This document shows, piece by piece, positions 1-57,301 of a stretch of DNA of 57,301 nucleotides (positions within the stretch are counted from its first letter, which is position 1; the number at the start of each line of letters is the position of its first letter). Below the pieces are notes generated by a model that did not search any database, had not been told where the DNA came from, and saw nothing but the letters and a program-made list of their open reading frames with translations. The DNA is from an uncultured Pseudomonadota bacterium. Lineage in GTDB: Bacteria; Myxococcota_A; UBA796; SXON01. The translations under genes were made by a program, and so were the position numbers. The DNA is taken from positions 1 through 57,301 of the forward strand of contig CAIXRH010000038.1 in assembly GCA_903921785.1 (NCBI GenBank). Reading direction: 5' to 3'.

Positions 1-2
1 CC

Positions 3-548
3 GTCGCGGCAGCGTCGGACGCGGCGGCCGCGCCCGTCGGGCCGCTCGCCGCCCCGCCTCCCGCCGCACCCCCGCCCGCACCGGCCGCGGACCCCGACCT
101 CCTCCGGCGTCTGCTCCGCGCGAAAGATCGGATGGACGCCGCTTCTCAGGAAGCGTGGCCCGTCTCGAGGCTCGCCAGGGTGAGCGGGGTGTCGACGGCG
201 CACTTCGCCCGTTCGTTTCGCGACGCGTTCGGCCTCCCGCCGCATCGGTACCTCCTGACGCGGCGTGTCGAGCGCGCGGTCGCGCTGCTGCGCGACACCG
301 ACCTCCCGATCACGGACATCGCCGCCGTCACCGGCTGGCGGAGCCTCGGTACGTTCGGGCGTACCTTTCGTGACGTCGCGGGGGCCAGCCCGGGGGAGGT
401 CCGCGCGCGGGAGCGGGCCGAACCCCAGGAGCTCGCGGCGATCCCCTCGTGCTTCCTGCGAGCCGCCCACCGCCCCGATCTCACGATCGCAGTTTCGGAG
501 AAGCGACGGCAGGCCCGGGACGGTACATCGGAACCAGACCCGGAGTGA
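3..548 (+). CDS. AraC-family transcriptional regulator (5' end probably outside the window)
   Basis: DNA-binding regulator with the two helix-turn-helix motifs of the AraC family: the first around VSRLARVSGVSTAHFARSF, the second around ITDIAAVTGWRSLGTFGRTF. The frame is open to the first base of the window. The segment before the first ATG (position 132) already reads like the start of an AraC domain (LLRRLLRAKDRMD), preceded by an Ala/Pro-rich stretch, and contains no ATG, GTG or TTG, so the true start is probably upstream of the window. The C-terminal tail (IPSCFLRAAHRP) is typical of AraC regulators paired with VOC proteins. The stop codon lies within a few bases of the VOC gene start, so the two are probably co-translated and this protein may control the operon. 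Ligand unknown. Confidence 0.85.
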   Translation, partial: VAAASDAAAAPVGPLAAPPPAAPPPAPAADPDLLRRLLRAKDRMDAASQEAWPVSRLARVSGVSTAHFARSFRDAFGLPPHRYLLTRRVERAVALLRDTDLPITDIAAVTGWRSLGTFGRTFRDVAGASPGEVRARERAEPQELAAIPSCFLRAAHRPDLTIAVSEKRRQARDGTSEPDPE

Positions 549-550
549 AC

Positions 551-964
551 GTGAGTCAAGGTGTAGGTGTGGCGGGAATCTACGTGCGCGACCAGGAAGA
601 GGCGCGGGCGTTCTACATGGAGAAGGTGGGCTTCGTCGTCCACACGGACGTGAAGAACGGCCCGTTCCGGTGGCTGACGGTGCAGCACCCCGACCAGCCG
701 GACTTCCAGCTCGGCCTCGCCCTGCCCGGGTCGCCGGTGCACGACGCGGCCACCGCCGAGGCGCTGCAGGCGCTGGTCGCCAAGGGCGCGATGCCCCCGC
801 TGGTTTTGATGGTGGAGGACTGTCGCGCCGCCTACGCCCGCATGCGCGCGGCGGGCGTGGAGTTCACCCAGGAGCCGGTCGAGCGCTTCGGGACGGTGGA
901 CGCGGGGTTCCGCGACCCGTCGGGCAACGGCTGGAAGATGATCGGCCTCCGGAGGCGCCCATGA
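551..964 (+). CDS. VOC-family (glyoxalase/bleomycin-resistance-like) protein
   Basis: 137-residue protein of the vicinal-oxygen-chelate fold: N-terminal VAGIYVRDQEEARAFYMEKV, central beta strands, and a C-terminal FRDPSGNGWKMIG strand typical of the family. Such proteins are metal-dependent lyases, dioxygenases or binding proteins; the substrate cannot be told here. Start chosen at GTG 551 because GGAG lies 5 nt upstream; GTG 545, which overlaps the AraC stop as GTGA, is the alternative. The stop overlaps the next ATG as ATGA. Coupling to an AraC regulator suggests an inducible detoxification or binding role (inference). Confidence 0.85.
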   Translation: MSQGVGVAGIYVRDQEEARAFYMEKVGFVVHTDVKNGPFRWLTVQHPDQPDFQLGLALPGSPVHDAATAEALQALVAKGAMPPLVLMVEDCRAAYARMRAAGVEFTQEPVERFGTVDAGFRDPSGNGWKMIGLRRRP

Positions 965-1155
965 CCGCCGGCATCCGCGTCGCCCACCGGTGGCTGTCCG
1001 CGGCGTTCACGCTCGCGGTGATCGCCAACCTCGTTGCCATCGCCGTCGGCAGCACCGCCACCTGGGTGGGCTTCCTTGCCCTCGTCCCGCTGATCCCGCT
1101 GTTGTTCACCGGAATCTACCTCTTCGTCCTCCCTTACCTCCCCAAGCGGAGCTGA
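961..1155 (+). CDS. small membrane protein, two transmembrane segments
   Basis: 64-residue protein with two hydrophobic helices (about residues 10-30 and 34-58) and a short basic C-terminus (LPKRS). No recognised domain. Its ATG overlaps the stop codon of the VOC gene (ATGA), so it is translated as part of the AraC-VOC unit. It ends 3 nt before the next gene. It could be a membrane anchor or partner of the VOC protein, but nothing in the sequence proves this. Confidence 0.75.
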   Translation: MTAGIRVAHRWLSAAFTLAVIANLVAIAVGSTATWVGFLALVPLIPLLFTGIYLFVLPYLPKRS

Positions 1156-1158
1156 CCC

Positions 1159-1623
1159 ATGGCCTACGCCGTCGACTTCGACACTGTCTCCACCACGGGC
1201 CTCGAGACCTCGCCGGTCGCCGCCGCCCTCGCCGGTCTTCGTGCGAACGAAGCGAGGTACTTCCAGAACAAGTACGCCCACCGGTTCGTGGTCGAGGCCG
1301 CCGCCGAGGCGGCCGCCACGGTGGAGTGGGTGCACCGCATCCTCCAGACCGAGCGGAAGCTCACCATCGCGTCCCGGCCGTTGGAGGCCACCGCGTTCCA
1401 GGTGGAGAACTTGCGGATCGCCTACGTCTTCTACGAGAGCGGGCTCTCGATCAACGTGATGTACGCGGTGGACGACTCGAAGAAGCGCGCGGTCGGCTTC
1501 AAGCTCTCCGACGGCATGGGGGTGCCCGAGGAGCTGGCCGCGAAGTTCAAGTTCGCCCGCCAGAAGTCCAAGCTGGCGGGGACGATCCGGGGCTCGTTCT
1601 TCGTGATCAAGGGGACGTACTGA
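1159..1623 (+). CDS. hypothetical protein, 154 aa
   Basis: Not recognised. Soluble, mixed alpha/beta composition, no signal peptide or membrane segment; the C-terminal half is Lys-rich (KFKFARQKSKLAG). The ATG lies 3 nt after the preceding membrane-protein stop, so it is probably the fourth gene of the AraC-VOC operon. Normal codon use for the window suggests a genuine gene. Confidence 0.7.
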   Translation: MAYAVDFDTVSTTGLETSPVAAALAGLRANEARYFQNKYAHRFVVEAAAEAAATVEWVHRILQTERKLTIASRPLEATAFQVENLRIAYVFYESGLSINVMYAVDDSKKRAVGFKLSDGMGVPEELAAKFKFARQKSKLAGTIRGSFFVIKGTY

Positions 1624-1646
1624 GCCACCGGCGGCCACCCCCGCCC

Positions 1647-1707
1647 GCCCCGCCATTCTCGCCGAGCGCGGCACCTCGACCACCAACGAAGCCGGCCGGG
1701 CAGGACG
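1647..1707 (+). repeat. dispersed intergenic repeat, copy a
   Basis: Core CGCCATTCTCGCCG followed by GCGGCACCTCGACCACC. The same element recurs at 4369, 13301 and, in short form, 54751, always in the same orientation and always between genes. Here it sits between two convergent genes, in a 151-bp gap. Function unknown: possibly a REP-like element or a regulatory site. Confidence 0.6.
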
Positions 1708-1774
1708 GTGAGGCGCCGCATACCCTTGGCGTACTCCTCGTCTCTGTCCGGCCGGAAGGCCCGATGAACCTTCG

Positions 1775-3007
1775 TTACCAGGCCTTGTGCCAGTCCCAGA
1801 AGGAGTCCGCCCAGGTCGCCTGGCCGTTGCCGGACGACACGCGCGGCTGGGGCTGAGACCACTCGGTGGGCCGGCCGGTCTGACCGCCGGTCACGAGGCT
1901 GCCGACGAAGTCGCCCTTGGCGTAGACCTTGTCGATCTGGTGGCGGATGTCCGCGATGTCCGCGGCGGTGACCACGCCGTTGCTTGTCGCCTTGTAGAAC
2001 TGCACGGTGACGCGCACGGGGAAGCGGGTGTCACGCTCGATCGGCAGGTCGTGGAACTCGGTGAAGGGGCCCTCAGCCTCGCCGTGGCTGACGACGGCCA
2101 TCTCCACGTCGCTGCGGGCCGCGGACTTCTCCTCCATCATCGGCGCCGAAGCCGCGGGCGCGTCGTCGTACCCGCCGCCGCCGTAGCCCCAGCCGTCGTA
2201 CCAGTGGCTCTCGGGCTCCTTGTACTTCAGCGGCACCTGGATGAGCAGCACCACGTCGAGGCCGGAGTCGGCGGAGATGCTGTCGACGTCGACGCCCTGC
2301 TCCTTCGCCCACTGGGTCACGCGCTCGGCCTCGAAGGGGGCGCGGGCGCCGTTGTCGTTGAAGAACAGCGGCTGGCTGAGGTAGCCGCCGGCGTTCTCCA
2401 CCACCTGCATGCTGGTGCCTTCGCGGGTGGCCATGATGGCGAGGTCTGCGGGGTTCCCCGGGGAGGACTGGTAGTTGTAGATGACCGGGGTGAAGGTGGC
2501 TTCGCCGCGCTCGGGGATGGGGAGGAAGCAGGCCTGGGCGCTCACGAGCACGTAGTCGTCACGGGTAGCGCGGAGGCTGGAGCGGCGGCCGGACCAGCTG
2601 CCGGGGTCGTGCATGTAGTCGCGGGGGCGGTCGAGCACGTCGGCGAGGGACGTGGTGCGCAGGCGCACGCCGTCTTCGTTGCCGGTGCGGAGCCAGAATT
2701 CGTCGGCGCGCACGTCGGCGGTCTTGTCGGAGAAGTTGTCGAAGCGGATGACGGGCATCGGGTGGAGGGCGCCGCTGGGGTCGCGCACGCCGATGGTCAT
2801 GTCGGAGATGTTCGGCCCGACGGAGCTGCCCTTGCTGCGGCCCGTGTCTTCCCAGGTGACGTTGACGACGTTGAGCCCCTCGCGGGCCACGAGCCGCTGC
2901 ACGTCGTTGTTCCACACCATCTGCTCGACGTTGCTGATGGTGCTGTAGAAGCGGTCCTGCCAACCGGCGTGGGCGGGGGTGCTGAGGAGGCTGAGGGCGA
3001 GGATCAT
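1775..3007 (-). CDS. secreted protein of unknown function
   Basis: 410-residue exported protein. Start placed at ATG 3007, which has GGAG 5 nt upstream and begins a short signal peptide ending at AHA before GWQDRF. An in-frame ATG at 3076 would add 23 residues with a basic n-region but has no ribosome site. The mature part has many Asp/Asn-rich strands, and a Gly/Tyr-rich segment (WYDGWGYGGGGYDD) around residue 270 that may be a flexible linker. No domain recognised. Probably periplasmic or extracellular (inference). It converges on the hypothetical gene ending at 1623. Confidence 0.75.
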   Translation of the reverse strand: MILALSLLSTPAHAGWQDRFYSTISNVEQMVWNNDVQRLVAREGLNVVNVTWEDTGRSKGSSVGPNISDMTIGVRDPSGALHPMPVIRFDNFSDKTADVRADEFWLRTGNEDGVRLRTTSLADVLDRPRDYMHDPGSWSGRRSSLRATRDDYVLVSAQACFLPIPERGEATFTPVIYNYQSSPGNPADLAIMATREGTSMQVVENAGGYLSQPLFFNDNGARAPFEAERVTQWAKEQGVDVDSISADSGLDVVLLIQVPLKYKEPESHWYDGWGYGGGGYDDAPAASAPMMEEKSAARSDVEMAVVSHGEAEGPFTEFHDLPIERDTRFPVRVTVQFYKATSNGVVTAADIADIRHQIDKVYAKGDFVGSLVTGGQTGRPTEWSQPQPRVSSGNGQATWADSFWDWHKAW

Positions 3008-3146
3008 CGTGGCTCCGAGGGTTCGCGGCGACAACGGCGCGCTCCGACGGGGCTTACACGGGTCCGTGAATTTCATTCGACGTGAGAAGGGGGCGGGACC
3101 TTCAGCCTCACGTTCGCCGAGCCGCGGCCGATCCTGGGGTGTGTAC

Positions 3147-4271
3147 GTGCCCTCCGTCTCGCGTCCGCCGTGGTGGCTCCGCCTATGGCGCCGGTTTGTC
3201 GGTCACGATCCGGCAACGTACGCGCCGGAGCCGGTGCGGGTGAAGTGGCGCCCGCCGCGCCCGACGGACCCGGTGGTGATCCCGCCACCGAGCGCGCTCA
3301 GGGGCCCGTCCGAGGGAGTGCTCCGTGTCGTCGCCCCGGTCGCGCTCACTCGGGTGCGAGGACCCTGGGAGCTCGGCGAGGTCCCTCCCGGGGCGGAACC
3401 CGAGGCGGTGCGCTTCGCGGTCGTGGGACGGCTTTGGTACATGGTGTCTGAAGCGCCGCAGGAAGAACGTGGGTTCCTGGAGCGACTCGCGCGGGACGTG
3501 GAGGCGTCCACCTGGAGCTTCCCGCTGTTCCCGGACGCTTCGTTGCGGCTGGACCGGTTCCTTCGCAGCGGCGACCCGAGCGTCACCACCGTGGCGACGA
3601 TCGTCCGCGACGAACCCGAGCTGGTGCGCCGGGTCTGGGAGGCCGCCAGCGGCGCGGCGTATGGTCGGCGCACGGTCCGGACGCTCGACGAGGCGGTGGT
3701 GCGCCTGGGCCTGGACGCGGTGTGGCGCGTGGCCATGGGGGCCTGTGTGCATTCGCCCGTCTTCCGCATCCCGGCGTTCCTGGAGCAGTGCAATGAGCTT
3801 CGTTCGCTGAGCCCGATGATCGCGGCCGTCGCGGATCGCCTCGCGCCCGGGGGCGACGCGTGGCTCGCCGGGCTGCTCCACGACGTCGGCCGCCTCTTCG
3901 TCTACCGGGCCGCTGCCGGAAAGGCCAAGGTCGTGGCGGATCGGTCGCGGATCGAGGCGGTCGCCCAACGCCTGGCTCCCGGGCTCGGCATGTTGGTGAC
4001 GGCGAACTGGGGGCTGCCCGCGGGCGTCGTTCAGGCGCTGGCGTGGCTCCCGGATCCCCAACGAGCGCCGTTCGAAACACGGGAAACCGCGATCGCACTG
4101 AAGGCGGCGGTCGTGGCGGTCTACCAGGTCGCCGGCGAGCGGCGGGGGGTAGATCACGGCGCGTTGGAGGTGCTCCGGCGGCTGCCCACGCGGGCGTTCA
4201 CGCCGGAACGGGCGTTGGCCGAAGCGGAGAGCGTCTGGAACGAGGCCCACCCGGTGCGACGGGCGAGCTGA
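3147..4271 (+). CDS. HDOD-domain signalling protein
   Basis: 374 residues. The N-terminal third is basic and Pro-rich; the C-terminal two thirds match an HDOD (HD-related output) domain, with helical repeats, LRLDRFLRSGDPSVTTVATI, and an HD-like LLHDVGRLFVYRAA motif. HDOD proteins act in signal transduction, often as non-enzymatic HD relatives linked to chemotaxis, motility or cyclic-dinucleotide signalling. Start: GTG 3147 with a weak G-rich site 7 nt upstream; GTG 3141 is an alternative. It is transcribed divergently from the secreted protein at 3007 across 139 bp. Confidence 0.8.
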   Translation: MPSVSRPPWWLRLWRRFVGHDPATYAPEPVRVKWRPPRPTDPVVIPPPSALRGPSEGVLRVVAPVALTRVRGPWELGEVPPGAEPEAVRFAVVGRLWYMVSEAPQEERGFLERLARDVEASTWSFPLFPDASLRLDRFLRSGDPSVTTVATIVRDEPELVRRVWEAASGAAYGRRTVRTLDEAVVRLGLDAVWRVAMGACVHSPVFRIPAFLEQCNELRSLSPMIAAVADRLAPGGDAWLAGLLHDVGRLFVYRAAAGKAKVVADRSRIEAVAQRLAPGLGMLVTANWGLPAGVVQALAWLPDPQRAPFETRETAIALKAAVVAVYQVAGERRGVDHGALEVLRRLPTRAFTPERALAEAESVWNEAHPVRRAS

Positions 4272-4368
4272 GCGCGGAGCTCCCGCTTCGTGTCCTTCCC
4301 TCCCGGCCCCCCTACGCCCTCGCGAGCCAGGACCAGCGTCGCGGCGCCGCGGCGGCCCCCGTGTCGCG

Positions 4369-4435
4369 GCGCGCCATTCTCGCCGCTGCGGCTCCTCGAC
4401 CGCCGTGGGCGACCGGGCGGCACGCCGGGCCTGGG
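4369..4435 (+). repeat. dispersed intergenic repeat, copy b
   Basis: Core CGCCATTCTCGCCG, then GCGGCTCCTCGACCGCCG, which shares nearly every base of the second block with copy c at 13301. It lies in the 249-bp gap between the HDOD gene and the hemerythrin-radical SAM gene, about 90 bp before the latter's start. The GCGG...CCGC arms could form a small hairpin. Confidence 0.6.
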
Positions 4436-4520
4436 TCGCCGCTCCGTCATCCCGCTGTGAAGCAGCCCCGGGGCGTCAAACGACCTTTCGGTCCGGCACG
4501 AGGCTTGCAACGCGCGGCGT

Positions 4521-6425
4521 ATGACCCTCCCTGAGCTCGTCGACCACATCCTGTCTGTGCACCACGCGCGCCTCCGCCGGGAGATTCCGCGCTTCACCGC
4601 ACGCATGGCGGAGCTCGGCTCGCCGAAGGCGATCACCGAACCGTGGCGGCAGATGCTGGAGGTCCTCGAGCCTCACCTGGACGTGGAGGAGCGGGTGCTC
4701 TTCCCGATGATCGTGGCGATCGCGGAGGGTCACAACCCGGCCGGGGACGGGCCCGAGGCCGGCATCCACCGGATGCGCTACGAGCACGACGTGTTCGTCA
4801 CCCTGGAGACGTGCGTGCGCGCCGCGGCGAAGCTCCTGGGGGATCAGGAGAACGACCTCCTCGACCTGCTCGACGATCTGGAGACCCACACCAAGCTGGA
4901 AGAGGACGAGCTGTTCCCCAAGGCCATGGCGGCCTGGGAGAAGCTCAACGCGGAGCTTGGCTCCCACGCGCCGACGGCCCCGCCGGTCGCTGCGCCCCAT
5001 CACGCCGCCGCCCACGCCCCGCCGCACTCGGCACCGGGGCCGATCGCCACCGCCTGGGAGGACCCGCCCGGGCTCCGTGTGATCCGCCACACCCGTGGGC
5101 GCTGCCCCACATGCGTCACCGATGTGCCCGGTCGTGTCGTCCGCGACGCCCATGAAGCGCGCCTGGAGAAGCTCTGTCCCACCCACGGTTACAGCGCCCA
5201 GGTGCTCTCCCGCGCTCCGGATGACTGGGAGAAGCTCGACCGCATCTACTTCCGGATGAACGCGGAGAGCTACCCCCAGCGCGACTACATCGTGCGGATG
5301 ACGGAGAAGTGCAACCTCGACTGCCCGATCTGCCTGGCCAAGGCCAACACCGAGTCGACGCCGGACCTCGGCCTTGACCGCCTGAAGGAGCTGCTGGCCG
5401 GGCGCCGCGGCATCAAGATCGACCTGATGGCGGCGGAGCCGACGCTCCGCGAGGACATCGAGGAGTGGGTCCGGACCGTGAAGGCCGCCGGCTGCATCGC
5501 CGCGCTCCACACCAACGGCCTGAAGCTCGCGGATCGGAAGTTTGCCGAGCGGATGAAGGCCGCGGGAGTCGACGAGGTCTTCCTCCAGTTCGACGGCCAG
5601 GACGACGACGCCAACGTGGTGCTCCGCGGGCGCAAGCTCAACAAGGCCCGGATGGCCACGCTCAAGAACCTCCGGGAGCTCGGCATCGCCACCAGCCTCA
5701 TCGTCGTCATCGCGAAGGGGGTGAACGAGGCCGAGGTGAGTCGCACCGTGGAGTTCGCGATGCAGCCGGAGAACCGGTTCATTCGCGAAGTCTTCTTCCT
5801 CGGGCTGCGGATGCTCGGCAGCGCGCGCAAGGCGGTCAACAAGGACGGCTCGTCGCTCGGCGACGCGATGCTGATGCCCGACGAGATCGTGGACCTTCTC
5901 AGCGCGCAGCGCCCGGAGATCACCCGCGAGAACGTCCGGGAGTTCAACGAGCTGTACTTCGCGATGTTGTCCGCCTTCCACGTGAAGAAGTGCCTGTACG
6001 TGCAGCACTACATGATGGTCCGCGCCGACGCGGGCGGTGGCAAGCCGATCAGCGAGTACCTCGACCTCGCGGGGCTCGCGCGCTCGGCGGAGCGCTACGC
6101 CGATATGGTCGACGCCCACCCGGCCGTCGCCCGCGCGGGGCTCCTCGCGTCGATCGCCCGTCATGGGTTGACGCGGAAGACGTTGCCCCTGGTGGCGGAC
6201 TTCGCCCGCCTGGAGCGGCTGTTCGCGTCGGGCATGAACCTCACCGAGGTGCCCGACCGCTTCCTCCTCCTCGGCTTCATCACCGCCTGCGACCCCCACA
6301 ACTTCGACGCCGCGGTGGCGGTGAACTGCGGGAAGGGCGAGCTGAGCTCGGATGGTGGGTTCATCGAGAGCGGCGCGGTGGCGAATGTGTGCCGGGAGGC
6401 GCGGTTCGACGCGGGGGGGACGTAG
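4521..6425 (+). CDS. hemerythrin domain fused to Tes-like radical SAM enzyme
   Basis: 634 residues in two parts. Residues 1-150 form a four-helix hemerythrin-like domain with the expected His/Glu pattern (VDHILSVHHARL, EPHLDVEERVLFP, GIHRMRYEHD, ETHTKLEEDELFP), which would bind a di-iron centre sensing or carrying O2 or NO. A Pro/Ala/His-rich linker (about 150-185) follows. The rest resembles the tetraether-lipid-synthase (Tes, Mj0619) group of radical SAM proteins: an N-terminal cysteine module (C195, C198, C219, H222), the CX3CX2C cluster motif (C264, C268, C271 in KCNLDCPIC), then LQFDGQDDD and LRGRKLNKARM. Tes joins lipid tails through C-C bonds; whether this homologue does so is unknown. 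Monocistronic; it converges on the next gene with only 3 bp between stops. An apparently unusual fusion. Confidence 0.85.
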   Translation: MTLPELVDHILSVHHARLRREIPRFTARMAELGSPKAITEPWRQMLEVLEPHLDVEERVLFPMIVAIAEGHNPAGDGPEAGIHRMRYEHDVFVTLETCVRAAAKLLGDQENDLLDLLDDLETHTKLEEDELFPKAMAAWEKLNAELGSHAPTAPPVAAPHHAAAHAPPHSAPGPIATAWEDPPGLRVIRHTRGRCPTCVTDVPGRVVRDAHEARLEKLCPTHGYSAQVLSRAPDDWEKLDRIYFRMNAESYPQRDYIVRMTEKCNLDCPICLAKANTESTPDLGLDRLKELLAGRRGIKIDLMAAEPTLREDIEEWVRTVKAAGCIAALHTNGLKLADRKFAERMKAAGVDEVFLQFDGQDDDANVVLRGRKLNKARMATLKNLRELGIATSLIVVIAKGVNEAEVSRTVEFAMQPENRFIREVFFLGLRMLGSARKAVNKDGSSLGDAMLMPDEIVDLLSAQRPEITRENVREFNELYFAMLSAFHVKKCLYVQHYMMVRADAGGGKPISEYLDLAGLARSAERYADMVDAHPAVARAGLLASIARHGLTRKTLPLVADFARLERLFASGMNLTEVPDRFLLLGFITACDPHNFDAAVAVNCGKGELSSDGGFIESGAVANVCREARFDAGGT

Positions 6426-6428
6426 GGG

Positions 6429-8567
6429 TCAGGGGGCGTTGTAGATCATCCACCCCTGCCCGCGCGCCGTCGTGTCGTCCCAGGCGCTCAATAGTAGGTC
6501 CTGGGCGCCGTCGCCGTTGAAGTCGAGGGCGTTGGCGATGCCAACCCCTTCAAGTTCCGTGTTTCCGCCGTTGAGGTGGAGGGAAGTGTCCGCCAGGTCG
6601 TAGTCGCCGTGGACGCCAGCGCCGCCCGGAAGGAGGTACAGGGCGGGCCCGAGGGTGCCGGTACGGGTCGTGGAGGCGGTCACGTCCGCGTACCCGTCGC
6701 CCGTGAGCTCGCCCGACACCCCCACCGACTCACCTAGCCGCGCTCCCGGTGTGCTTGCGGCCCACTTCACGTCCGCGAGCGCGAGGATGTCCCCGGAAGC
6801 TGACGGTACGGGGTCTCCGAACACCACTTCCACGATTCCCGCGTCGTCCGCGTACTTCGGCGCGCCGAAGACCGCGTCGGGTCGCCCGTCGCCGTTGACG
6901 TCGGCACCGTCACTCACTGCCGCAAACGCCCCGTCCGTGGGCATGCCCTCCCAGATCAGGTCGGCGCCATCGAGGGACCCCGACGGCACGCGGGTCGAGC
7001 CGCCCATGTAGGTGAACAGCCGGGTTCGGGCTGCGCCCTCTCCGGTGGTGACGTTGTCGGCGACCGCCCAATCCCCCACCCCGTCCCCATCAAAATCCCC
7101 GATCGCCGCCACCTCGTGGCCGCCTTGTGCGTCGACGGTGAGGCCGGTGAGGGTGACGACGTCGGGGGCGTCAGTGTCGCGGGTCCCGGTGGTGCGGTCG
7201 CCGTAGTAGAGGAAGGCGGCACCGCGGCCGCCGTCGTAGGTGGGATCACCGATGGCCCAATCGCCGAGACCGTCGTCATCCACGTCGCCGAGGAGGGCGA
7301 CGCTCAGGCCGAACTCGTCGTCGGCGGAGGGACCCGGGAGGGTGAGGGTGGCGTCCGTGTCGACGAGGCCACCAGCAAGTAGGGCGGCGCCCTGGGTGAA
7401 CAGGTACGCGTTGCCGTCGAACAGGCTCACGACGAGGAGATCGGGAGTGCCGTCCCCGTCGATGTCGCTACCGGCAGAGAGAGCGGTGCCGAACGCCGCA
7501 TTGGCCGTCGTGCCGCGGAGGGCGGCGCCGGTGCTGTCGAGTGGCTGCTCGCCGAGCCGGAGCGTGGGGTCCCCGGCCACAACGCGGATTTCTCCGACCA
7601 GGCCGTTCGCACCGGGCCGGGCGATGACCAGCTCATCGTCGCCGTCGCCGTCGAGGTCGCCCGCGGACGCGACGGTGCGCGCGACGTAGAGCTCGCCGGC
7701 ATCGCCGGTGAAGGTGGCGCTCACATCGTCCGGGCCGGCTTCGCCGGTGGGAATGCCACACGGCACGTCGAGGCCGTCGCAGTCGGCGTCGGCGCCGTCC
7801 TCGCACGCGTCCCAGGCCCCGGGATGTACGGTCTGCTCCCCGTCGTCACAGTCGCCGCCACGCTCGGCGTAGCCGGGAGGAGGGGAGCACACGAGGTAGG
7901 TGACGTCGTCGTCGCCGAACCCATCTTCGTCCCGGTCAAGGTACCAGGTGACCGCGGGGGCGTCGTCCACGGCGCCGTTGCAGTCGTCGTCCACGCCATT
8001 GCAGGTCTCGGTGGCGCCCGGGTTCACCGCGGAGTCTGCGTCGTCGCAGTCGCCGTCGGCGAGGCTCGCGCCGCCGGGGTCGGCGCAGCTGGCGATGGTG
8101 GTGCCGTCGCCGAAGCCGTCGGCGTCGCCGTCGGGGTACCAGTCGAGGGTCGCGACCGTCTCGGGGTCGTCGATCGTGCCGTTGCAATCGTCATCCTGGC
8201 CGTTGCATGCCTCGGGGGCGCCGGGGAAGACATCGGCGTCACCGTCGTCGCAGTCCTTGCTGCTCGGCACCAGCTCACGAGTGGGCGTGCAGGTGACGAA
8301 CGGCTCGCCAGCGCCTGCGCCGTCGCCGTCGGCATCTACGTACCAGGTCGCGTCAGTGAGATCGGCAGCTTCGTCCACCTCTCCATCGCAATCGTCGTCC
8401 ACCTTTTTGCACCGCTCGCCGACCTTGGGCGCGATGGCAACGTCGCGATCGTCGCAGTCGCCGTCCACCTCGGACCAGCCGTCTCCATCTCCGTCGGTGA
8501 GCGCCGCCAGCCGTGTCTCGTAGGTGGCGCGGTCGAACAGGCAGCCGGTGACGAGGAGCAGGAGCAT
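6429..8567 (-). CDS. MopE-type / FG-GAP repeat lipoprotein
   Basis: 712-residue surface lipoprotein. The signal sequence is only MLLLLVTGC, with no Lys/Arg, and Cys9 is the likely lipid-modified residue. Residues about 25-270 hold four MopE-type metal-binding repeats (GDCDD then DDDCNG or similar); the first and last are degenerate. From about 290 to the end are FG-GAP integrin-like repeats (DGDGDDELVIARPG, DIDGDGTPDLLVV, DFDGDGVGDWAVAD, DVNGDGRPDAVFGAP, DFNGDGAQDLLLS), expected to fold as a calcium-binding beta-propeller. Likely exposed on the outer surface. A TACGCG hexamer 7 nt before the ATG may be its -10 element. It lies 64 bp downstream of the ABC permease on the same strand. Confidence 0.9.
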   Translation of the reverse strand: MLLLLVTGCLFDRATYETRLAALTDGDGDGWSEVDGDCDDRDVAIAPKVGERCKKVDDDCDGEVDEAADLTDATWYVDADGDGAGAGEPFVTCTPTRELVPSSKDCDDGDADVFPGAPEACNGQDDDCNGTIDDPETVATLDWYPDGDADGFGDGTTIASCADPGGASLADGDCDDADSAVNPGATETCNGVDDDCNGAVDDAPAVTWYLDRDEDGFGDDDVTYLVCSPPPGYAERGGDCDDGEQTVHPGAWDACEDGADADCDGLDVPCGIPTGEAGPDDVSATFTGDAGELYVARTVASAGDLDGDGDDELVIARPGANGLVGEIRVVAGDPTLRLGEQPLDSTGAALRGTTANAAFGTALSAGSDIDGDGTPDLLVVSLFDGNAYLFTQGAALLAGGLVDTDATLTLPGPSADDEFGLSVALLGDVDDDGLGDWAIGDPTYDGGRGAAFLYYGDRTTGTRDTDAPDVVTLTGLTVDAQGGHEVAAIGDFDGDGVGDWAVADNVTTGEGAARTRLFTYMGGSTRVPSGSLDGADLIWEGMPTDGAFAAVSDGADVNGDGRPDAVFGAPKYADDAGIVEVVFGDPVPSASGDILALADVKWAASTPGARLGESVGVSGELTGDGYADVTASTTRTGTLGPALYLLPGGAGVHGDYDLADTSLHLNGGNTELEGVGIANALDFNGDGAQDLLLSAWDDTTARGQGWMIYNAP

Positions 8568-8631
8568 GTCACGTCGCGTATCGCTTCGAACCGTCGTCTC
8601 GCAAGGGGCCTCAGGAGCAGGTGCCGTTCGC

Positions 8632-9447
8632 CTACACCATGTCCGCGAATCTACGGCGGTTGTGCGCGAAGACGCTCGCGCCGATCACCAACGCCAGGCC
8701 GGCCGCGAGGAACGCGTAGATCACCGAGCTCATCGCCGTGGGGAGGCGGTGACCCAGGAGCAGATTCTGGTAGATCCCGATGTACTGGGCCATGGGGTTC
8801 GGGTACAGCAGCAGGAAGAACTTCCGTGGGTACAACCCGGGCGGGTAGACGACGGGGGTGATGAACATCCCGATCATCAACGCGGCGTTCACCCAGTGAC
8901 CGACATCGCGGAAGTACACATTGAGCACCGACAGCAGCATCCCTGCGCCGAGGCAGAAGAGCGACTGGGCGAGGAGGAAGACGGGGAGAAGCAGCGCGTG
9001 CCACGTGAGCCCGTCGCCGATGAGCACGCAGGCCACCAGGAGCACCGCAGTGCGAAACAGCTGGTTGATCACCGCTGACGCCACCATCTGCGCGGGGAGC
9101 ACCACCGCCGGGAAGTTCACCTTGCGGATCATGTGCCCGTGGGTGGTGATCGCGGTGGTCGCGCGGGTGATGCCGTCGGCGAAGCCGTTCCAGGCCACCA
9201 TCCCGCAGAGCAGGTAGAGCACGTACTGGCCGGTGGTCTGTCCGGCGTGGAAGCGTACGTCGAGCAGCACGTAGAAGACGAAGGTGTAGGTGGCGATCTC
9301 CAGGACCGGGTTCACGATGGTCCAGAAGAAGCCGATCGAGCTGCCGAGGTAGCGCACCTTCAGATCATTGGCCGTGAGCGCCCAGAAGAGCCGCCGGGCC
9401 TCCCAGAGGGCCCGCAGCTCGCTCCTGGCGCTGACCTCAGCGGCCAA
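8632..9447 (-). CDS. ABC-2 type polysaccharide/lipid export permease
   Basis: 271-residue inner-membrane permease with six predicted helices, in the Wzm/TagG/KpsM group: amphipathic N-terminus (NDLKVRYLGSSIGFFW), then the NPVLEIATYTFVFYVLL segment and a conserved YPNPMAQYIGIYQ loop. It would export a glycolipid or polysaccharide together with a Wzt-like ATPase, but no ATPase gene is present in this window. The start is a TTG whose coding region overlaps the 3' end of the FadL gene by 11 bp, indicating translational coupling to an outer-membrane porin. Confidence 0.88.
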   Translation of the reverse strand: MAAEVSARSELRALWEARRLFWALTANDLKVRYLGSSIGFFWTIVNPVLEIATYTFVFYVLLDVRFHAGQTTGQYVLYLLCGMVAWNGFADGITRATTAITTHGHMIRKVNFPAVVLPAQMVASAVINQLFRTAVLLVACVLIGDGLTWHALLLPVFLLAQSLFCLGAGMLLSVLNVYFRDVGHWVNAALMIGMFITPVVYPPGLYPRKFFLLLYPNPMAQYIGIYQNLLLGHRLPTAMSSVIYAFLAAGLALVIGASVFAHNRRRFADMV

Positions 9448-10846
9448 CCGGGGCCCCGAACTGCCAGCCGAGCCCGAGCCCCGCCACCCACGCGCTGCTG
9501 AGGTAGGTGCCGTTGCCGATGGTGCGCCCGGCGCCCGCGGTCGTTCGGTAGTCGTCCTGGTAGTCTACGTCGAGCGCGGTCTGGGCGTACGAGGAGGTGG
9601 TGACGGTGCGGTCGGCGAAGCCGGTGTAGAGGCCGCTCGCGTCGATCACCAGGTGTTTCCCGGCGTGTACGGTGAGGCCGAGGCTGCCGCCGAGCTTGTC
9701 GGCGTCCACCACGGAGGCGTTGGCCATGGCGTCGGGGGTGGCGCCGGTCTCGCCGTAGACGCCCGCGCGTACGTCGAGCCAGGGCGTCGCCGCCACCTCG
9801 CCGCCGAGGCGTACGCTCCAGCTGTCTTGGAACCCGGTCGCCAGCTCCACGTCGTCGGTGACGAGGATGTCCTTCCCGAGGAGCGGGCCGTCGGGGAGGG
9901 TCTCCAGGGCGAGGTCGAGATCGGTGACGCGGAGCGAGCGGGTCTCGGACCAGCCGGTCCACGTCCCGTCGAGCTCCAGCTCGACGCGCTCGCCGATCTT
10001 CGCTTCGGCGCCCGCGCGCACAGTCCACGGGAGGTCGACGACGACGGTGGCGTCTTTGTCGGTGAAGCTCGCCTGGGTGAGCACCGGACGGACCGTCTGG
10101 TTGTCCTCACTGATCGTGCTGGTGACGCTGCCGGCGGCTTCGAAGTGGACGCCTGGCTGCGCGGACGCCCCGATCGTCAGCCACGTTGCCGGGCGGACGA
10201 GCACGCCGAAGTTCCCGGTGACCCGCGCCAGGTCGGCGGCCGTGATCGCCAGCCCCACGTCGTCGCTCGGGTTGTCTGACCCGCAGGACTCCGGCTCATC
10301 CACGTTGCACAGCGTGCCGACCAGCGACTCTTTCACCGAGAGGGTGGTGTACTGGAGGCTCCCGCCGATGACGAGCCAGGGGGTGATCTGCTGGGAGACG
10401 CTGGGCCCCGCGTAGAGCTGCCGGACCTGCGCGGACACCAGGGCGTACCGTTGGGCGCCCTCGGCAGGCCAGGCGTAGTCGGATCCCGTGGGCACGGAGA
10501 GCCCGATGGCGACGGTGGTGTGGGCGAGCGCAGGGTGAAGCCCGCCAAGCCGGAACACGACGCCCCCGGCGGGCTCCAGCACCGGGTCGGCGCTGGTCAC
10601 CGCCCGGCCGAACGGCTCGGTGCCAAGGATGTCCTCGCGGTCGAACGCGGCGGACTGGCTGGCCGCCCACAGGTCGAGCTTCACCTGCCCGCCGGGCACG
10701 TTGTCGAGCGCCGCGGGGTTGTACCATTGCGCCGACACATCGTCCGCACCGGCCACGAACGCGCCCGCTCGCCCCTGGGCGCGAACCCCGGAGTCGACGA
10801 GCGTGTAGGCGGCGGCCGCCGCGGCGTGGACGAGCGCGAGGATCAA
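9437..10846 (-). CDS. FadL/OMPP1-family outer-membrane transporter
   Basis: 469-residue beta-barrel of the FadL family, which moves fatty acids and other hydrophobic compounds across the outer membrane. Evidence: the N-terminal plug signature DDVSAQWYNPAAL after the signal peptide (ILALVHAAAAAA), alternating beta-strand pattern throughout, and a C-terminal aromatic strand (GLGLGWQFG). Start is TTG 10846, one base after the stop of the upstream lipoprotein gene (TAG-G-TTG); its 3' end overlaps the ABC permease. A calcium- or disulfide-type loop (CNVDEPESC) occurs near residue 190. Confidence 0.88.
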   Translation of the reverse strand: MILALVHAAAAAAYTLVDSGVRAQGRAGAFVAGADDVSAQWYNPAALDNVPGGQVKLDLWAASQSAAFDREDILGTEPFGRAVTSADPVLEPAGGVVFRLGGLHPALAHTTVAIGLSVPTGSDYAWPAEGAQRYALVSAQVRQLYAGPSVSQQITPWLVIGGSLQYTTLSVKESLVGTLCNVDEPESCGSDNPSDDVGLAITAADLARVTGNFGVLVRPATWLTIGASAQPGVHFEAAGSVTSTISEDNQTVRPVLTQASFTDKDATVVVDLPWTVRAGAEAKIGERVELELDGTWTGWSETRSLRVTDLDLALETLPDGPLLGKDILVTDDVELATGFQDSWSVRLGGEVAATPWLDVRAGVYGETGATPDAMANASVVDADKLGGSLGLTVHAGKHLVIDASGLYTGFADRTVTTSSYAQTALDVDYQDDYRTTAGAGRTIGNGTYLSSAWVAGLGLGWQFGAPVGR

Positions 10847-10847
10847 C

Positions 10848-11585
10848 CTACAGGCCGGCCGGCTGGCCGGCGTCCTCGGTCCACTGCGCGTCTTCCCCGG
10901 CGAAGTCGGTGAGCTGCCCGGTGATGTCGTAGCTGTAGCCGCAGTTGGACTCGACCGTCAGCGCGCAGGAGGCGCTGTCGCAGTCGTAGATGTCGCGGGA
11001 GTTGCTCGCCGCGTAGTCGACGCCGCTGCCGTCGGTGAGCACGAGGTAGGTGCCGACCGGCGCTTCGCCGTGCTCGCCCACGTAGGCGGCGGCCTCCTCC
11101 GACCAGGTGTCCGACTCGTCCCACTTCTCGCGGGCGGTGGATTCGTCGCTGTAGGTGCCCGTGAAGGTGTCGGTGTTGAAGGTGCCCTTCACCCGACGGG
11201 TGTCCGCGTTCTCCCAGTGGTGGAGGTAGTCGTAGCCGGTGGCGTGCACCGACTCGTCGTCTCCGTCTTCGCTGCCGGTCCACGCGAAGGTCCACGTGCC
11301 GTCGTCGGCGTGGCTCCCGGGGTACGCGGAGGCCCCGACGATGAGCATGGCGCCCTGCCCGCTCTCTTCCACCCGGCCGAAGAACAGCGTGGGGCTGGTG
11401 GAGGTGCTGCTGGTCTGACTCCAGCTCTCGTCGGTGGTGGTGGCCACGACCGGCGTGTGCGCGCCAGTGAGATTGTGGCTCACCTCGGTGGTGCACTCCT
11501 CGCCCGTCGCGGGGGTGACGGCCAGCGTGAACGCCCAGGTGCCCCACGGCGTGGTGGCGCATCCGATCAACAGGGGGAGGAGCAT
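10848..11585 (-). CDS. lipoprotein of unknown function
   Basis: 245 residues beginning MLLPLLIGC; Cys9 is the presumed lipidation site. An in-frame TAG four codons upstream of the ATG means this start cannot be moved upstream, so the very short uncharged signal sequence is real. The mature protein is rich in Thr, Ser, Asp and Trp, with a C-terminal Cys cluster (CDSASC). No domain recognised. It is the first gene of a coupled set with FadL and the ABC permease. A TAGGAT hexamer ends 6 nt before the ATG. Confidence 0.8.
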   Translation of the reverse strand: MLLPLLIGCATTPWGTWAFTLAVTPATGEECTTEVSHNLTGAHTPVVATTTDESWSQTSSTSTSPTLFFGRVEESGQGAMLIVGASAYPGSHADDGTWTFAWTGSEDGDDESVHATGYDYLHHWENADTRRVKGTFNTDTFTGTYSDESTAREKWDESDTWSEEAAAYVGEHGEAPVGTYLVLTDGSGVDYAASNSRDIYDCDSASCALTVESNCGYSYDITGQLTDFAGEDAQWTEDAGQPAGL

Positions 11586-11620
11586 GCCCCCATCCTAACC
11601 TGACCGGTTACCTCGCGGGG
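11586..11620. promoter_or_regulatory. 35-bp divergent promoter region with -10-like boxes next to both starts
   Basis: Only 35 bp separate the ATG of the minus-strand lipoprotein from the ATG of tryptophan dioxygenase. Minus strand: TAGGAT (11597-11592) then 6 nt to ATG. Plus strand: TACCTC (11609-11614) then 6 nt to ATG. That spacing would place transcription starts at or near the start codons. No -35 consensus is visible. Confidence 0.5.
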
Positions 11621-12694
11621 ATGCCCGCACCGACCTATTGGGACTACCTGAACCTCCCGAAGCTCCTCGACTGCCAGGGAGGCCTCGATGGCACCCCCTC
11701 GGCGGATGAGCTGCACTTCATCATCGTGCACCAGACGTACGAGCTGTGGTTCAAGCTCATCCTGAGCCAGCTGCGCCTCGCCCGCGATCACCTCGCGGCG
11801 CCGCGTCTGCCGGAGGAGCGGGTCCCCTTCGTGGTGCACCACCTCGGCCGGGTCAACGCGATCCTCCGGTTGATGGTCGATCAATTCGTCGTGATGGAGA
11901 CGCTGCCGCCGCAGGACTTCCTCGACTTCCGGGACAAGCTGTTGCCGTCCAGCGGCTTCCAGAGCTACCAGCTGCGCGAGTTCGAGATCCTCCTCGGGCT
12001 CACCCCGGAGCGCCGCATCAAGTACGCGGGCACCGATCCCATCGAGCACATCCGCAGCCAGGCGCACTCCGAGAGCGGCCGTGCAGTGGCCGCGCGGTTG
12101 AGCGCCACGATGGAGGAGGTGAGCCTCCGGGACGCGCTGCTGAGCTGGCTGGTGCGCGCGCCGATCATGGGCTCGACGCCCGACTCTCCCGGCGACGCCG
12201 AGGTGGTGGACCAGTTCCTCCACGACTACTTCGCCCGGGTCCAGGCCGATCAGCACGCCACCGGCGACAAGCTCGTCCACGTGCTCGACGGCGCGGACGA
12301 GGACAAGATCCGCGCCCGCATCGAAGCCTCGCTCGCCGGCGTACGGAGCTTCCTCCTCCCGGATGGCGTCTCGGCGCGCCGCGCCGTGGCGGCATTGGTG
12401 TTCATCGAGAGCTACCGCCACCTCCCGCTGCTCGCGTTCCCGCGTCTGCTGCTGGACACGGCGGTGGAGCTTGAGGAGCAGGTGCTGTTGTTCCGCCACC
12501 GGCACGCCCGCATGGCGGAGCGGACCATCGGCCGTCGGGTCGGCAGCGGCGGCAGCTCGGGTGTGGAGTACCTCGATCAGACGCTCGCCTACCGGGTCTT
12601 CCCCGAGCTCTGGAACGTCCGCTCGTGCCTCTTGCCCCGGGAAAAGCTGCCGCCGCTGGTCGGCGAGGCCAACTACCGGTTCGCGCAAGACTGA
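11621..12694 (+). CDS. kynA: tryptophan 2,3-dioxygenase
   Basis: 357-residue heme enzyme that opens the indole ring of L-tryptophan to N-formylkynurenine, the first step of the kynurenine pathway. Hallmarks: YWDYLNLPKLLDCQ at the N-terminus, DELHFIIVHQTYELWFK substrate-site helix, FRHRHARM with the probable proximal heme ligand His295, and the GSGGSSG loop that closes over the amino-acid substrate. Longer than some bacterial enzymes (about 280-300 residues) because of extra helices around residues 190-245. No other kynurenine gene is adjacent; a kynurenine-aminotransferase-like gene lies about 39 kb away. Start ATG 11621 follows a -10-like box by 6 nt. Confidence 0.96.
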   Translation: MPAPTYWDYLNLPKLLDCQGGLDGTPSADELHFIIVHQTYELWFKLILSQLRLARDHLAAPRLPEERVPFVVHHLGRVNAILRLMVDQFVVMETLPPQDFLDFRDKLLPSSGFQSYQLREFEILLGLTPERRIKYAGTDPIEHIRSQAHSESGRAVAARLSATMEEVSLRDALLSWLVRAPIMGSTPDSPGDAEVVDQFLHDYFARVQADQHATGDKLVHVLDGADEDKIRARIEASLAGVRSFLLPDGVSARRAVAALVFIESYRHLPLLAFPRLLLDTAVELEEQVLLFRHRHARMAERTIGRRVGSGGSSGVEYLDQTLAYRVFPELWNVRSCLLPREKLPPLVGEANYRFAQD

Positions 12695-12731
12695 CCGGTC
12701 GGCCCGACGCTCCGCCGGACCCGCACCCGGC

Positions 12732-13268
12732 TCAACCCCCGAATCGTTCCTGGAGGAACGTCAGGTAGTTCCGAGTGGTCGGTCCGTCGTTCCACTTCTT
12801 CGCCGAGCGCGCCAGTCGCGCGAAGATGGCGGTGAACTCGGCTTCGGAGAGGGCGGCCCTCCCCAGGAGCAGCGCAGCGGCCTGCCACACGGCGTCGTGG
12901 AGCGCGTGCTCACTCCGCCCGTCGGGACGGCGCCGGAGGGTGCCATACACATCCTCCATCTCCCGGTCGGTGGGCACGCGGTTGGCCCGGGCGTAGCCGA
13001 GGAGCGTTTGTTCTACCGAGTAGAACGCAGGTACATACTGCGGAGGGTACTCTTCGAGGTCCGGGGGTGGGGTCGTTCCCCGGAAAAGCCCGCGCAGCGA
13101 GGGCACCACCCAGACCGCCGTCTGCTCCCCGCAGACGAGGAACACGCTCTCCCGAGGGGGGCGTGGCCCGCCCGCCGGGGCCAGGGGAATCCCCACCCCG
13201 AGGCGTTCAGGGTCCATCCCCGCGGTGGTGACGATCGACTCGAGGGAAGGATGGAGTTCGCGGAGCAT
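12732..13268 (-). CDS. hypothetical protein, 178 aa
   Basis: Start fixed at ATG 13268 by a strong GGGAGG ribosome site 3 nt upstream; the same frame runs on much further upstream, but only as antisense of the alpha-2-macroglobulin gene. Soluble, no signal peptide. The N-terminal half has beta strands (SVFLVCGEQTAVWVV), the C-terminal half is helical and Arg/Ala-rich, ending NYLTFLQERFGG. No family recognised. It converges with kynA (37 bp between stops). Confidence 0.72.
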   Translation of the reverse strand: MLRELHPSLESIVTTAGMDPERLGVGIPLAPAGGPRPPRESVFLVCGEQTAVWVVPSLRGLFRGTTPPPDLEEYPPQYVPAFYSVEQTLLGYARANRVPTDREMEDVYGTLRRRPDGRSEHALHDAVWQAAALLLGRAALSEAEFTAIFARLARSAKKWNDGPTTRNYLTFLQERFGG

Positions 13269-13300
13269 CCGCCTCCCTATTCGTCCGGTGCCAGCGCGGC

Positions 13301-13365
13301 CCGCCCCGCCATTCTCACCGCGGCGGCTCCACGACCGCCGACCGGTCCGGGTTGGCAGGTCGGTG
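13301..13365 (+). repeat. dispersed intergenic repeat, copy c
   Basis: Core CGCCATTCTCACCG followed by GGCGGCTCCACGACCGCCG, whose CGGCGG and CCGCCG arms form a perfect 6-bp stem around an 8-nt loop. It sits in the 234-bp region between the divergent hypothetical gene (start 13268) and the alpha-2-macroglobulin gene (start 13503). Matches copies a, b and d. Confidence 0.6.
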
Positions 13366-13502
13366 TCGTGCCACGGCCCGTGGACGCCCTCATCTACGAT
13401 CCGTAGCATCGCGCTATCGTCCGATTGCGAAGGGCCGCTTCGGAGGTGCTTGCGGTTGGCCCGGGGCTTGCTATCCCCCGGCACGCCTCCACGGACGCCG
13501 TC

Positions 13503-16500
13503 ATGTACGCTCCTCGCCTCCGGCTCTTCCCGCTCCTCCTCGCCTGTGCCCTCGTCGCCGCTCCGGGTTGCCACGGGAGCTCTGCCCCTGCCACCGCTGA
13601 GCTCGCCGCCGCGCCGACGGACCTGGTCGCCGCCCACACCTCGGGAACCATCTCCCGAAAGTCTCCGTTCGAGGTTCACTTCGTGCGGGACGTGGTCGAG
13701 GAGTCGGTGGTCGGGCAGCCGCTGGTCGCCGGCGACACGGTGTTTCGCCTCACGCCGGCCGTGGAGGGTGAGCTGAGCTGGACGAGCCGCTCCGTGCTCA
13801 CCTTCCGCCCCAAGGTGGACCTTGTCGCGGGGACCACGTACACCGCCCACGTCGACCTCAAGACGCTCCTGCCCAACGAGGCCACCGCCACGCCGTTCGA
13901 CCTGCAGGTGGAGGTGGTCAAGCCCGACTTCACGTCCAAGAGCGTGGGCTTGGAGGCCGACGGCGACGCGGTGCACCAGATCTACGCCGGCAAGCTCCAA
14001 CTCGCCGACGTGGAGGAGGTCGCGAAGGTAGAGCGGATGGTCACGGCGAAGCACGGCGCCGACGCGCTGACCGTGAGCTGGACGCACGATCCAGACGGCA
14101 CCGGGCACGAGTTCGTGGTGCACGGAATCCAGCGCGTGGAGGACGGTTCGCAGCTCGATCTGACCATCGACGGCGCCCCGATCGGCGTCGACCGCTCCGA
14201 TGCGGACACGGTCACCGTGCCGGGGCTCAACCAGTTCCTCGTCTCCTCGGTCCGCGCGGAGACCTCGGGAGAACGCTACATCGAGGTGCGCTTCTCCGAT
14301 CCGCTCCAGGAGCGCCAGGACCTCGCGGGGCTCATCCGCGTGGAGGGGCGCAACGACATCCAGATGCAGCGGGAAGGCAGCGTGGTCCGCCTGTATTCGG
14401 CGAGCGGCTGGGCAGATGCCGAGACCGTGGTCATCACCGGCGTTCGCAACATGTCCGGCTACGCGTTGAAGGAGACCAGCACCACGCAGGTGAGCTTCGC
14501 GCCGATGAAGCCCTCCGTGGTGTTCCCGACGGGCGGCGTGGTGCTTCCGAGCAACGCCACGCTCACGATTCCGCTGGATGTGACCAACGTCAAGGCGATC
14601 GACGTGGAGGCCACCGAGGTCTACGAAGCCAACGTCCCCCAGTTCCTTCAGGTCAACAACCTCGACGGGAACAACGAGCTCAAGCGTGTCGGCAAGGTGA
14701 TCTGGAGCCAGCATGTGGAGATTCCCGGTGGCGAAGGGGCGTACAACCGCACCCAGCACATCGGACTCGACGTCAGCGCGCTCGTGAAGGCGCACCCCGC
14801 TGGTCTGTACCGCCTCGCCGTCCACTTCAAGCGCGCCGACATCCTCCTCGATTGCCCGGCCCAGACCTGGGTTGACGCCGAGGGTGGCGAGCGCGACTGG
14901 GACGACGGCGGCAGCGACAAGAGCTTCTGGGACTACTTCGAGGGCAGCGAGTCGGGTGGCGAAGACTCCTGGGACGCCTGGGAGCACCGGGACGACCCCT
15001 GCCGTCGTGCGTACTACCTCCCGACGTACGACCACGACATCGGGGCGTACAAGAACGTGATCGTCTCCGATCTCGGCCTCATCGCGAAGCAGGGTGCGGA
15101 TGGAGAGCTCGTCGTCGTCGCCACGGACCTCACTCGGGCCACGCCGGTGTCCTCCGCCGGCATCGAGGTGCTGGACTACCAGCTCCAGACGATGGCGAAG
15201 GGCCAGACGATGGCGGATGGCACCGTCCACCTCGACATCGGCACGACGACGCGGCCGTTCGCGCTCGTCGCCCACCACGGGGAGCAGACCGGCTGGTTGC
15301 GCCTGGACAAGGGCAGCGCGCTGTCTACCTCCCAGTTCGATGTCGGCGGCGCCGCGCTCACCCACGGCCTGGAGGGGTACCTCTACGGGGAACGCGGGAT
15401 CTGGCGTCCGGGCGACGACATCTACCTCACGTTCGTGCTGCACGACACCACCGGCAAGCTCCCGGCCAAGCACCCCGCGGACTTCGAGCTGGTCAACGCC
15501 CTCGGGCAGACGGTGGAGCGGCGCACGATCACCGATCCGGTCGACGGGTTCTACCGCATCACCACCCGCACCTCCGGCGACGCGCCGACCGGCAACTACA
15601 CCGCCCGCGTGAAGGTCGGCGGGGCGACGTTCGAGAAGACGCTGCGCATCGAGACGGTGGTGCCGAACCGCCTGAAGATCGCGATGGACGTCCATGACGT
15701 CACGTCGAGCGACCTCGCGCTCAAGTCCACGCTGGAGGCGCGCTGGCTCCACGGGGCGCTCTCCCCAGGCTTCAACGCGGACGTCGAGCTAAGCCTCGCC
15801 CCGAAGGCCACCACGTTCGCGAAGTACACCGACTACGCCTTCGACGACCCGCTCGCCGCGTTCGCCTACGAGCCGGTGAAGCTCTGGGAGGGCACCCTCG
15901 ACGACCAGGGTAAGGCGGAGTTGGACGCCGAGATTCCTGCGCCCGAGGGCTCACCGGGCCTGCTCAGCGGCACCCTCCACACCCGCGTTTTCGAGCCGTC
16001 CGGCGCCTTCTCGGCAGACGAGGCCCAGGTCACGGTTTCTCCGTATCCCCGCTACGTCGGCGTGCAGCTCGAGAAGGGCGACGCCGCGCGCGGCATGCTC
16101 CTCACCGACACGCCGCACGAAGCCAAGATCGTGCTGGTGGACGAGAAGGGCAACCCGGTGGCGGACGGCGACGTGGAGGTGAGCCTCTACAAAATCGAGT
16201 GGCGCTGGTGGTGGGAGAAGGGCTCCGAGAACCTCGCGGAGTACGCGCAGTCCCGCAGCCTGGTGCCGCTGCAGACCGGCAAGGTGCACGTGAAGAACGG
16301 CACGGCGACCTGGAAGTTCGAGGTCCACTTCCCGGACTGGGGCCGCTACATGGTGGTGGCCAAGGACGAGAATGGCGCTCATCGAACCGGCAAGATCGTC
16401 TACATCGACTGGCCGGGCTGGGCCGGCCGCGCCCGCGCCGATCAGCCCGGCGGGGCCTCCGTGCTCTCCGTGAGCTCGGACGTGAAGAAGCAGGAGGTCG

Positions 16501-19058
16501 GCAAGCCGATCTCGCTCACGTTCCCGATCGCGAAGGGCAGTCGCGCGCTGGTGAGCCTCGAGACCGCCTCCTCCGTGGTGCAGACCGCCTGGGTCACCCC
16601 GACGGACGGCGCCGACACCGCGACCTACACCTTCGAGGCCACGCCCGCGATGGCGCCGGGCGTTTACGCCAACATCACCGTCGTGCAGCCCTACGGCGAC
16701 CACGGCAACGACGCGCCGATCCGCCTCTACGGCATCACCCCGATCGAGGTCTTCGACCCCCACACGAAGCTGGAGCCGAAGATCGTCACGGCGTCGACGT
16801 TCGCGCCGGAGACCACCGCCTCGATCTCCGTGTCGGAGGCGACCGGTCGGGCGATGACCTACACCCTCGCCGTCGTCGACGAGGGACTGCTCGGCCTCAC
16901 CCGCTTCCAGACCCCGAACGCCTGGGGCGAGTTCTTCCAGCGTAAGGCGCTCGGCGTCCGCTCCTGGGACCTCTTCGACCTCGTGGCGGGTGCGTACGGC
17001 CAGGCACTGGACAACACGCTGAGCATCGGCGGTGACGGCAGTGGCAGCGGGGCGAATCCCCCGCAGGCCCAACGGTTCAAGCCGATGGTGAGCTACCTCG
17101 GGCCGTTCACCCTGTCCGCAGGCGAGACCAAGAAGCACGACATCCAGATTCCCCAATATGTCGGTGAGGTCCGGGTGATGGTGGTGGCCGGCCACGATGG
17201 CGCGTACGGCGCCGCGCAGACCGCCGTTCCCGTGAAGAAGCCGCTGATGGTGCTCGCGAGCCTCCCGCGCGAGCTCGGCCCCTCCGAGACCGTGGACCTG
17301 CCGATCTCCATCTTCGCGCTGGAGACCAAGGTGAAGGACGTGAGCGTGACCGTCACCACCGAGGGGCCGGTGAAGGTCGTCGGCGAGAGCAAGCGCACGG
17401 TGAGGTTCGCGGCTGTCGGCGACAAGATGAGCACCTTCAAGCTCCAGGTCTCCGACGGCGTGGGCGTTGCCAGGGTGCACGTCATCGCCACGGGCGGCGG
17501 GGAGACGGCGAAGCAGGACGTGGAGATCCAGGTCCGGCAGCCGGGAAGCCCGGAGACGCACGTGGTGGCCACGGCGATCCGGCCGGGCGACACGTGGTCG
17601 GTGGACGCGCTCCTCCCGGGGCTCGCGGGCACCAACGAGGCCACGATCGAGCTCTCCCGGGTGCCGCCGATGGACCTCAGCCGCCGGCTGGACGACCTCA
17701 TCGACTACCCGCACGGATGCATCGAGCAGACCACCAGCGCGGTCTTCCCGCAGGTGTACCTCAGCCGGCTCACCGAGCTGAGCCCGTCGCACGCCGCGGA
17801 CGTCGACAAGAACGTGAAGGCGGGGATCTCGCGCCTCCGCTCGTCGTTCCAGAACAGCGACGGCGGCTTCGGCTACTGGCCGGGCGAAGCGAGCAACGAG
17901 TGGGGGTCGAGCTACGCCGGCCACTTCATGATCGAGGCCGAGCGCGCCGGCTACACCCTCCCGGTCGGTATGCGGGCGAGCTGGCTCAAATATCAGCATG
18001 AACGCGCCAATCGCTGGGTGAAGACCTCGGGCGAGAGCGACCTCGACCAGGCCTACCGCCTCTACACCCTCGCCCTGGCCGGCCAGCCCGACATCGGCGC
18101 GATGAACCGGCTGAAGGAGGTGACGCTCTCCGACGCGGCCCGCTGGCGCCTCGGCGCGGCGTACCTGCTCGCGGGGCAGAAAGCGAGCGCCCAGGCGGTG
18201 ATCGCCAAGGTGGGCGTGGAGGTGAAGCCCTACCACGACCTCTCCGGGACCTTTGGCTCCGACCTCCGCGATCGGGCGATGATGCTCGAGGCGGCGGTGC
18301 TGCTCGGCGATCTCGACCGCGCCCAGAAGCTCGCGCAGCAGGTCTCGGCCGGGATGACGGACGCGCGCTGGCTCAGCACGCAGGAGACGGCGTACTCGCT
18401 CGTGGCGATGGCGAGGTTCGCCGAGGTGGCGGGGGGCGCGGGGGACAAGATCGCCGCGAGCTGGTCGCTCGACGGCGGCGCGGCGACGCCCGTGGGCAGC
18501 ACCAAGGCCCTGATCCAGGTGCCGCTCGGGATCAAGCAGACCGGCACGCCGAAGGTGAAGGTACAAAACACGGGCGACAAGCCGGTGTTCGCGCGCGTCG
18601 TCACCCGGGGCATCCCCAAGGTCGGCAATGAGACACCGGCTTCTCAGGGGCTGGCCCTCAGCGTGACGTACCGTACGGCGGCGGGGAACGAGGTGCCGGA
18701 TGTGAGCGTGGTCGAGCATGGCACGGACCTCATCGCGCACGTGACGGTGCAGAACACCTCGGGGATCAAGCTGGACGAGCTCGCGCTCACCCAGGTCTTC
18801 CCGAGCGGGTGGCAGATCAACAACCTCGCCCCCGGCCCGGGCCAGGGCTACGACTACCGCGACGTCCGCGACGATCGGGTCTACACCTACCTGGACCTCG
18901 CGGCAGGGGCCTCGGTGGAGTACGACGTGCCGGTGAACGCCAGCTATGCCGGTCGCTTCTACCTTCCCGGCGTGTCGGTGAACGCGATGTACGACGAGTC
19001 GATCGTCGCGCGCGTGCCCGGCCAGTGGATCCAGGTCGACGCGCTGCCGGAAGGCTGA
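13503..19058 (+). CDS. bacterial alpha-2-macroglobulin lipoprotein (thioester type)
   Basis: 1851-residue periplasmic protease trap. Start ATG 13503 gives a classical lipoprotein signal (MYAPRLRLFPLLLAC...APGC). Repeated macroglobulin (MG) beta-sandwich domains fill the N-terminal two thirds, including a Cys-bounded acidic/aromatic loop (RDDPCRRAYYLP) typical of bacterial members. The thioester motif GCIEQ is intact (Cys1406) within DYPHGCIEQTTSAVFPQVY, followed by the helical TED domain and a C-terminal receptor-like domain. Cleavage of the bait region by an invading protease would trap it covalently. pbpC follows 7 bp downstream, the classical yfhM-pbpC arrangement linking protease defence to cell-wall repair. 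A longer in-frame start at 13425 was rejected because it disrupts the signal peptide. Confidence 0.95.
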   Translation: MYAPRLRLFPLLLACALVAAPGCHGSSAPATAELAAAPTDLVAAHTSGTISRKSPFEVHFVRDVVEESVVGQPLVAGDTVFRLTPAVEGELSWTSRSVLTFRPKVDLVAGTTYTAHVDLKTLLPNEATATPFDLQVEVVKPDFTSKSVGLEADGDAVHQIYAGKLQLADVEEVAKVERMVTAKHGADALTVSWTHDPDGTGHEFVVHGIQRVEDGSQLDLTIDGAPIGVDRSDADTVTVPGLNQFLVSSVRAETSGERYIEVRFSDPLQERQDLAGLIRVEGRNDIQMQREGSVVRLYSASGWADAETVVITGVRNMSGYALKETSTTQVSFAPMKPSVVFPTGGVVLPSNATLTIPLDVTNVKAIDVEATEVYEANVPQFLQVNNLDGNNELKRVGKVIWSQHVEIPGGEGAYNRTQHIGLDVSALVKAHPAGLYRLAVHFKRADILLDCPAQTWVDAEGGERDWDDGGSDKSFWDYFEGSESGGEDSWDAWEHRDDPCRRAYYLPTYDHDIGAYKNVIVSDLGLIAKQGADGELVVVATDLTRATPVSSAGIEVLDYQLQTMAKGQTMADGTVHLDIGTTTRPFALVAHHGEQTGWLRLDKGSALSTSQFDVGGAALTHGLEGYLYGERGIWRPGDDIYLTFVLHDTTGKLPAKHPADFELVNALGQTVERRTITDPVDGFYRITTRTSGDAPTGNYTARVKVGGATFEKTLRIETVVPNRLKIAMDVHDVTSSDLALKSTLEARWLHGALSPGFNADVELSLAPKATTFAKYTDYAFDDPLAAFAYEPVKLWEGTLDDQGKAELDAEIPAPEGSPGLLSGTLHTRVFEPSGAFSADEAQVTVSPYPRYVGVQLEKGDAARGMLLTDTPHEAKIVLVDEKGNPVADGDVEVSLYKIEWRWWWEKGSENLAEYAQSRSLVPLQTGKVHVKNGTATWKFEVHFPDWGRYMVVAKDENGAHRTGKIVYIDWPGWAGRARADQPGGASVLSVSSDVKKQEVGKPISLTFPIAKGSRALVSLETASSVVQTAWVTPTDGADTATYTFEATPAMAPGVYANITVVQPYGDHGNDAPIRLYGITPIEVFDPHTKLEPKIVTASTFAPETTASISVSEATGRAMTYTLAVVDEGLLGLTRFQTPNAWGEFFQRKALGVRSWDLFDLVAGAYGQALDNTLSIGGDGSGSGANPPQAQRFKPMVSYLGPFTLSAGETKKHDIQIPQYVGEVRVMVVAGHDGAYGAAQTAVPVKKPLMVLASLPRELGPSETVDLPISIFALETKVKDVSVTVTTEGPVKVVGESKRTVRFAAVGDKMSTFKLQVSDGVGVARVHVIATGGGETAKQDVEIQVRQPGSPETHVVATAIRPGDTWSVDALLPGLAGTNEATIELSRVPPMDLSRRLDDLIDYPHGCIEQTTSAVFPQVYLSRLTELSPSHAADVDKNVKAGISRLRSSFQNSDGGFGYWPGEASNEWGSSYAGHFMIEAERAGYTLPVGMRASWLKYQHERANRWVKTSGESDLDQAYRLYTLALAGQPDIGAMNRLKEVTLSDAARWRLGAAYLLAGQKASAQAVIAKVGVEVKPYHDLSGTFGSDLRDRAMMLEAAVLLGDLDRAQKLAQQVSAGMTDARWLSTQETAYSLVAMARFAEVAGGAGDKIAASWSLDGGAATPVGSTKALIQVPLGIKQTGTPKVKVQNTGDKPVFARVVTRGIPKVGNETPASQGLALSVTYRTAAGNEVPDVSVVEHGTDLIAHVTVQNTSGIKLDELALTQVFPSGWQINNLAPGPGQGYDYRDVRDDRVYTYLDLAAGASVEYDVPVNASYAGRFYLPGVSVNAMYDESIVARVPGQWIQVDALPEG

Positions 19059-19065
19059 GCGAACG

Positions 19066-21372
19066 ATGGAGCTCCCCGTGCGAATGAAGCGCGGCCTCCT
19101 CCTGGGGGTCGCGCTGGCCGCAGGCTTCTTCGCGATGCCGGTGGTGCGGATCGACGCCCCGCGCTCCAACGTGGTGGTCGACGCGCAGGGCCGCCTCCTC
19201 GGGGCCACCGTCGCCACCGACGAGCAGTGGCGGTTCCCGGGCACGGGGAAGGTGCCCGCACGCTACGCCCAGGCGGTCAAGCGGTTCGAAGATCGCCGGT
19301 TCGACTGGCACCCTGGGATAGACCCCTTCGCGGTGCTCCGCGCGGTCCGACTGAATGTTCAGGAGGGCGGCGTTGTCAGCGGAGCGAGCACGATCACCAT
19401 GCAGGTGGTTCGCATTGCCCGCGGGAACCCGCCGAGGACGTACGGCGAGAAGGTCGTCGAAGCGGCGTTGGCGGTGCGGCTGGAGGCCGCATGCTCGAAG
19501 GCCGAGATTCTTTCCATGTATGCGGAGAACGCGCCGTTCGGAGGCAACACGGTCGGCCTGGAGGCGGCGGCTTGGCGCTACTTCCAACGAACGCCGGACG
19601 AGCTGAGCTGGGCCGAAGCAGCGACGCTCGCGGTGCTGCCCAACAGCCCCGCCCTCGTCCACCCGGGGCGCAATCGAGACGCCTTGGAGACCAAGCGGAA
19701 CGGTCTCTTGGACGAATTGGCGGCGGATGGCGCGCTAGATCCCGTGGACCTCGAAGCCGCCAAGGCGGAGCCGCTCCCAGGGGTGCAGGGGCCGATCCCC
19801 CAGGACGCTCCTCATCTCCTCGCGAAGGCGCATGGCACCCGGTTGCAGACCACGCTCGACCGCGACCTCCAGGTGCGCGCCGCCGAGGTGGTGCAGCGCG
19901 CGCACCGCGCCAACCAGGGCATCGGCGTGGAGAACGGCGCGGCGCTCATTGTGGAGCTGGAGACCGGCAAGGTCGTGGCCTACGTGGGGAACGTGTCGCC
20001 GGGGGCGACGCCGGGGAGCCACGTGGACCTCGTGGAGTCCCACCGAAGCACCGGCAGCTTGCTCAAGCCGTTTTTGTACGCGGCGATGTTGGGGGAGGGG
20101 AAGCTCCTGCCCCGGCAGCTCGTGTCGGACATTCCCGCGCGGATCGGCGGCTTCGCCCCGCAGAACTTCGACCACACCTACGTGGGCGCCCTGCCGGCGG
20201 CGACCGCGCTCGCGCGCAGCCGCAATGTCCCGGCCGTATGGATGCTCCGCGACTTCGGCGTCCACCGCTTCACCGACCTCCTGCGCCAGCTCGGCATGAC
20301 CACGTTGTTCCGGACCGCAGATGACTACGGGCTCTCCCTGGTGATCGGCGGCGCCGAAGGGCGCCTCGACGAGCTGGTCGGGATGTACCGGGACCTCGCG
20401 CTCACCGTGAGTCACCCCGACGGCGTGCTCCCGCCCGCGCTGCACTGGCGTTCCGATGCGCCCCCCAGCCCCCGCGCCGCGGTGCTCGATCCTGGCGCGG
20501 CCTGGCTCACCCTCCAGGCGCTCGACGAGGTGAACCGCCCCGGCGTGGAGAGCGGCTGGCGGAGCTTCCGCGGCGCGGAGACCGTCGCATGGAAGACCGG
20601 GACCAGCCAGGGTTTCCGCGACGCCTGGGCCATCGGGGTCACCCCCACCTACGCCATCGGCGTGTGGGTCGGCAACGCGGACGGGGAGGGGAGGCCGGAG
20701 CTCACCGGCTACCAGGTGGCCGCGCCGGTGCTCTTCGACCTCTTCGACCTTGTGAAAGGTTCCGGGCGCTTCACCGAGCCGGTCGGGGCGCTCGTTCCGG
20801 TGAAGGTCTGCGCGCACAGCGGCATGCTCGCGGGCCCCGACTGCGCCGACGTGACCACCACCTTCGTGCCGAAGGCCGGCGAGCGGGCCAAGGGCTGCGC
20901 CTTCTGCAAGCCGATCCACTGCGACGCGGGGTGCGAACACCGCGTCACCAGCGAGTGTGAGAGCCCGGCGAACATGGTGACGCGCAGCTGGTTCTCCCTT
21001 CCGGCGGGCCAGGAGTGGTTCTACGCCCGCCAACACCCGGACTATCGGCCGCTCCCGGCGCTACGGGAGGACTGCCGCGCCGCGTCGGAGAGCGCCTCGC
21101 CGATGGCGCTGCTCACCCCAGCGCCGGGCGCGGCGGTCTTCGTGCCCGTCGAGCTCGACGGAAAGGAGGGCCGGGTGGTCTTCGAAGCCAGCCATCGCGA
21201 TCCGACGGCGGAGCTCTACTGGCACCTCGACGATCAGTTCGTCGGCACCACGGTCGCGCCCCACCAGCTCGCGCTGGCGCCCGCGCCGGGGGCCCACCAG
21301 CTCACGCTGGTGGACGCCGACGGCAACCGCGTGGAGCGGAAGTTCACCGTGATGGAGCGGAAGGAGCGGTGA
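19066..21372 (+). CDS. pbpC: penicillin-binding protein 1C
   Basis: 768-residue bifunctional murein synthase. One N-terminal membrane anchor (about 10-27), then the GT51 glycosyltransferase domain with catalytic Glu in FEDRRFDWHPGID (E75) and GASTITMQVVR. The transpeptidase domain has SLLK (S331, K334), SRN and KTGTSQGF (K510). The C-terminal beta-sandwich domain (about 675-768) is typical of PbpC. Start ATG 19066 or 19084. Coupled to the alpha-2-macroglobulin gene by a 7-bp gap. A Cys-rich stretch (CKPIHCDAGCEHRVTSEC) before the C-terminal domain may hold disulfides. Confidence 0.95.
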   Translation: MELPVRMKRGLLLGVALAAGFFAMPVVRIDAPRSNVVVDAQGRLLGATVATDEQWRFPGTGKVPARYAQAVKRFEDRRFDWHPGIDPFAVLRAVRLNVQEGGVVSGASTITMQVVRIARGNPPRTYGEKVVEAALAVRLEAACSKAEILSMYAENAPFGGNTVGLEAAAWRYFQRTPDELSWAEAATLAVLPNSPALVHPGRNRDALETKRNGLLDELAADGALDPVDLEAAKAEPLPGVQGPIPQDAPHLLAKAHGTRLQTTLDRDLQVRAAEVVQRAHRANQGIGVENGAALIVELETGKVVAYVGNVSPGATPGSHVDLVESHRSTGSLLKPFLYAAMLGEGKLLPRQLVSDIPARIGGFAPQNFDHTYVGALPAATALARSRNVPAVWMLRDFGVHRFTDLLRQLGMTTLFRTADDYGLSLVIGGAEGRLDELVGMYRDLALTVSHPDGVLPPALHWRSDAPPSPRAAVLDPGAAWLTLQALDEVNRPGVESGWRSFRGAETVAWKTGTSQGFRDAWAIGVTPTYAIGVWVGNADGEGRPELTGYQVAAPVLFDLFDLVKGSGRFTEPVGALVPVKVCAHSGMLAGPDCADVTTTFVPKAGERAKGCAFCKPIHCDAGCEHRVTSECESPANMVTRSWFSLPAGQEWFYARQHPDYRPLPALREDCRAASESASPMALLTPAPGAAVFVPVELDGKEGRVVFEASHRDPTAELYWHLDDQFVGTTVAPHQLALAPAPGAHQLTLVDADGNRVERKFTVMERKER

Positions 21373-21384
21373 GCGCTCCTCCCC

Positions 21385-26122
<4,738 letters not shown>

Positions 26123-26466
26123 GTAGCGCTCGACATCCGCGCCCGCGAGGGGTTCCCGATCGGCATCCGAGAATCGTCCAACGCCGCGATCTTTCGAGCA
26201 CCGCCAGGAAGTGAGAATTCTCGCCTGCCGATCTTCCCTTCAGCGAGGGGCCGTGGTAGAAAAGTCTTGACGCGGCAAGAGCTCCCCTGCTCCGCAGGTT
26301 CAGAGTTCCGTCGCGCCGTCCCGGAGGACGGACAGGTTCGTGCGTCGCAGAAGTAGAAGCTGAAGTATCCCTGCAGTATCTCTCGTTGTCCGGCCCTGGA
26401 GCGGGGAAGGACGACGCGCACAAGCCGAGCTCCCGCACGACCTGTCCGCCCTCCCCAGGAACCCCC
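26123..26466. other. 344-bp divergent intergenic region
   Basis: Lies between the start codons of the SGNH-like gene (minus) and the alpha/beta-hydrolase (plus), so must hold both promoters. It is visibly less GC-rich than its surroundings (for example around 26195-26280). TTGACG occurs at about 26264 but lacks a matching -10 hexamer at 16-18 bp. A direct repeat AGTATCYCT occurs twice around 26360-26385. No RNA gene or repeat element recognised. Confidence 0.4.
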
Positions 26467-27561
26467 ATGACCGACGGTCGCTCGCTACCCGATCTCCGGC
26501 GTCCCAGCCCGCTCCCCGACGGGGGCGACGTGCTGCGCGCGATCGGCGATTCGGCGCTCGCGATGACCTGGCGGATGCTCCAGCCGGGGGACCGCGCTCC
26601 GTTCGTCCGCGCCGACCACGCGCCGCTCACCCGCCTCCGCTACCGCGCGGACGACGGTTGGGGCGCGGACGTCTTCCATCTCCCGCCTCGTCCGGGCGCG
26701 TCCGGGGAGCCGGTCGTGCTTGCCCACGGCCTGGGCGGTACCCATCGGGACTTCGCGTTGGAGGCCGGTCGTGGCCTGGCCGAGGCGCTGCGCGATGCCG
26801 GCTTCTCGGTGTACCTCTTCGAACATCGCGGCGATCCCTGCGCGGTCGCGCCGGCGGACGCGGCGCCCTTCTCGGTGGACGACATCGCCACCCGCGATGT
26901 GCCCGCCGCGCTGGACGTGATCCTCGAGCATAGCGGCTTTCCTCGCGCATTTTGGGTCGGGCACGGCTTCGGCGCCCAGCTGTGGTGCCTCGCCACGGCG
27001 CTCGGCGCCGAGACCCGAATCGCCGGGGTCTCGCTGCTCGCCCCGGCGGTGAGCTTCCGCTCTCCCGCATCCACGCTGCGCACCGCGGGCCTCGTGGCCA
27101 CGCTCCTCCCGGGCGGTTGGGTGTTGCCGACCCGGCGACTTCAGCAGCTTTTCACCCCCTTTGTCGCCGGAGGCGCGGACGTGGCCTCCCCCGACACGGA
27201 GGGCTCTCGCGCTCGGGGCCGGCTGCGCCACGCGGCGGGGGACCTCCACGGCGGCGTCGTCCGGCAGATCGCGAGGTGGGTGTCCGAAGGCGCGCTGACC
27301 GACGCCACCGGGCGCCTCGATGTGGTGGCCGGGCTCCGCCCCGCGGTGGCGCAAGTGGTGCTTCCGAGCGAGGACCCGGCGTGCCCCGCGGGCGCTGCGG
27401 ACCCGCTCGTGCGGCGGATCGGGGCGGAAGTGCTGCAGTTGCCGGCGGGCTGGGGGCACCTCGACCCGCTGCTCGGCGAGCACGCCTCCGAGGTCGTTCA
27501 CGCGCCAGTCGCTTCGTTCTTCGCCCGGTATCGTCGACTGGCGCACACTGGTGGCGAGTAG
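26467..27561 (+). CDS. alpha/beta-hydrolase fold protein lacking the nucleophile serine
   Basis: 364 residues with the alpha/beta-hydrolase layout: oxyanion-side VVLAHGLGGTHRDF near residue 83, nucleophile elbow near 165-169, and a C-terminal histidine in PAGWGHLDPLLG. The elbow reads GHGFG instead of GHSxG, so residue 167 is Gly where the catalytic Ser should be. Either the enzyme is inactive (binding or structural role), or another residue serves. Start ATG 26467 has AGGA 6 nt upstream. It is followed 15 bp later by the arylsulfotransferase-like gene. Confidence 0.8.
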   Translation: MTDGRSLPDLRRPSPLPDGGDVLRAIGDSALAMTWRMLQPGDRAPFVRADHAPLTRLRYRADDGWGADVFHLPPRPGASGEPVVLAHGLGGTHRDFALEAGRGLAEALRDAGFSVYLFEHRGDPCAVAPADAAPFSVDDIATRDVPAALDVILEHSGFPRAFWVGHGFGAQLWCLATALGAETRIAGVSLLAPAVSFRSPASTLRTAGLVATLLPGGWVLPTRRLQQLFTPFVAGGADVASPDTEGSRARGRLRHAAGDLHGGVVRQIARWVSEGALTDATGRLDVVAGLRPAVAQVVLPSEDPACPAGAADPLVRRIGAEVLQLPAGWGHLDPLLGEHASEVVHAPVASFFARYRRLAHTGGE

Positions 27562-27576
27562 CGGTTAGGAGCGCGG

Positions 27577-28875
27577 GTGCTGTTTGTGACCGCGCTGTTT
27601 GCCTGCGCCCCGGCCCTCGACGGGGACGTGCGCATGGTACACGGAGGTGGCACCTTCGTCAGGGTGAGCTGGAACACCACGATCGCGGCCCACTCCCGGC
27701 TGCGGTGGGGCACCGACCCAGAACGGGTGGTCGATGGCGGCGATGGCGTCGAGCACGCCGCGATGTTGGTGGGGCTGCTCCCGCAGGCCACGGAGCCGGT
27801 CACGGTGGAGGTGCTGGACGGGGACCAGGTGGTGGACACGTTGGCGACCGAGGTCACCGCGGACCCGGCGCCGCCTCAATTCCCGGTGTTCTCCCGCTCC
27901 GGCGGCGACGAAGACCCTGGGTGGTTCGTCTCCTCGCTCTTCGGTTCTCCTCAAGGAGCGGCGATCTTCTCGACGGAGGGGGCGCCCCTGTGGTGGTCGT
28001 TCAACGACACCAAGGGCGTGGCCATCACCGACGCGCAGCTCGATCTGGCGCACCAGAAGGTCCGTTACCTGGAGTTCACCCCGAATCCGCTCTCTCCGGA
28101 CGATGCCGCGGCGGGGATCGGGAGGATCCTCGAGGAGGACCCGTTCGACGGGACCACGACCGAGATCGCCATCGCGGAGGGGCATCACGCGTTCGCCCAG
28201 CTCCCCGACGGGGCGCTCGCGTGGCTCGTCTCCGACTTCCGGGACGTCGACGGTTTCTGGGCGCGCGGCGACAAGCTGGTGGAGCGCGACGCGGACGGCA
28301 TCGAGCGCGACCTGTGGAGCGCCTGGGATTCGTTCAGCTACGACGCCACGATCGACGACGACGGGTTCGGCTGGACGCACGCAAATTGTGTGACGTGGGA
28401 CGAAGCGACGCAGACCTACCTGGTGTCGTTGCGCAACGAGAGCGCCATCGTCGCCGTGGGCCGCGACGGGCAGGTGCGGTGGACGTTCGGCGGACCGACC
28501 CCCAGCTTCACCATGACCGAGACCCGCCCCGTTCTGCATCAACACCGCCCGCGCCTCTACGACGACGGCGCCACCCTGCTGGTGTTCGACAACGGCGAGG
28601 CTGGCTCGCAGGTGGCCGGATACGCCCTGGACCCGGCCGCAGGCACCGCCGTGGAGCAGGTGCGGGTCGATCAAGGGCTCCAGGCCTACTCCCTGGGGGA
28701 CGTCGAACGCCTGGCCAACGACGACCTCGTCGTCACGTGGGGAACCGCTGGGGCGCTCAGCGCGGTGGGCCCGGACGGTACGGTGCGCTGGACGCTCTCC
28801 GGGGACCTCGGATCGGCGTTTGGGTTTGGGCAGTTCTTGCAGTCGGGTGACCTGCTTTTGGGGGCAGAGCTGTAA
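27577..28875 (+). CDS. arylsulfotransferase (ASST)-like lipoprotein
   Basis: 432 residues, start GTG 27577 with AGGAG 5 nt upstream. The signal is very short (VLFVTALFAC, Cys10 lipidated). An N-terminal fibronectin-like beta domain (about 15-95) is followed by a beta-propeller with ASST family motifs: GWTHANCVTWDE, YLVSLRNESAIVAV, VRWTFGGP, HQHRPRLYDDG and LVFDNG. ASST enzymes move sulfate from phenolic sulfate esters; the His in WTHAN corresponds to the conserved sulfation-site region, though activity here is unproven. Probably co-transcribed with the preceding hydrolase-like gene. Confidence 0.82.
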   Translation: MLFVTALFACAPALDGDVRMVHGGGTFVRVSWNTTIAAHSRLRWGTDPERVVDGGDGVEHAAMLVGLLPQATEPVTVEVLDGDQVVDTLATEVTADPAPPQFPVFSRSGGDEDPGWFVSSLFGSPQGAAIFSTEGAPLWWSFNDTKGVAITDAQLDLAHQKVRYLEFTPNPLSPDDAAAGIGRILEEDPFDGTTTEIAIAEGHHAFAQLPDGALAWLVSDFRDVDGFWARGDKLVERDADGIERDLWSAWDSFSYDATIDDDGFGWTHANCVTWDEATQTYLVSLRNESAIVAVGRDGQVRWTFGGPTPSFTMTETRPVLHQHRPRLYDDGATLLVFDNGEAGSQVAGYALDPAAGTAVEQVRVDQGLQAYSLGDVERLANDDLVVTWGTAGALSAVGPDGTVRWTLSGDLGSAFGFGQFLQSGDLLLGAEL

Positions 28876-28932
28876 CGGGAAATATGTAGCTTGAGAGACG
28901 CTCCGCCGCCGCGGTCAGGGTGTGGGGGCGTT

Positions 28933-28952
28933 ACGGGGGGCTTGCCCCCCGT
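28933..28952. terminator. bidirectional hairpin terminator
   Basis: Perfect 8-bp stem ACGGGGGG/CCCCCCGT with a CTTG tetraloop, between the convergent ASST-like and uvrA genes. It would work in both directions. No U-tract follows; a short AAAA follows on the plus strand, giving UUUU on the minus strand. Confidence 0.75.
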
Positions 28953-28988
28953 CCCAAAAGGATCAGCTTGCTGGTAGAAGAAGCTGAG

Positions 28989-34157
<5,169 letters not shown>

Positions 34158-34177
34158 GCGTCCCCTCGGCTAACCGG

Positions 34178-34197
34178 CCTGTGAACGGATGTACAGG
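34178..34197. promoter_or_regulatory. candidate SOS-type operator upstream of uvrA
   Basis: Inverted repeat CCTGT-N10-ACAGG, containing GAAC-N4-GTAC, about 20 bp upstream of the uvrA ATG and on the path of its -10-like TAGCCG (34172-34167). It resembles both the CTGT-N8-ACAG (E. coli) and GAAC-N4-GTTC (Gram-positive) LexA boxes without matching either exactly. No lexA is in the window. Confidence 0.3.
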
Positions 34198-34256
34198 TGG
34201 CCGACGATACTGGCGTAGCCGGGCGCGACAGCGCGCGTGCGTTACATTAGGGTCCG

Positions 34257-35018
34257 ATGCTGGCCGTCGTACAGTTCAAGCCCCGGCGAGGCGCTCGCAA
34301 CGCCAACCTCGACAAGCTCGTTGGGCTCACCACGCAGGCACTTCGGGCGGGGGCGAAGCTGGTGGTGCTCCCAGAGATGGCGGCTACGGGCTACCGTTTC
34401 CCGAACCCCGACGTGGTTCGGCCGATGTCGGAGTTGCCCCGCGGGCCCACCTTCAAGGCGTTCGCGGCGCTGGCGAAGGAGCACGGCGCCCACATCGTGG
34501 TCGGCTTCGTGGAGGACAGCGAGGGGAAGCTGTACAACGCGGCCCTGGTGATCAGCCCCGAAGGCAAGCTCGAGGCCCTCTATCGTAAGCGGCTTCTGTA
34601 CATCGATGATCACACCTGGGCGAACCCCGGCGATCTCCCGTACCCCGTGTTTGAGACGCGTTGGGGCAAGGCCACGGTCGGCATCTGCATGGACATCAAC
34701 GACAACCGCTTCCTCACCCACCTGCGGAAGCTGCGGCCCGACCTGCTCTTGTTCCCCACGAACTGGGTGGATGAAGCGGCCGATGTTCATCGCTACTGGA
34801 TGAACCAACTCCGCGGTTGGAACGGTATTTTCGTCGCCGCCGACCGGTGGGGGGACGAGGACGGGGTGTTCTTCGCCGGTCGCTCCGCCATCTTCAAGGC
34901 CGGAAAGACCCTGGTCGAGGGGCCGGCTGAAGGAGATGGGTTCTACCTCGCGGACGTGCCGCCGAAGGCCGCCCCGGCGCCGCGACCGCCGCCGCCGCCG
35001 CCGGCCCCCGAAGAGTAG
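34257..35018 (+). CDS. carbon-nitrogen hydrolase (nitrilase superfamily)
   Basis: 253-residue amidase/nitrilase-fold enzyme with an intact triad: Glu40 (VVLPEMAATGY), Lys111 (YRKRLLY) and Cys144 (GICMDIND). Such enzymes hydrolyse amides, nitriles or carbamoyl compounds; substrate unknown. The C-terminus is a Pro-rich tail (APRPPPPPPAPEE), unusual and possibly disordered. Start ATG 34257 has AGGG 4 nt upstream and a TACATT -10-like box 8 nt upstream. Divergent from uvrA. Confidence 0.88.
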   Translation: MLAVVQFKPRRGARNANLDKLVGLTTQALRAGAKLVVLPEMAATGYRFPNPDVVRPMSELPRGPTFKAFAALAKEHGAHIVVGFVEDSEGKLYNAALVISPEGKLEALYRKRLLYIDDHTWANPGDLPYPVFETRWGKATVGICMDINDNRFLTHLRKLRPDLLLFPTNWVDEAADVHRYWMNQLRGWNGIFVAADRWGDEDGVFFAGRSAIFKAGKTLVEGPAEGDGFYLADVPPKAAPAPRPPPPPPAPEE

Positions 35019-35082
35019 GCGTTAGCCGGGCTGGAATCTCCGCGGGGACCCGTGAGGGGGACCACGGCGCGCCCCCCGGCGG

Positions 35083-35577
35083 TCAGCGCTGTTTTGCCTT
35101 CATCGACCAGGTGAACCGGAACCGGGAGGTCTCGGTGCCGTCGTCCATCGTGCCCACGGTCTCCACCGACACCACCCGGGCCTCTCCGGTGGCCCTTGCC
35201 TCCGCCACCGCGGCGAAAATTTCTGCCCCCGCGTCGCAGCGGAAGGTGACCCGGCGCGTCGCCTTCTTGCCGAAGGTGCCGTGGATATCGAGGATCAGGG
35301 TGGAGATCGGCATGCCGGCGTCCTCCACGGCGAGCAGCACCAGGGCGCCGGTGGAGAGCTCGGCGGCCATGGCCTGCGCCGCGAAGTACGTGGAGCGGAA
35401 CGGGTTCTGCGAGCGCCAGCCGTATGGGACGGAGGTGGTGCAGCCCATCTCGTCGAGCCGATGCAGGCGCACGCCGCACCAGAGCGCCGCGGGCAGCTTG
35501 GCCAACATCCAGAACCAGAACGCGAGGGAGTGGGTGACCCGGCCCTGCATCCGGGCCGCACGTGTCGACAGCGCCAT
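35083..35577 (-). CDS. hotdog-fold protein, DUF4442-like
   Basis: 164 residues resembling the DUF4442 group of hotdog-fold acyl-thioesterase-like proteins (RLHRLDEMGCTTSVPYGWRSQ then NPFRSTYFAAQAMAAELSTG). Probable acyl-CoA or lipid-related role, unproven. The basic N-terminus plus hydrophobic stretch (SLAFWFWMLAKLPAALWCG) suggests peripheral membrane contact. Start ATG 35577 lies 5 nt after TAGCGG; no Shine-Dalgarno. Head to head with the GH16 gene at 30 bp. Confidence 0.75.
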   Translation of the reverse strand: MALSTRAARMQGRVTHSLAFWFWMLAKLPAALWCGVRLHRLDEMGCTTSVPYGWRSQNPFRSTYFAAQAMAAELSTGALVLLAVEDAGMPISTLILDIHGTFGKKATRRVTFRCDAGAEIFAAVAEARATGEARVVSVETVGTMDDGTETSRFRFTWSMKAKQR

Positions 35578-35607
35578 GCGCGCCGCTAACCGGGTTAGCC
35601 CCCGGTC
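35578..35607. promoter_or_regulatory. 30-bp divergent promoter on a palindrome
   Basis: Start codons of the hotdog gene (minus) and GH16 lipoprotein (plus) are 30 bp apart. Between them GCTAACCGGGTTAGC (35585-35599) is a perfect 15-bp palindrome. Each arm supplies a TAG-type -10-like hexamer facing outward: TAGCGG then 5 nt to ATG, and TAGCCC then 6 nt to GTG. Confidence 0.5.
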
Positions 35608-36396
35608 GTGCTCACCCTCCTCCTCCTCGCGTGTGGAACCGGCTCGTCCACCGACACCGCCCCGCTCGATACCGGCGATTCCGCCGTGGACAGCGCCGAT
35701 TCTGGCGATACCGCCGACACCGACACCTCGGACACGGCCGATACCGCCGATACCGGACCGACCCCGATCTTCAGCGAGCCCTTCGACAGCTTGGACACCA
35801 CGGTGTGGCTGCCCGGCGACTGGGTGCTCGGCGCGACCCAGCTCGATCCGCGCAACGCCCACCTGGTCTCCGGAGGGGTGAACCTGGTTCATCTCGCCGA
35901 CGGCGCGGGCGGATGGTCAGGGGTCGAACTCTATACGGGCTCGACCTACCGCGGGGGCATGTGGAGCACCGACATGGTGGTCCCCGACAGCGCGGGCACC
36001 GTCTGCGCCACGTTCCTCTACGACGAGACGGACGGAGTGGTCAACGAGATTGACGTGGAGCTGCTCGCCGGCGGCGCCTGGTTCTCGGTCTACGCCGACT
36101 GGACCGAGGCCGACGGCTACGTGGACGGGCCGACCTACCAGCACCTTGTGTGGCCCTTTCCGACGGACTTCGCGCTCGACACGCCCCATGAATATCGGTT
36201 CGGATGGGGAAAAGAGGACGTTCGCTTCTTCGTGGACGGCGACGAAGTGGGCACCATCCCGCTCGCCCCGGCGGTCCCCCTGGCTGTTCACGTCAACCAC
36301 TGGACCTCCACCACTTGGGCGGAGGTTCAATACCCCCCGGCGGACCGGCTCATCTGCCGCAACGAGGGGATCGTCGCCTTCCCGCTTCCGGAGTAG
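35608..36396 (+). CDS. GH16-family glycoside hydrolase lipoprotein
   Basis: 262 residues. Short signal sequence MLTLLLLAC (GTG start, Cys9), then a 40-residue Asp/Thr/Ser stalk, then a jelly-roll domain with the GH16 catalytic motif EIDVE (Glu147, Asp149, Glu151: nucleophile, helper, acid/base). Family members cut beta-1,3/1,4-glucans, agar or carrageenan; the C-terminal strand HVNHWTSTTW fits this fold. Likely tethered to the outer membrane and exposed through the stalk. No upstream in-frame start exists, so the short signal is real. Confidence 0.82.
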   Translation: MLTLLLLACGTGSSTDTAPLDTGDSAVDSADSGDTADTDTSDTADTADTGPTPIFSEPFDSLDTTVWLPGDWVLGATQLDPRNAHLVSGGVNLVHLADGAGGWSGVELYTGSTYRGGMWSTDMVVPDSAGTVCATFLYDETDGVVNEIDVELLAGGAWFSVYADWTEADGYVDGPTYQHLVWPFPTDFALDTPHEYRFGWGKEDVRFFVDGDEVGTIPLAPAVPLAVHVNHWTSTTWAEVQYPPADRLICRNEGIVAFPLPE

Positions 36397-36419
36397 GCGC
36401 GGCCGGGCAGGCCGGAAGA

Positions 36420-37253
36420 TCAGGCTCCCGTGCCGTAGAGCTGCACCCGCCCGCCGCCCACCACGTTGGCGGGAGAGGGGAACGCCCCGGACTTCACCTC
36501 GGCCACGTAGTCGCGGGCCGCACCCTCAACGACCGCGGCCAGCTCGGCGAACCGCTTCACGAACTTGGGCTTGAAGCGCTCATCGAGCCCGAGGAGGTCG
36601 TTGCAGACGAGCACCTGCCCGTCGCAGTCGGGGCCGGCGCCGATGCCAATCGTGGGCACCGTGAGCTTCTGGCTGAGCTCCGCGGCGAGCGACGCGGGGA
36701 TCATCTCCAGGACGATGCAGAACGCCCCGGCTTCTTCCACGGCGAGCGCATCCTCCAGGATCCGCGCGGCAGCGGCCTCGTCCTTCCCTTGGAGCTTGAA
36801 GCCGCCCATCGCATGGACGGACTGAGGCGTGAGGCCGACGTGGCCAACCACCGGGATTCCGGCTTCCACGCACGCGCGGATCGCAGGCGCGGTGCGCGCG
36901 CCACCTTCCAGCTTCACCGCTTGCGCCCGACCCTCCTGGATGAGCCGCCCGGCGTTGCGCAGGGCCTCGGCCGGGCTCACCTGGTAGGTCATGAACGGCA
37001 TGTCGATGGTGAGGTGGGCCCGCTCGAGTCCGCGGGCCACACAGCGCCCGTGGTACGCCATCTCTTCGAGGGTGACACGGAGCGTGTCGCTCTCGCCCTG
37101 CACCACCATGCCCAGGGAATCCCCGACCAGCACCATGTCCGCACCGCCGCGATCCATCAGCCGCGCCATGGAGTAGTCGTACGCCGTGACCATGGCGATC
37201 TTCTCGCCACGCTGCTTCATGGCCTGGATTTCGGGGGCGGTGAGTCGTGCCAA
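36420..37253 (-). CDS. panB: 3-methyl-2-oxobutanoate hydroxymethyltransferase
   Basis: 277 residues; transfers a hydroxymethyl group from methylene-tetrahydrofolate to 2-oxoisovalerate, the first pantothenate (coenzyme A) step. Family motifs: MVTAYDYSMARL, MVLVGDSLGMVVQG, metal-binding DS/D/E residues, VGHVGLTPQSVHAMGGF and PTIGIGAGPDCDGQVLV. TTG start at 37253 with GAGG 5 nt upstream; ATG 37220 is the alternative. It follows the deoxynucleoside kinase gene by 24 bp, so the two are probably co-transcribed. panC and panD are not in the window. Confidence 0.95.
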   Translation of the reverse strand: MARLTAPEIQAMKQRGEKIAMVTAYDYSMARLMDRGGADMVLVGDSLGMVVQGESDTLRVTLEEMAYHGRCVARGLERAHLTIDMPFMTYQVSPAEALRNAGRLIQEGRAQAVKLEGGARTAPAIRACVEAGIPVVGHVGLTPQSVHAMGGFKLQGKDEAAAARILEDALAVEEAGAFCIVLEMIPASLAAELSQKLTVPTIGIGAGPDCDGQVLVCNDLLGLDERFKPKFVKRFAELAAVVEGAARDYVAEVKSGAFPSPANVVGGGRVQLYGTGA

Positions 37254-37277
37254 GGCGGCCTCGGGGCGCGGCGGGCC

Positions 37278-37970
37278 TTAACCCTGTCCCCCAAAGAGTG
37301 TGCGCTGCCGGCTCGCTCCGTAGGGCGGCGGCGAGCCCGGCGCGGGCTTGCCTTCCAGCCAGCCGGAGATCATCTGCAGCAGCTGGGCGCGTGCGCCCAG
37401 ATCGCTGACGTAATCCAACGTGTCGGTGCGCACGACGTGCACCGGGCACAGGTCCCAGCGCTCCCAGAGGGTGTAGTAGCGGGCGCGGAGATCATCAAGG
37501 TAGGCGGCGGGGATCACCTGCTCGGCGGAGATGCCACGGCGGGCGATACGCGAGCGGATGACCTCGGTGTCGGAGTCCAAGAAGACCACGAAGTCGGGGC
37601 GGAGCGGCTCTTCATCGAGCAGACCGGCGAAGCGGCGGTAGAGGGTGAGCTCGTGCCCGCCGAGCGTCATCTCGGCGAAGATGCCGTCCTTCGCCATCAG
37701 GTAGTCGCAGACGGTGAGGGGATGGAACAGCGACGTCTGCCGGGCCTGGAGCTGCTGAGCGTACCGGTTGGCGAGGTAGAACATCTGCGCCGGGAACGCG
37801 AACCGCTGAGGATCGGCGTAGAACTCGGCGAGAAACGGGTTGTCCTCGGCGGGTTCGAGCACCAGCCGGGCGCCCCACTCGCGTTCCAGGATCCGGCACA
37901 AGGTGGTCTTCCCCACCCCGATGAGCCCTTCGATGACGATGAGGCCGCGCACCGTCGCCATGTAGCGCAT
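37278..37970 (-). CDS. deoxynucleoside kinase family protein
   Basis: 230 residues. P-loop IEGLIGVGKTTLCRIL at the N-terminus, then EPAEDNPFL, and DYLMAKDGIFAEMTL with the DR(Y)-like substrate helix, matching bacterial deoxyadenosine/deoxyguanosine kinases. It would phosphorylate salvaged deoxynucleosides, complementing deoC and deoB elsewhere in the window. The C-terminus is Pro/Gly-rich and looks disordered. Start ATG 37970 or 37961. Divergent from ssb. Confidence 0.88.
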   Translation of the reverse strand: MRYMATVRGLIVIEGLIGVGKTTLCRILEREWGARLVLEPAEDNPFLAEFYADPQRFAFPAQMFYLANRYAQQLQARQTSLFHPLTVCDYLMAKDGIFAEMTLGGHELTLYRRFAGLLDEEPLRPDFVVFLDSDTEVIRSRIARRGISAEQVIPAAYLDDLRARYYTLWERWDLCPVHVVRTDTLDYVSDLGARAQLLQMISGWLEGKPAPGSPPPYGASRQRTLFGGQG

Positions 37971-37990
37971 TGAGATGGGACTTGACGGCT

Positions 37991-38021
37991 CGTCGGTGAC
38001 GGTCGTCGACGGACACCGACG
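37991..38021. promoter_or_regulatory. inverted repeat between deoxynucleoside kinase and ssb
   Basis: CGTCGGTG and CACCGACG form a perfect 8-bp stem around a 15-nt loop that itself contains GTCGAC. It lies in the 155-bp shared upstream region of the divergent kinase and ssb genes. It could be an operator or an RNA hairpin in the ssb leader; not matched to a known regulator. Confidence 0.35.
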
Positions 38022-38125
38022 GCCGTCGGACAGTTCGCCCGTGAAAAATGATGATTCGCCTTAGGAACGGCGCTTGCGGAGTCCCAGCGCGGCTCGCCCA
38101 ATGGAGGGCGGCCACGGAGAACAAC

Positions 38126-38581
38126 ATGCTCGGACTCAACAAGGCGTACTTCATCGGCAACCTCGGTCGCGACCCGGAGGCCCGCACCACCAAGAACGGC
38201 CAGACGGTCGTCTCCTTCTCGCTGGCCACGCCCCACGCGAAGAAGGAGGGCGAAGCCTGGATCGACACCCCGGACTGGCACCGGATCACCGCCTTCGGCA
38301 AGACCGCGGAATCGCTCCTCAAGAACGCCCACAAGGGCGACACCATGGCGGTGGAGTGCGTTGTGCGCCCCGGAAAGTGGACGGACAAGGAGGGGAACAC
38401 CCACTACGAGGTGAACCTGTACGTCGAGCGCGTGCTCTGGGTCTCCCAGAAGCGCCGCGGGACCGAGGCGAGCTCCGCGCTCACCGCCGGCACCCTCGCG
38501 AGCGCCTCGGAGGGGGCGAACGAGACGATCGAGCGCGAAGCCGCGGAGGTCGACGGGTCGGGCGAGGAACTGCCCTTCTGA
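38126..38581 (+). CDS. ssb: single-stranded DNA-binding protein
   Basis: 151-residue SSB: OB-fold beginning NKAYFIGNLGRDPEAR, with VVSFSLATPHAKK, WHRITAFGKTAESL and VEGxx-like VRPGKWTDKEGNTHYEV strands, and the acidic C-terminal tip EELPF that recruits repair and replication proteins. Start ATG 38126 with GGAGA 7 nt upstream; earlier in-frame ATGs give a non-conserved extension. A strong terminator follows at once, so it is transcribed alone. Confidence 0.95.
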   Translation: MLGLNKAYFIGNLGRDPEARTTKNGQTVVSFSLATPHAKKEGEAWIDTPDWHRITAFGKTAESLLKNAHKGDTMAVECVVRPGKWTDKEGNTHYEVNLYVERVLWVSQKRRGTEASSALTAGTLASASEGANETIEREAAEVDGSGEELPF

Positions 38582-38590
38582 GCCGCGGAC

Positions 38591-38622
38591 GCAGGGGGGT
38601 GGCCTTCTGGCCGCCCCCCTGC
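38591..38622 (+). terminator. ssb terminator hairpin
   Basis: 14-bp stem (GCAGGGGGGTGGCC with its complement, one G-U pair) and a TTCT loop, 10 bp after the ssb stop. It insulates ssb from the transporter operon promoter that begins 5 bp later. No strong U-tract follows. Confidence 0.8.
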
Positions 38623-38626
38623 CGCC

Positions 38627-38654
38627 TTGACGAATGGCCGTCGGCCGCTACAAT
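38627..38654 (+). promoter_or_regulatory. sigma-70-type promoter of the branched-chain amino-acid transporter operon
   Basis: TTGACG (38627-38632), 16-bp spacer, TACAAT (38649-38654). The start of transcription would fall near 38661, giving a 15-nt leader containing GGAG before GTG 38676. The clearest classical promoter in the window. Confidence 0.75.
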
Positions 38655-38675
38655 CGCGCCCTCCCGGAGCTCCCC

Positions 38676-39947
38676 GTGTCGCTGATCCTCGCGCTTGGTC
38701 TTCTCGCCTGCAACGGCGGCGCCTCCAACGGCGAAAAGGGGGAGATCGTCATCGGCGAATACGGCTCCCTCACGGGCACCGCCGCCACCTTCGGGCTGAG
38801 CACCAAAGAGGGCGTGGAGCTGGCCACCAAGGAGCAGAACACCGCGGGGGGAATCGCGGGCAACACCATCCGCGTGGTGGTTGAGGACGATCAGTCCAAG
38901 CCCGAAGAGGCCGCGACGGCGGTCAACAAGATCCTTTCGAGCGACCGGCCGGTGGCCGTGCTCGGCGAAGTGAGCTCGTCGCGTAGCCTCGCGGCCGCGC
39001 CGCTGCTGCAGCGCGCTTCCGTCCCGATGATCTCGCCTTCTTCCACGAACGAGAAGGTCACGCTCATCGGCGACTACATCTTCCGTGTCTGCTTCATCGA
39101 TCCCTTCCAGGGCGAGGCGATCGCGAAGTTCGCCTACGGCGACAAGGGGCTGCGCAAGGTCGCGATCCTCGAGGACGTGAAGAACGACTACTCGGTTGGC
39201 CTCGCGAAGGTCTTCACCGAGAACTTCACGGCCATGGGTGGAGAGATTGTGGGGCAGGAGGCGTACAGCGAGGGCGACTTCGACTTCAAGGCCCAGCTCA
39301 CGAACCTCATCGCCAAGGAGCCCGAAGCGCTCATCCTCACCGGCTACTACACTGAGGTGGGCCTCATCGCCCGTCAGGCGCGCGAGCTCGGCTTCAAGGG
39401 GGTCTTCCTCGGCGGCGACGGCTGGGACAGCGAGAAGTTGGTGGAGAACGGCAAGGACGCCATCGTGGGCGGCTACTATACCAACCACTACTCGGTGGAC
39501 GATCCAAGCCCCGCCGTGCAGGACTTCATCAAGAAGTACGAGGCGGAGTACCACAAGAAGCCCGACGGCCTCGCGGCCCTCGGCTACGACGCCGCCAAGA
39601 TCCTCTACATGGCCATGACCGATGTGGCGAAGGACCCGGCGATGGCCGCCGCGTTCGCCGACCGTAGCTCCACCCCCGCCACGGACGAGACCCGTCTGGC
39701 CGCGCGCAAGGCCCTCCGCGACCGCCTCGCGGTGGTGAAGGACTATCCGGGCGTCACCGGCAACATCACCATCGACAAAGACCGCAACGCCGAGAAGCCG
39801 GCGGTGGTGGTCGAGGTGACGAAGGACGGGCCGAAGTTCGTGTCGAAGATCTCGCCGAAGGGCTCGGAGCCGGCTCCGGCCGCGCCGGTCGATCCGGCGG
39901 CGCCTCCCGCCGATCCCGCGGCCGCTCCCCCGGCGGCCCCCAAGTAG
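38676..39947 (+). CDS. branched-chain amino-acid type ABC transporter, substrate-binding lipoprotein
   Basis: 423 residues. Start GTG 38676 has GGAG 6 nt upstream and begins a short lipoprotein signal (VSLILALGLLAC, Cys12). The mature protein is a type I periplasmic-binding fold of the Leu/Ile/Val-binding class (EIVIGEYGSLTGTAATFG; EDDQSKPEEAATAVNKIL; GLKAxxE-like RKVAILEDVKNDYSVGLAK). The C-terminus has a Pro/Ala-rich tail of about 35 residues. First gene of an SBP-H-M-G-F operon. The ligand may be branched-chain amino acids, urea or aromatic acids and cannot be fixed from sequence. Confidence 0.92.
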   Translation: MSLILALGLLACNGGASNGEKGEIVIGEYGSLTGTAATFGLSTKEGVELATKEQNTAGGIAGNTIRVVVEDDQSKPEEAATAVNKILSSDRPVAVLGEVSSSRSLAAAPLLQRASVPMISPSSTNEKVTLIGDYIFRVCFIDPFQGEAIAKFAYGDKGLRKVAILEDVKNDYSVGLAKVFTENFTAMGGEIVGQEAYSEGDFDFKAQLTNLIAKEPEALILTGYYTEVGLIARQARELGFKGVFLGGDGWDSEKLVENGKDAIVGGYYTNHYSVDDPSPAVQDFIKKYEAEYHKKPDGLAALGYDAAKILYMAMTDVAKDPAMAAAFADRSSTPATDETRLAARKALRDRLAVVKDYPGVTGNITIDKDRNAEKPAVVVEVTKDGPKFVSKISPKGSEPAPAAPVDPAAPPADPAAAPPAAPK

Positions 39948-39950
39948 ACC

Positions 39951-40847
39951 GTGACGCTCTTCCTCCAGCAGCTCATCAACGGCTTGTCGTTGGGCGCCAT
40001 CTACGCGCTCATCGCCCTCGGCTACACGATGGTCTACGGCACCCTGCAGCTCATCAACTTCGCGCACAGCGAGGTGTTCATGATGGGCGCGTTCGCGGCG
40101 TTCTTGTTCGCCGGGGCGATGGGGTGGGGGGATGGCGCCGGGGTGGGTGCGGCGGCGGCGGTCGCGCTGGTCGCGATGGGTTCGTGCGCGATCCTCGGGA
40201 TGACGATCGAGCGCATCGCCTACCGGCCGATGCGGAAGAGCACCCGACTCAACATGCTGATCACCGCGATCGGCGTGTCGATCTTCCTCCAGAACCTCGC
40301 GTTGCGCCTGTGGGGCACCAACCTCACGTTCCCGGACCTCATCGCGAAGACCAACTGGGAGATCGCCGGGGTGAACGTGGCGAGCAACTCGGTGATGGTG
40401 CTGGGGGTCACCCTGGTGCTGATGATCGGCCTCACCTGGCTCATCGAGAAGACCAAGATCGGGCTGGCGATGCGCGCGGTGAGCCACTCCCGCGAGACCG
40501 CCGCCCTCATGGGCATCCCGGTCGATCGGACCATCAGCTTCACCTTCGCGCTCGGTTCGGCGCTCGCCGGCGCCGGCGCGTTCTTGTTCCTCCTCGGCGC
40601 CCCCAAGGTGGACCCGCAGATGGGCGCGATGCCCGGGCTCAAGGCGTTCGTGGCGGCCGTGCTCGGCGGGATCGGGAGTGTACCCGGCGCCGTGGTTGGG
40701 GCCCTGGTGCTCGGCCTCTGTGAGACCTTCGTGAGCGGCTACGTCTCGTCCACCTGGCGCGACGCGGTGGCGTTCTGCGTGCTCATCGTGATCCTCCTCT
40801 ACAAGCCTTCGGGCCTGTTCGGGAAGCACATCGTGGAGAAGGTATGA
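39951..40847 (+). CDS. livH: branched-chain amino-acid ABC transporter permease LivH-like
   Basis: 298-residue inner-membrane permease with about eight helices: INGLSLGAIYALIALGYTMV and YGTLQLINFAHSEVFMMGAF are standard LivH sequences, and GLAMRAVSHSRETAALMG is the cytoplasmic EAA-type coupling loop for the ATPases. GTG start 3 nt after the SBP stop; stop overlaps livM (ATGA). Confidence 0.95.
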   Translation: MTLFLQQLINGLSLGAIYALIALGYTMVYGTLQLINFAHSEVFMMGAFAAFLFAGAMGWGDGAGVGAAAAVALVAMGSCAILGMTIERIAYRPMRKSTRLNMLITAIGVSIFLQNLALRLWGTNLTFPDLIAKTNWEIAGVNVASNSVMVLGVTLVLMIGLTWLIEKTKIGLAMRAVSHSRETAALMGIPVDRTISFTFALGSALAGAGAFLFLLGAPKVDPQMGAMPGLKAFVAAVLGGIGSVPGAVVGALVLGLCETFVSGYVSSTWRDAVAFCVLIVILLYKPSGLFGKHIVEKV

Positions 40848-41899
40848 AGGGCGCGGCGATCGGCTACGCGCTTTTCGTCGTGGCGCTGGCGGCGATCTGG
40901 GGCGTCGATCAGTTCGTGATCCCGTACACCGACCGCTACCTCACGGACATGCTGCTCCGGGTGGCGATCTGCGTGATCTCGGTCTCCGGCCTCGCCCTGG
41001 TCCTGGGGTTCACCGGGCAGTTCTCCTTGGGGCACGCCGGGTTCATGGCGGTGGGAGCCTACAGTTCGGCGGTCATGTCGATGAAGTTCGGCGTGCCGTT
41101 CCCGCTTGCCGTGCTCCTCGGCGGGCTGTTTGCGGGTGTGGCCGGCCTCGCCGTCGGGGTCCCGAGTCTGCGGCTCACGGGCGACTACCTTGCCGTCGTC
41201 ACCCTGGGCTTCAACCAGATCATCATCGTGGCGGTGCAGAACTCCGGCAGCTTTGTGGATGCGGTGCGCGCCCTCTTCGGGACGTCGGGCGCCGAAGGGA
41301 AGCCTGCGGAGCTCGTGCTCGGCTCCTTCGGCGAGGTCCTGTCCCGTTTCGGGGACCTCGGCGGCGCTCAGGGCCTCACCGGCGTGCCCCTGGAGACCAA
41401 CTTCGGCTGGGCCTTCACCTGGCTGCTCCTCGCCTTGGTGACCCTGCGCAACCTGCTGCGCAGCCCTCACGGGCGCACGTTCGCCGCGGTTCGGGACAAT
41501 GAGATCGCGACCCGATCCCTGGGGATCGACACCACGCGGGTGAAGGTCACCGCGTTCGTCATCGGGGCGTTCTGGGCGGGCGTGGCCGGCTCCCTCACCG
41601 CGTTCAAGCTCTCCAGCATCTTCCCGAACCAGTTCGAGTCGAAGGTGAGCATCGAGCTGTTGGCGATGGTCGTGCTGGGGGGAAGCGGCAGCCTCAGCGG
41701 TCCCGTGCTCTCGGCGAGCCTGCTCACGCTGCTCCCCGAATTCCTCCGCGGCCTCGCGGAGTACCGGATGATGATCTACGCCCTTCTGCTCGTGGTGATG
41801 ATGATCGTCCGCCCCAAGGGCCTGCTCGGAACGCGCGAGCTCTCCGACGTGATCCTGGCCGGCTACCGCCGACTCTTCCCGGTTCGTAAGCCCGCCTGA
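40844..41899 (+). CDS. livM: branched-chain amino-acid ABC transporter permease LivM-like
   Basis: 351 residues, about eight membrane helices. LALVLGFTGQFSLGHAGFMAVGAYSSAV is the family signature region; the coupling loop reads FAAVRDNEIATRSLGID. Its start overlaps livH by 4 bp (ATGA). It pairs with LivH to form the membrane pore of the importer. Confidence 0.95.
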   Translation: MKGAAIGYALFVVALAAIWGVDQFVIPYTDRYLTDMLLRVAICVISVSGLALVLGFTGQFSLGHAGFMAVGAYSSAVMSMKFGVPFPLAVLLGGLFAGVAGLAVGVPSLRLTGDYLAVVTLGFNQIIIVAVQNSGSFVDAVRALFGTSGAEGKPAELVLGSFGEVLSRFGDLGGAQGLTGVPLETNFGWAFTWLLLALVTLRNLLRSPHGRTFAAVRDNEIATRSLGIDTTRVKVTAFVIGAFWAGVAGSLTAFKLSSIFPNQFESKVSIELLAMVVLGGSGSLSGPVLSASLLTLLPEFLRGLAEYRMMIYALLLVVMMIVRPKGLLGTRELSDVILAGYRRLFPVRKPA

Positions 41900-41923
41900 A
41901 CGCGGGCATGATAAGCCGGCCGG

Positions 41924-42687
41924 ATGCTCCTTCAGCTCGACAAGGCCGGGATCCGGTTCGGTGGCCTGCGCGCCGTCCAAGACCTCGACCTCGCCATCCA
42001 GGAAGGCCAGCTCGTGGGGCTCATCGGCCCCAACGGCGCCGGAAAGACCACAGTCTTCAACCTGATCACCGGGATCTACGCCCCCACCGAGGGGGACATC
42101 AAGCTCTCCGGGCGCTCCATCGTCGGCCTCGGCCCGGTAAAGGTCGCGGCCTCGGGGATCGCCAGGACCTTCCAGAACATCCGCCTCTTCGGCGGGCTCA
42201 CCGTCGAGGAGAACGTGAAGGTGGCGCTGTTCCGGCACCAGGGCGCAACCCTTGCGGAGTCGGCGTTGCGGCTTCCCCGGTATCAGCAGGAAGAGCGGGA
42301 GGCGGAGGAGGAGGTGCGCAAGCTGCTGGAGACCTTCGGGCTCCTCGCTTCGGCCCACCTCGGCGCGGAGGAGCTCTCGTACGGCCTGCGCCGACGTCTG
42401 GAGATCGCCCGCGCGCTCGCCACCCGGCCCAAGCTGCTCCTCCTCGACGAGCCTGCGGCGGGGATGAACCCTTCTGAGGCCGATGATCTCATGCACCTCA
42501 TCCGGTGGGTGAGGGATACCTTCGGGGTCACCATCCTCCTCATCGAGCACCACATGCCGGTCGTCATGGGCATCTGCGAGCGCATCACCGTGCTCGACCA
42601 CGGGGCCCGCATCGCGGAGGGGACGCCCGCCGAAATCCGGGCGAATCCCCTGGTGATCGAGGCCTACCTGGGCGCGGAGGCGCACGC

Positions 42688-42691
<4 letters not shown>
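41924..42691 (+). CDS. livG: branched-chain amino-acid ABC transporter ATPase LivG-like
   Basis: 255 residues with Walker A GPNGAGKTT, signature LSYGLRRRLEIARALA, Walker B LLLLDEPAAGMNP and the LivG-type C-terminal extension (AEGTPAEIRANPLVIEAYLG). It lies 24 nt after livM; TAAGCC 6 nt before the ATG resembles the -10-like boxes seen at other starts, so an internal promoter is possible. The stop overlaps livF (ATGA). Confidence 0.95.
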
Positions 42692-43401
<710 letters not shown>

Positions 43402-43402
43402 G

Positions 43403-44845
43403 ATGTCCCGACTCCTGTGGCTCTGTCTGCTCGTCGGCTGCGCCACCGCGACGTCGGAGGACACCGCCCCCGCCCCGGTGGACACCGCCGATCCAGTGGA
43501 CACCGTGCCGGACTGCGCCGTCCCCACCGGGATCACCTTCACGGGGGAGCTCATCCCGGGCCAAACGGTCGCTTTTGCGATCGAGTCCGCGGGTGATCCC
43601 GGCGAGATCACCTGGTCCGTCTCCGGCGCGAGCGAGCCGGGGAGCATCGCGGCGGACGGCACGTGGACGATCCCAGCGGGCATCGCCGATCGTTTCTCGG
43701 AAGACCTCACGGTGAGCGCGACGGCGTGCGGCACCACCGTGACGCTCGACGTCGACGTGGACTGGCCCGAGGCGCACCGGGTCATCGTGGTCTACAACCC
43801 CGCGGCCGAGGGCTCATTGGAGGTCGCCGAAGCGTACGCGACGTTCCGGAACGTGCCGGCCGAGCAGCTCTGCGCCATCGAAACCACGACCTCCGACACG
43901 TTGGCGGGCGCCGACTACCCCGCGTTCCTGGACGCCGTCGTTGCCTGCACTACGCCGCACACCTTCTACGTGGTGCCGGTGTGGGGCGTTCCCTACAAGG
44001 TTTCGGACCGGGTGAAGGACCTCGCTTACGACAACGTGGTGACCGTGAGCCTCGACGCGCTCCTGTTCGGGGGGCCCCAGAGCGTGAACCTCTCCAAGGT
44101 CGACTACAACCCCGCCTACATCGACGGGGACAGCGCCAGCGGGGAGTACGACCCCTACAAACCCTGGGCCAAGCTGGTCGTGAAGGTGGGCGGGTGGATC
44201 GTCACCCGGATCGACGGCGCCTCCTCGGCGGACGCCATCGCGCTGGTCGACCGCACCCGGGAGGCGGAAGAGGCCGTGGCCGACGGCACGCTCGACGGCA
44301 TCGTGTACGTCGACGGCAACCGCGGCGACACGCCGCCCGCCGACGTGGTCGACTTCGGCAGCTACGAGTGGGGCGAGTGGAACATGTGGGGCACGCGCCG
44401 CGTGTTCGAAGGCGTCGGCGCCTACGATGTGGTGTGGGACGGCAACGCCGAGGAGTTCGGCACCGCCCCCGCACCCCTGACCTGCCCGGACGCCCTGTAC
44501 TACGCCGGCTGGTACAGCTTCTGGAACTACAACGACTGCTTCGACTGGACCGTCGGGGCGATCGGCGCCCACCTCGACAGCTGCTCCGCCTGCGACATCC
44601 GCAACCCCGGTACGTGGTCGGGCTCCGCGCTGCTCGACGGCATCACCGCCACCTTCGGGGCGGTCAACGAGCCCTACGTGGCGGGCATGCCCGAGTACGA
44701 CCAGTTCTTCTACGATCTGCTCCAAGGCGCCAACTTCGGCGAAGCTGCCTACGAAAGCACCGTCGTCTCCTACTGGATGATGGTCTGGGTCGGGGACCCG
44801 CTCTACCGCCCCTACGGCGAGGCCCCGCTCATCCCGCTGGAGTAG
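43403..44845 (+). CDS. TIGR03790-like lipoprotein
   Basis: 480 residues. Lipoprotein signal MSRLLWLCLLVGC, a Thr/Asp/Pro stalk (DTAPAPVDTADPVDT), an Ig-like domain (about 40-110), then a domain resembling the TIGR03790 family: VIVVYNPAAEGSLEVAEAY, FRNVPAEQLC and the C-terminal WVGDPLYRPYGEAP. Members are found in planctomycetes and deltaproteobacteria and have no established function. GGAGG lies 6 nt before the ATG and the gap to livF is 1 nt, so it is in the transporter operon. Several Cys in the second half (DYNDCFDW, CSACDI) suggest disulfides. Confidence 0.72.
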   Translation: MSRLLWLCLLVGCATATSEDTAPAPVDTADPVDTVPDCAVPTGITFTGELIPGQTVAFAIESAGDPGEITWSVSGASEPGSIAADGTWTIPAGIADRFSEDLTVSATACGTTVTLDVDVDWPEAHRVIVVYNPAAEGSLEVAEAYATFRNVPAEQLCAIETTTSDTLAGADYPAFLDAVVACTTPHTFYVVPVWGVPYKVSDRVKDLAYDNVVTVSLDALLFGGPQSVNLSKVDYNPAYIDGDSASGEYDPYKPWAKLVVKVGGWIVTRIDGASSADAIALVDRTREAEEAVADGTLDGIVYVDGNRGDTPPADVVDFGSYEWGEWNMWGTRRVFEGVGAYDVVWDGNAEEFGTAPAPLTCPDALYYAGWYSFWNYNDCFDWTVGAIGAHLDSCSACDIRNPGTWSGSALLDGITATFGAVNEPYVAGMPEYDQFFYDLLQGANFGEAAYESTVVSYWMMVWVGDPLYRPYGEAPLIPLE

Positions 44846-44861
44846 CCCCCGGGCGCCGTGG

Positions 44862-44867
44862 TACCCT
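44862..44867 (+). promoter_or_regulatory. candidate -10 box of a leaderless promoter
   Basis: TACCCT fits TANNNT and ends 7 nt before the ATG at 44875, the spacing expected if transcription begins at the start codon. No -35 motif seen. Confidence 0.35.
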
Positions 44868-44874
44868 CTGGCGG

Positions 44875-45648
44875 ATGATCCTCCTGGCGCTCGCCTGCAC
44901 CACGCCCGCCCTCGAGGCGCCGCCGCCCGACTTCGACAGCGCGGCCCACGAGGCCTTCCGGCGCTTCTTCGACGAGGACCCCGCCCCGCTCGCGATCGAC
45001 ATCCTCGCGATGGAGGCCGAGATCGACGCCTCGCTCGACCTCACCTCCCTGGACGTGTCGGCGCGTTCGTTCACGCCCTCGCCGCTGACGGAAGACGATC
45101 TCGCAGGCTTGGACGTCCCCGATCGGGACCCGTCGGCGGCGCTGAGCAGCGCGCTTGCGCGCCTGAGCACCCACCCGCGCAGCGATCACGTGCCGTTGCC
45201 GCTCCTGGAGGACCAGACGCCCCTGGAGCCGCAGTGCCCCGACCACTACATCCGCACGATCGTCGCGGGGGGTGAATGCTGGCCGGACTGCACACTCGAG
45301 ACCTCCAACGATCTCACCAAGGCGAACCTGCTCTTCGAAGCGAGCTACGTGCTGCCGAAGCAGTACCGGCCGGTGCCGCTGGAGGACGGGCGCACCGCCA
45401 CGCTCGCGCGCACCTGGAGCACCGAGCGGGTGGTGGCCGTGGATGACGCCGCGGTGATCGAGCAGAGCGAATCGGTGGAATTCTGGCTGGACCGTCCGGA
45501 TGGTTCGGGCGCGCTCCGGATGATGGCCGTCTGGTCGGAGACCTCGTTCCCCTCGATGGACGTGGACGACGAGTCGGTGGAGCTCACCCTGCGGCTGGGC
45601 ACCGACGAGATCTTCGGCCGCCAGGACGAGTACCTCGACGCGCACTAG
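44875..45648 (+). CDS. hypothetical lipoprotein, 257 aa
   Basis: Begins MILLALAC; Cys8 is the likely lipid site and no Lys/Arg precedes it. Acidic N-terminal half (ASLDLTSLDV, DDLAGLDVPDRDP), then a Cys pair region (CPDHYIRTIVAGGECWPDC) and a beta-rich C-terminal domain. No family recognised. It follows the TIGR03790-like gene by 29 bp on the same strand and may share its transcript or use its own -10-like box. Confidence 0.7.
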   Translation: MILLALACTTPALEAPPPDFDSAAHEAFRRFFDEDPAPLAIDILAMEAEIDASLDLTSLDVSARSFTPSPLTEDDLAGLDVPDRDPSAALSSALARLSTHPRSDHVPLPLLEDQTPLEPQCPDHYIRTIVAGGECWPDCTLETSNDLTKANLLFEASYVLPKQYRPVPLEDGRTATLARTWSTERVVAVDDAAVIEQSESVEFWLDRPDGSGALRMMAVWSETSFPSMDVDDESVELTLRLGTDEIFGRQDEYLDAH

Positions 45649-45782
45649 CCGCCGCGGCGCCGCGATGTGCATCCGAAAAGTGCCCGTTGAAGGCGGACCG
45701 TGAACCGCACATCGCCCAAATGTATTTTCATTGTAAGCCCGCTCCGGGGGCTGGCGTTGTCGCGCGCCAACCCGGAACCGTC

Positions 45783-46715
45783 ATGATCGCCTTCTTCGCC
45801 GCCTTCTCCCTACAGCATCACGTTGACACCGCTGTCCGCGCCACCCTGTCCGACGGGCAGATCCTGATGGGGGAGGTGCGTACGAAGGTGCTCCGCCTCG
45901 CCAGCGGGGTCGGGGACCTCGAGGTGCCGCTGGCCGACGTCGGGGAGGTCAAGCCGGTGCGGGGCGACAAGCTCGGCTCCGCGGAGGGCCAGGTCGACAT
46001 CTGGCTGCGCAACGGCAGCGAGCTCCGCGGCCGCTGGGCCGACCCCGAGCTCGCCATGGGCATCGCCGTCGGCGGCAAGCCGGTCGCGGTGAACCTCCCG
46101 ATGAACCAGCTCACCCGCTTCCAGCTCCAGGCGCGCCCGGAGTGGTCCAACGAGGCCGTGTACCGGATGAAGACCAGCTTCGGCGACGACTTCCTGGTCG
46201 ATCCGAGCCGTACGCGGGTGCAGATCGACAACCAGCTTGGCAGCTTCTCCCCGGTGCTCACCGAGTGCCGCAGCGTGGCGCCGATCGGGGACCCCGAAGG
46301 GGACTGGCGCATCGAGCTGGAGACCGGCACCGTGCTCGTCGGAAAACTCCACGACAACGCCGTGACCGTCGCGCTGCCGATGGGCCCGGACGCGGTCACC
46401 GTGCCGCTGAAGAACTTCGTCTCGCTGCGCATGGAGACGTGGCAGCCCCAGGTGCCGACGCCGCCGGTCTATGGTCCGGTGGTGCCAGACCACACGGTTC
46501 CGTACGGATACCCGGCGGTGGACCGCGAGGACGTCTCTTCGGGCGGGTACCCGGGAGCGCAGCAGGCCGAAGCGGTCGCGGCGCCGCTCCGGAAGTCCCC
46601 GACGCACAAGCGCAGCGGTGCCCCGGCCCCGGCCACCGCGGCGCCGGCCCAGCAGGGCGAGTGGTTCGACAGCAGCGCGCTCGACGACGCGAAGCAGGCG
46701 CAAGACCCGAAGTGA
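45783..46715 (+). CDS. exported protein with four tandem beta-repeats
   Basis: 310 residues, start ATG 45783 (MIAFFAAFSL signal-like). Residues about 20-225 contain four related units of roughly 45-50 residues patterned L-x2-G-x2-L-x-G-x-V then a VPL-x2-V closing strand: ATLSDGQILMGEV...VPLADVGEV, IWLRNGSELRGRW...LPMNQLTRF, MKTSFGDDFLVDP...LTECRSVAP, ELETGTVLVGKL...VPLKNFVSL. The C-terminal third is Pro/Ala-rich and low-complexity. This looks like an internal duplication of a small beta-barrel domain; function unknown. The preceding 134-bp gap contains an AT-richer stretch (TGTATTTTCATTGTAAG) likely to hold a promoter. Confidence 0.65.
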   Translation: MIAFFAAFSLQHHVDTAVRATLSDGQILMGEVRTKVLRLASGVGDLEVPLADVGEVKPVRGDKLGSAEGQVDIWLRNGSELRGRWADPELAMGIAVGGKPVAVNLPMNQLTRFQLQARPEWSNEAVYRMKTSFGDDFLVDPSRTRVQIDNQLGSFSPVLTECRSVAPIGDPEGDWRIELETGTVLVGKLHDNAVTVALPMGPDAVTVPLKNFVSLRMETWQPQVPTPPVYGPVVPDHTVPYGYPAVDREDVSSGGYPGAQQAEAVAAPLRKSPTHKRSGAPAPATAAPAQQGEWFDSSALDDAKQAQDPK

Positions 46716-46742
46716 GGGTAGGGGAGGGGCGGAGACACCACC

Positions 46743-47399
46743 ATGCGCCTGCTTCCGTTCGCCCTGCTCCTCACCGGCTGCCCCGCCTCCGTGACCGCCG
46801 AGGGGCTGGATGACGGGTTCGGGATGCCGATCTCGGCGGTGCGTACCCACATCGTGAGCGACAACGGCGACGCGGACTACGTCGTGATCAGCAGCGTCGG
46901 CGACCTGTGCACGAAGGAGGTGGCCTTCTCGGAGGCCTCCTCCGCGTTCTTCACGGCGTCCGAAGACGTGCTCTCCCAGCACTACTGCAAGAACCTGGAG
47001 CAGCCGTTCACCGACTACGTCGAGGCGGTCCAGGCGATGCAGTTCAAGGGTGCGACCTACGTCTCCCTCTCGGTGGGCACGGACTTCGACGAGGGGGAGT
47101 ACGGCTTCGGAAAAGACGCGTCGGGGACCGTGGCCGCCTACGACGACACCCCGTTCGAAGGCGCGATCGACGACTTCGATCCCGAGGGCTCCGTCCTCGA
47201 CGTCTGTGGCCTGGGTACGGTGGACACCGACCAGGGCAACTATTGGGACCTGGACGACGGCTCGGTCACGCTCGACTCCGTCGTGGACGAGGGGGTCACC
47301 TCTGGCAGCGCCGACGGCACCATGATGACCGACTCCGGCAAGGCCGATGGGGACTTCCAGGCGAATTTCTCGGCGGCCTGGTGTGAGATCAAGCTCTGA
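46743..47399 (+). CDS. hypothetical lipoprotein, 218 aa
   Basis: Signal sequence MRLLPFALLLTGC with Cys13 as lipid site, then an acidic, Asp/Gly-rich globular region with five further Cys (LCTKEVAF, YCKN, DVCGLG, AWCEIKL). No family recognised. It is the last gene of the long plus-strand run that begins at the transporter operon, 27 bp after the repeat protein. GGGGCGGAG precedes the ATG. Confidence 0.7.
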   Translation: MRLLPFALLLTGCPASVTAEGLDDGFGMPISAVRTHIVSDNGDADYVVISSVGDLCTKEVAFSEASSAFFTASEDVLSQHYCKNLEQPFTDYVEAVQAMQFKGATYVSLSVGTDFDEGEYGFGKDASGTVAAYDDTPFEGAIDDFDPEGSVLDVCGLGTVDTDQGNYWDLDDGSVTLDSVVDEGVTSGSADGTMMTDSGKADGDFQANFSAAWCEIKL

Positions 47400-47694
47400 A
47401 CCGGTTTGAGCCTGATTCCCGCTCGCCCGGCGAGGACGCGGCGCCCGGGGAGGCGGGATTCCCGTCATCGCGACACGCGCCGTCGTGGCCGCGGAAACGC
47501 TGAGCGTCGGCGCTGGGTCCTGCCGTCCCCATCGACGGGAGGTCGTTTCGCTCCGCCCGCCGGGGCTGGCCCACTCCGGGCTGGCCGCACGGGCTCGCTC
47601 CGCGTCGCCGTGACGAGCGAACGATCTTCGTCCGGGTCAGACCGTGCGAGGTCAGGGTTCACCGCTTGGCCGTCGCGCCAGGCGGGTCGGGCGC
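47400..47694. other. 295-bp convergent intergenic region
   Basis: Lies between two convergent stop codons. GC-rich; contains a short direct repeat GGGCTGGCC (twice near 47565-47585). No gene, hairpin terminator or repeat element could be supported; its open frames are short and unlike coding sequence. Confidence 0.4.
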
Positions 47695-48477
47695 TCACCC
47701 CGCCGCCGCGATCCCGATCGCCGCGGCGCTGAGCGCCCACTCCGGCTCGAAGTAGCCGAAGAGCAGCCAGGTCACCGCCATGAAGACCACGATGCCGGCT
47801 GCGAAGTAGGGCCGGATCGGCGGGAAGAGCAGGAGGACGGCGGCCGCCTCCACGAGGAGCCCCATCCACCCCACGAAGGCGCTGGCCGATCGACTCTGGG
47901 CCAGGCGCAGCCGCAGGCCCCCCCAACGCCCGAAGCCGCGCTCGGCGAGGAGGAGCGAGATCGACTCGGCGCGCGTCCAGCCGAGGCCCGACTCGCGCAC
48001 CTTGGCGATCGCGGCGAGCACGTAGGCGCTGGCGAGCACCCCCGCGGCGGCGTCCCAGCCCCGGGCGGCCTGCGTCACGGCATCGGCGCCGAGGGCGCGG
48101 GCGAGGAGGTGGGCGGCGGCCCCGCCGAGGAGGCAGGCGGAGGCGGGGGCGTACTTGCCGAGGCGCACCACCATGTCGCCGGGCCACGTGGCGATCTCCC
48201 AGCGGCGGAGCTGGAGGATCGCCGCGAGGACGAGCGCAGCGCCGAGCTCGGGCGCGGGCGTGAGCAGGAAGACGGCGATGCCCCCGAGGGCGACGAGGAG
48301 CACCGCGACCTGCCGCCCGCTCAAGACGGCGCGGCGGTCGCGGCCGACGAGGGCGCGGGGGTCGAGGTACAGGGGAGACTGGTGATAGGCGAGGTGGAAG
48401 GCGGTGTTCGCGAGGCCGGCGCCCAACGCGAGCGCGAGCACCCAGGGGGCCAGCGTCGTGGCGGAGGTGCCCGTCAT
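47695..48477 (-). CDS. polytopic membrane protein, HTTM-like
   Basis: 260 residues with about six hydrophobic helices and Arg-rich cytoplasmic loops (LVGRDRRAVLSGR; LRLRLAQSRSASAF). The last helices (FVGWMGLLVEAAAVLLLFPP, FMAVTWLLFGYF) resemble HTTM/gamma-carboxylase-like membrane proteins, weakly. Its start overlaps the stop of the upstream membrane-protein gene by 4 bp (ATGA), so the two are one functional pair. Confidence 0.7.
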   Translation of the reverse strand: MTGTSATTLAPWVLALALGAGLANTAFHLAYHQSPLYLDPRALVGRDRRAVLSGRQVAVLLVALGGIAVFLLTPAPELGAALVLAAILQLRRWEIATWPGDMVVRLGKYAPASACLLGGAAAHLLARALGADAVTQAARGWDAAAGVLASAYVLAAIAKVRESGLGWTRAESISLLLAERGFGRWGGLRLRLAQSRSASAFVGWMGLLVEAAAVLLLFPPIRPYFAAGIVVFMAVTWLLFGYFEPEWALSAAAIGIAAAG

Positions 48478-48884
48478 CGGGTTCGCCGGTGGGCGCGCCC
48501 GGACGTCAGGGGCGCCCAGCGCTCTTGCAGGACGAATCGTTCGAGGCGGAGGACGCGGAAGCCCACCTCGACCTCCACCGACGTGTCATCGGCCTCGGCG
48601 GCCCCGTTCGCCTCGATCCACCGGCGCGCTTCGTACACCACCCACTGCTGGGAGCAGGGGTACCCCTCCGGGTCAACCTTCGCAGGGTCCACGCCCACGA
48701 ACCGCTCCAATTCGCCCACCGGTACGAGCTGACCGGCCACCCGCACGGCGAAGACCGCGCCCTCCACCCGGTTCCGCAGCTTCGCGTACATCGAGTAGCG
48801 GGAGAAGGGGAAGGTGTCCCCGACGAGCAGGGACACCACCAGGTAGATGAAGAACGACGCGAACGCCCACAAGGTGGCGTTCAT
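48474..48884 (-). CDS. small membrane-anchored protein paired with the HTTM-like gene
   Basis: 136 residues: one N-terminal helix (LWAFASFFIYLVVSLLVGD), the phrase TFPFSRYSMYAKLRNR just after it, and a soluble domain with a single Cys (YPCSQQWVVYEARRW). Similar short proteins carrying FPFSxYxMY often accompany HTTM-type membrane proteins (recollection, not tested). Overlap of 4 bp with the next gene shows coupling. Function unknown. Confidence 0.68.
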   Translation of the reverse strand: MNATLWAFASFFIYLVVSLLVGDTFPFSRYSMYAKLRNRVEGAVFAVRVAGQLVPVGELERFVGVDPAKVDPEGYPCSQQWVVYEARRWIEANGAAEADDTSVEVEVGFRVLRLERFVLQERWAPLTSGRAHRRTR

Positions 48885-48909
48885 CGTGCGTTGCCTCGGC
48901 CGGTGGGCC

Positions 48910-50304
48910 TCAACGGACCTTGTAGGCGGCCTTGTAGAAGTAGTAACTGGAGCCGTCGTCGCAGTGCATCTGCCCGCCGTGCCAGGCGCCGTCTTCTTTG
49001 TAGGAGCTCGCTTCGTCGAGCGTGCAGGACTTGCCGATGATGCTCGCCCGGTCGGAGTAGTAGGCGTCGTCGGGCGCGACGTCGACGATCGTGACCTTCG
49101 CGCCGCTGGGGAGGCGGTGCTTCACCCGGCCGTCCGCGCCGCCGCCGCCGGCCCGCCCGCCACCCGCGGAGACGTAGGCAGCCTTGAAGAAGTAGTAGCT
49201 CGACCCGTCGTCGCAGCCGATCTGGCCGCCCTGCCACCCGCCTTCGCGGTAGGTGCTGGTCTCGCCGAGGGTGCAGGTCTTGCCGATGATCGAGGCCCGA
49301 TCGGAGTAGTAGGCGTCGTCCGTGGCGACGTCGACGATCTTGACGCGGGCGCCGTTCGGCACCGCGTGCTCGATGCGGCCGTCGTTCGCGGGCGCCGCAG
49401 CGACCGGAGCTGCGACCTTGCCGGCGCCGAGGTCCTTGTAGGCGGCCTTGTAGAAGTAGTAGCTGGAGCCATCGTCGCAGGCGACCGAGCCACCGTGCCA
49501 GCTGCCGTCGCGGAACGTGCTGGTCTCCCCGAGGGTGCAGGTCTTGCCGATGATGCCGGCGCGGTCGGCGTAGTAGGCGTCGTCGGAGGCGACGTCCATG
49601 ATCTTCACGCGCTCGCCGTTGGGCAGGGCGTGGAGCGCGAGGCCGGAGGTGCTCGGAGCCGAGACGGTGGACGCAGCCACAGGCACCGCCGCGGCGCCCT
49701 GCACCTCGAACGCCGCCTTGTAGAAGTAGTAGTTGGAGCCGTCGTCGCAGTTGACGGAGCCGCCGTGCCACTCCACGTCCTTGAACGAGCTGGTCTCGGC
49801 GAAGGTGCAGAGCTTGCCGAGCATCGTGCTGCGGTCGGCGTAGTAGGCGTCTTCGCTGTGGATGTCGAGCAGCTTGACCCGGGTGCCGGAGGGGATCGGC
49901 GCGGTGGCGCGGAGGCCGGGGATCGCCGGGACCACCGTGCCAGTGGGGGTGGTGGCGGCCGTGACGGGCGCCGGGCCCATGTCCTGGTAGGCCACCTTGT
50001 AGAAGTAGTAGCTGTCGGTGCCGCAGTGGGCGCCGCCGCCATGCCAGCCATCCCCGTTGATGGTCGTGGCCTCGTCGGTGGTGCAGGCGCGGCCGACGAG
50101 CGTGTCCTTCGAGGAGAAGTAGGCATCCTCGGAGGAGACCTCCACGATCCGCACCAGCTCGTTGGCAGGCAAGGACACCTTCACCCGCTGGTCGGCGGCC
50201 GGAGTGTCGATCCCGTTCTGCTTCAGGGCATCCGTGAGGGCGCCGCAGCAGCACGCGGAGCCGGCGGCGAAGACGAGGGCGGTGACGGGGAGGAGCAGCT
50301 TCAC
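48910..50304 (-). CDS. secreted protein with five tandem Cys-containing repeats
   Basis: 464 residues, GTG start 50304 with GAGG upstream. Signal ends at a lipobox-like AGSACCCG. The rest is five copies of a unit of about 65-70 residues separated by Pro/Ala linkers (period about 82-93 residues). Consensus: LPNGxRVKIxDVxxDDAYY, xDRxxIIGKxCTLxE, WHGGxxxCDDGSSYYFYKAAY. Each copy has one Cys in GKxCT and one in CDDGS (replaced by HCGTDS in the first copy), suggesting an intra-repeat disulfide. The GxRVKI opening suggests an SH3-like barrel (inference). Copies 3-5 are most alike, indicating recent duplication. A TACAAG -10-like box lies about 30 nt upstream of the start. Confidence 0.75.
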   Translation of the reverse strand: MKLLLPVTALVFAAGSACCCGALTDALKQNGIDTPAADQRVKVSLPANELVRIVEVSSEDAYFSSKDTLVGRACTTDEATTINGDGWHGGGAHCGTDSYYFYKVAYQDMGPAPVTAATTPTGTVVPAIPGLRATAPIPSGTRVKLLDIHSEDAYYADRSTMLGKLCTFAETSSFKDVEWHGGSVNCDDGSNYYFYKAAFEVQGAAAVPVAASTVSAPSTSGLALHALPNGERVKIMDVASDDAYYADRAGIIGKTCTLGETSTFRDGSWHGGSVACDDGSSYYFYKAAYKDLGAGKVAAPVAAAPANDGRIEHAVPNGARVKIVDVATDDAYYSDRASIIGKTCTLGETSTYREGGWQGGQIGCDDGSSYYFFKAAYVSAGGGRAGGGGADGRVKHRLPSGAKVTIVDVAPDDAYYSDRASIIGKSCTLDEASSYKEDGAWHGGQMHCDDGSSYYFYKAAYKVR

Positions 50305-50445
50305 GGGGGACCTCGCGGCGGGAGACGTCCCGACTTGTAACGGATCATCCCGAATCCGGCGACCCTCGCCGTGGCGCGGCGCGAGGGGGCGGGGTGCTTG
50401 GGAGCGGGAGCGGAGGCGGCAGGTCCTCGGATGGGGCTGGCCCGC

Positions 50446-51615
50446 CTACTTCATTTGTCCCAACCGGGAGATCGCCGCGTGGAGGGTCTCGTCGCGCTTG
50501 CAGAACGCGAAGCGTACCCAGCGGCGACCGAGCTCGGGGTGCAGGTAGAAGACGCTCGGGGGGATGCAAGCGACGCCTGCGTCCCGGATCAGGTGTTTGA
50601 CGAACTCCACGTCGTGGTCGTAGCCAAGTCGCGAGAAACCGGCGGCGATGAAGTAGGTGCCCTCGGGCCAGTACACTTCGAAGCCGGCGGCCTCGAGCCC
50701 GCGCCCGAAGAGCTCGCGGCGGGCCGAGTAGTCGGCGAGCAGCTCGGTGTAGTACGTAGGCGGAGCCTGGAGGGCGGCGACGGCGCCCCATTGAAGGGGC
50801 GTGGCGGTGGCGAAGGTGATGAACTGGTGGGCGGTGCGCACGGCGGCGCTGAGCTCGGGTGGCGCGCACGTCCAGCCGATCTTCCAGCCGGTGAGCGAGA
50901 AGGTCTTGCCCAGCGAGCTGATGGTGACGGTCCGCTCGCGCATGCCCGGGAGGCTGGCAATCGGCACGTGGACGCCGGAGAACACGAGGTGTTCGTACAC
51001 TTCGTCGGCGAGGACCACGAGGTCATGGCGGATCGCCAGCTCAGCGATGAGCGCAAGCTCGGCCTTGGTGAAGACCTTGCCGGTCGGATTGTGGGGCGTG
51101 TTGAGGATGAGGAGCCGCGTGCGATCCGTGACGAGGCCACGGAGTTGGTCGGGATCGAACGCCCAGCCCGTGGCGAGCTCGCCGGGAGGACGGATCGCGA
51201 CGGCCCGGGGCACGGCGCCTGCGGCGTGGATCGCCGCCCGATAACTGTCGTAGAACGGCTCGAAGACGATGACCTCGTCGCCCACGTCGCAGAGCGCGCC
51301 GATGGTGGCCCAGAGCGCCTCAGTGGCGCCGCTGGTGACCGTGATCTCGGTCTCGGGGTCCCAGGTGATCCCGTAGTCACGCTGGTACTTCGCCGAGATC
51401 GCCTGGACGAGCGGGGGGATCCCCGCCATGCGCGCGTACTGGCCGTGGCCGGCGCGGATCGCGGCGATGCCGGCCTCCTTCACGAACTCCGGGCCGTCGA
51501 AGTCCGGGAATCCCTGCCCGAGGTTGACCGCCTTCGCTTCGTTGGCGAGCCGGGTGATCTCGGTGAAGATGGTGGTGCCGAAGCCGGCGAGGCGGCGAGT
51601 GAGGCGAGGGCGCAT
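50446..51615 (-). CDS. PLP-dependent class I/II aminotransferase (kynurenine/methionine aminotransferase-like)
   Basis: 389 residues. Fold type I motifs: AVNLGQGFPDFDGPE at the N-terminus, VTSGATEALWATIGAL, LNTPHNPTGKVF, DEVYEHLVF and the Schiff-base lysine in SSLGKTFSLTGWKIGW. The N-terminal LGQGFPDFDGP block is characteristic of YbdL, KAT (kynurenine-oxoglutarate) and cysteine-conjugate beta-lyase type enzymes. With kynA elsewhere in the window a kynurenine role is possible but not shown. Start ATG 51615 lies 6 nt after TACGTC and has no Shine-Dalgarno. Confidence 0.92.
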   Translation of the reverse strand: MRPRLTRRLAGFGTTIFTEITRLANEAKAVNLGQGFPDFDGPEFVKEAGIAAIRAGHGQYARMAGIPPLVQAISAKYQRDYGITWDPETEITVTSGATEALWATIGALCDVGDEVIVFEPFYDSYRAAIHAAGAVPRAVAIRPPGELATGWAFDPDQLRGLVTDRTRLLILNTPHNPTGKVFTKAELALIAELAIRHDLVVLADEVYEHLVFSGVHVPIASLPGMRERTVTISSLGKTFSLTGWKIGWTCAPPELSAAVRTAHQFITFATATPLQWGAVAALQAPPTYYTELLADYSARRELFGRGLEAAGFEVYWPEGTYFIAAGFSRLGYDHDVEFVKHLIRDAGVACIPPSVFYLHPELGRRWVRFAFCKRDETLHAAISRLGQMK

Positions 51616-51660
51616 CCCCGCGACGTAGCCGACGCAGGCGCCGTCGGGTATGCGCGGAGC
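51616..51660. promoter_or_regulatory. 45-bp divergent promoter region
   Basis: Separates the aminotransferase ATG (minus) and the cyclase-like gene ATG (plus). Minus: TACGTC, 6 nt, ATG. Plus: TATGCG (51649-51654), 6 nt, ATG. The two start codons are too close for two conventional promoters with leaders. Confidence 0.45.
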
Positions 51661-52248
51661 ATGTCCGACCTCGCGTACCTCGACTTCGACGCGCTGGTCA
51701 CCCGCGCGGTCACCGACCCGGCGGCCGAAGCCGAGGTGAACCGGCGCTTTGGCACCCGCGCGGCGATCCTCGTGGTCGACTTCACCGGGATGGTCCACCG
51801 GACCGACCGCCACGGCATCGTCTACGCCCTGGGGCGCGCCCGGCAGGCCGACGGAATCCTCGCCCTCAGTGGAACCCGGGTGAAGCGGGTCGCCGACACC
51901 ATCTTCATGCTCTACGCGGATGCGGGCACCGCGCTGCGCGACGCGCTCGACGCCCAACGGCGGCTCAACGCCGCGATGCGCGACCAAGGAGACCCCATCC
52001 ACGCCTGCATCGGCCTCGGCTGCGGGCCGCTCCTGGTCGTCCCGTCGCAGGACTGCTTCGGCGCCGAGGTGAACCGGGCGTTCGTGCTCGGGGAGGACGT
52101 GGCGAAGGGCGGGGAGGTGCTCGCCACGCCGGAGTTCCTGGCGGCGTTGGGCACGTTGCCCGACGGGATCGGCGCGTTCGCGGCGCCCGGGGATCGGGTG
52201 GAGGAGGCGGGTTTCCCATTCCACGTGATCGGGGATTATCGGGATTGA
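51661..52248 (+). CDS. degenerate class III nucleotide-cyclase domain protein
   Basis: 195 residues formed almost entirely by a class III adenylate/guanylate cyclase-like domain. The first metal Asp is present in ILVVDFTGM and the second in VADTIFMLYA, and FGAEVNRAFVLGED matches the GxxVNxAxRL block, but the transition-state Arg of that block is Val and the usual GD is AD. So activity is doubtful; a nucleotide-binding or regulatory role is possible. No sensor or membrane domain is attached. Start ATG 51661 follows TATGCG by 6 nt. Confidence 0.7.
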   Translation: MSDLAYLDFDALVTRAVTDPAAEAEVNRRFGTRAAILVVDFTGMVHRTDRHGIVYALGRARQADGILALSGTRVKRVADTIFMLYADAGTALRDALDAQRRLNAAMRDQGDPIHACIGLGCGPLLVVPSQDCFGAEVNRAFVLGEDVAKGGEVLATPEFLAALGTLPDGIGAFAAPGDRVEEAGFPFHVIGDYRD

Positions 52249-52339
52249 GCGCACGCAGTCGGCGGCGTCCCGGTCGCGGGAACGCGCGGCCGTAGCCCCG
52301 CCACCGGCCCGCGAGCGGCGCGGTCCCCCTCCGTCGGGT

Positions 52340-52345
52340 TAGGCT
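52340..52345 (+). promoter_or_regulatory. candidate -10 box of a leaderless promoter
   Basis: TAGGCT fits TANNNT and ends 6 nt before the ATG at 52352. No Shine-Dalgarno exists for that ATG, which supports leaderless initiation for this tiny gene. Confidence 0.4.
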
Positions 52346-52351
52346 CGCGGC

Positions 52352-52513
52352 ATGTCCGACACCGAGACCCCGACCCCCGCCGCGCCCGCCACCCCCGCCA
52401 AGACGGTGATCGCGCCTCCTTCCTTGCTCTCCAAGCCGACGGACGCCGCGCCGCGCCCGGGCTTCCGCGCCCCGACGAACAACAAGTCCAAGGCGCAGCA
52501 GAAGAAGAAGTAG
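52352..52513 (+). CDS. small basic-tailed protein, 53 aa
   Basis: Reads MSDTETPTPAAPATPAK at the start and ends PGFRAPTNNKSKAQQKKK. Pro/Ala/Thr-rich and likely disordered, with a strongly basic C-terminus that could bind nucleic acid. Not recognised. Support for a real gene: in-frame start preceded by a -10-like box, stop followed closely by two hairpins, and a non-random third-position GC. A similar PGFRxPxNxxSKAQ tail seems familiar from other deltaproteobacterial small proteins, but I could not verify this. Confidence 0.55.
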   Translation: MSDTETPTPAAPATPAKTVIAPPSLLSKPTDAAPRPGFRAPTNNKSKAQQKKK

Positions 52514-52526
52514 TCGGTGGGCGGCC

Positions 52527-52545
52527 CGGCGGCCCAAGGCCGCCG
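52527..52545 (+). terminator. hairpin after the 53-aa gene
   Basis: 8-bp stem CGGCGGCC/GGCCGCCG with a CAA loop, 13 bp after the stop at 52513. Probable terminator for the small gene; no U-tract. Confidence 0.55.
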
Positions 52546-52577
52546 TCGGTGCCCTCCAGGCTCGCGCTGCGCGCTCG

Positions 52578-52606
52578 GTGGTCGGCCGGCTGAGCCGCCC
52601 GACCAC
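52578..52606. terminator. 29-bp near-perfect palindrome between convergent genes
   Basis: 14 base pairs with a single mismatch around a central G. It lies 60 bp before the deoB stop codon (minus) and 65 bp after the small plus-strand gene, so it may stop transcription from both sides. It might equally be a protein-binding palindrome. Confidence 0.5.
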
Positions 52607-52666
52607 GGGCCGGGACGAGCCCGGCCCCCTTCCGGTCGCCTGCCGCGGCGCCGCGCAACGGCGTAG

Positions 52667-53830
52667 CTACGCCCGGAACCCCAGCATCGCCGCGAAGCTG
52701 GTGCCTTCCACCGGGGCGATCCCCAGCCACTCGGCGGCGGTCGCGCCCACGTCGGCGAGGCTGGCGCGCGTGCCGAGGTCCACCCGGCCGACGCCGCGCC
52801 GCCACGCGAGCACGGGGACGTACTCCCGGGTGTGGTCGCTGCCGCCGAACGTGGGGTCGTTGCCGTGGTCGGCGCAGAGGAGGAAAAGGTCGTCGTCGCC
52901 GAGCTGGGCGAGGATTTCGGGGATACGGACGTCGAGCGCTTCGATGGCGCGGGCGTAGCCCTCGGGATCGCGGCGGTGGCCGTAGAGCATGTCGAAGTCG
53001 ACGAGGTTGGCGAACACCAGGCCGCCCCGCTTCGCCGCCAGCTCGTCCACGATCGCCTGGGTGATCGTGCCGTTGTTGCCGGCCTTCACCGCGCGGGAGA
53101 AGCCCCGGTCGCCGTAGATGCTCTTGATCTTGCCGATGCTGGTGGTGGGGATGCCCGCACGCTGCAGGCGATCCATGATCGTGTCTCGCGGCGGTTGAAG
53201 GGCGATATCCCTGCGGTTTTCCGTGCGGGTGTACGCGCCGGAGCTCCCGACGAACGGTCGGGCGATGACGCGCGCGACGCCCCACCGCTCCACCACCAAG
53301 AACGCCTGCTCGCACAGCTCGTACAGGCGCCCGAGGGGGATGACCTCTTCGTGCGCCGCGACCTGAAAGACGCTGTCCGCGCTGGTGTAGATGATCGGCT
53401 TCTTGGTGCGGACGTGCTCATCCCCGAGCTGCTGGATGATCTCGGTGCCGCTCGCCGCCACGTTCCCGAGCCAGCCCTCGCCCGTGGCTGCGGCGTACTC
53501 CGCCATCAGCTCGGCGGGGAAACCCTCGTAGTAGGTGGTGAACGGCGTCTGGACGGTGCAGCCGGCGATCTCCCAGTGGCCGGCGATCGTGTCCTTCCCG
53601 GCGCCCGCCGTCGCCAGCTTGCCATACGCCCCGCTCCCCTCGGTCGGGGCGCCCACGTTCGCCAACGCGCGGATCGACGCGAGGCCGAGCCCCGCGAGGT
53701 TCGGGATCCGCAGCGCGTGCCGCTCGGCGATGTGGCCAAGGGTGTCGCTCCCTTCGTCGCCGTACTTCGCCGCGTCGGGCATCGCGCCGACGCCCATGGA
53801 GTCGGCGACGACCAGCGCGACGGTGCGCAT
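52667..53830 (-). CDS. deoB: phosphopentomutase
   Basis: 387 residues; converts (deoxy)ribose-1-phosphate to the 5-phosphate in nucleoside breakdown. Alkaline-phosphatase-superfamily motifs: VADSMGVGAMPDAAKYGDEGSDTLGH (metal and Thr nucleophile), NNGTITQAIV, LVDFDMLYGHRRDPEGYA and LCADHGNDPTFGGSDHTRE, all metal ligands present. Start ATG 53830 overlaps the deoC stop by one base (TGATG), so the two are co-translated. Confidence 0.96.
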   Translation of the reverse strand: MRTVALVVADSMGVGAMPDAAKYGDEGSDTLGHIAERHALRIPNLAGLGLASIRALANVGAPTEGSGAYGKLATAGAGKDTIAGHWEIAGCTVQTPFTTYYEGFPAELMAEYAAATGEGWLGNVAASGTEIIQQLGDEHVRTKKPIIYTSADSVFQVAAHEEVIPLGRLYELCEQAFLVVERWGVARVIARPFVGSSGAYTRTENRRDIALQPPRDTIMDRLQRAGIPTTSIGKIKSIYGDRGFSRAVKAGNNGTITQAIVDELAAKRGGLVFANLVDFDMLYGHRRDPEGYARAIEALDVRIPEILAQLGDDDLFLLCADHGNDPTFGGSDHTREYVPVLAWRRGVGRVDLGTRASLADVGATAAEWLGIAPVEGTSFAAMLGFRA

Positions 53831-54690
53831 CAGTAGCCGCCCTTGCTCGTGCCGCCGGTGACGATCGCCACGGACGCGCTCGCGCCGATGCGGTTGGCGC
53901 CCGCGCCGATCATCGCCTGCGCGTCCGCCGTGTTGCGCACGCCGCCCGAGGCCTTCACGCCCATCTCCGGGCCGACGACCGCGCGCATCAGGCGGATGTC
54001 CTCCACGGTGGCGCCGCCGCCGGAGAAGCCCGTGCTCGTCTTCACGAACGCGGCCCCCGCGGCCTTGGAGATCGCGCACGCGGCGATCTTCTGCTCGCGG
54101 GAGAGCAGGTGCGTCTCGAGGATGACCTTCACCGGACGGCCGCTCGCGGCCTCCACCACCTGGCGGATGTCGTCGTGGACGGCGTTGTGATCGCCCGACT
54201 TGAGCAGACCGAGGTTGATCACCATGTCGATCTCGTCCGCGCCGTTGGCGATGGCCTCGCGCGTCTCCGCGGCCTTGGCGCGGCTGGTGGCGGCGCCGAG
54301 GGGGAAGCCGACGACGCAGATGGTCATCACGCCGGAGCCCTGGAGGAGCTGCTTGCAGAGCGGCACCCAGGTGGTGTTCACGCACACGCTGGCGAAGCGG
54401 TACTTCGCAGCTTCAGCGCAGAGCTTCACGTGGTCGTCGCGCGTAGCGTCGCCCTTGAGCAGCGTGTGGTCGATCCGTCGGGCCACCTCGTTGCTGGGCA
54501 CCTCGACGCTGCCGCCGTCGGTGCCGAGGCGATCGGCGCCGCCCAGATACTGGTCGAGCGCGGCCTGATCCTGCCAGGTGCCGCGGACCTCGGGCAGCGG
54601 CGGGACCAGCTTCATGGACTGCTGCGCGGACATCTCCGCGCGGACCCGCTCCGCGATGCGCTCGATGAGGACTTCCATCTCCGTAGGCAT
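53830..54690 (-). CDS. deoC: deoxyribose-phosphate aldolase
   Basis: 286 residues; splits deoxyribose-5-phosphate to acetaldehyde and glyceraldehyde-3-phosphate. Schiff-base Lys217 in FVKTSTGFS, second active-site Lys246 in GVKASGG, and the catalytic Asp in DEIDMVIN. It has an N-terminal extension of about 65 residues (helical, [14 protein letters not shown], then a Gly/Pro-rich linker) before the usual start at [10 protein letters not shown]; the helix might mediate oligomerisation or protein contacts. First gene of a deoC-deoB operon. Confidence 0.95.
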
Positions 54691-54750
54691 GGTCCGCTCC
54701 GCGGGGGAGGCTAACCCGCCGGGGCGGGCACGGTGGCTGCACCCACCCGT

Positions 54751-54772
54751 CCCGCCATTCTCCCCGAGGGGC
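54751..54772 (+). repeat. dispersed intergenic repeat, copy d (short)
   Basis: CCCGCCATTCTCCCCG core shared with copies a-c, but the second block is missing. It lies between the divergent deoC and the small membrane-protein gene, immediately upstream of the latter's promoter region. Confidence 0.45.
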
Positions 54773-54785
54773 GTTACGTCACCGC

Positions 54786-55175
54786 GTGGCCTACGATCCG
54801 TACGGGTACCAGACCGATCACGAAGAACGACCGCCCGAGTCGAGCGCGGCGAACGCGGCGTTGGCGGGGGTGAGCACGGTTTTGTGCCTCGGCGGCGCCC
54901 TGCTTTACGGGTGCCTCTGCACCGGGCTGCTCATCGTAAGTCCCCCTGAAGGGGAGAACACCGCGGTGGAGCTCGCCGGCATCTGGCACATCCTCATGGC
55001 TCCGGTGTGGATCCTGGTCTTCATCGCGCTGTGGACCGTCGGCCTTCACTCGCTGGCGAAGCGCTGGTGGACGTCGGCCGGTCCCAACGTGCTCACCGGC
55101 GGCGGGTGTGGGTGCGTGACCTGGGTGGTGATGCTGTTTGTGTGGGCGGCGCTGTCGGTGGCGCTCAAGGGGTGA
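54786..55175 (+). CDS. membrane protein, three helices, 129 aa
   Basis: N-terminal soluble acidic segment ([18 protein letters not shown]) followed by three predicted helices (about 25-50, 60-80, 100-127) with a Cys-rich loop between the second and third (GGGCGCVTW). GTG start at 54786; TACGTC ends 5 nt before it and no ribosome site is visible. No family recognised. It ends 8 bp from the convergent pseudouridine synthase gene. Confidence 0.68.
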
Positions 55176-55183
55176 CGGGGAGC

Positions 55184-55828
55184 TCAGCCGAGCGGCAGCA
55201 CCCTCGCCCCGCGACGCAGCACCTCGAGGTGCGCCTCGAGCTCCGACGGCAGCGGTGCTTCGACGACCGTTCCATCCGGGAGGGCGATCCTGGCGGCGTG
55301 CAGCCAGAGCCGCCCGGGGAACGCCGGCACCTTCCGGAACGGGCGTACGCGGTACTCGGGGTCGCCCACGATGGGGAAGCCGAAGTCGTGGAGGTGGCGG
55401 CGGAGCTGGTGTTTGCGGCCGGTCTCCGGCATGAGCCGGAGCAGGGTGAACCGGCCGAGGACCTCGACGGTCTCGTAGCGGGTGATCGCCTCCAGGGGCC
55501 GACCGCGCCGCGCGTCCGCCAGCGGCGCGTCGAGCACGCCGGACGGCGGGGGGACGTCGTAGACCAACGCGAGGTAGGTCTTCACGACGGTTCCGGCCGT
55601 GAACTGCCCGCCCAGCTCCGCGGTGCGCTCGCGCGTACGCCCGAAGAGCACCACGCCCGAGGTGTCCAGGTCGAGGCGATGGGCGGGGCGGAGCCGGCCG
55701 AGCCCCTGGGTTCCCGCCCAGGTCAACAGGTCGGGGGCGTCGGTGCCCACGGGATGGACGACCCACCCGCAGGGCTTGGCCACGGCGAGCAGGTCGTCGG
55801 TTTTGAGCAGGACGGTCGGGTCCACCAC
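55184..55828 (-). CDS. RluA-family pseudouridine synthase, TruC-like
   Basis: 214 residues. Catalytic Asp in HRLDLDTSGVVLFG; the C-terminal block TGRKHQLRRHLHDFGFPIVGD is the version found in TruC (tRNA U65) rather than the GRTHQIRVH of RluA/RluC. No S4 domain. It would isomerise a uridine in tRNA or rRNA; the TruC assignment is by motif. GTG start at 55828 (or 55825), TAGGCG ending 5 nt before it. Head to head with the next gene at 39 bp. Confidence 0.88.
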   Translation of the reverse strand: MVDPTVLLKTDDLLAVAKPCGWVVHPVGTDAPDLLTWAGTQGLGRLRPAHRLDLDTSGVVLFGRTRERTAELGGQFTAGTVVKTYLALVYDVPPPSGVLDAPLADARRGRPLEAITRYETVEVLGRFTLLRLMPETGRKHQLRRHLHDFGFPIVGDPEYRVRPFRKVPAFPGRLWLHAARIALPDGTVVEAPLPSELEAHLEVLRRGARVLPLG

Positions 55829-55867
55829 GGCGACGCCTATTCTTGTTTTGCGGGCTAAGCTGCCGGC
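55829..55867. promoter_or_regulatory. 39-bp divergent promoter region
   Basis: Minus strand: TAGGCG (55839-55834), 5 nt, GTG. Plus strand: TAAGCT (55856-55861, fits TANNNT), 6 nt, ATG. An AT-rich TTCTTGTTTT lies between them. Consistent with two leaderless promoters back to back. Confidence 0.5.
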
Positions 55868-57166
55868 ATGGGTGACGTACGACCGATCCAGCGGGTGCTC
55901 GTGGCCGACCATGGCGAGGTCGGGGCGCGCCTCGTGCGCGCCGTAGAGGCCGCTGGCCTGGAGAGCGTGGCGGTCTTCGCCGACGCCGACGCCGAGGCGC
56001 CCCACCTCGACGAAGCCGCGTTCGCCGTACGCATTCCGTCGAGCGGGCTGGGCGACCCGTACCTCGACCCGGCCGGCATCGTCAGCGCGGCGCTCGACAG
56101 CGGGTCCGACGCGGTTCACCCCGGCTTCCACGGGCTCGCCCGCAGCGCGGAGTTCGCGATCACCGTGCACAACGTCGGGCTCACGTGGCTCGGCCCGCGG
56201 CTGGACGACCTCGCCTGGACCCTCGACCGCGCCACCGCCCGCAACCGCGCCCGCGACGCCGGGCTGGAGCTGCTCCCGTCCAGCCCGCTGCTCGTCGAGC
56301 CCAGTGATGTGGACGCGTGGTGTGAGCGCTTCGGCTTCCCCGTGGTGATCCGCCCGGGGCGTCGTGGTTTGGGTCGCACGGTGGTGGCGTTCGACCAGCA
56401 GACCGCCCGGCGCGCTGTCCTCAACGCCGGCTCGGTCGGCGCGTTTGCCGAGCGCGCCCTGGCCGAAGCGCGGCACGTGGTGGTGGTCGTGGTGGGCGAC
56501 GGGGTGGGCAACGCGATCCACCTCGGCGAGCACGAAGCGTCCCTCCGCGGCCCTGCCGGCGTTCGTCTTCGCGAATGTCCGAGCCCGGGGGTCGACGACG
56601 CCCTTCGCGAGAAGATCGGCGTCGCCGCGGCCGACTTCGTGTCGGCCTGGCGCTTCTTCGGTGCCGCGGGCGTCCACTTCCTCATCGGGCCCGACCAGCG
56701 CCCCTGGTTCCTCGACGTGGATCCGGGCCTCCCCGAGGGCTTCGCGCTGCATGATCTGGTCTACGGGACCGACCTCGTCGGCGCGCAGGTGGCGCTGGCG
56801 GCGGGGGAGGAGCTGGGCTGGGACCAGGAGGAGATCGTGGCGAAGGGCGCGGCCGCCGAGATCGCCATCGCGCTCACGGGGCGCGGGCGGCTCAAGCGGT
56901 TCAGCCTCGGGGATGCCGCGGAGGTCGACTGCATCGTCGCTGAGGGCCAGCGCGTGGATCCGGGGCGCCACGCCATCCTCGCCCGGATGAGGGCGAAGGC
57001 GCCGACCCGCCACGCGGCGCTCGTGCGGCTCCGGGCCGCGCTCGCCGCCTCCGTGATCGAGGGCGTGGAGACCGATCTCGCCGAGTGTGTCGCCCTCCTC
57101 GCGGACCGCGGTGTCTGGGATGGGCGCACCGCGCGCCGGGTCGCTGATCGGGATCACGCGTCGTGA
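55868..57166 (+). CDS. degenerate biotin-carboxylase-like (ATP-grasp) protein
   Basis: 432 residues co-linear with biotin carboxylase (AccC): N-terminal RVLVADHGEVGARLVRAV, VHPGFHGLARSAEFA, ATP-grasp lid RHVVVVVVGDGVGNAIHLGEH, and FGAAGVHFLI, LDVDPGLPEG, DLVYGTDLV. Compared with E. coli AccC (from memory) the ATP Lys is Arg, the GGGGG loop reads RRGLG, the metal Glu pair is His/Asp, and the TRxQVEH catalytic block and the C-terminal Arg are lost. So carboxylation is unlikely. No biotin-carrier or carboxyltransferase gene is nearby. Stop overlaps the next gene as GTGA. Confidence 0.78.
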   Translation: MGDVRPIQRVLVADHGEVGARLVRAVEAAGLESVAVFADADAEAPHLDEAAFAVRIPSSGLGDPYLDPAGIVSAALDSGSDAVHPGFHGLARSAEFAITVHNVGLTWLGPRLDDLAWTLDRATARNRARDAGLELLPSSPLLVEPSDVDAWCERFGFPVVIRPGRRGLGRTVVAFDQQTARRAVLNAGSVGAFAERALAEARHVVVVVVGDGVGNAIHLGEHEASLRGPAGVRLRECPSPGVDDALREKIGVAAADFVSAWRFFGAAGVHFLIGPDQRPWFLDVDPGLPEGFALHDLVYGTDLVGAQVALAAGEELGWDQEEIVAKGAAAEIAIALTGRGRLKRFSLGDAAEVDCIVAEGQRVDPGRHAILARMRAKAPTRHAALVRLRAALAASVIEGVETDLAECVALLADRGVWDGRTARRVADRDHAS

Positions 57167-57301
57167 TCCTCGCACTTTTGTTCGCCTGCCCCGCCGCCAC
57201 CAACCCCACCGACTCCGCGGACACCGCCGGTCTCCCCGCTGAAATCGACGCCGACGGTGACGGCGCCCCCGCCTGGACGGGTACCGGGAACCCCGCCCTC
57301 G
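57163..57301 (+). CDS. lipoprotein, start only (cut by the window end)
   Basis: GTG start overlapping the previous stop (GTGA). 46 residues visible: VILALLFAC (Cys9 lipidation, no Lys/Arg before it), then an Asp/Thr stalk (TNPTDSADTAG) and a calcium-binding-like DADGDGAP. Resembles the stalked surface lipoproteins elsewhere in the window. The rest lies beyond the window. Confidence 0.65.
   Translation, partial: MILALLFACPAATNPTDSADTAGLPAEIDADGDGAPAWTGTGNPAL

Follow-up and report, generated by a model that had tools for sequence, protein, structure and literature searches.

YtfE is a di-iron protein that binds NO, reduces nitrite, and repairs Fe-S clusters or donates iron (PMC9268430, PMC9052748, PMC8117158). 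The full protein ligand set of its di-iron site consists of H84, H129, E133, H160, H204, and E208, and E159 supports the site (PMC9268430). O2-carrying hemerythrins show the ligand pattern H-HxxxE-HxxxH-HxxxxD, and the hemerythrin-domain sensors DcrH, Bhr-DGC, and Bhr-HD-GYP combine a di-iron four-helix domain and a functional domain in a single chain; a radical SAM output domain is not among the known hemerythrin fusions listed (PMC9388753). The radical SAM enzyme Tes (GDGT-MAS; MJ0619 of M. jannaschii) possesses a rubredoxin-like site, namely C9X2C12X20C33X2H36 (PMC9433317). Its N-terminal auxiliary cluster has C73, C77, C80, and a histidine as ligands. The gene described here, encoded in a 57,301-nucleotide window (the whole stretch of DNA analyzed), joins relatives of both kinds of protein in one polypeptide.

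Architecture of the fusion protein

The complete fusion gene (4521..6425, plus strand, as are all features given below) starts with ATG and encodes 634 residues comprising a hemerythrin (HHE) domain, a rubredoxin-like module, a radical SAM core, and a C-terminal domain. The HHE four-helix domain (4542..4925, residues 8-135) is recognized by Pfam (PF01814 Hemerythrin, 55.3 bits against a gathering cut-off of 25.3) and by its phmmer alignment with YtfE. An Ala/Pro/His-rich linker (4962..5036, residues ~148-172), modeled with pLDDT below 50 and under undetectable constraint, leads to the rubredoxin-like CX2CX20CX2H module (5103..5186; C195, C198, C219, and H222), which is identified both by the Tes motif and by Pfam as PF23545 Zn_ribbon_HMPTM, the HMPTM N-terminal zinc ribbon (residues 187-230, 34 bits, cut-off 27). 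The radical SAM core follows (5295..5759, residues 259-413; PF04055 Radical_SAM, 64 bits, cut-off 29.5; fold match to 7tol) and contains the motif CNLDCPIC (5310..5333; C264, C268, and C271), the CX3CX2C core that the earlier note had described. Three C-terminal cysteines, C491, C590, and C603 (5991..6329), are invariant across all aligned relatives. The earlier note's description of hemerythrin and radical SAM in one 634-residue chain is accurate to the coordinate; both Pfam matches exceed their cut-offs, and the arrangement recurs in relatives.

In the AlphaFold2 model (mean pLDDT 88.9, pTM 0.72), the HHE helices span residues 3-32, 36-68, and 78-147, and only residues 149-172 and 440-443 fall below a pLDDT of 50. 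The open reading frame shows strong codon-position G+C structure. Compared with L021, the closest named relative, the dN/dS ratio is ~0.20 for the radical SAM part and ~0.54 for the HHE domain, with the linker unconstrained, values to be read with an uncertain dS in very G+C-rich DNA; the corresponding identities are 80% and 54%. Since the identical in-frame fusion is found in independent MAG assemblies, and given these ratios, the fusion is neither an assembly artefact nor a chance open reading frame.

Residues H15, H52, E56, H89, H123, and E127 of the HHE domain align with the six YtfE ligands in the order listed above, and E88 aligns with YtfE E159. The O2-carrying hemerythrin pattern is not matched, as helix C carries an EH pair without a second histidine at +4 and the last pair reads HxxxE. 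Judged by this alignment, the predicted di-iron ligands are of the YtfE/RIC type (four His and two bridging Glu), not of the O2-carrying hemerythrin type. The complete His/Glu domain of the earlier note is present, and the loss of its ligands in relatives, which that note had considered, is confined to few: in 14 of the 16 fused proteins all six can be made out, the helix-C histidine is missing from L023, and L025 is ambiguous. The rest of the domain is only 39-54% identical.

The HHE fold, all six di-iron ligands, and the E159 equivalent are shared with RIC/YtfE/ScdA proteins (TIGR03652; PDBIDs 5FNN and 7BHA). Unlike these proteins, the fusion has its HHE domain joined to an enzyme, lacks YtfE E125 and a ScdA_N domain (PF04405), and scores 46 bits on TIGR03652 against a cut-off of 204.7. 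The single-chain design resembles that of DcrH, Bhr-DGC, and Bhr-HD-GYP, whereas the H-HxxxE-H-HxxxE ligands are YtfE-type and a radical SAM enzyme serves as the output domain. No description of a hemerythrin-radical SAM fusion was found in a literature search for which most subscription journals lay beyond reach, and the hemerythrin reviews examined for ‘radical’ make no mention of it. The protein is a well-supported, lineage-restricted domain fusion whose halves are both of known kinds; it constitutes no new class of system.

Relation to Tes

The resemblance to Tes proposed in the earlier note is borne out, as the best PDB match by both sequence profile (E=4.5e-42) and fold (E=1e-28) is GDGT-MAS/Tes (7TOL/7TOM). 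The spacing C195-C198-C219-H222 is identical to that of the M. jannaschii rubredoxin-like site, and radical SAM core and C-terminal Cys region are likewise common to both. Of the Tes-like N-terminal Cys module suggested earlier, this rubredoxin-like part stands, but the second part does not: a motif check finds the auxiliary CX3CX2C plus His motif missing from the window protein and its subfamily. When the 80 related loci found in the genome collection (L021-L100) are compared with the window, C-x3-CG-x-C occurs in 54/54 of the more distant Tes-superfamily loci (L047-L100) and in none of the near loci (L021-L046) or the window. On the tree, a branch with SH-aLRT 100 separates the proteins that lack the motif from the rest; the deepest of them (Omnitrophota and Undinarchaeota) sit on long branches and are placed with less certainty. 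Lack of the auxiliary-cluster motif marks a separate clade.

The fusion protein reaches 106 bits on the curated Tes model (NF045702), whose cut-off of 450 bits is attained by 0 of 19 relatives. Its top-scoring NCBIfam model is instead that of the TrsS radical SAM (seleno)protein (NF045646), yet this match of 148 bits lies far under the 490-bit cut-off and is mostly to the core (residues 257-439). Among the C-terminal cysteines, C603 alone aligns with a Tes ligand cysteine (C455). The labile Met439 of the Tes C-terminal cluster is not conserved by alignment, which also places a C-terminal cysteine of the fusion one helical turn from Tes C438/M439; C491, C590, and C603 are candidate ligands of a C-terminal auxiliary [4Fe-4S] cluster. 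The fusion further differs from Tes in its extra HHE domain and its gene neighborhood. An assignment as Tes itself was rejected because of the missed cut-off, the missing auxiliary motif, the separate clade, and a separate gene with the full motif set in the same genome. By these profile and motif comparisons the fusion enzyme belongs to a Tes-related sister subfamily without the N-terminal auxiliary cluster. The earlier note had allowed that another radical SAM family might prove closest; the closest homologues are those of this sister subfamily, which is no unrelated family and is not Tes either.

The separate gene just mentioned (G000:C75:11477-12424; L119, L121) encodes a radical SAM protein in which every Tes motif is present (rubredoxin-like, GCPYDCGLC, and the radical SAM core) and which scores 230 bits on the Tes model; high-scoring homologues exist in G005, G011, and G025. 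On account of this motif set and score, it is the better candidate for Tes-type lipids, if the organism makes any. Farther afield, an Omnitrophota MAG (L045:534-13953) carries seven B12-binding radical SAM paralogues in a row, with a Tes-like gene lacking the auxiliary motif embedded among them and with lipid/hopanoid-type B12 radical SAM enzymes as their nearest models; L044 is similar. In another (L043:143-3053), genes for a radical SAM protein, a Tes-like protein of the same motif-less kind, and a U32-family protein overlap head to tail, the first two being the same pair as in the Myxococcota locus L030.

Distribution and gene neighborhoods

Searches covering up to 400 genomes recovered orthologues in 21 of 63 genomes of one uncultured Myxococcota order and in two further genomes of the class. 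In the domain search and count that the earlier note had called for, the HHE domain is fused in 16 of the 20 orthologues with a readable 5′ end (L021-L041 plus the window, excluding L033 and L034, which a contig end cuts) and absent from L037, L039, L040, and L041. It is also absent from L042-L046, outside the orthologue group. Parsimony on the tree needs three changes, which suggests, on one reading, a single gain and about two losses. Four members (L025, L031, L032, and L035) carry tandem HHE domains ahead of the radical SAM part. The record of L036 (CALQBK020000046.1) is titled Bifidobacterium breve; both the gene and its relationships place it in the Myxococcota order, and it is probably a mislabeled MAG.

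Genes in the flanks were called with a simple GC-position script, which small or atypical genes may escape. Within the 57 kb of the window there are no NO genes near the fusion, a result that counts against an NO-related role. The neighbors are an HDOD protein, a MopE/FG-GAP protein, an ABC-2 permease, a FadL-like protein, and a tryptophan 2,3-dioxygenase, and no conserved neighbor is tied to NO or lipids. The second of these (6429-8567) appears secreted, bears MopE-type metal-binding motifs and FG-GAP repeats, and is convergent with the fusion gene; the dioxygenase homologue (11621-12694), 5 kb downstream, shares the strand of the fusion. Also counting against an NO-related role, NnrS and norCBQD of the same genome reside on contigs other than that of the fusion, no FNR/Dnr-type operator occurs upstream of the window gene or is enriched in orthologues, and the orthologues of G004, G007, G011, G022, and G031 have no recognizable NO neighbor.

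In four other genera, however, the gene adjoins nitric-oxide genes (NorCBQD, NnrS, RIC, and stand-alone HHE). In G034 (L030/L112), a RIC gene scoring above its curated cut-off, a stand-alone HHE gene, and a second radical SAM gene that overlaps the fusion by 4 bp precede it, and genes for a DUF59 Fe-S assembly protein, DUF1858/DUF2249, NorC, NorB, NorQ, and NorD follow; this NorB is confirmed by a PDB match (3o0r, E=1e-111), and the G025 locus is a near copy. In G019 (L028/L106), the row runs NorB, NorQ, NorD, HHE, NnrS, a COX3-like NorE candidate, a LuxR-type regulator, the fusion, a 240-aa protein, a beta-eliminating lyase, and a molybdopterin oxidoreductase (candidate NapA), the names NorE, NorF, and NapA at this locus resting partly on our own reading. 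In G040 and G047, a stand-alone HHE gene and the fusion share a 4-bp overlap, with NnrS downstream, and NnrS fragments lie beside the HHE-less orthologue of G049. G019, G040, G047, and G049 each have NnrS within ~3-6 kb of the fusion or of its HHE-less counterpart; by a rough estimate that ignores kinship, the chance of four such linkages among 12 genomes is ~2e-8. The 240-aa protein lies directly downstream of the fusion in G019 and G017 and adjoins NnrS in G002, G005, G007, and G010, which ties the window's own genus indirectly to the NO gene set. These neighborhoods in several relatives point to nitrosative stress rather than membrane lipids.

Two candidate assignments were discarded. A metallo-beta-lactamase fold for the 240-aa partner, proposed by eye, finds no Pfam match, and the protein is left unnamed here. 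The second radical SAM protein encoded directly upstream in G034 and G025 is no fixed partner: its relatives elsewhere (28-47% identical) are unlinked to the fusion and occur in genomes that lack it as well as in carriers.

Among 58 relatives (21 carriers and 37 non-carriers), compared for support only as kinship and genome completeness are ignored, NnrS is present in 12/21 carriers versus 9/37 non-carriers (p=0.02) and c-type NorB in 9/21 versus 7/37 (p=0.07). These co-occurrences are modest, and that of the beta-eliminating lyase, which is closest to tyrosine phenol-lyase/tryptophanase, is much stronger (16/21 versus 7/37, p=5e-5) and counts against an NO-related role. In G005 the lyase gene and the fusion overlap by 4 bp, in G020 the two are within 2 kb of each other, and in G019 both belong to a fusion-240-aa-lyase row joined by 4-bp overlaps. 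Separately, one frame of the window's genome (G000:C266:11675-14314) contains two consecutive tyrosine phenol-lyase/tryptophanase-like halves, apparently a fused double lyase, and similar frames occur in G022, G031, G033, G037, G047, and G050; each is a single open frame of ~880-990 aa.

Possible roles of the di-iron domain

The explanation we tentatively favor, at a little short of an even chance, is that the di-iron domain serves the radical SAM enzyme in the same chain against NO/O2 damage, by sensing, scavenging, or repair. It is compatible with the earlier note's proposal that the hemerythrin domain could gate or protect the enzyme. A Tes-related radical SAM subfamily would have acquired an N-terminal RIC/YtfE-type domain in one Myxococcota order, and the enzyme may work in low-oxygen or denitrifying metabolism, where its Fe-S clusters would meet NO and returning O2. 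We infer that the domain holds metal, reacts with these gases, and acts in cis, whether by sensing NO/O2, by scavenging them reductively, or by supplying iron to clusters that have been damaged; electrons for scavenging could come from the adjoining rubredoxin-like iron, by analogy with rubrerythrin, in which a di-iron bundle likewise adjoins such a site. The enzyme would as a result stay active or be switched off. The YtfE literature makes sensing, scavenging, and iron donation each plausible (PMC9268430, PMC9052748, PMC8117158) and singles out none. Counting against the favored explanation, constraint on the HHE domain is weaker than on the radical SAM part, about two losses of the domain have occurred, and L023 has lost a ligand.

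That same looseness of constraint, with at least two losses, tandem duplications, and the lower HHE identity and higher dN/dS than in the radical SAM part, is what a weakly constrained appendage lacking a metal-dependent function, for example a dimerization or interaction domain, would leave behind. Retention of all six ligands in 14 of 16 fused copies, in a domain otherwise so divergent, makes this distinctly improbable. Could the HHE domain instead be catalytic itself, reducing NO/nitrite in the manner of YtfE or peroxide/O2 in that of rubrerythrin with electrons from the rubredoxin-like iron, in a fusion that mainly detoxifies? The rubrerythrin-like anatomy, the NO-gene neighborhoods, and the conversion of nitrite into NO by YtfE (PMC9052748) are consistent with such a role. 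The rubredoxin-like module, however, is present across the whole superfamily and hence predates the HHE gain, HHE-less orthologues persist, and the radical SAM domain is the more conserved, unlike what a pure detoxifier would show; we regard this role as quite unlikely.

On the substrate side, the serious rival is a function in which the fusion partners the tyrosine phenol-lyase/tryptophanase-like enzyme in aromatic amino-acid or metabolite chemistry, with the HHE domain as a low-oxygen redox switch, since the lyase gene overlaps or adjoins the fusion in G005, G019, and G020 and shows the strongest phyletic association. Against it, five carrier genomes, G025 and G034 among them, lack the lyase, the gene is unlinked elsewhere (for example on C254 of the window's genome), and both genes may merely share an anaerobic regulon, so that this function appears unlikely, if less so than a purely detoxifying one. 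Very improbable is the earlier note's proposal of a bacterial Tes that makes membrane-spanning or otherwise C-C-linked lipids and is shielded from O2 by the HHE domain. The solved-structure matches, the rubredoxin-like spacing, the retained C-terminal Cys region, and the distant Omnitrophota homologues without the auxiliary motif, whose neighboring B12-radical SAM genes have lipid-biosynthesis models among their nearest, speak for it. The 106 bits against 450, the missing auxiliary motif, the separate clade, the Tes-motif gene on C75, and the NO neighborhoods speak against it, and no recurring lipid genes adjoin the fusion in relatives.

Radical SAM enzymes lose their activity to O2 and NO, and to our knowledge the means by which cells keep them working under denitrifying conditions or fluctuating oxygen are poorly known. 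Beyond the favored explanation of a di-iron domain serving its own enzyme, a bolder version is possible though doubtful, namely that a built-in RIC/rubrerythrin-like module clears NO/O2 or repairs clusters for an undescribed Tes-superfamily subfamily with its own chemistry; if true, oxygen- and NO-sensitive radical chemistry could run during denitrification. The covalent YtfE-type domain would offer a case in which protection, repair, or gas gating in cis can be tested directly.
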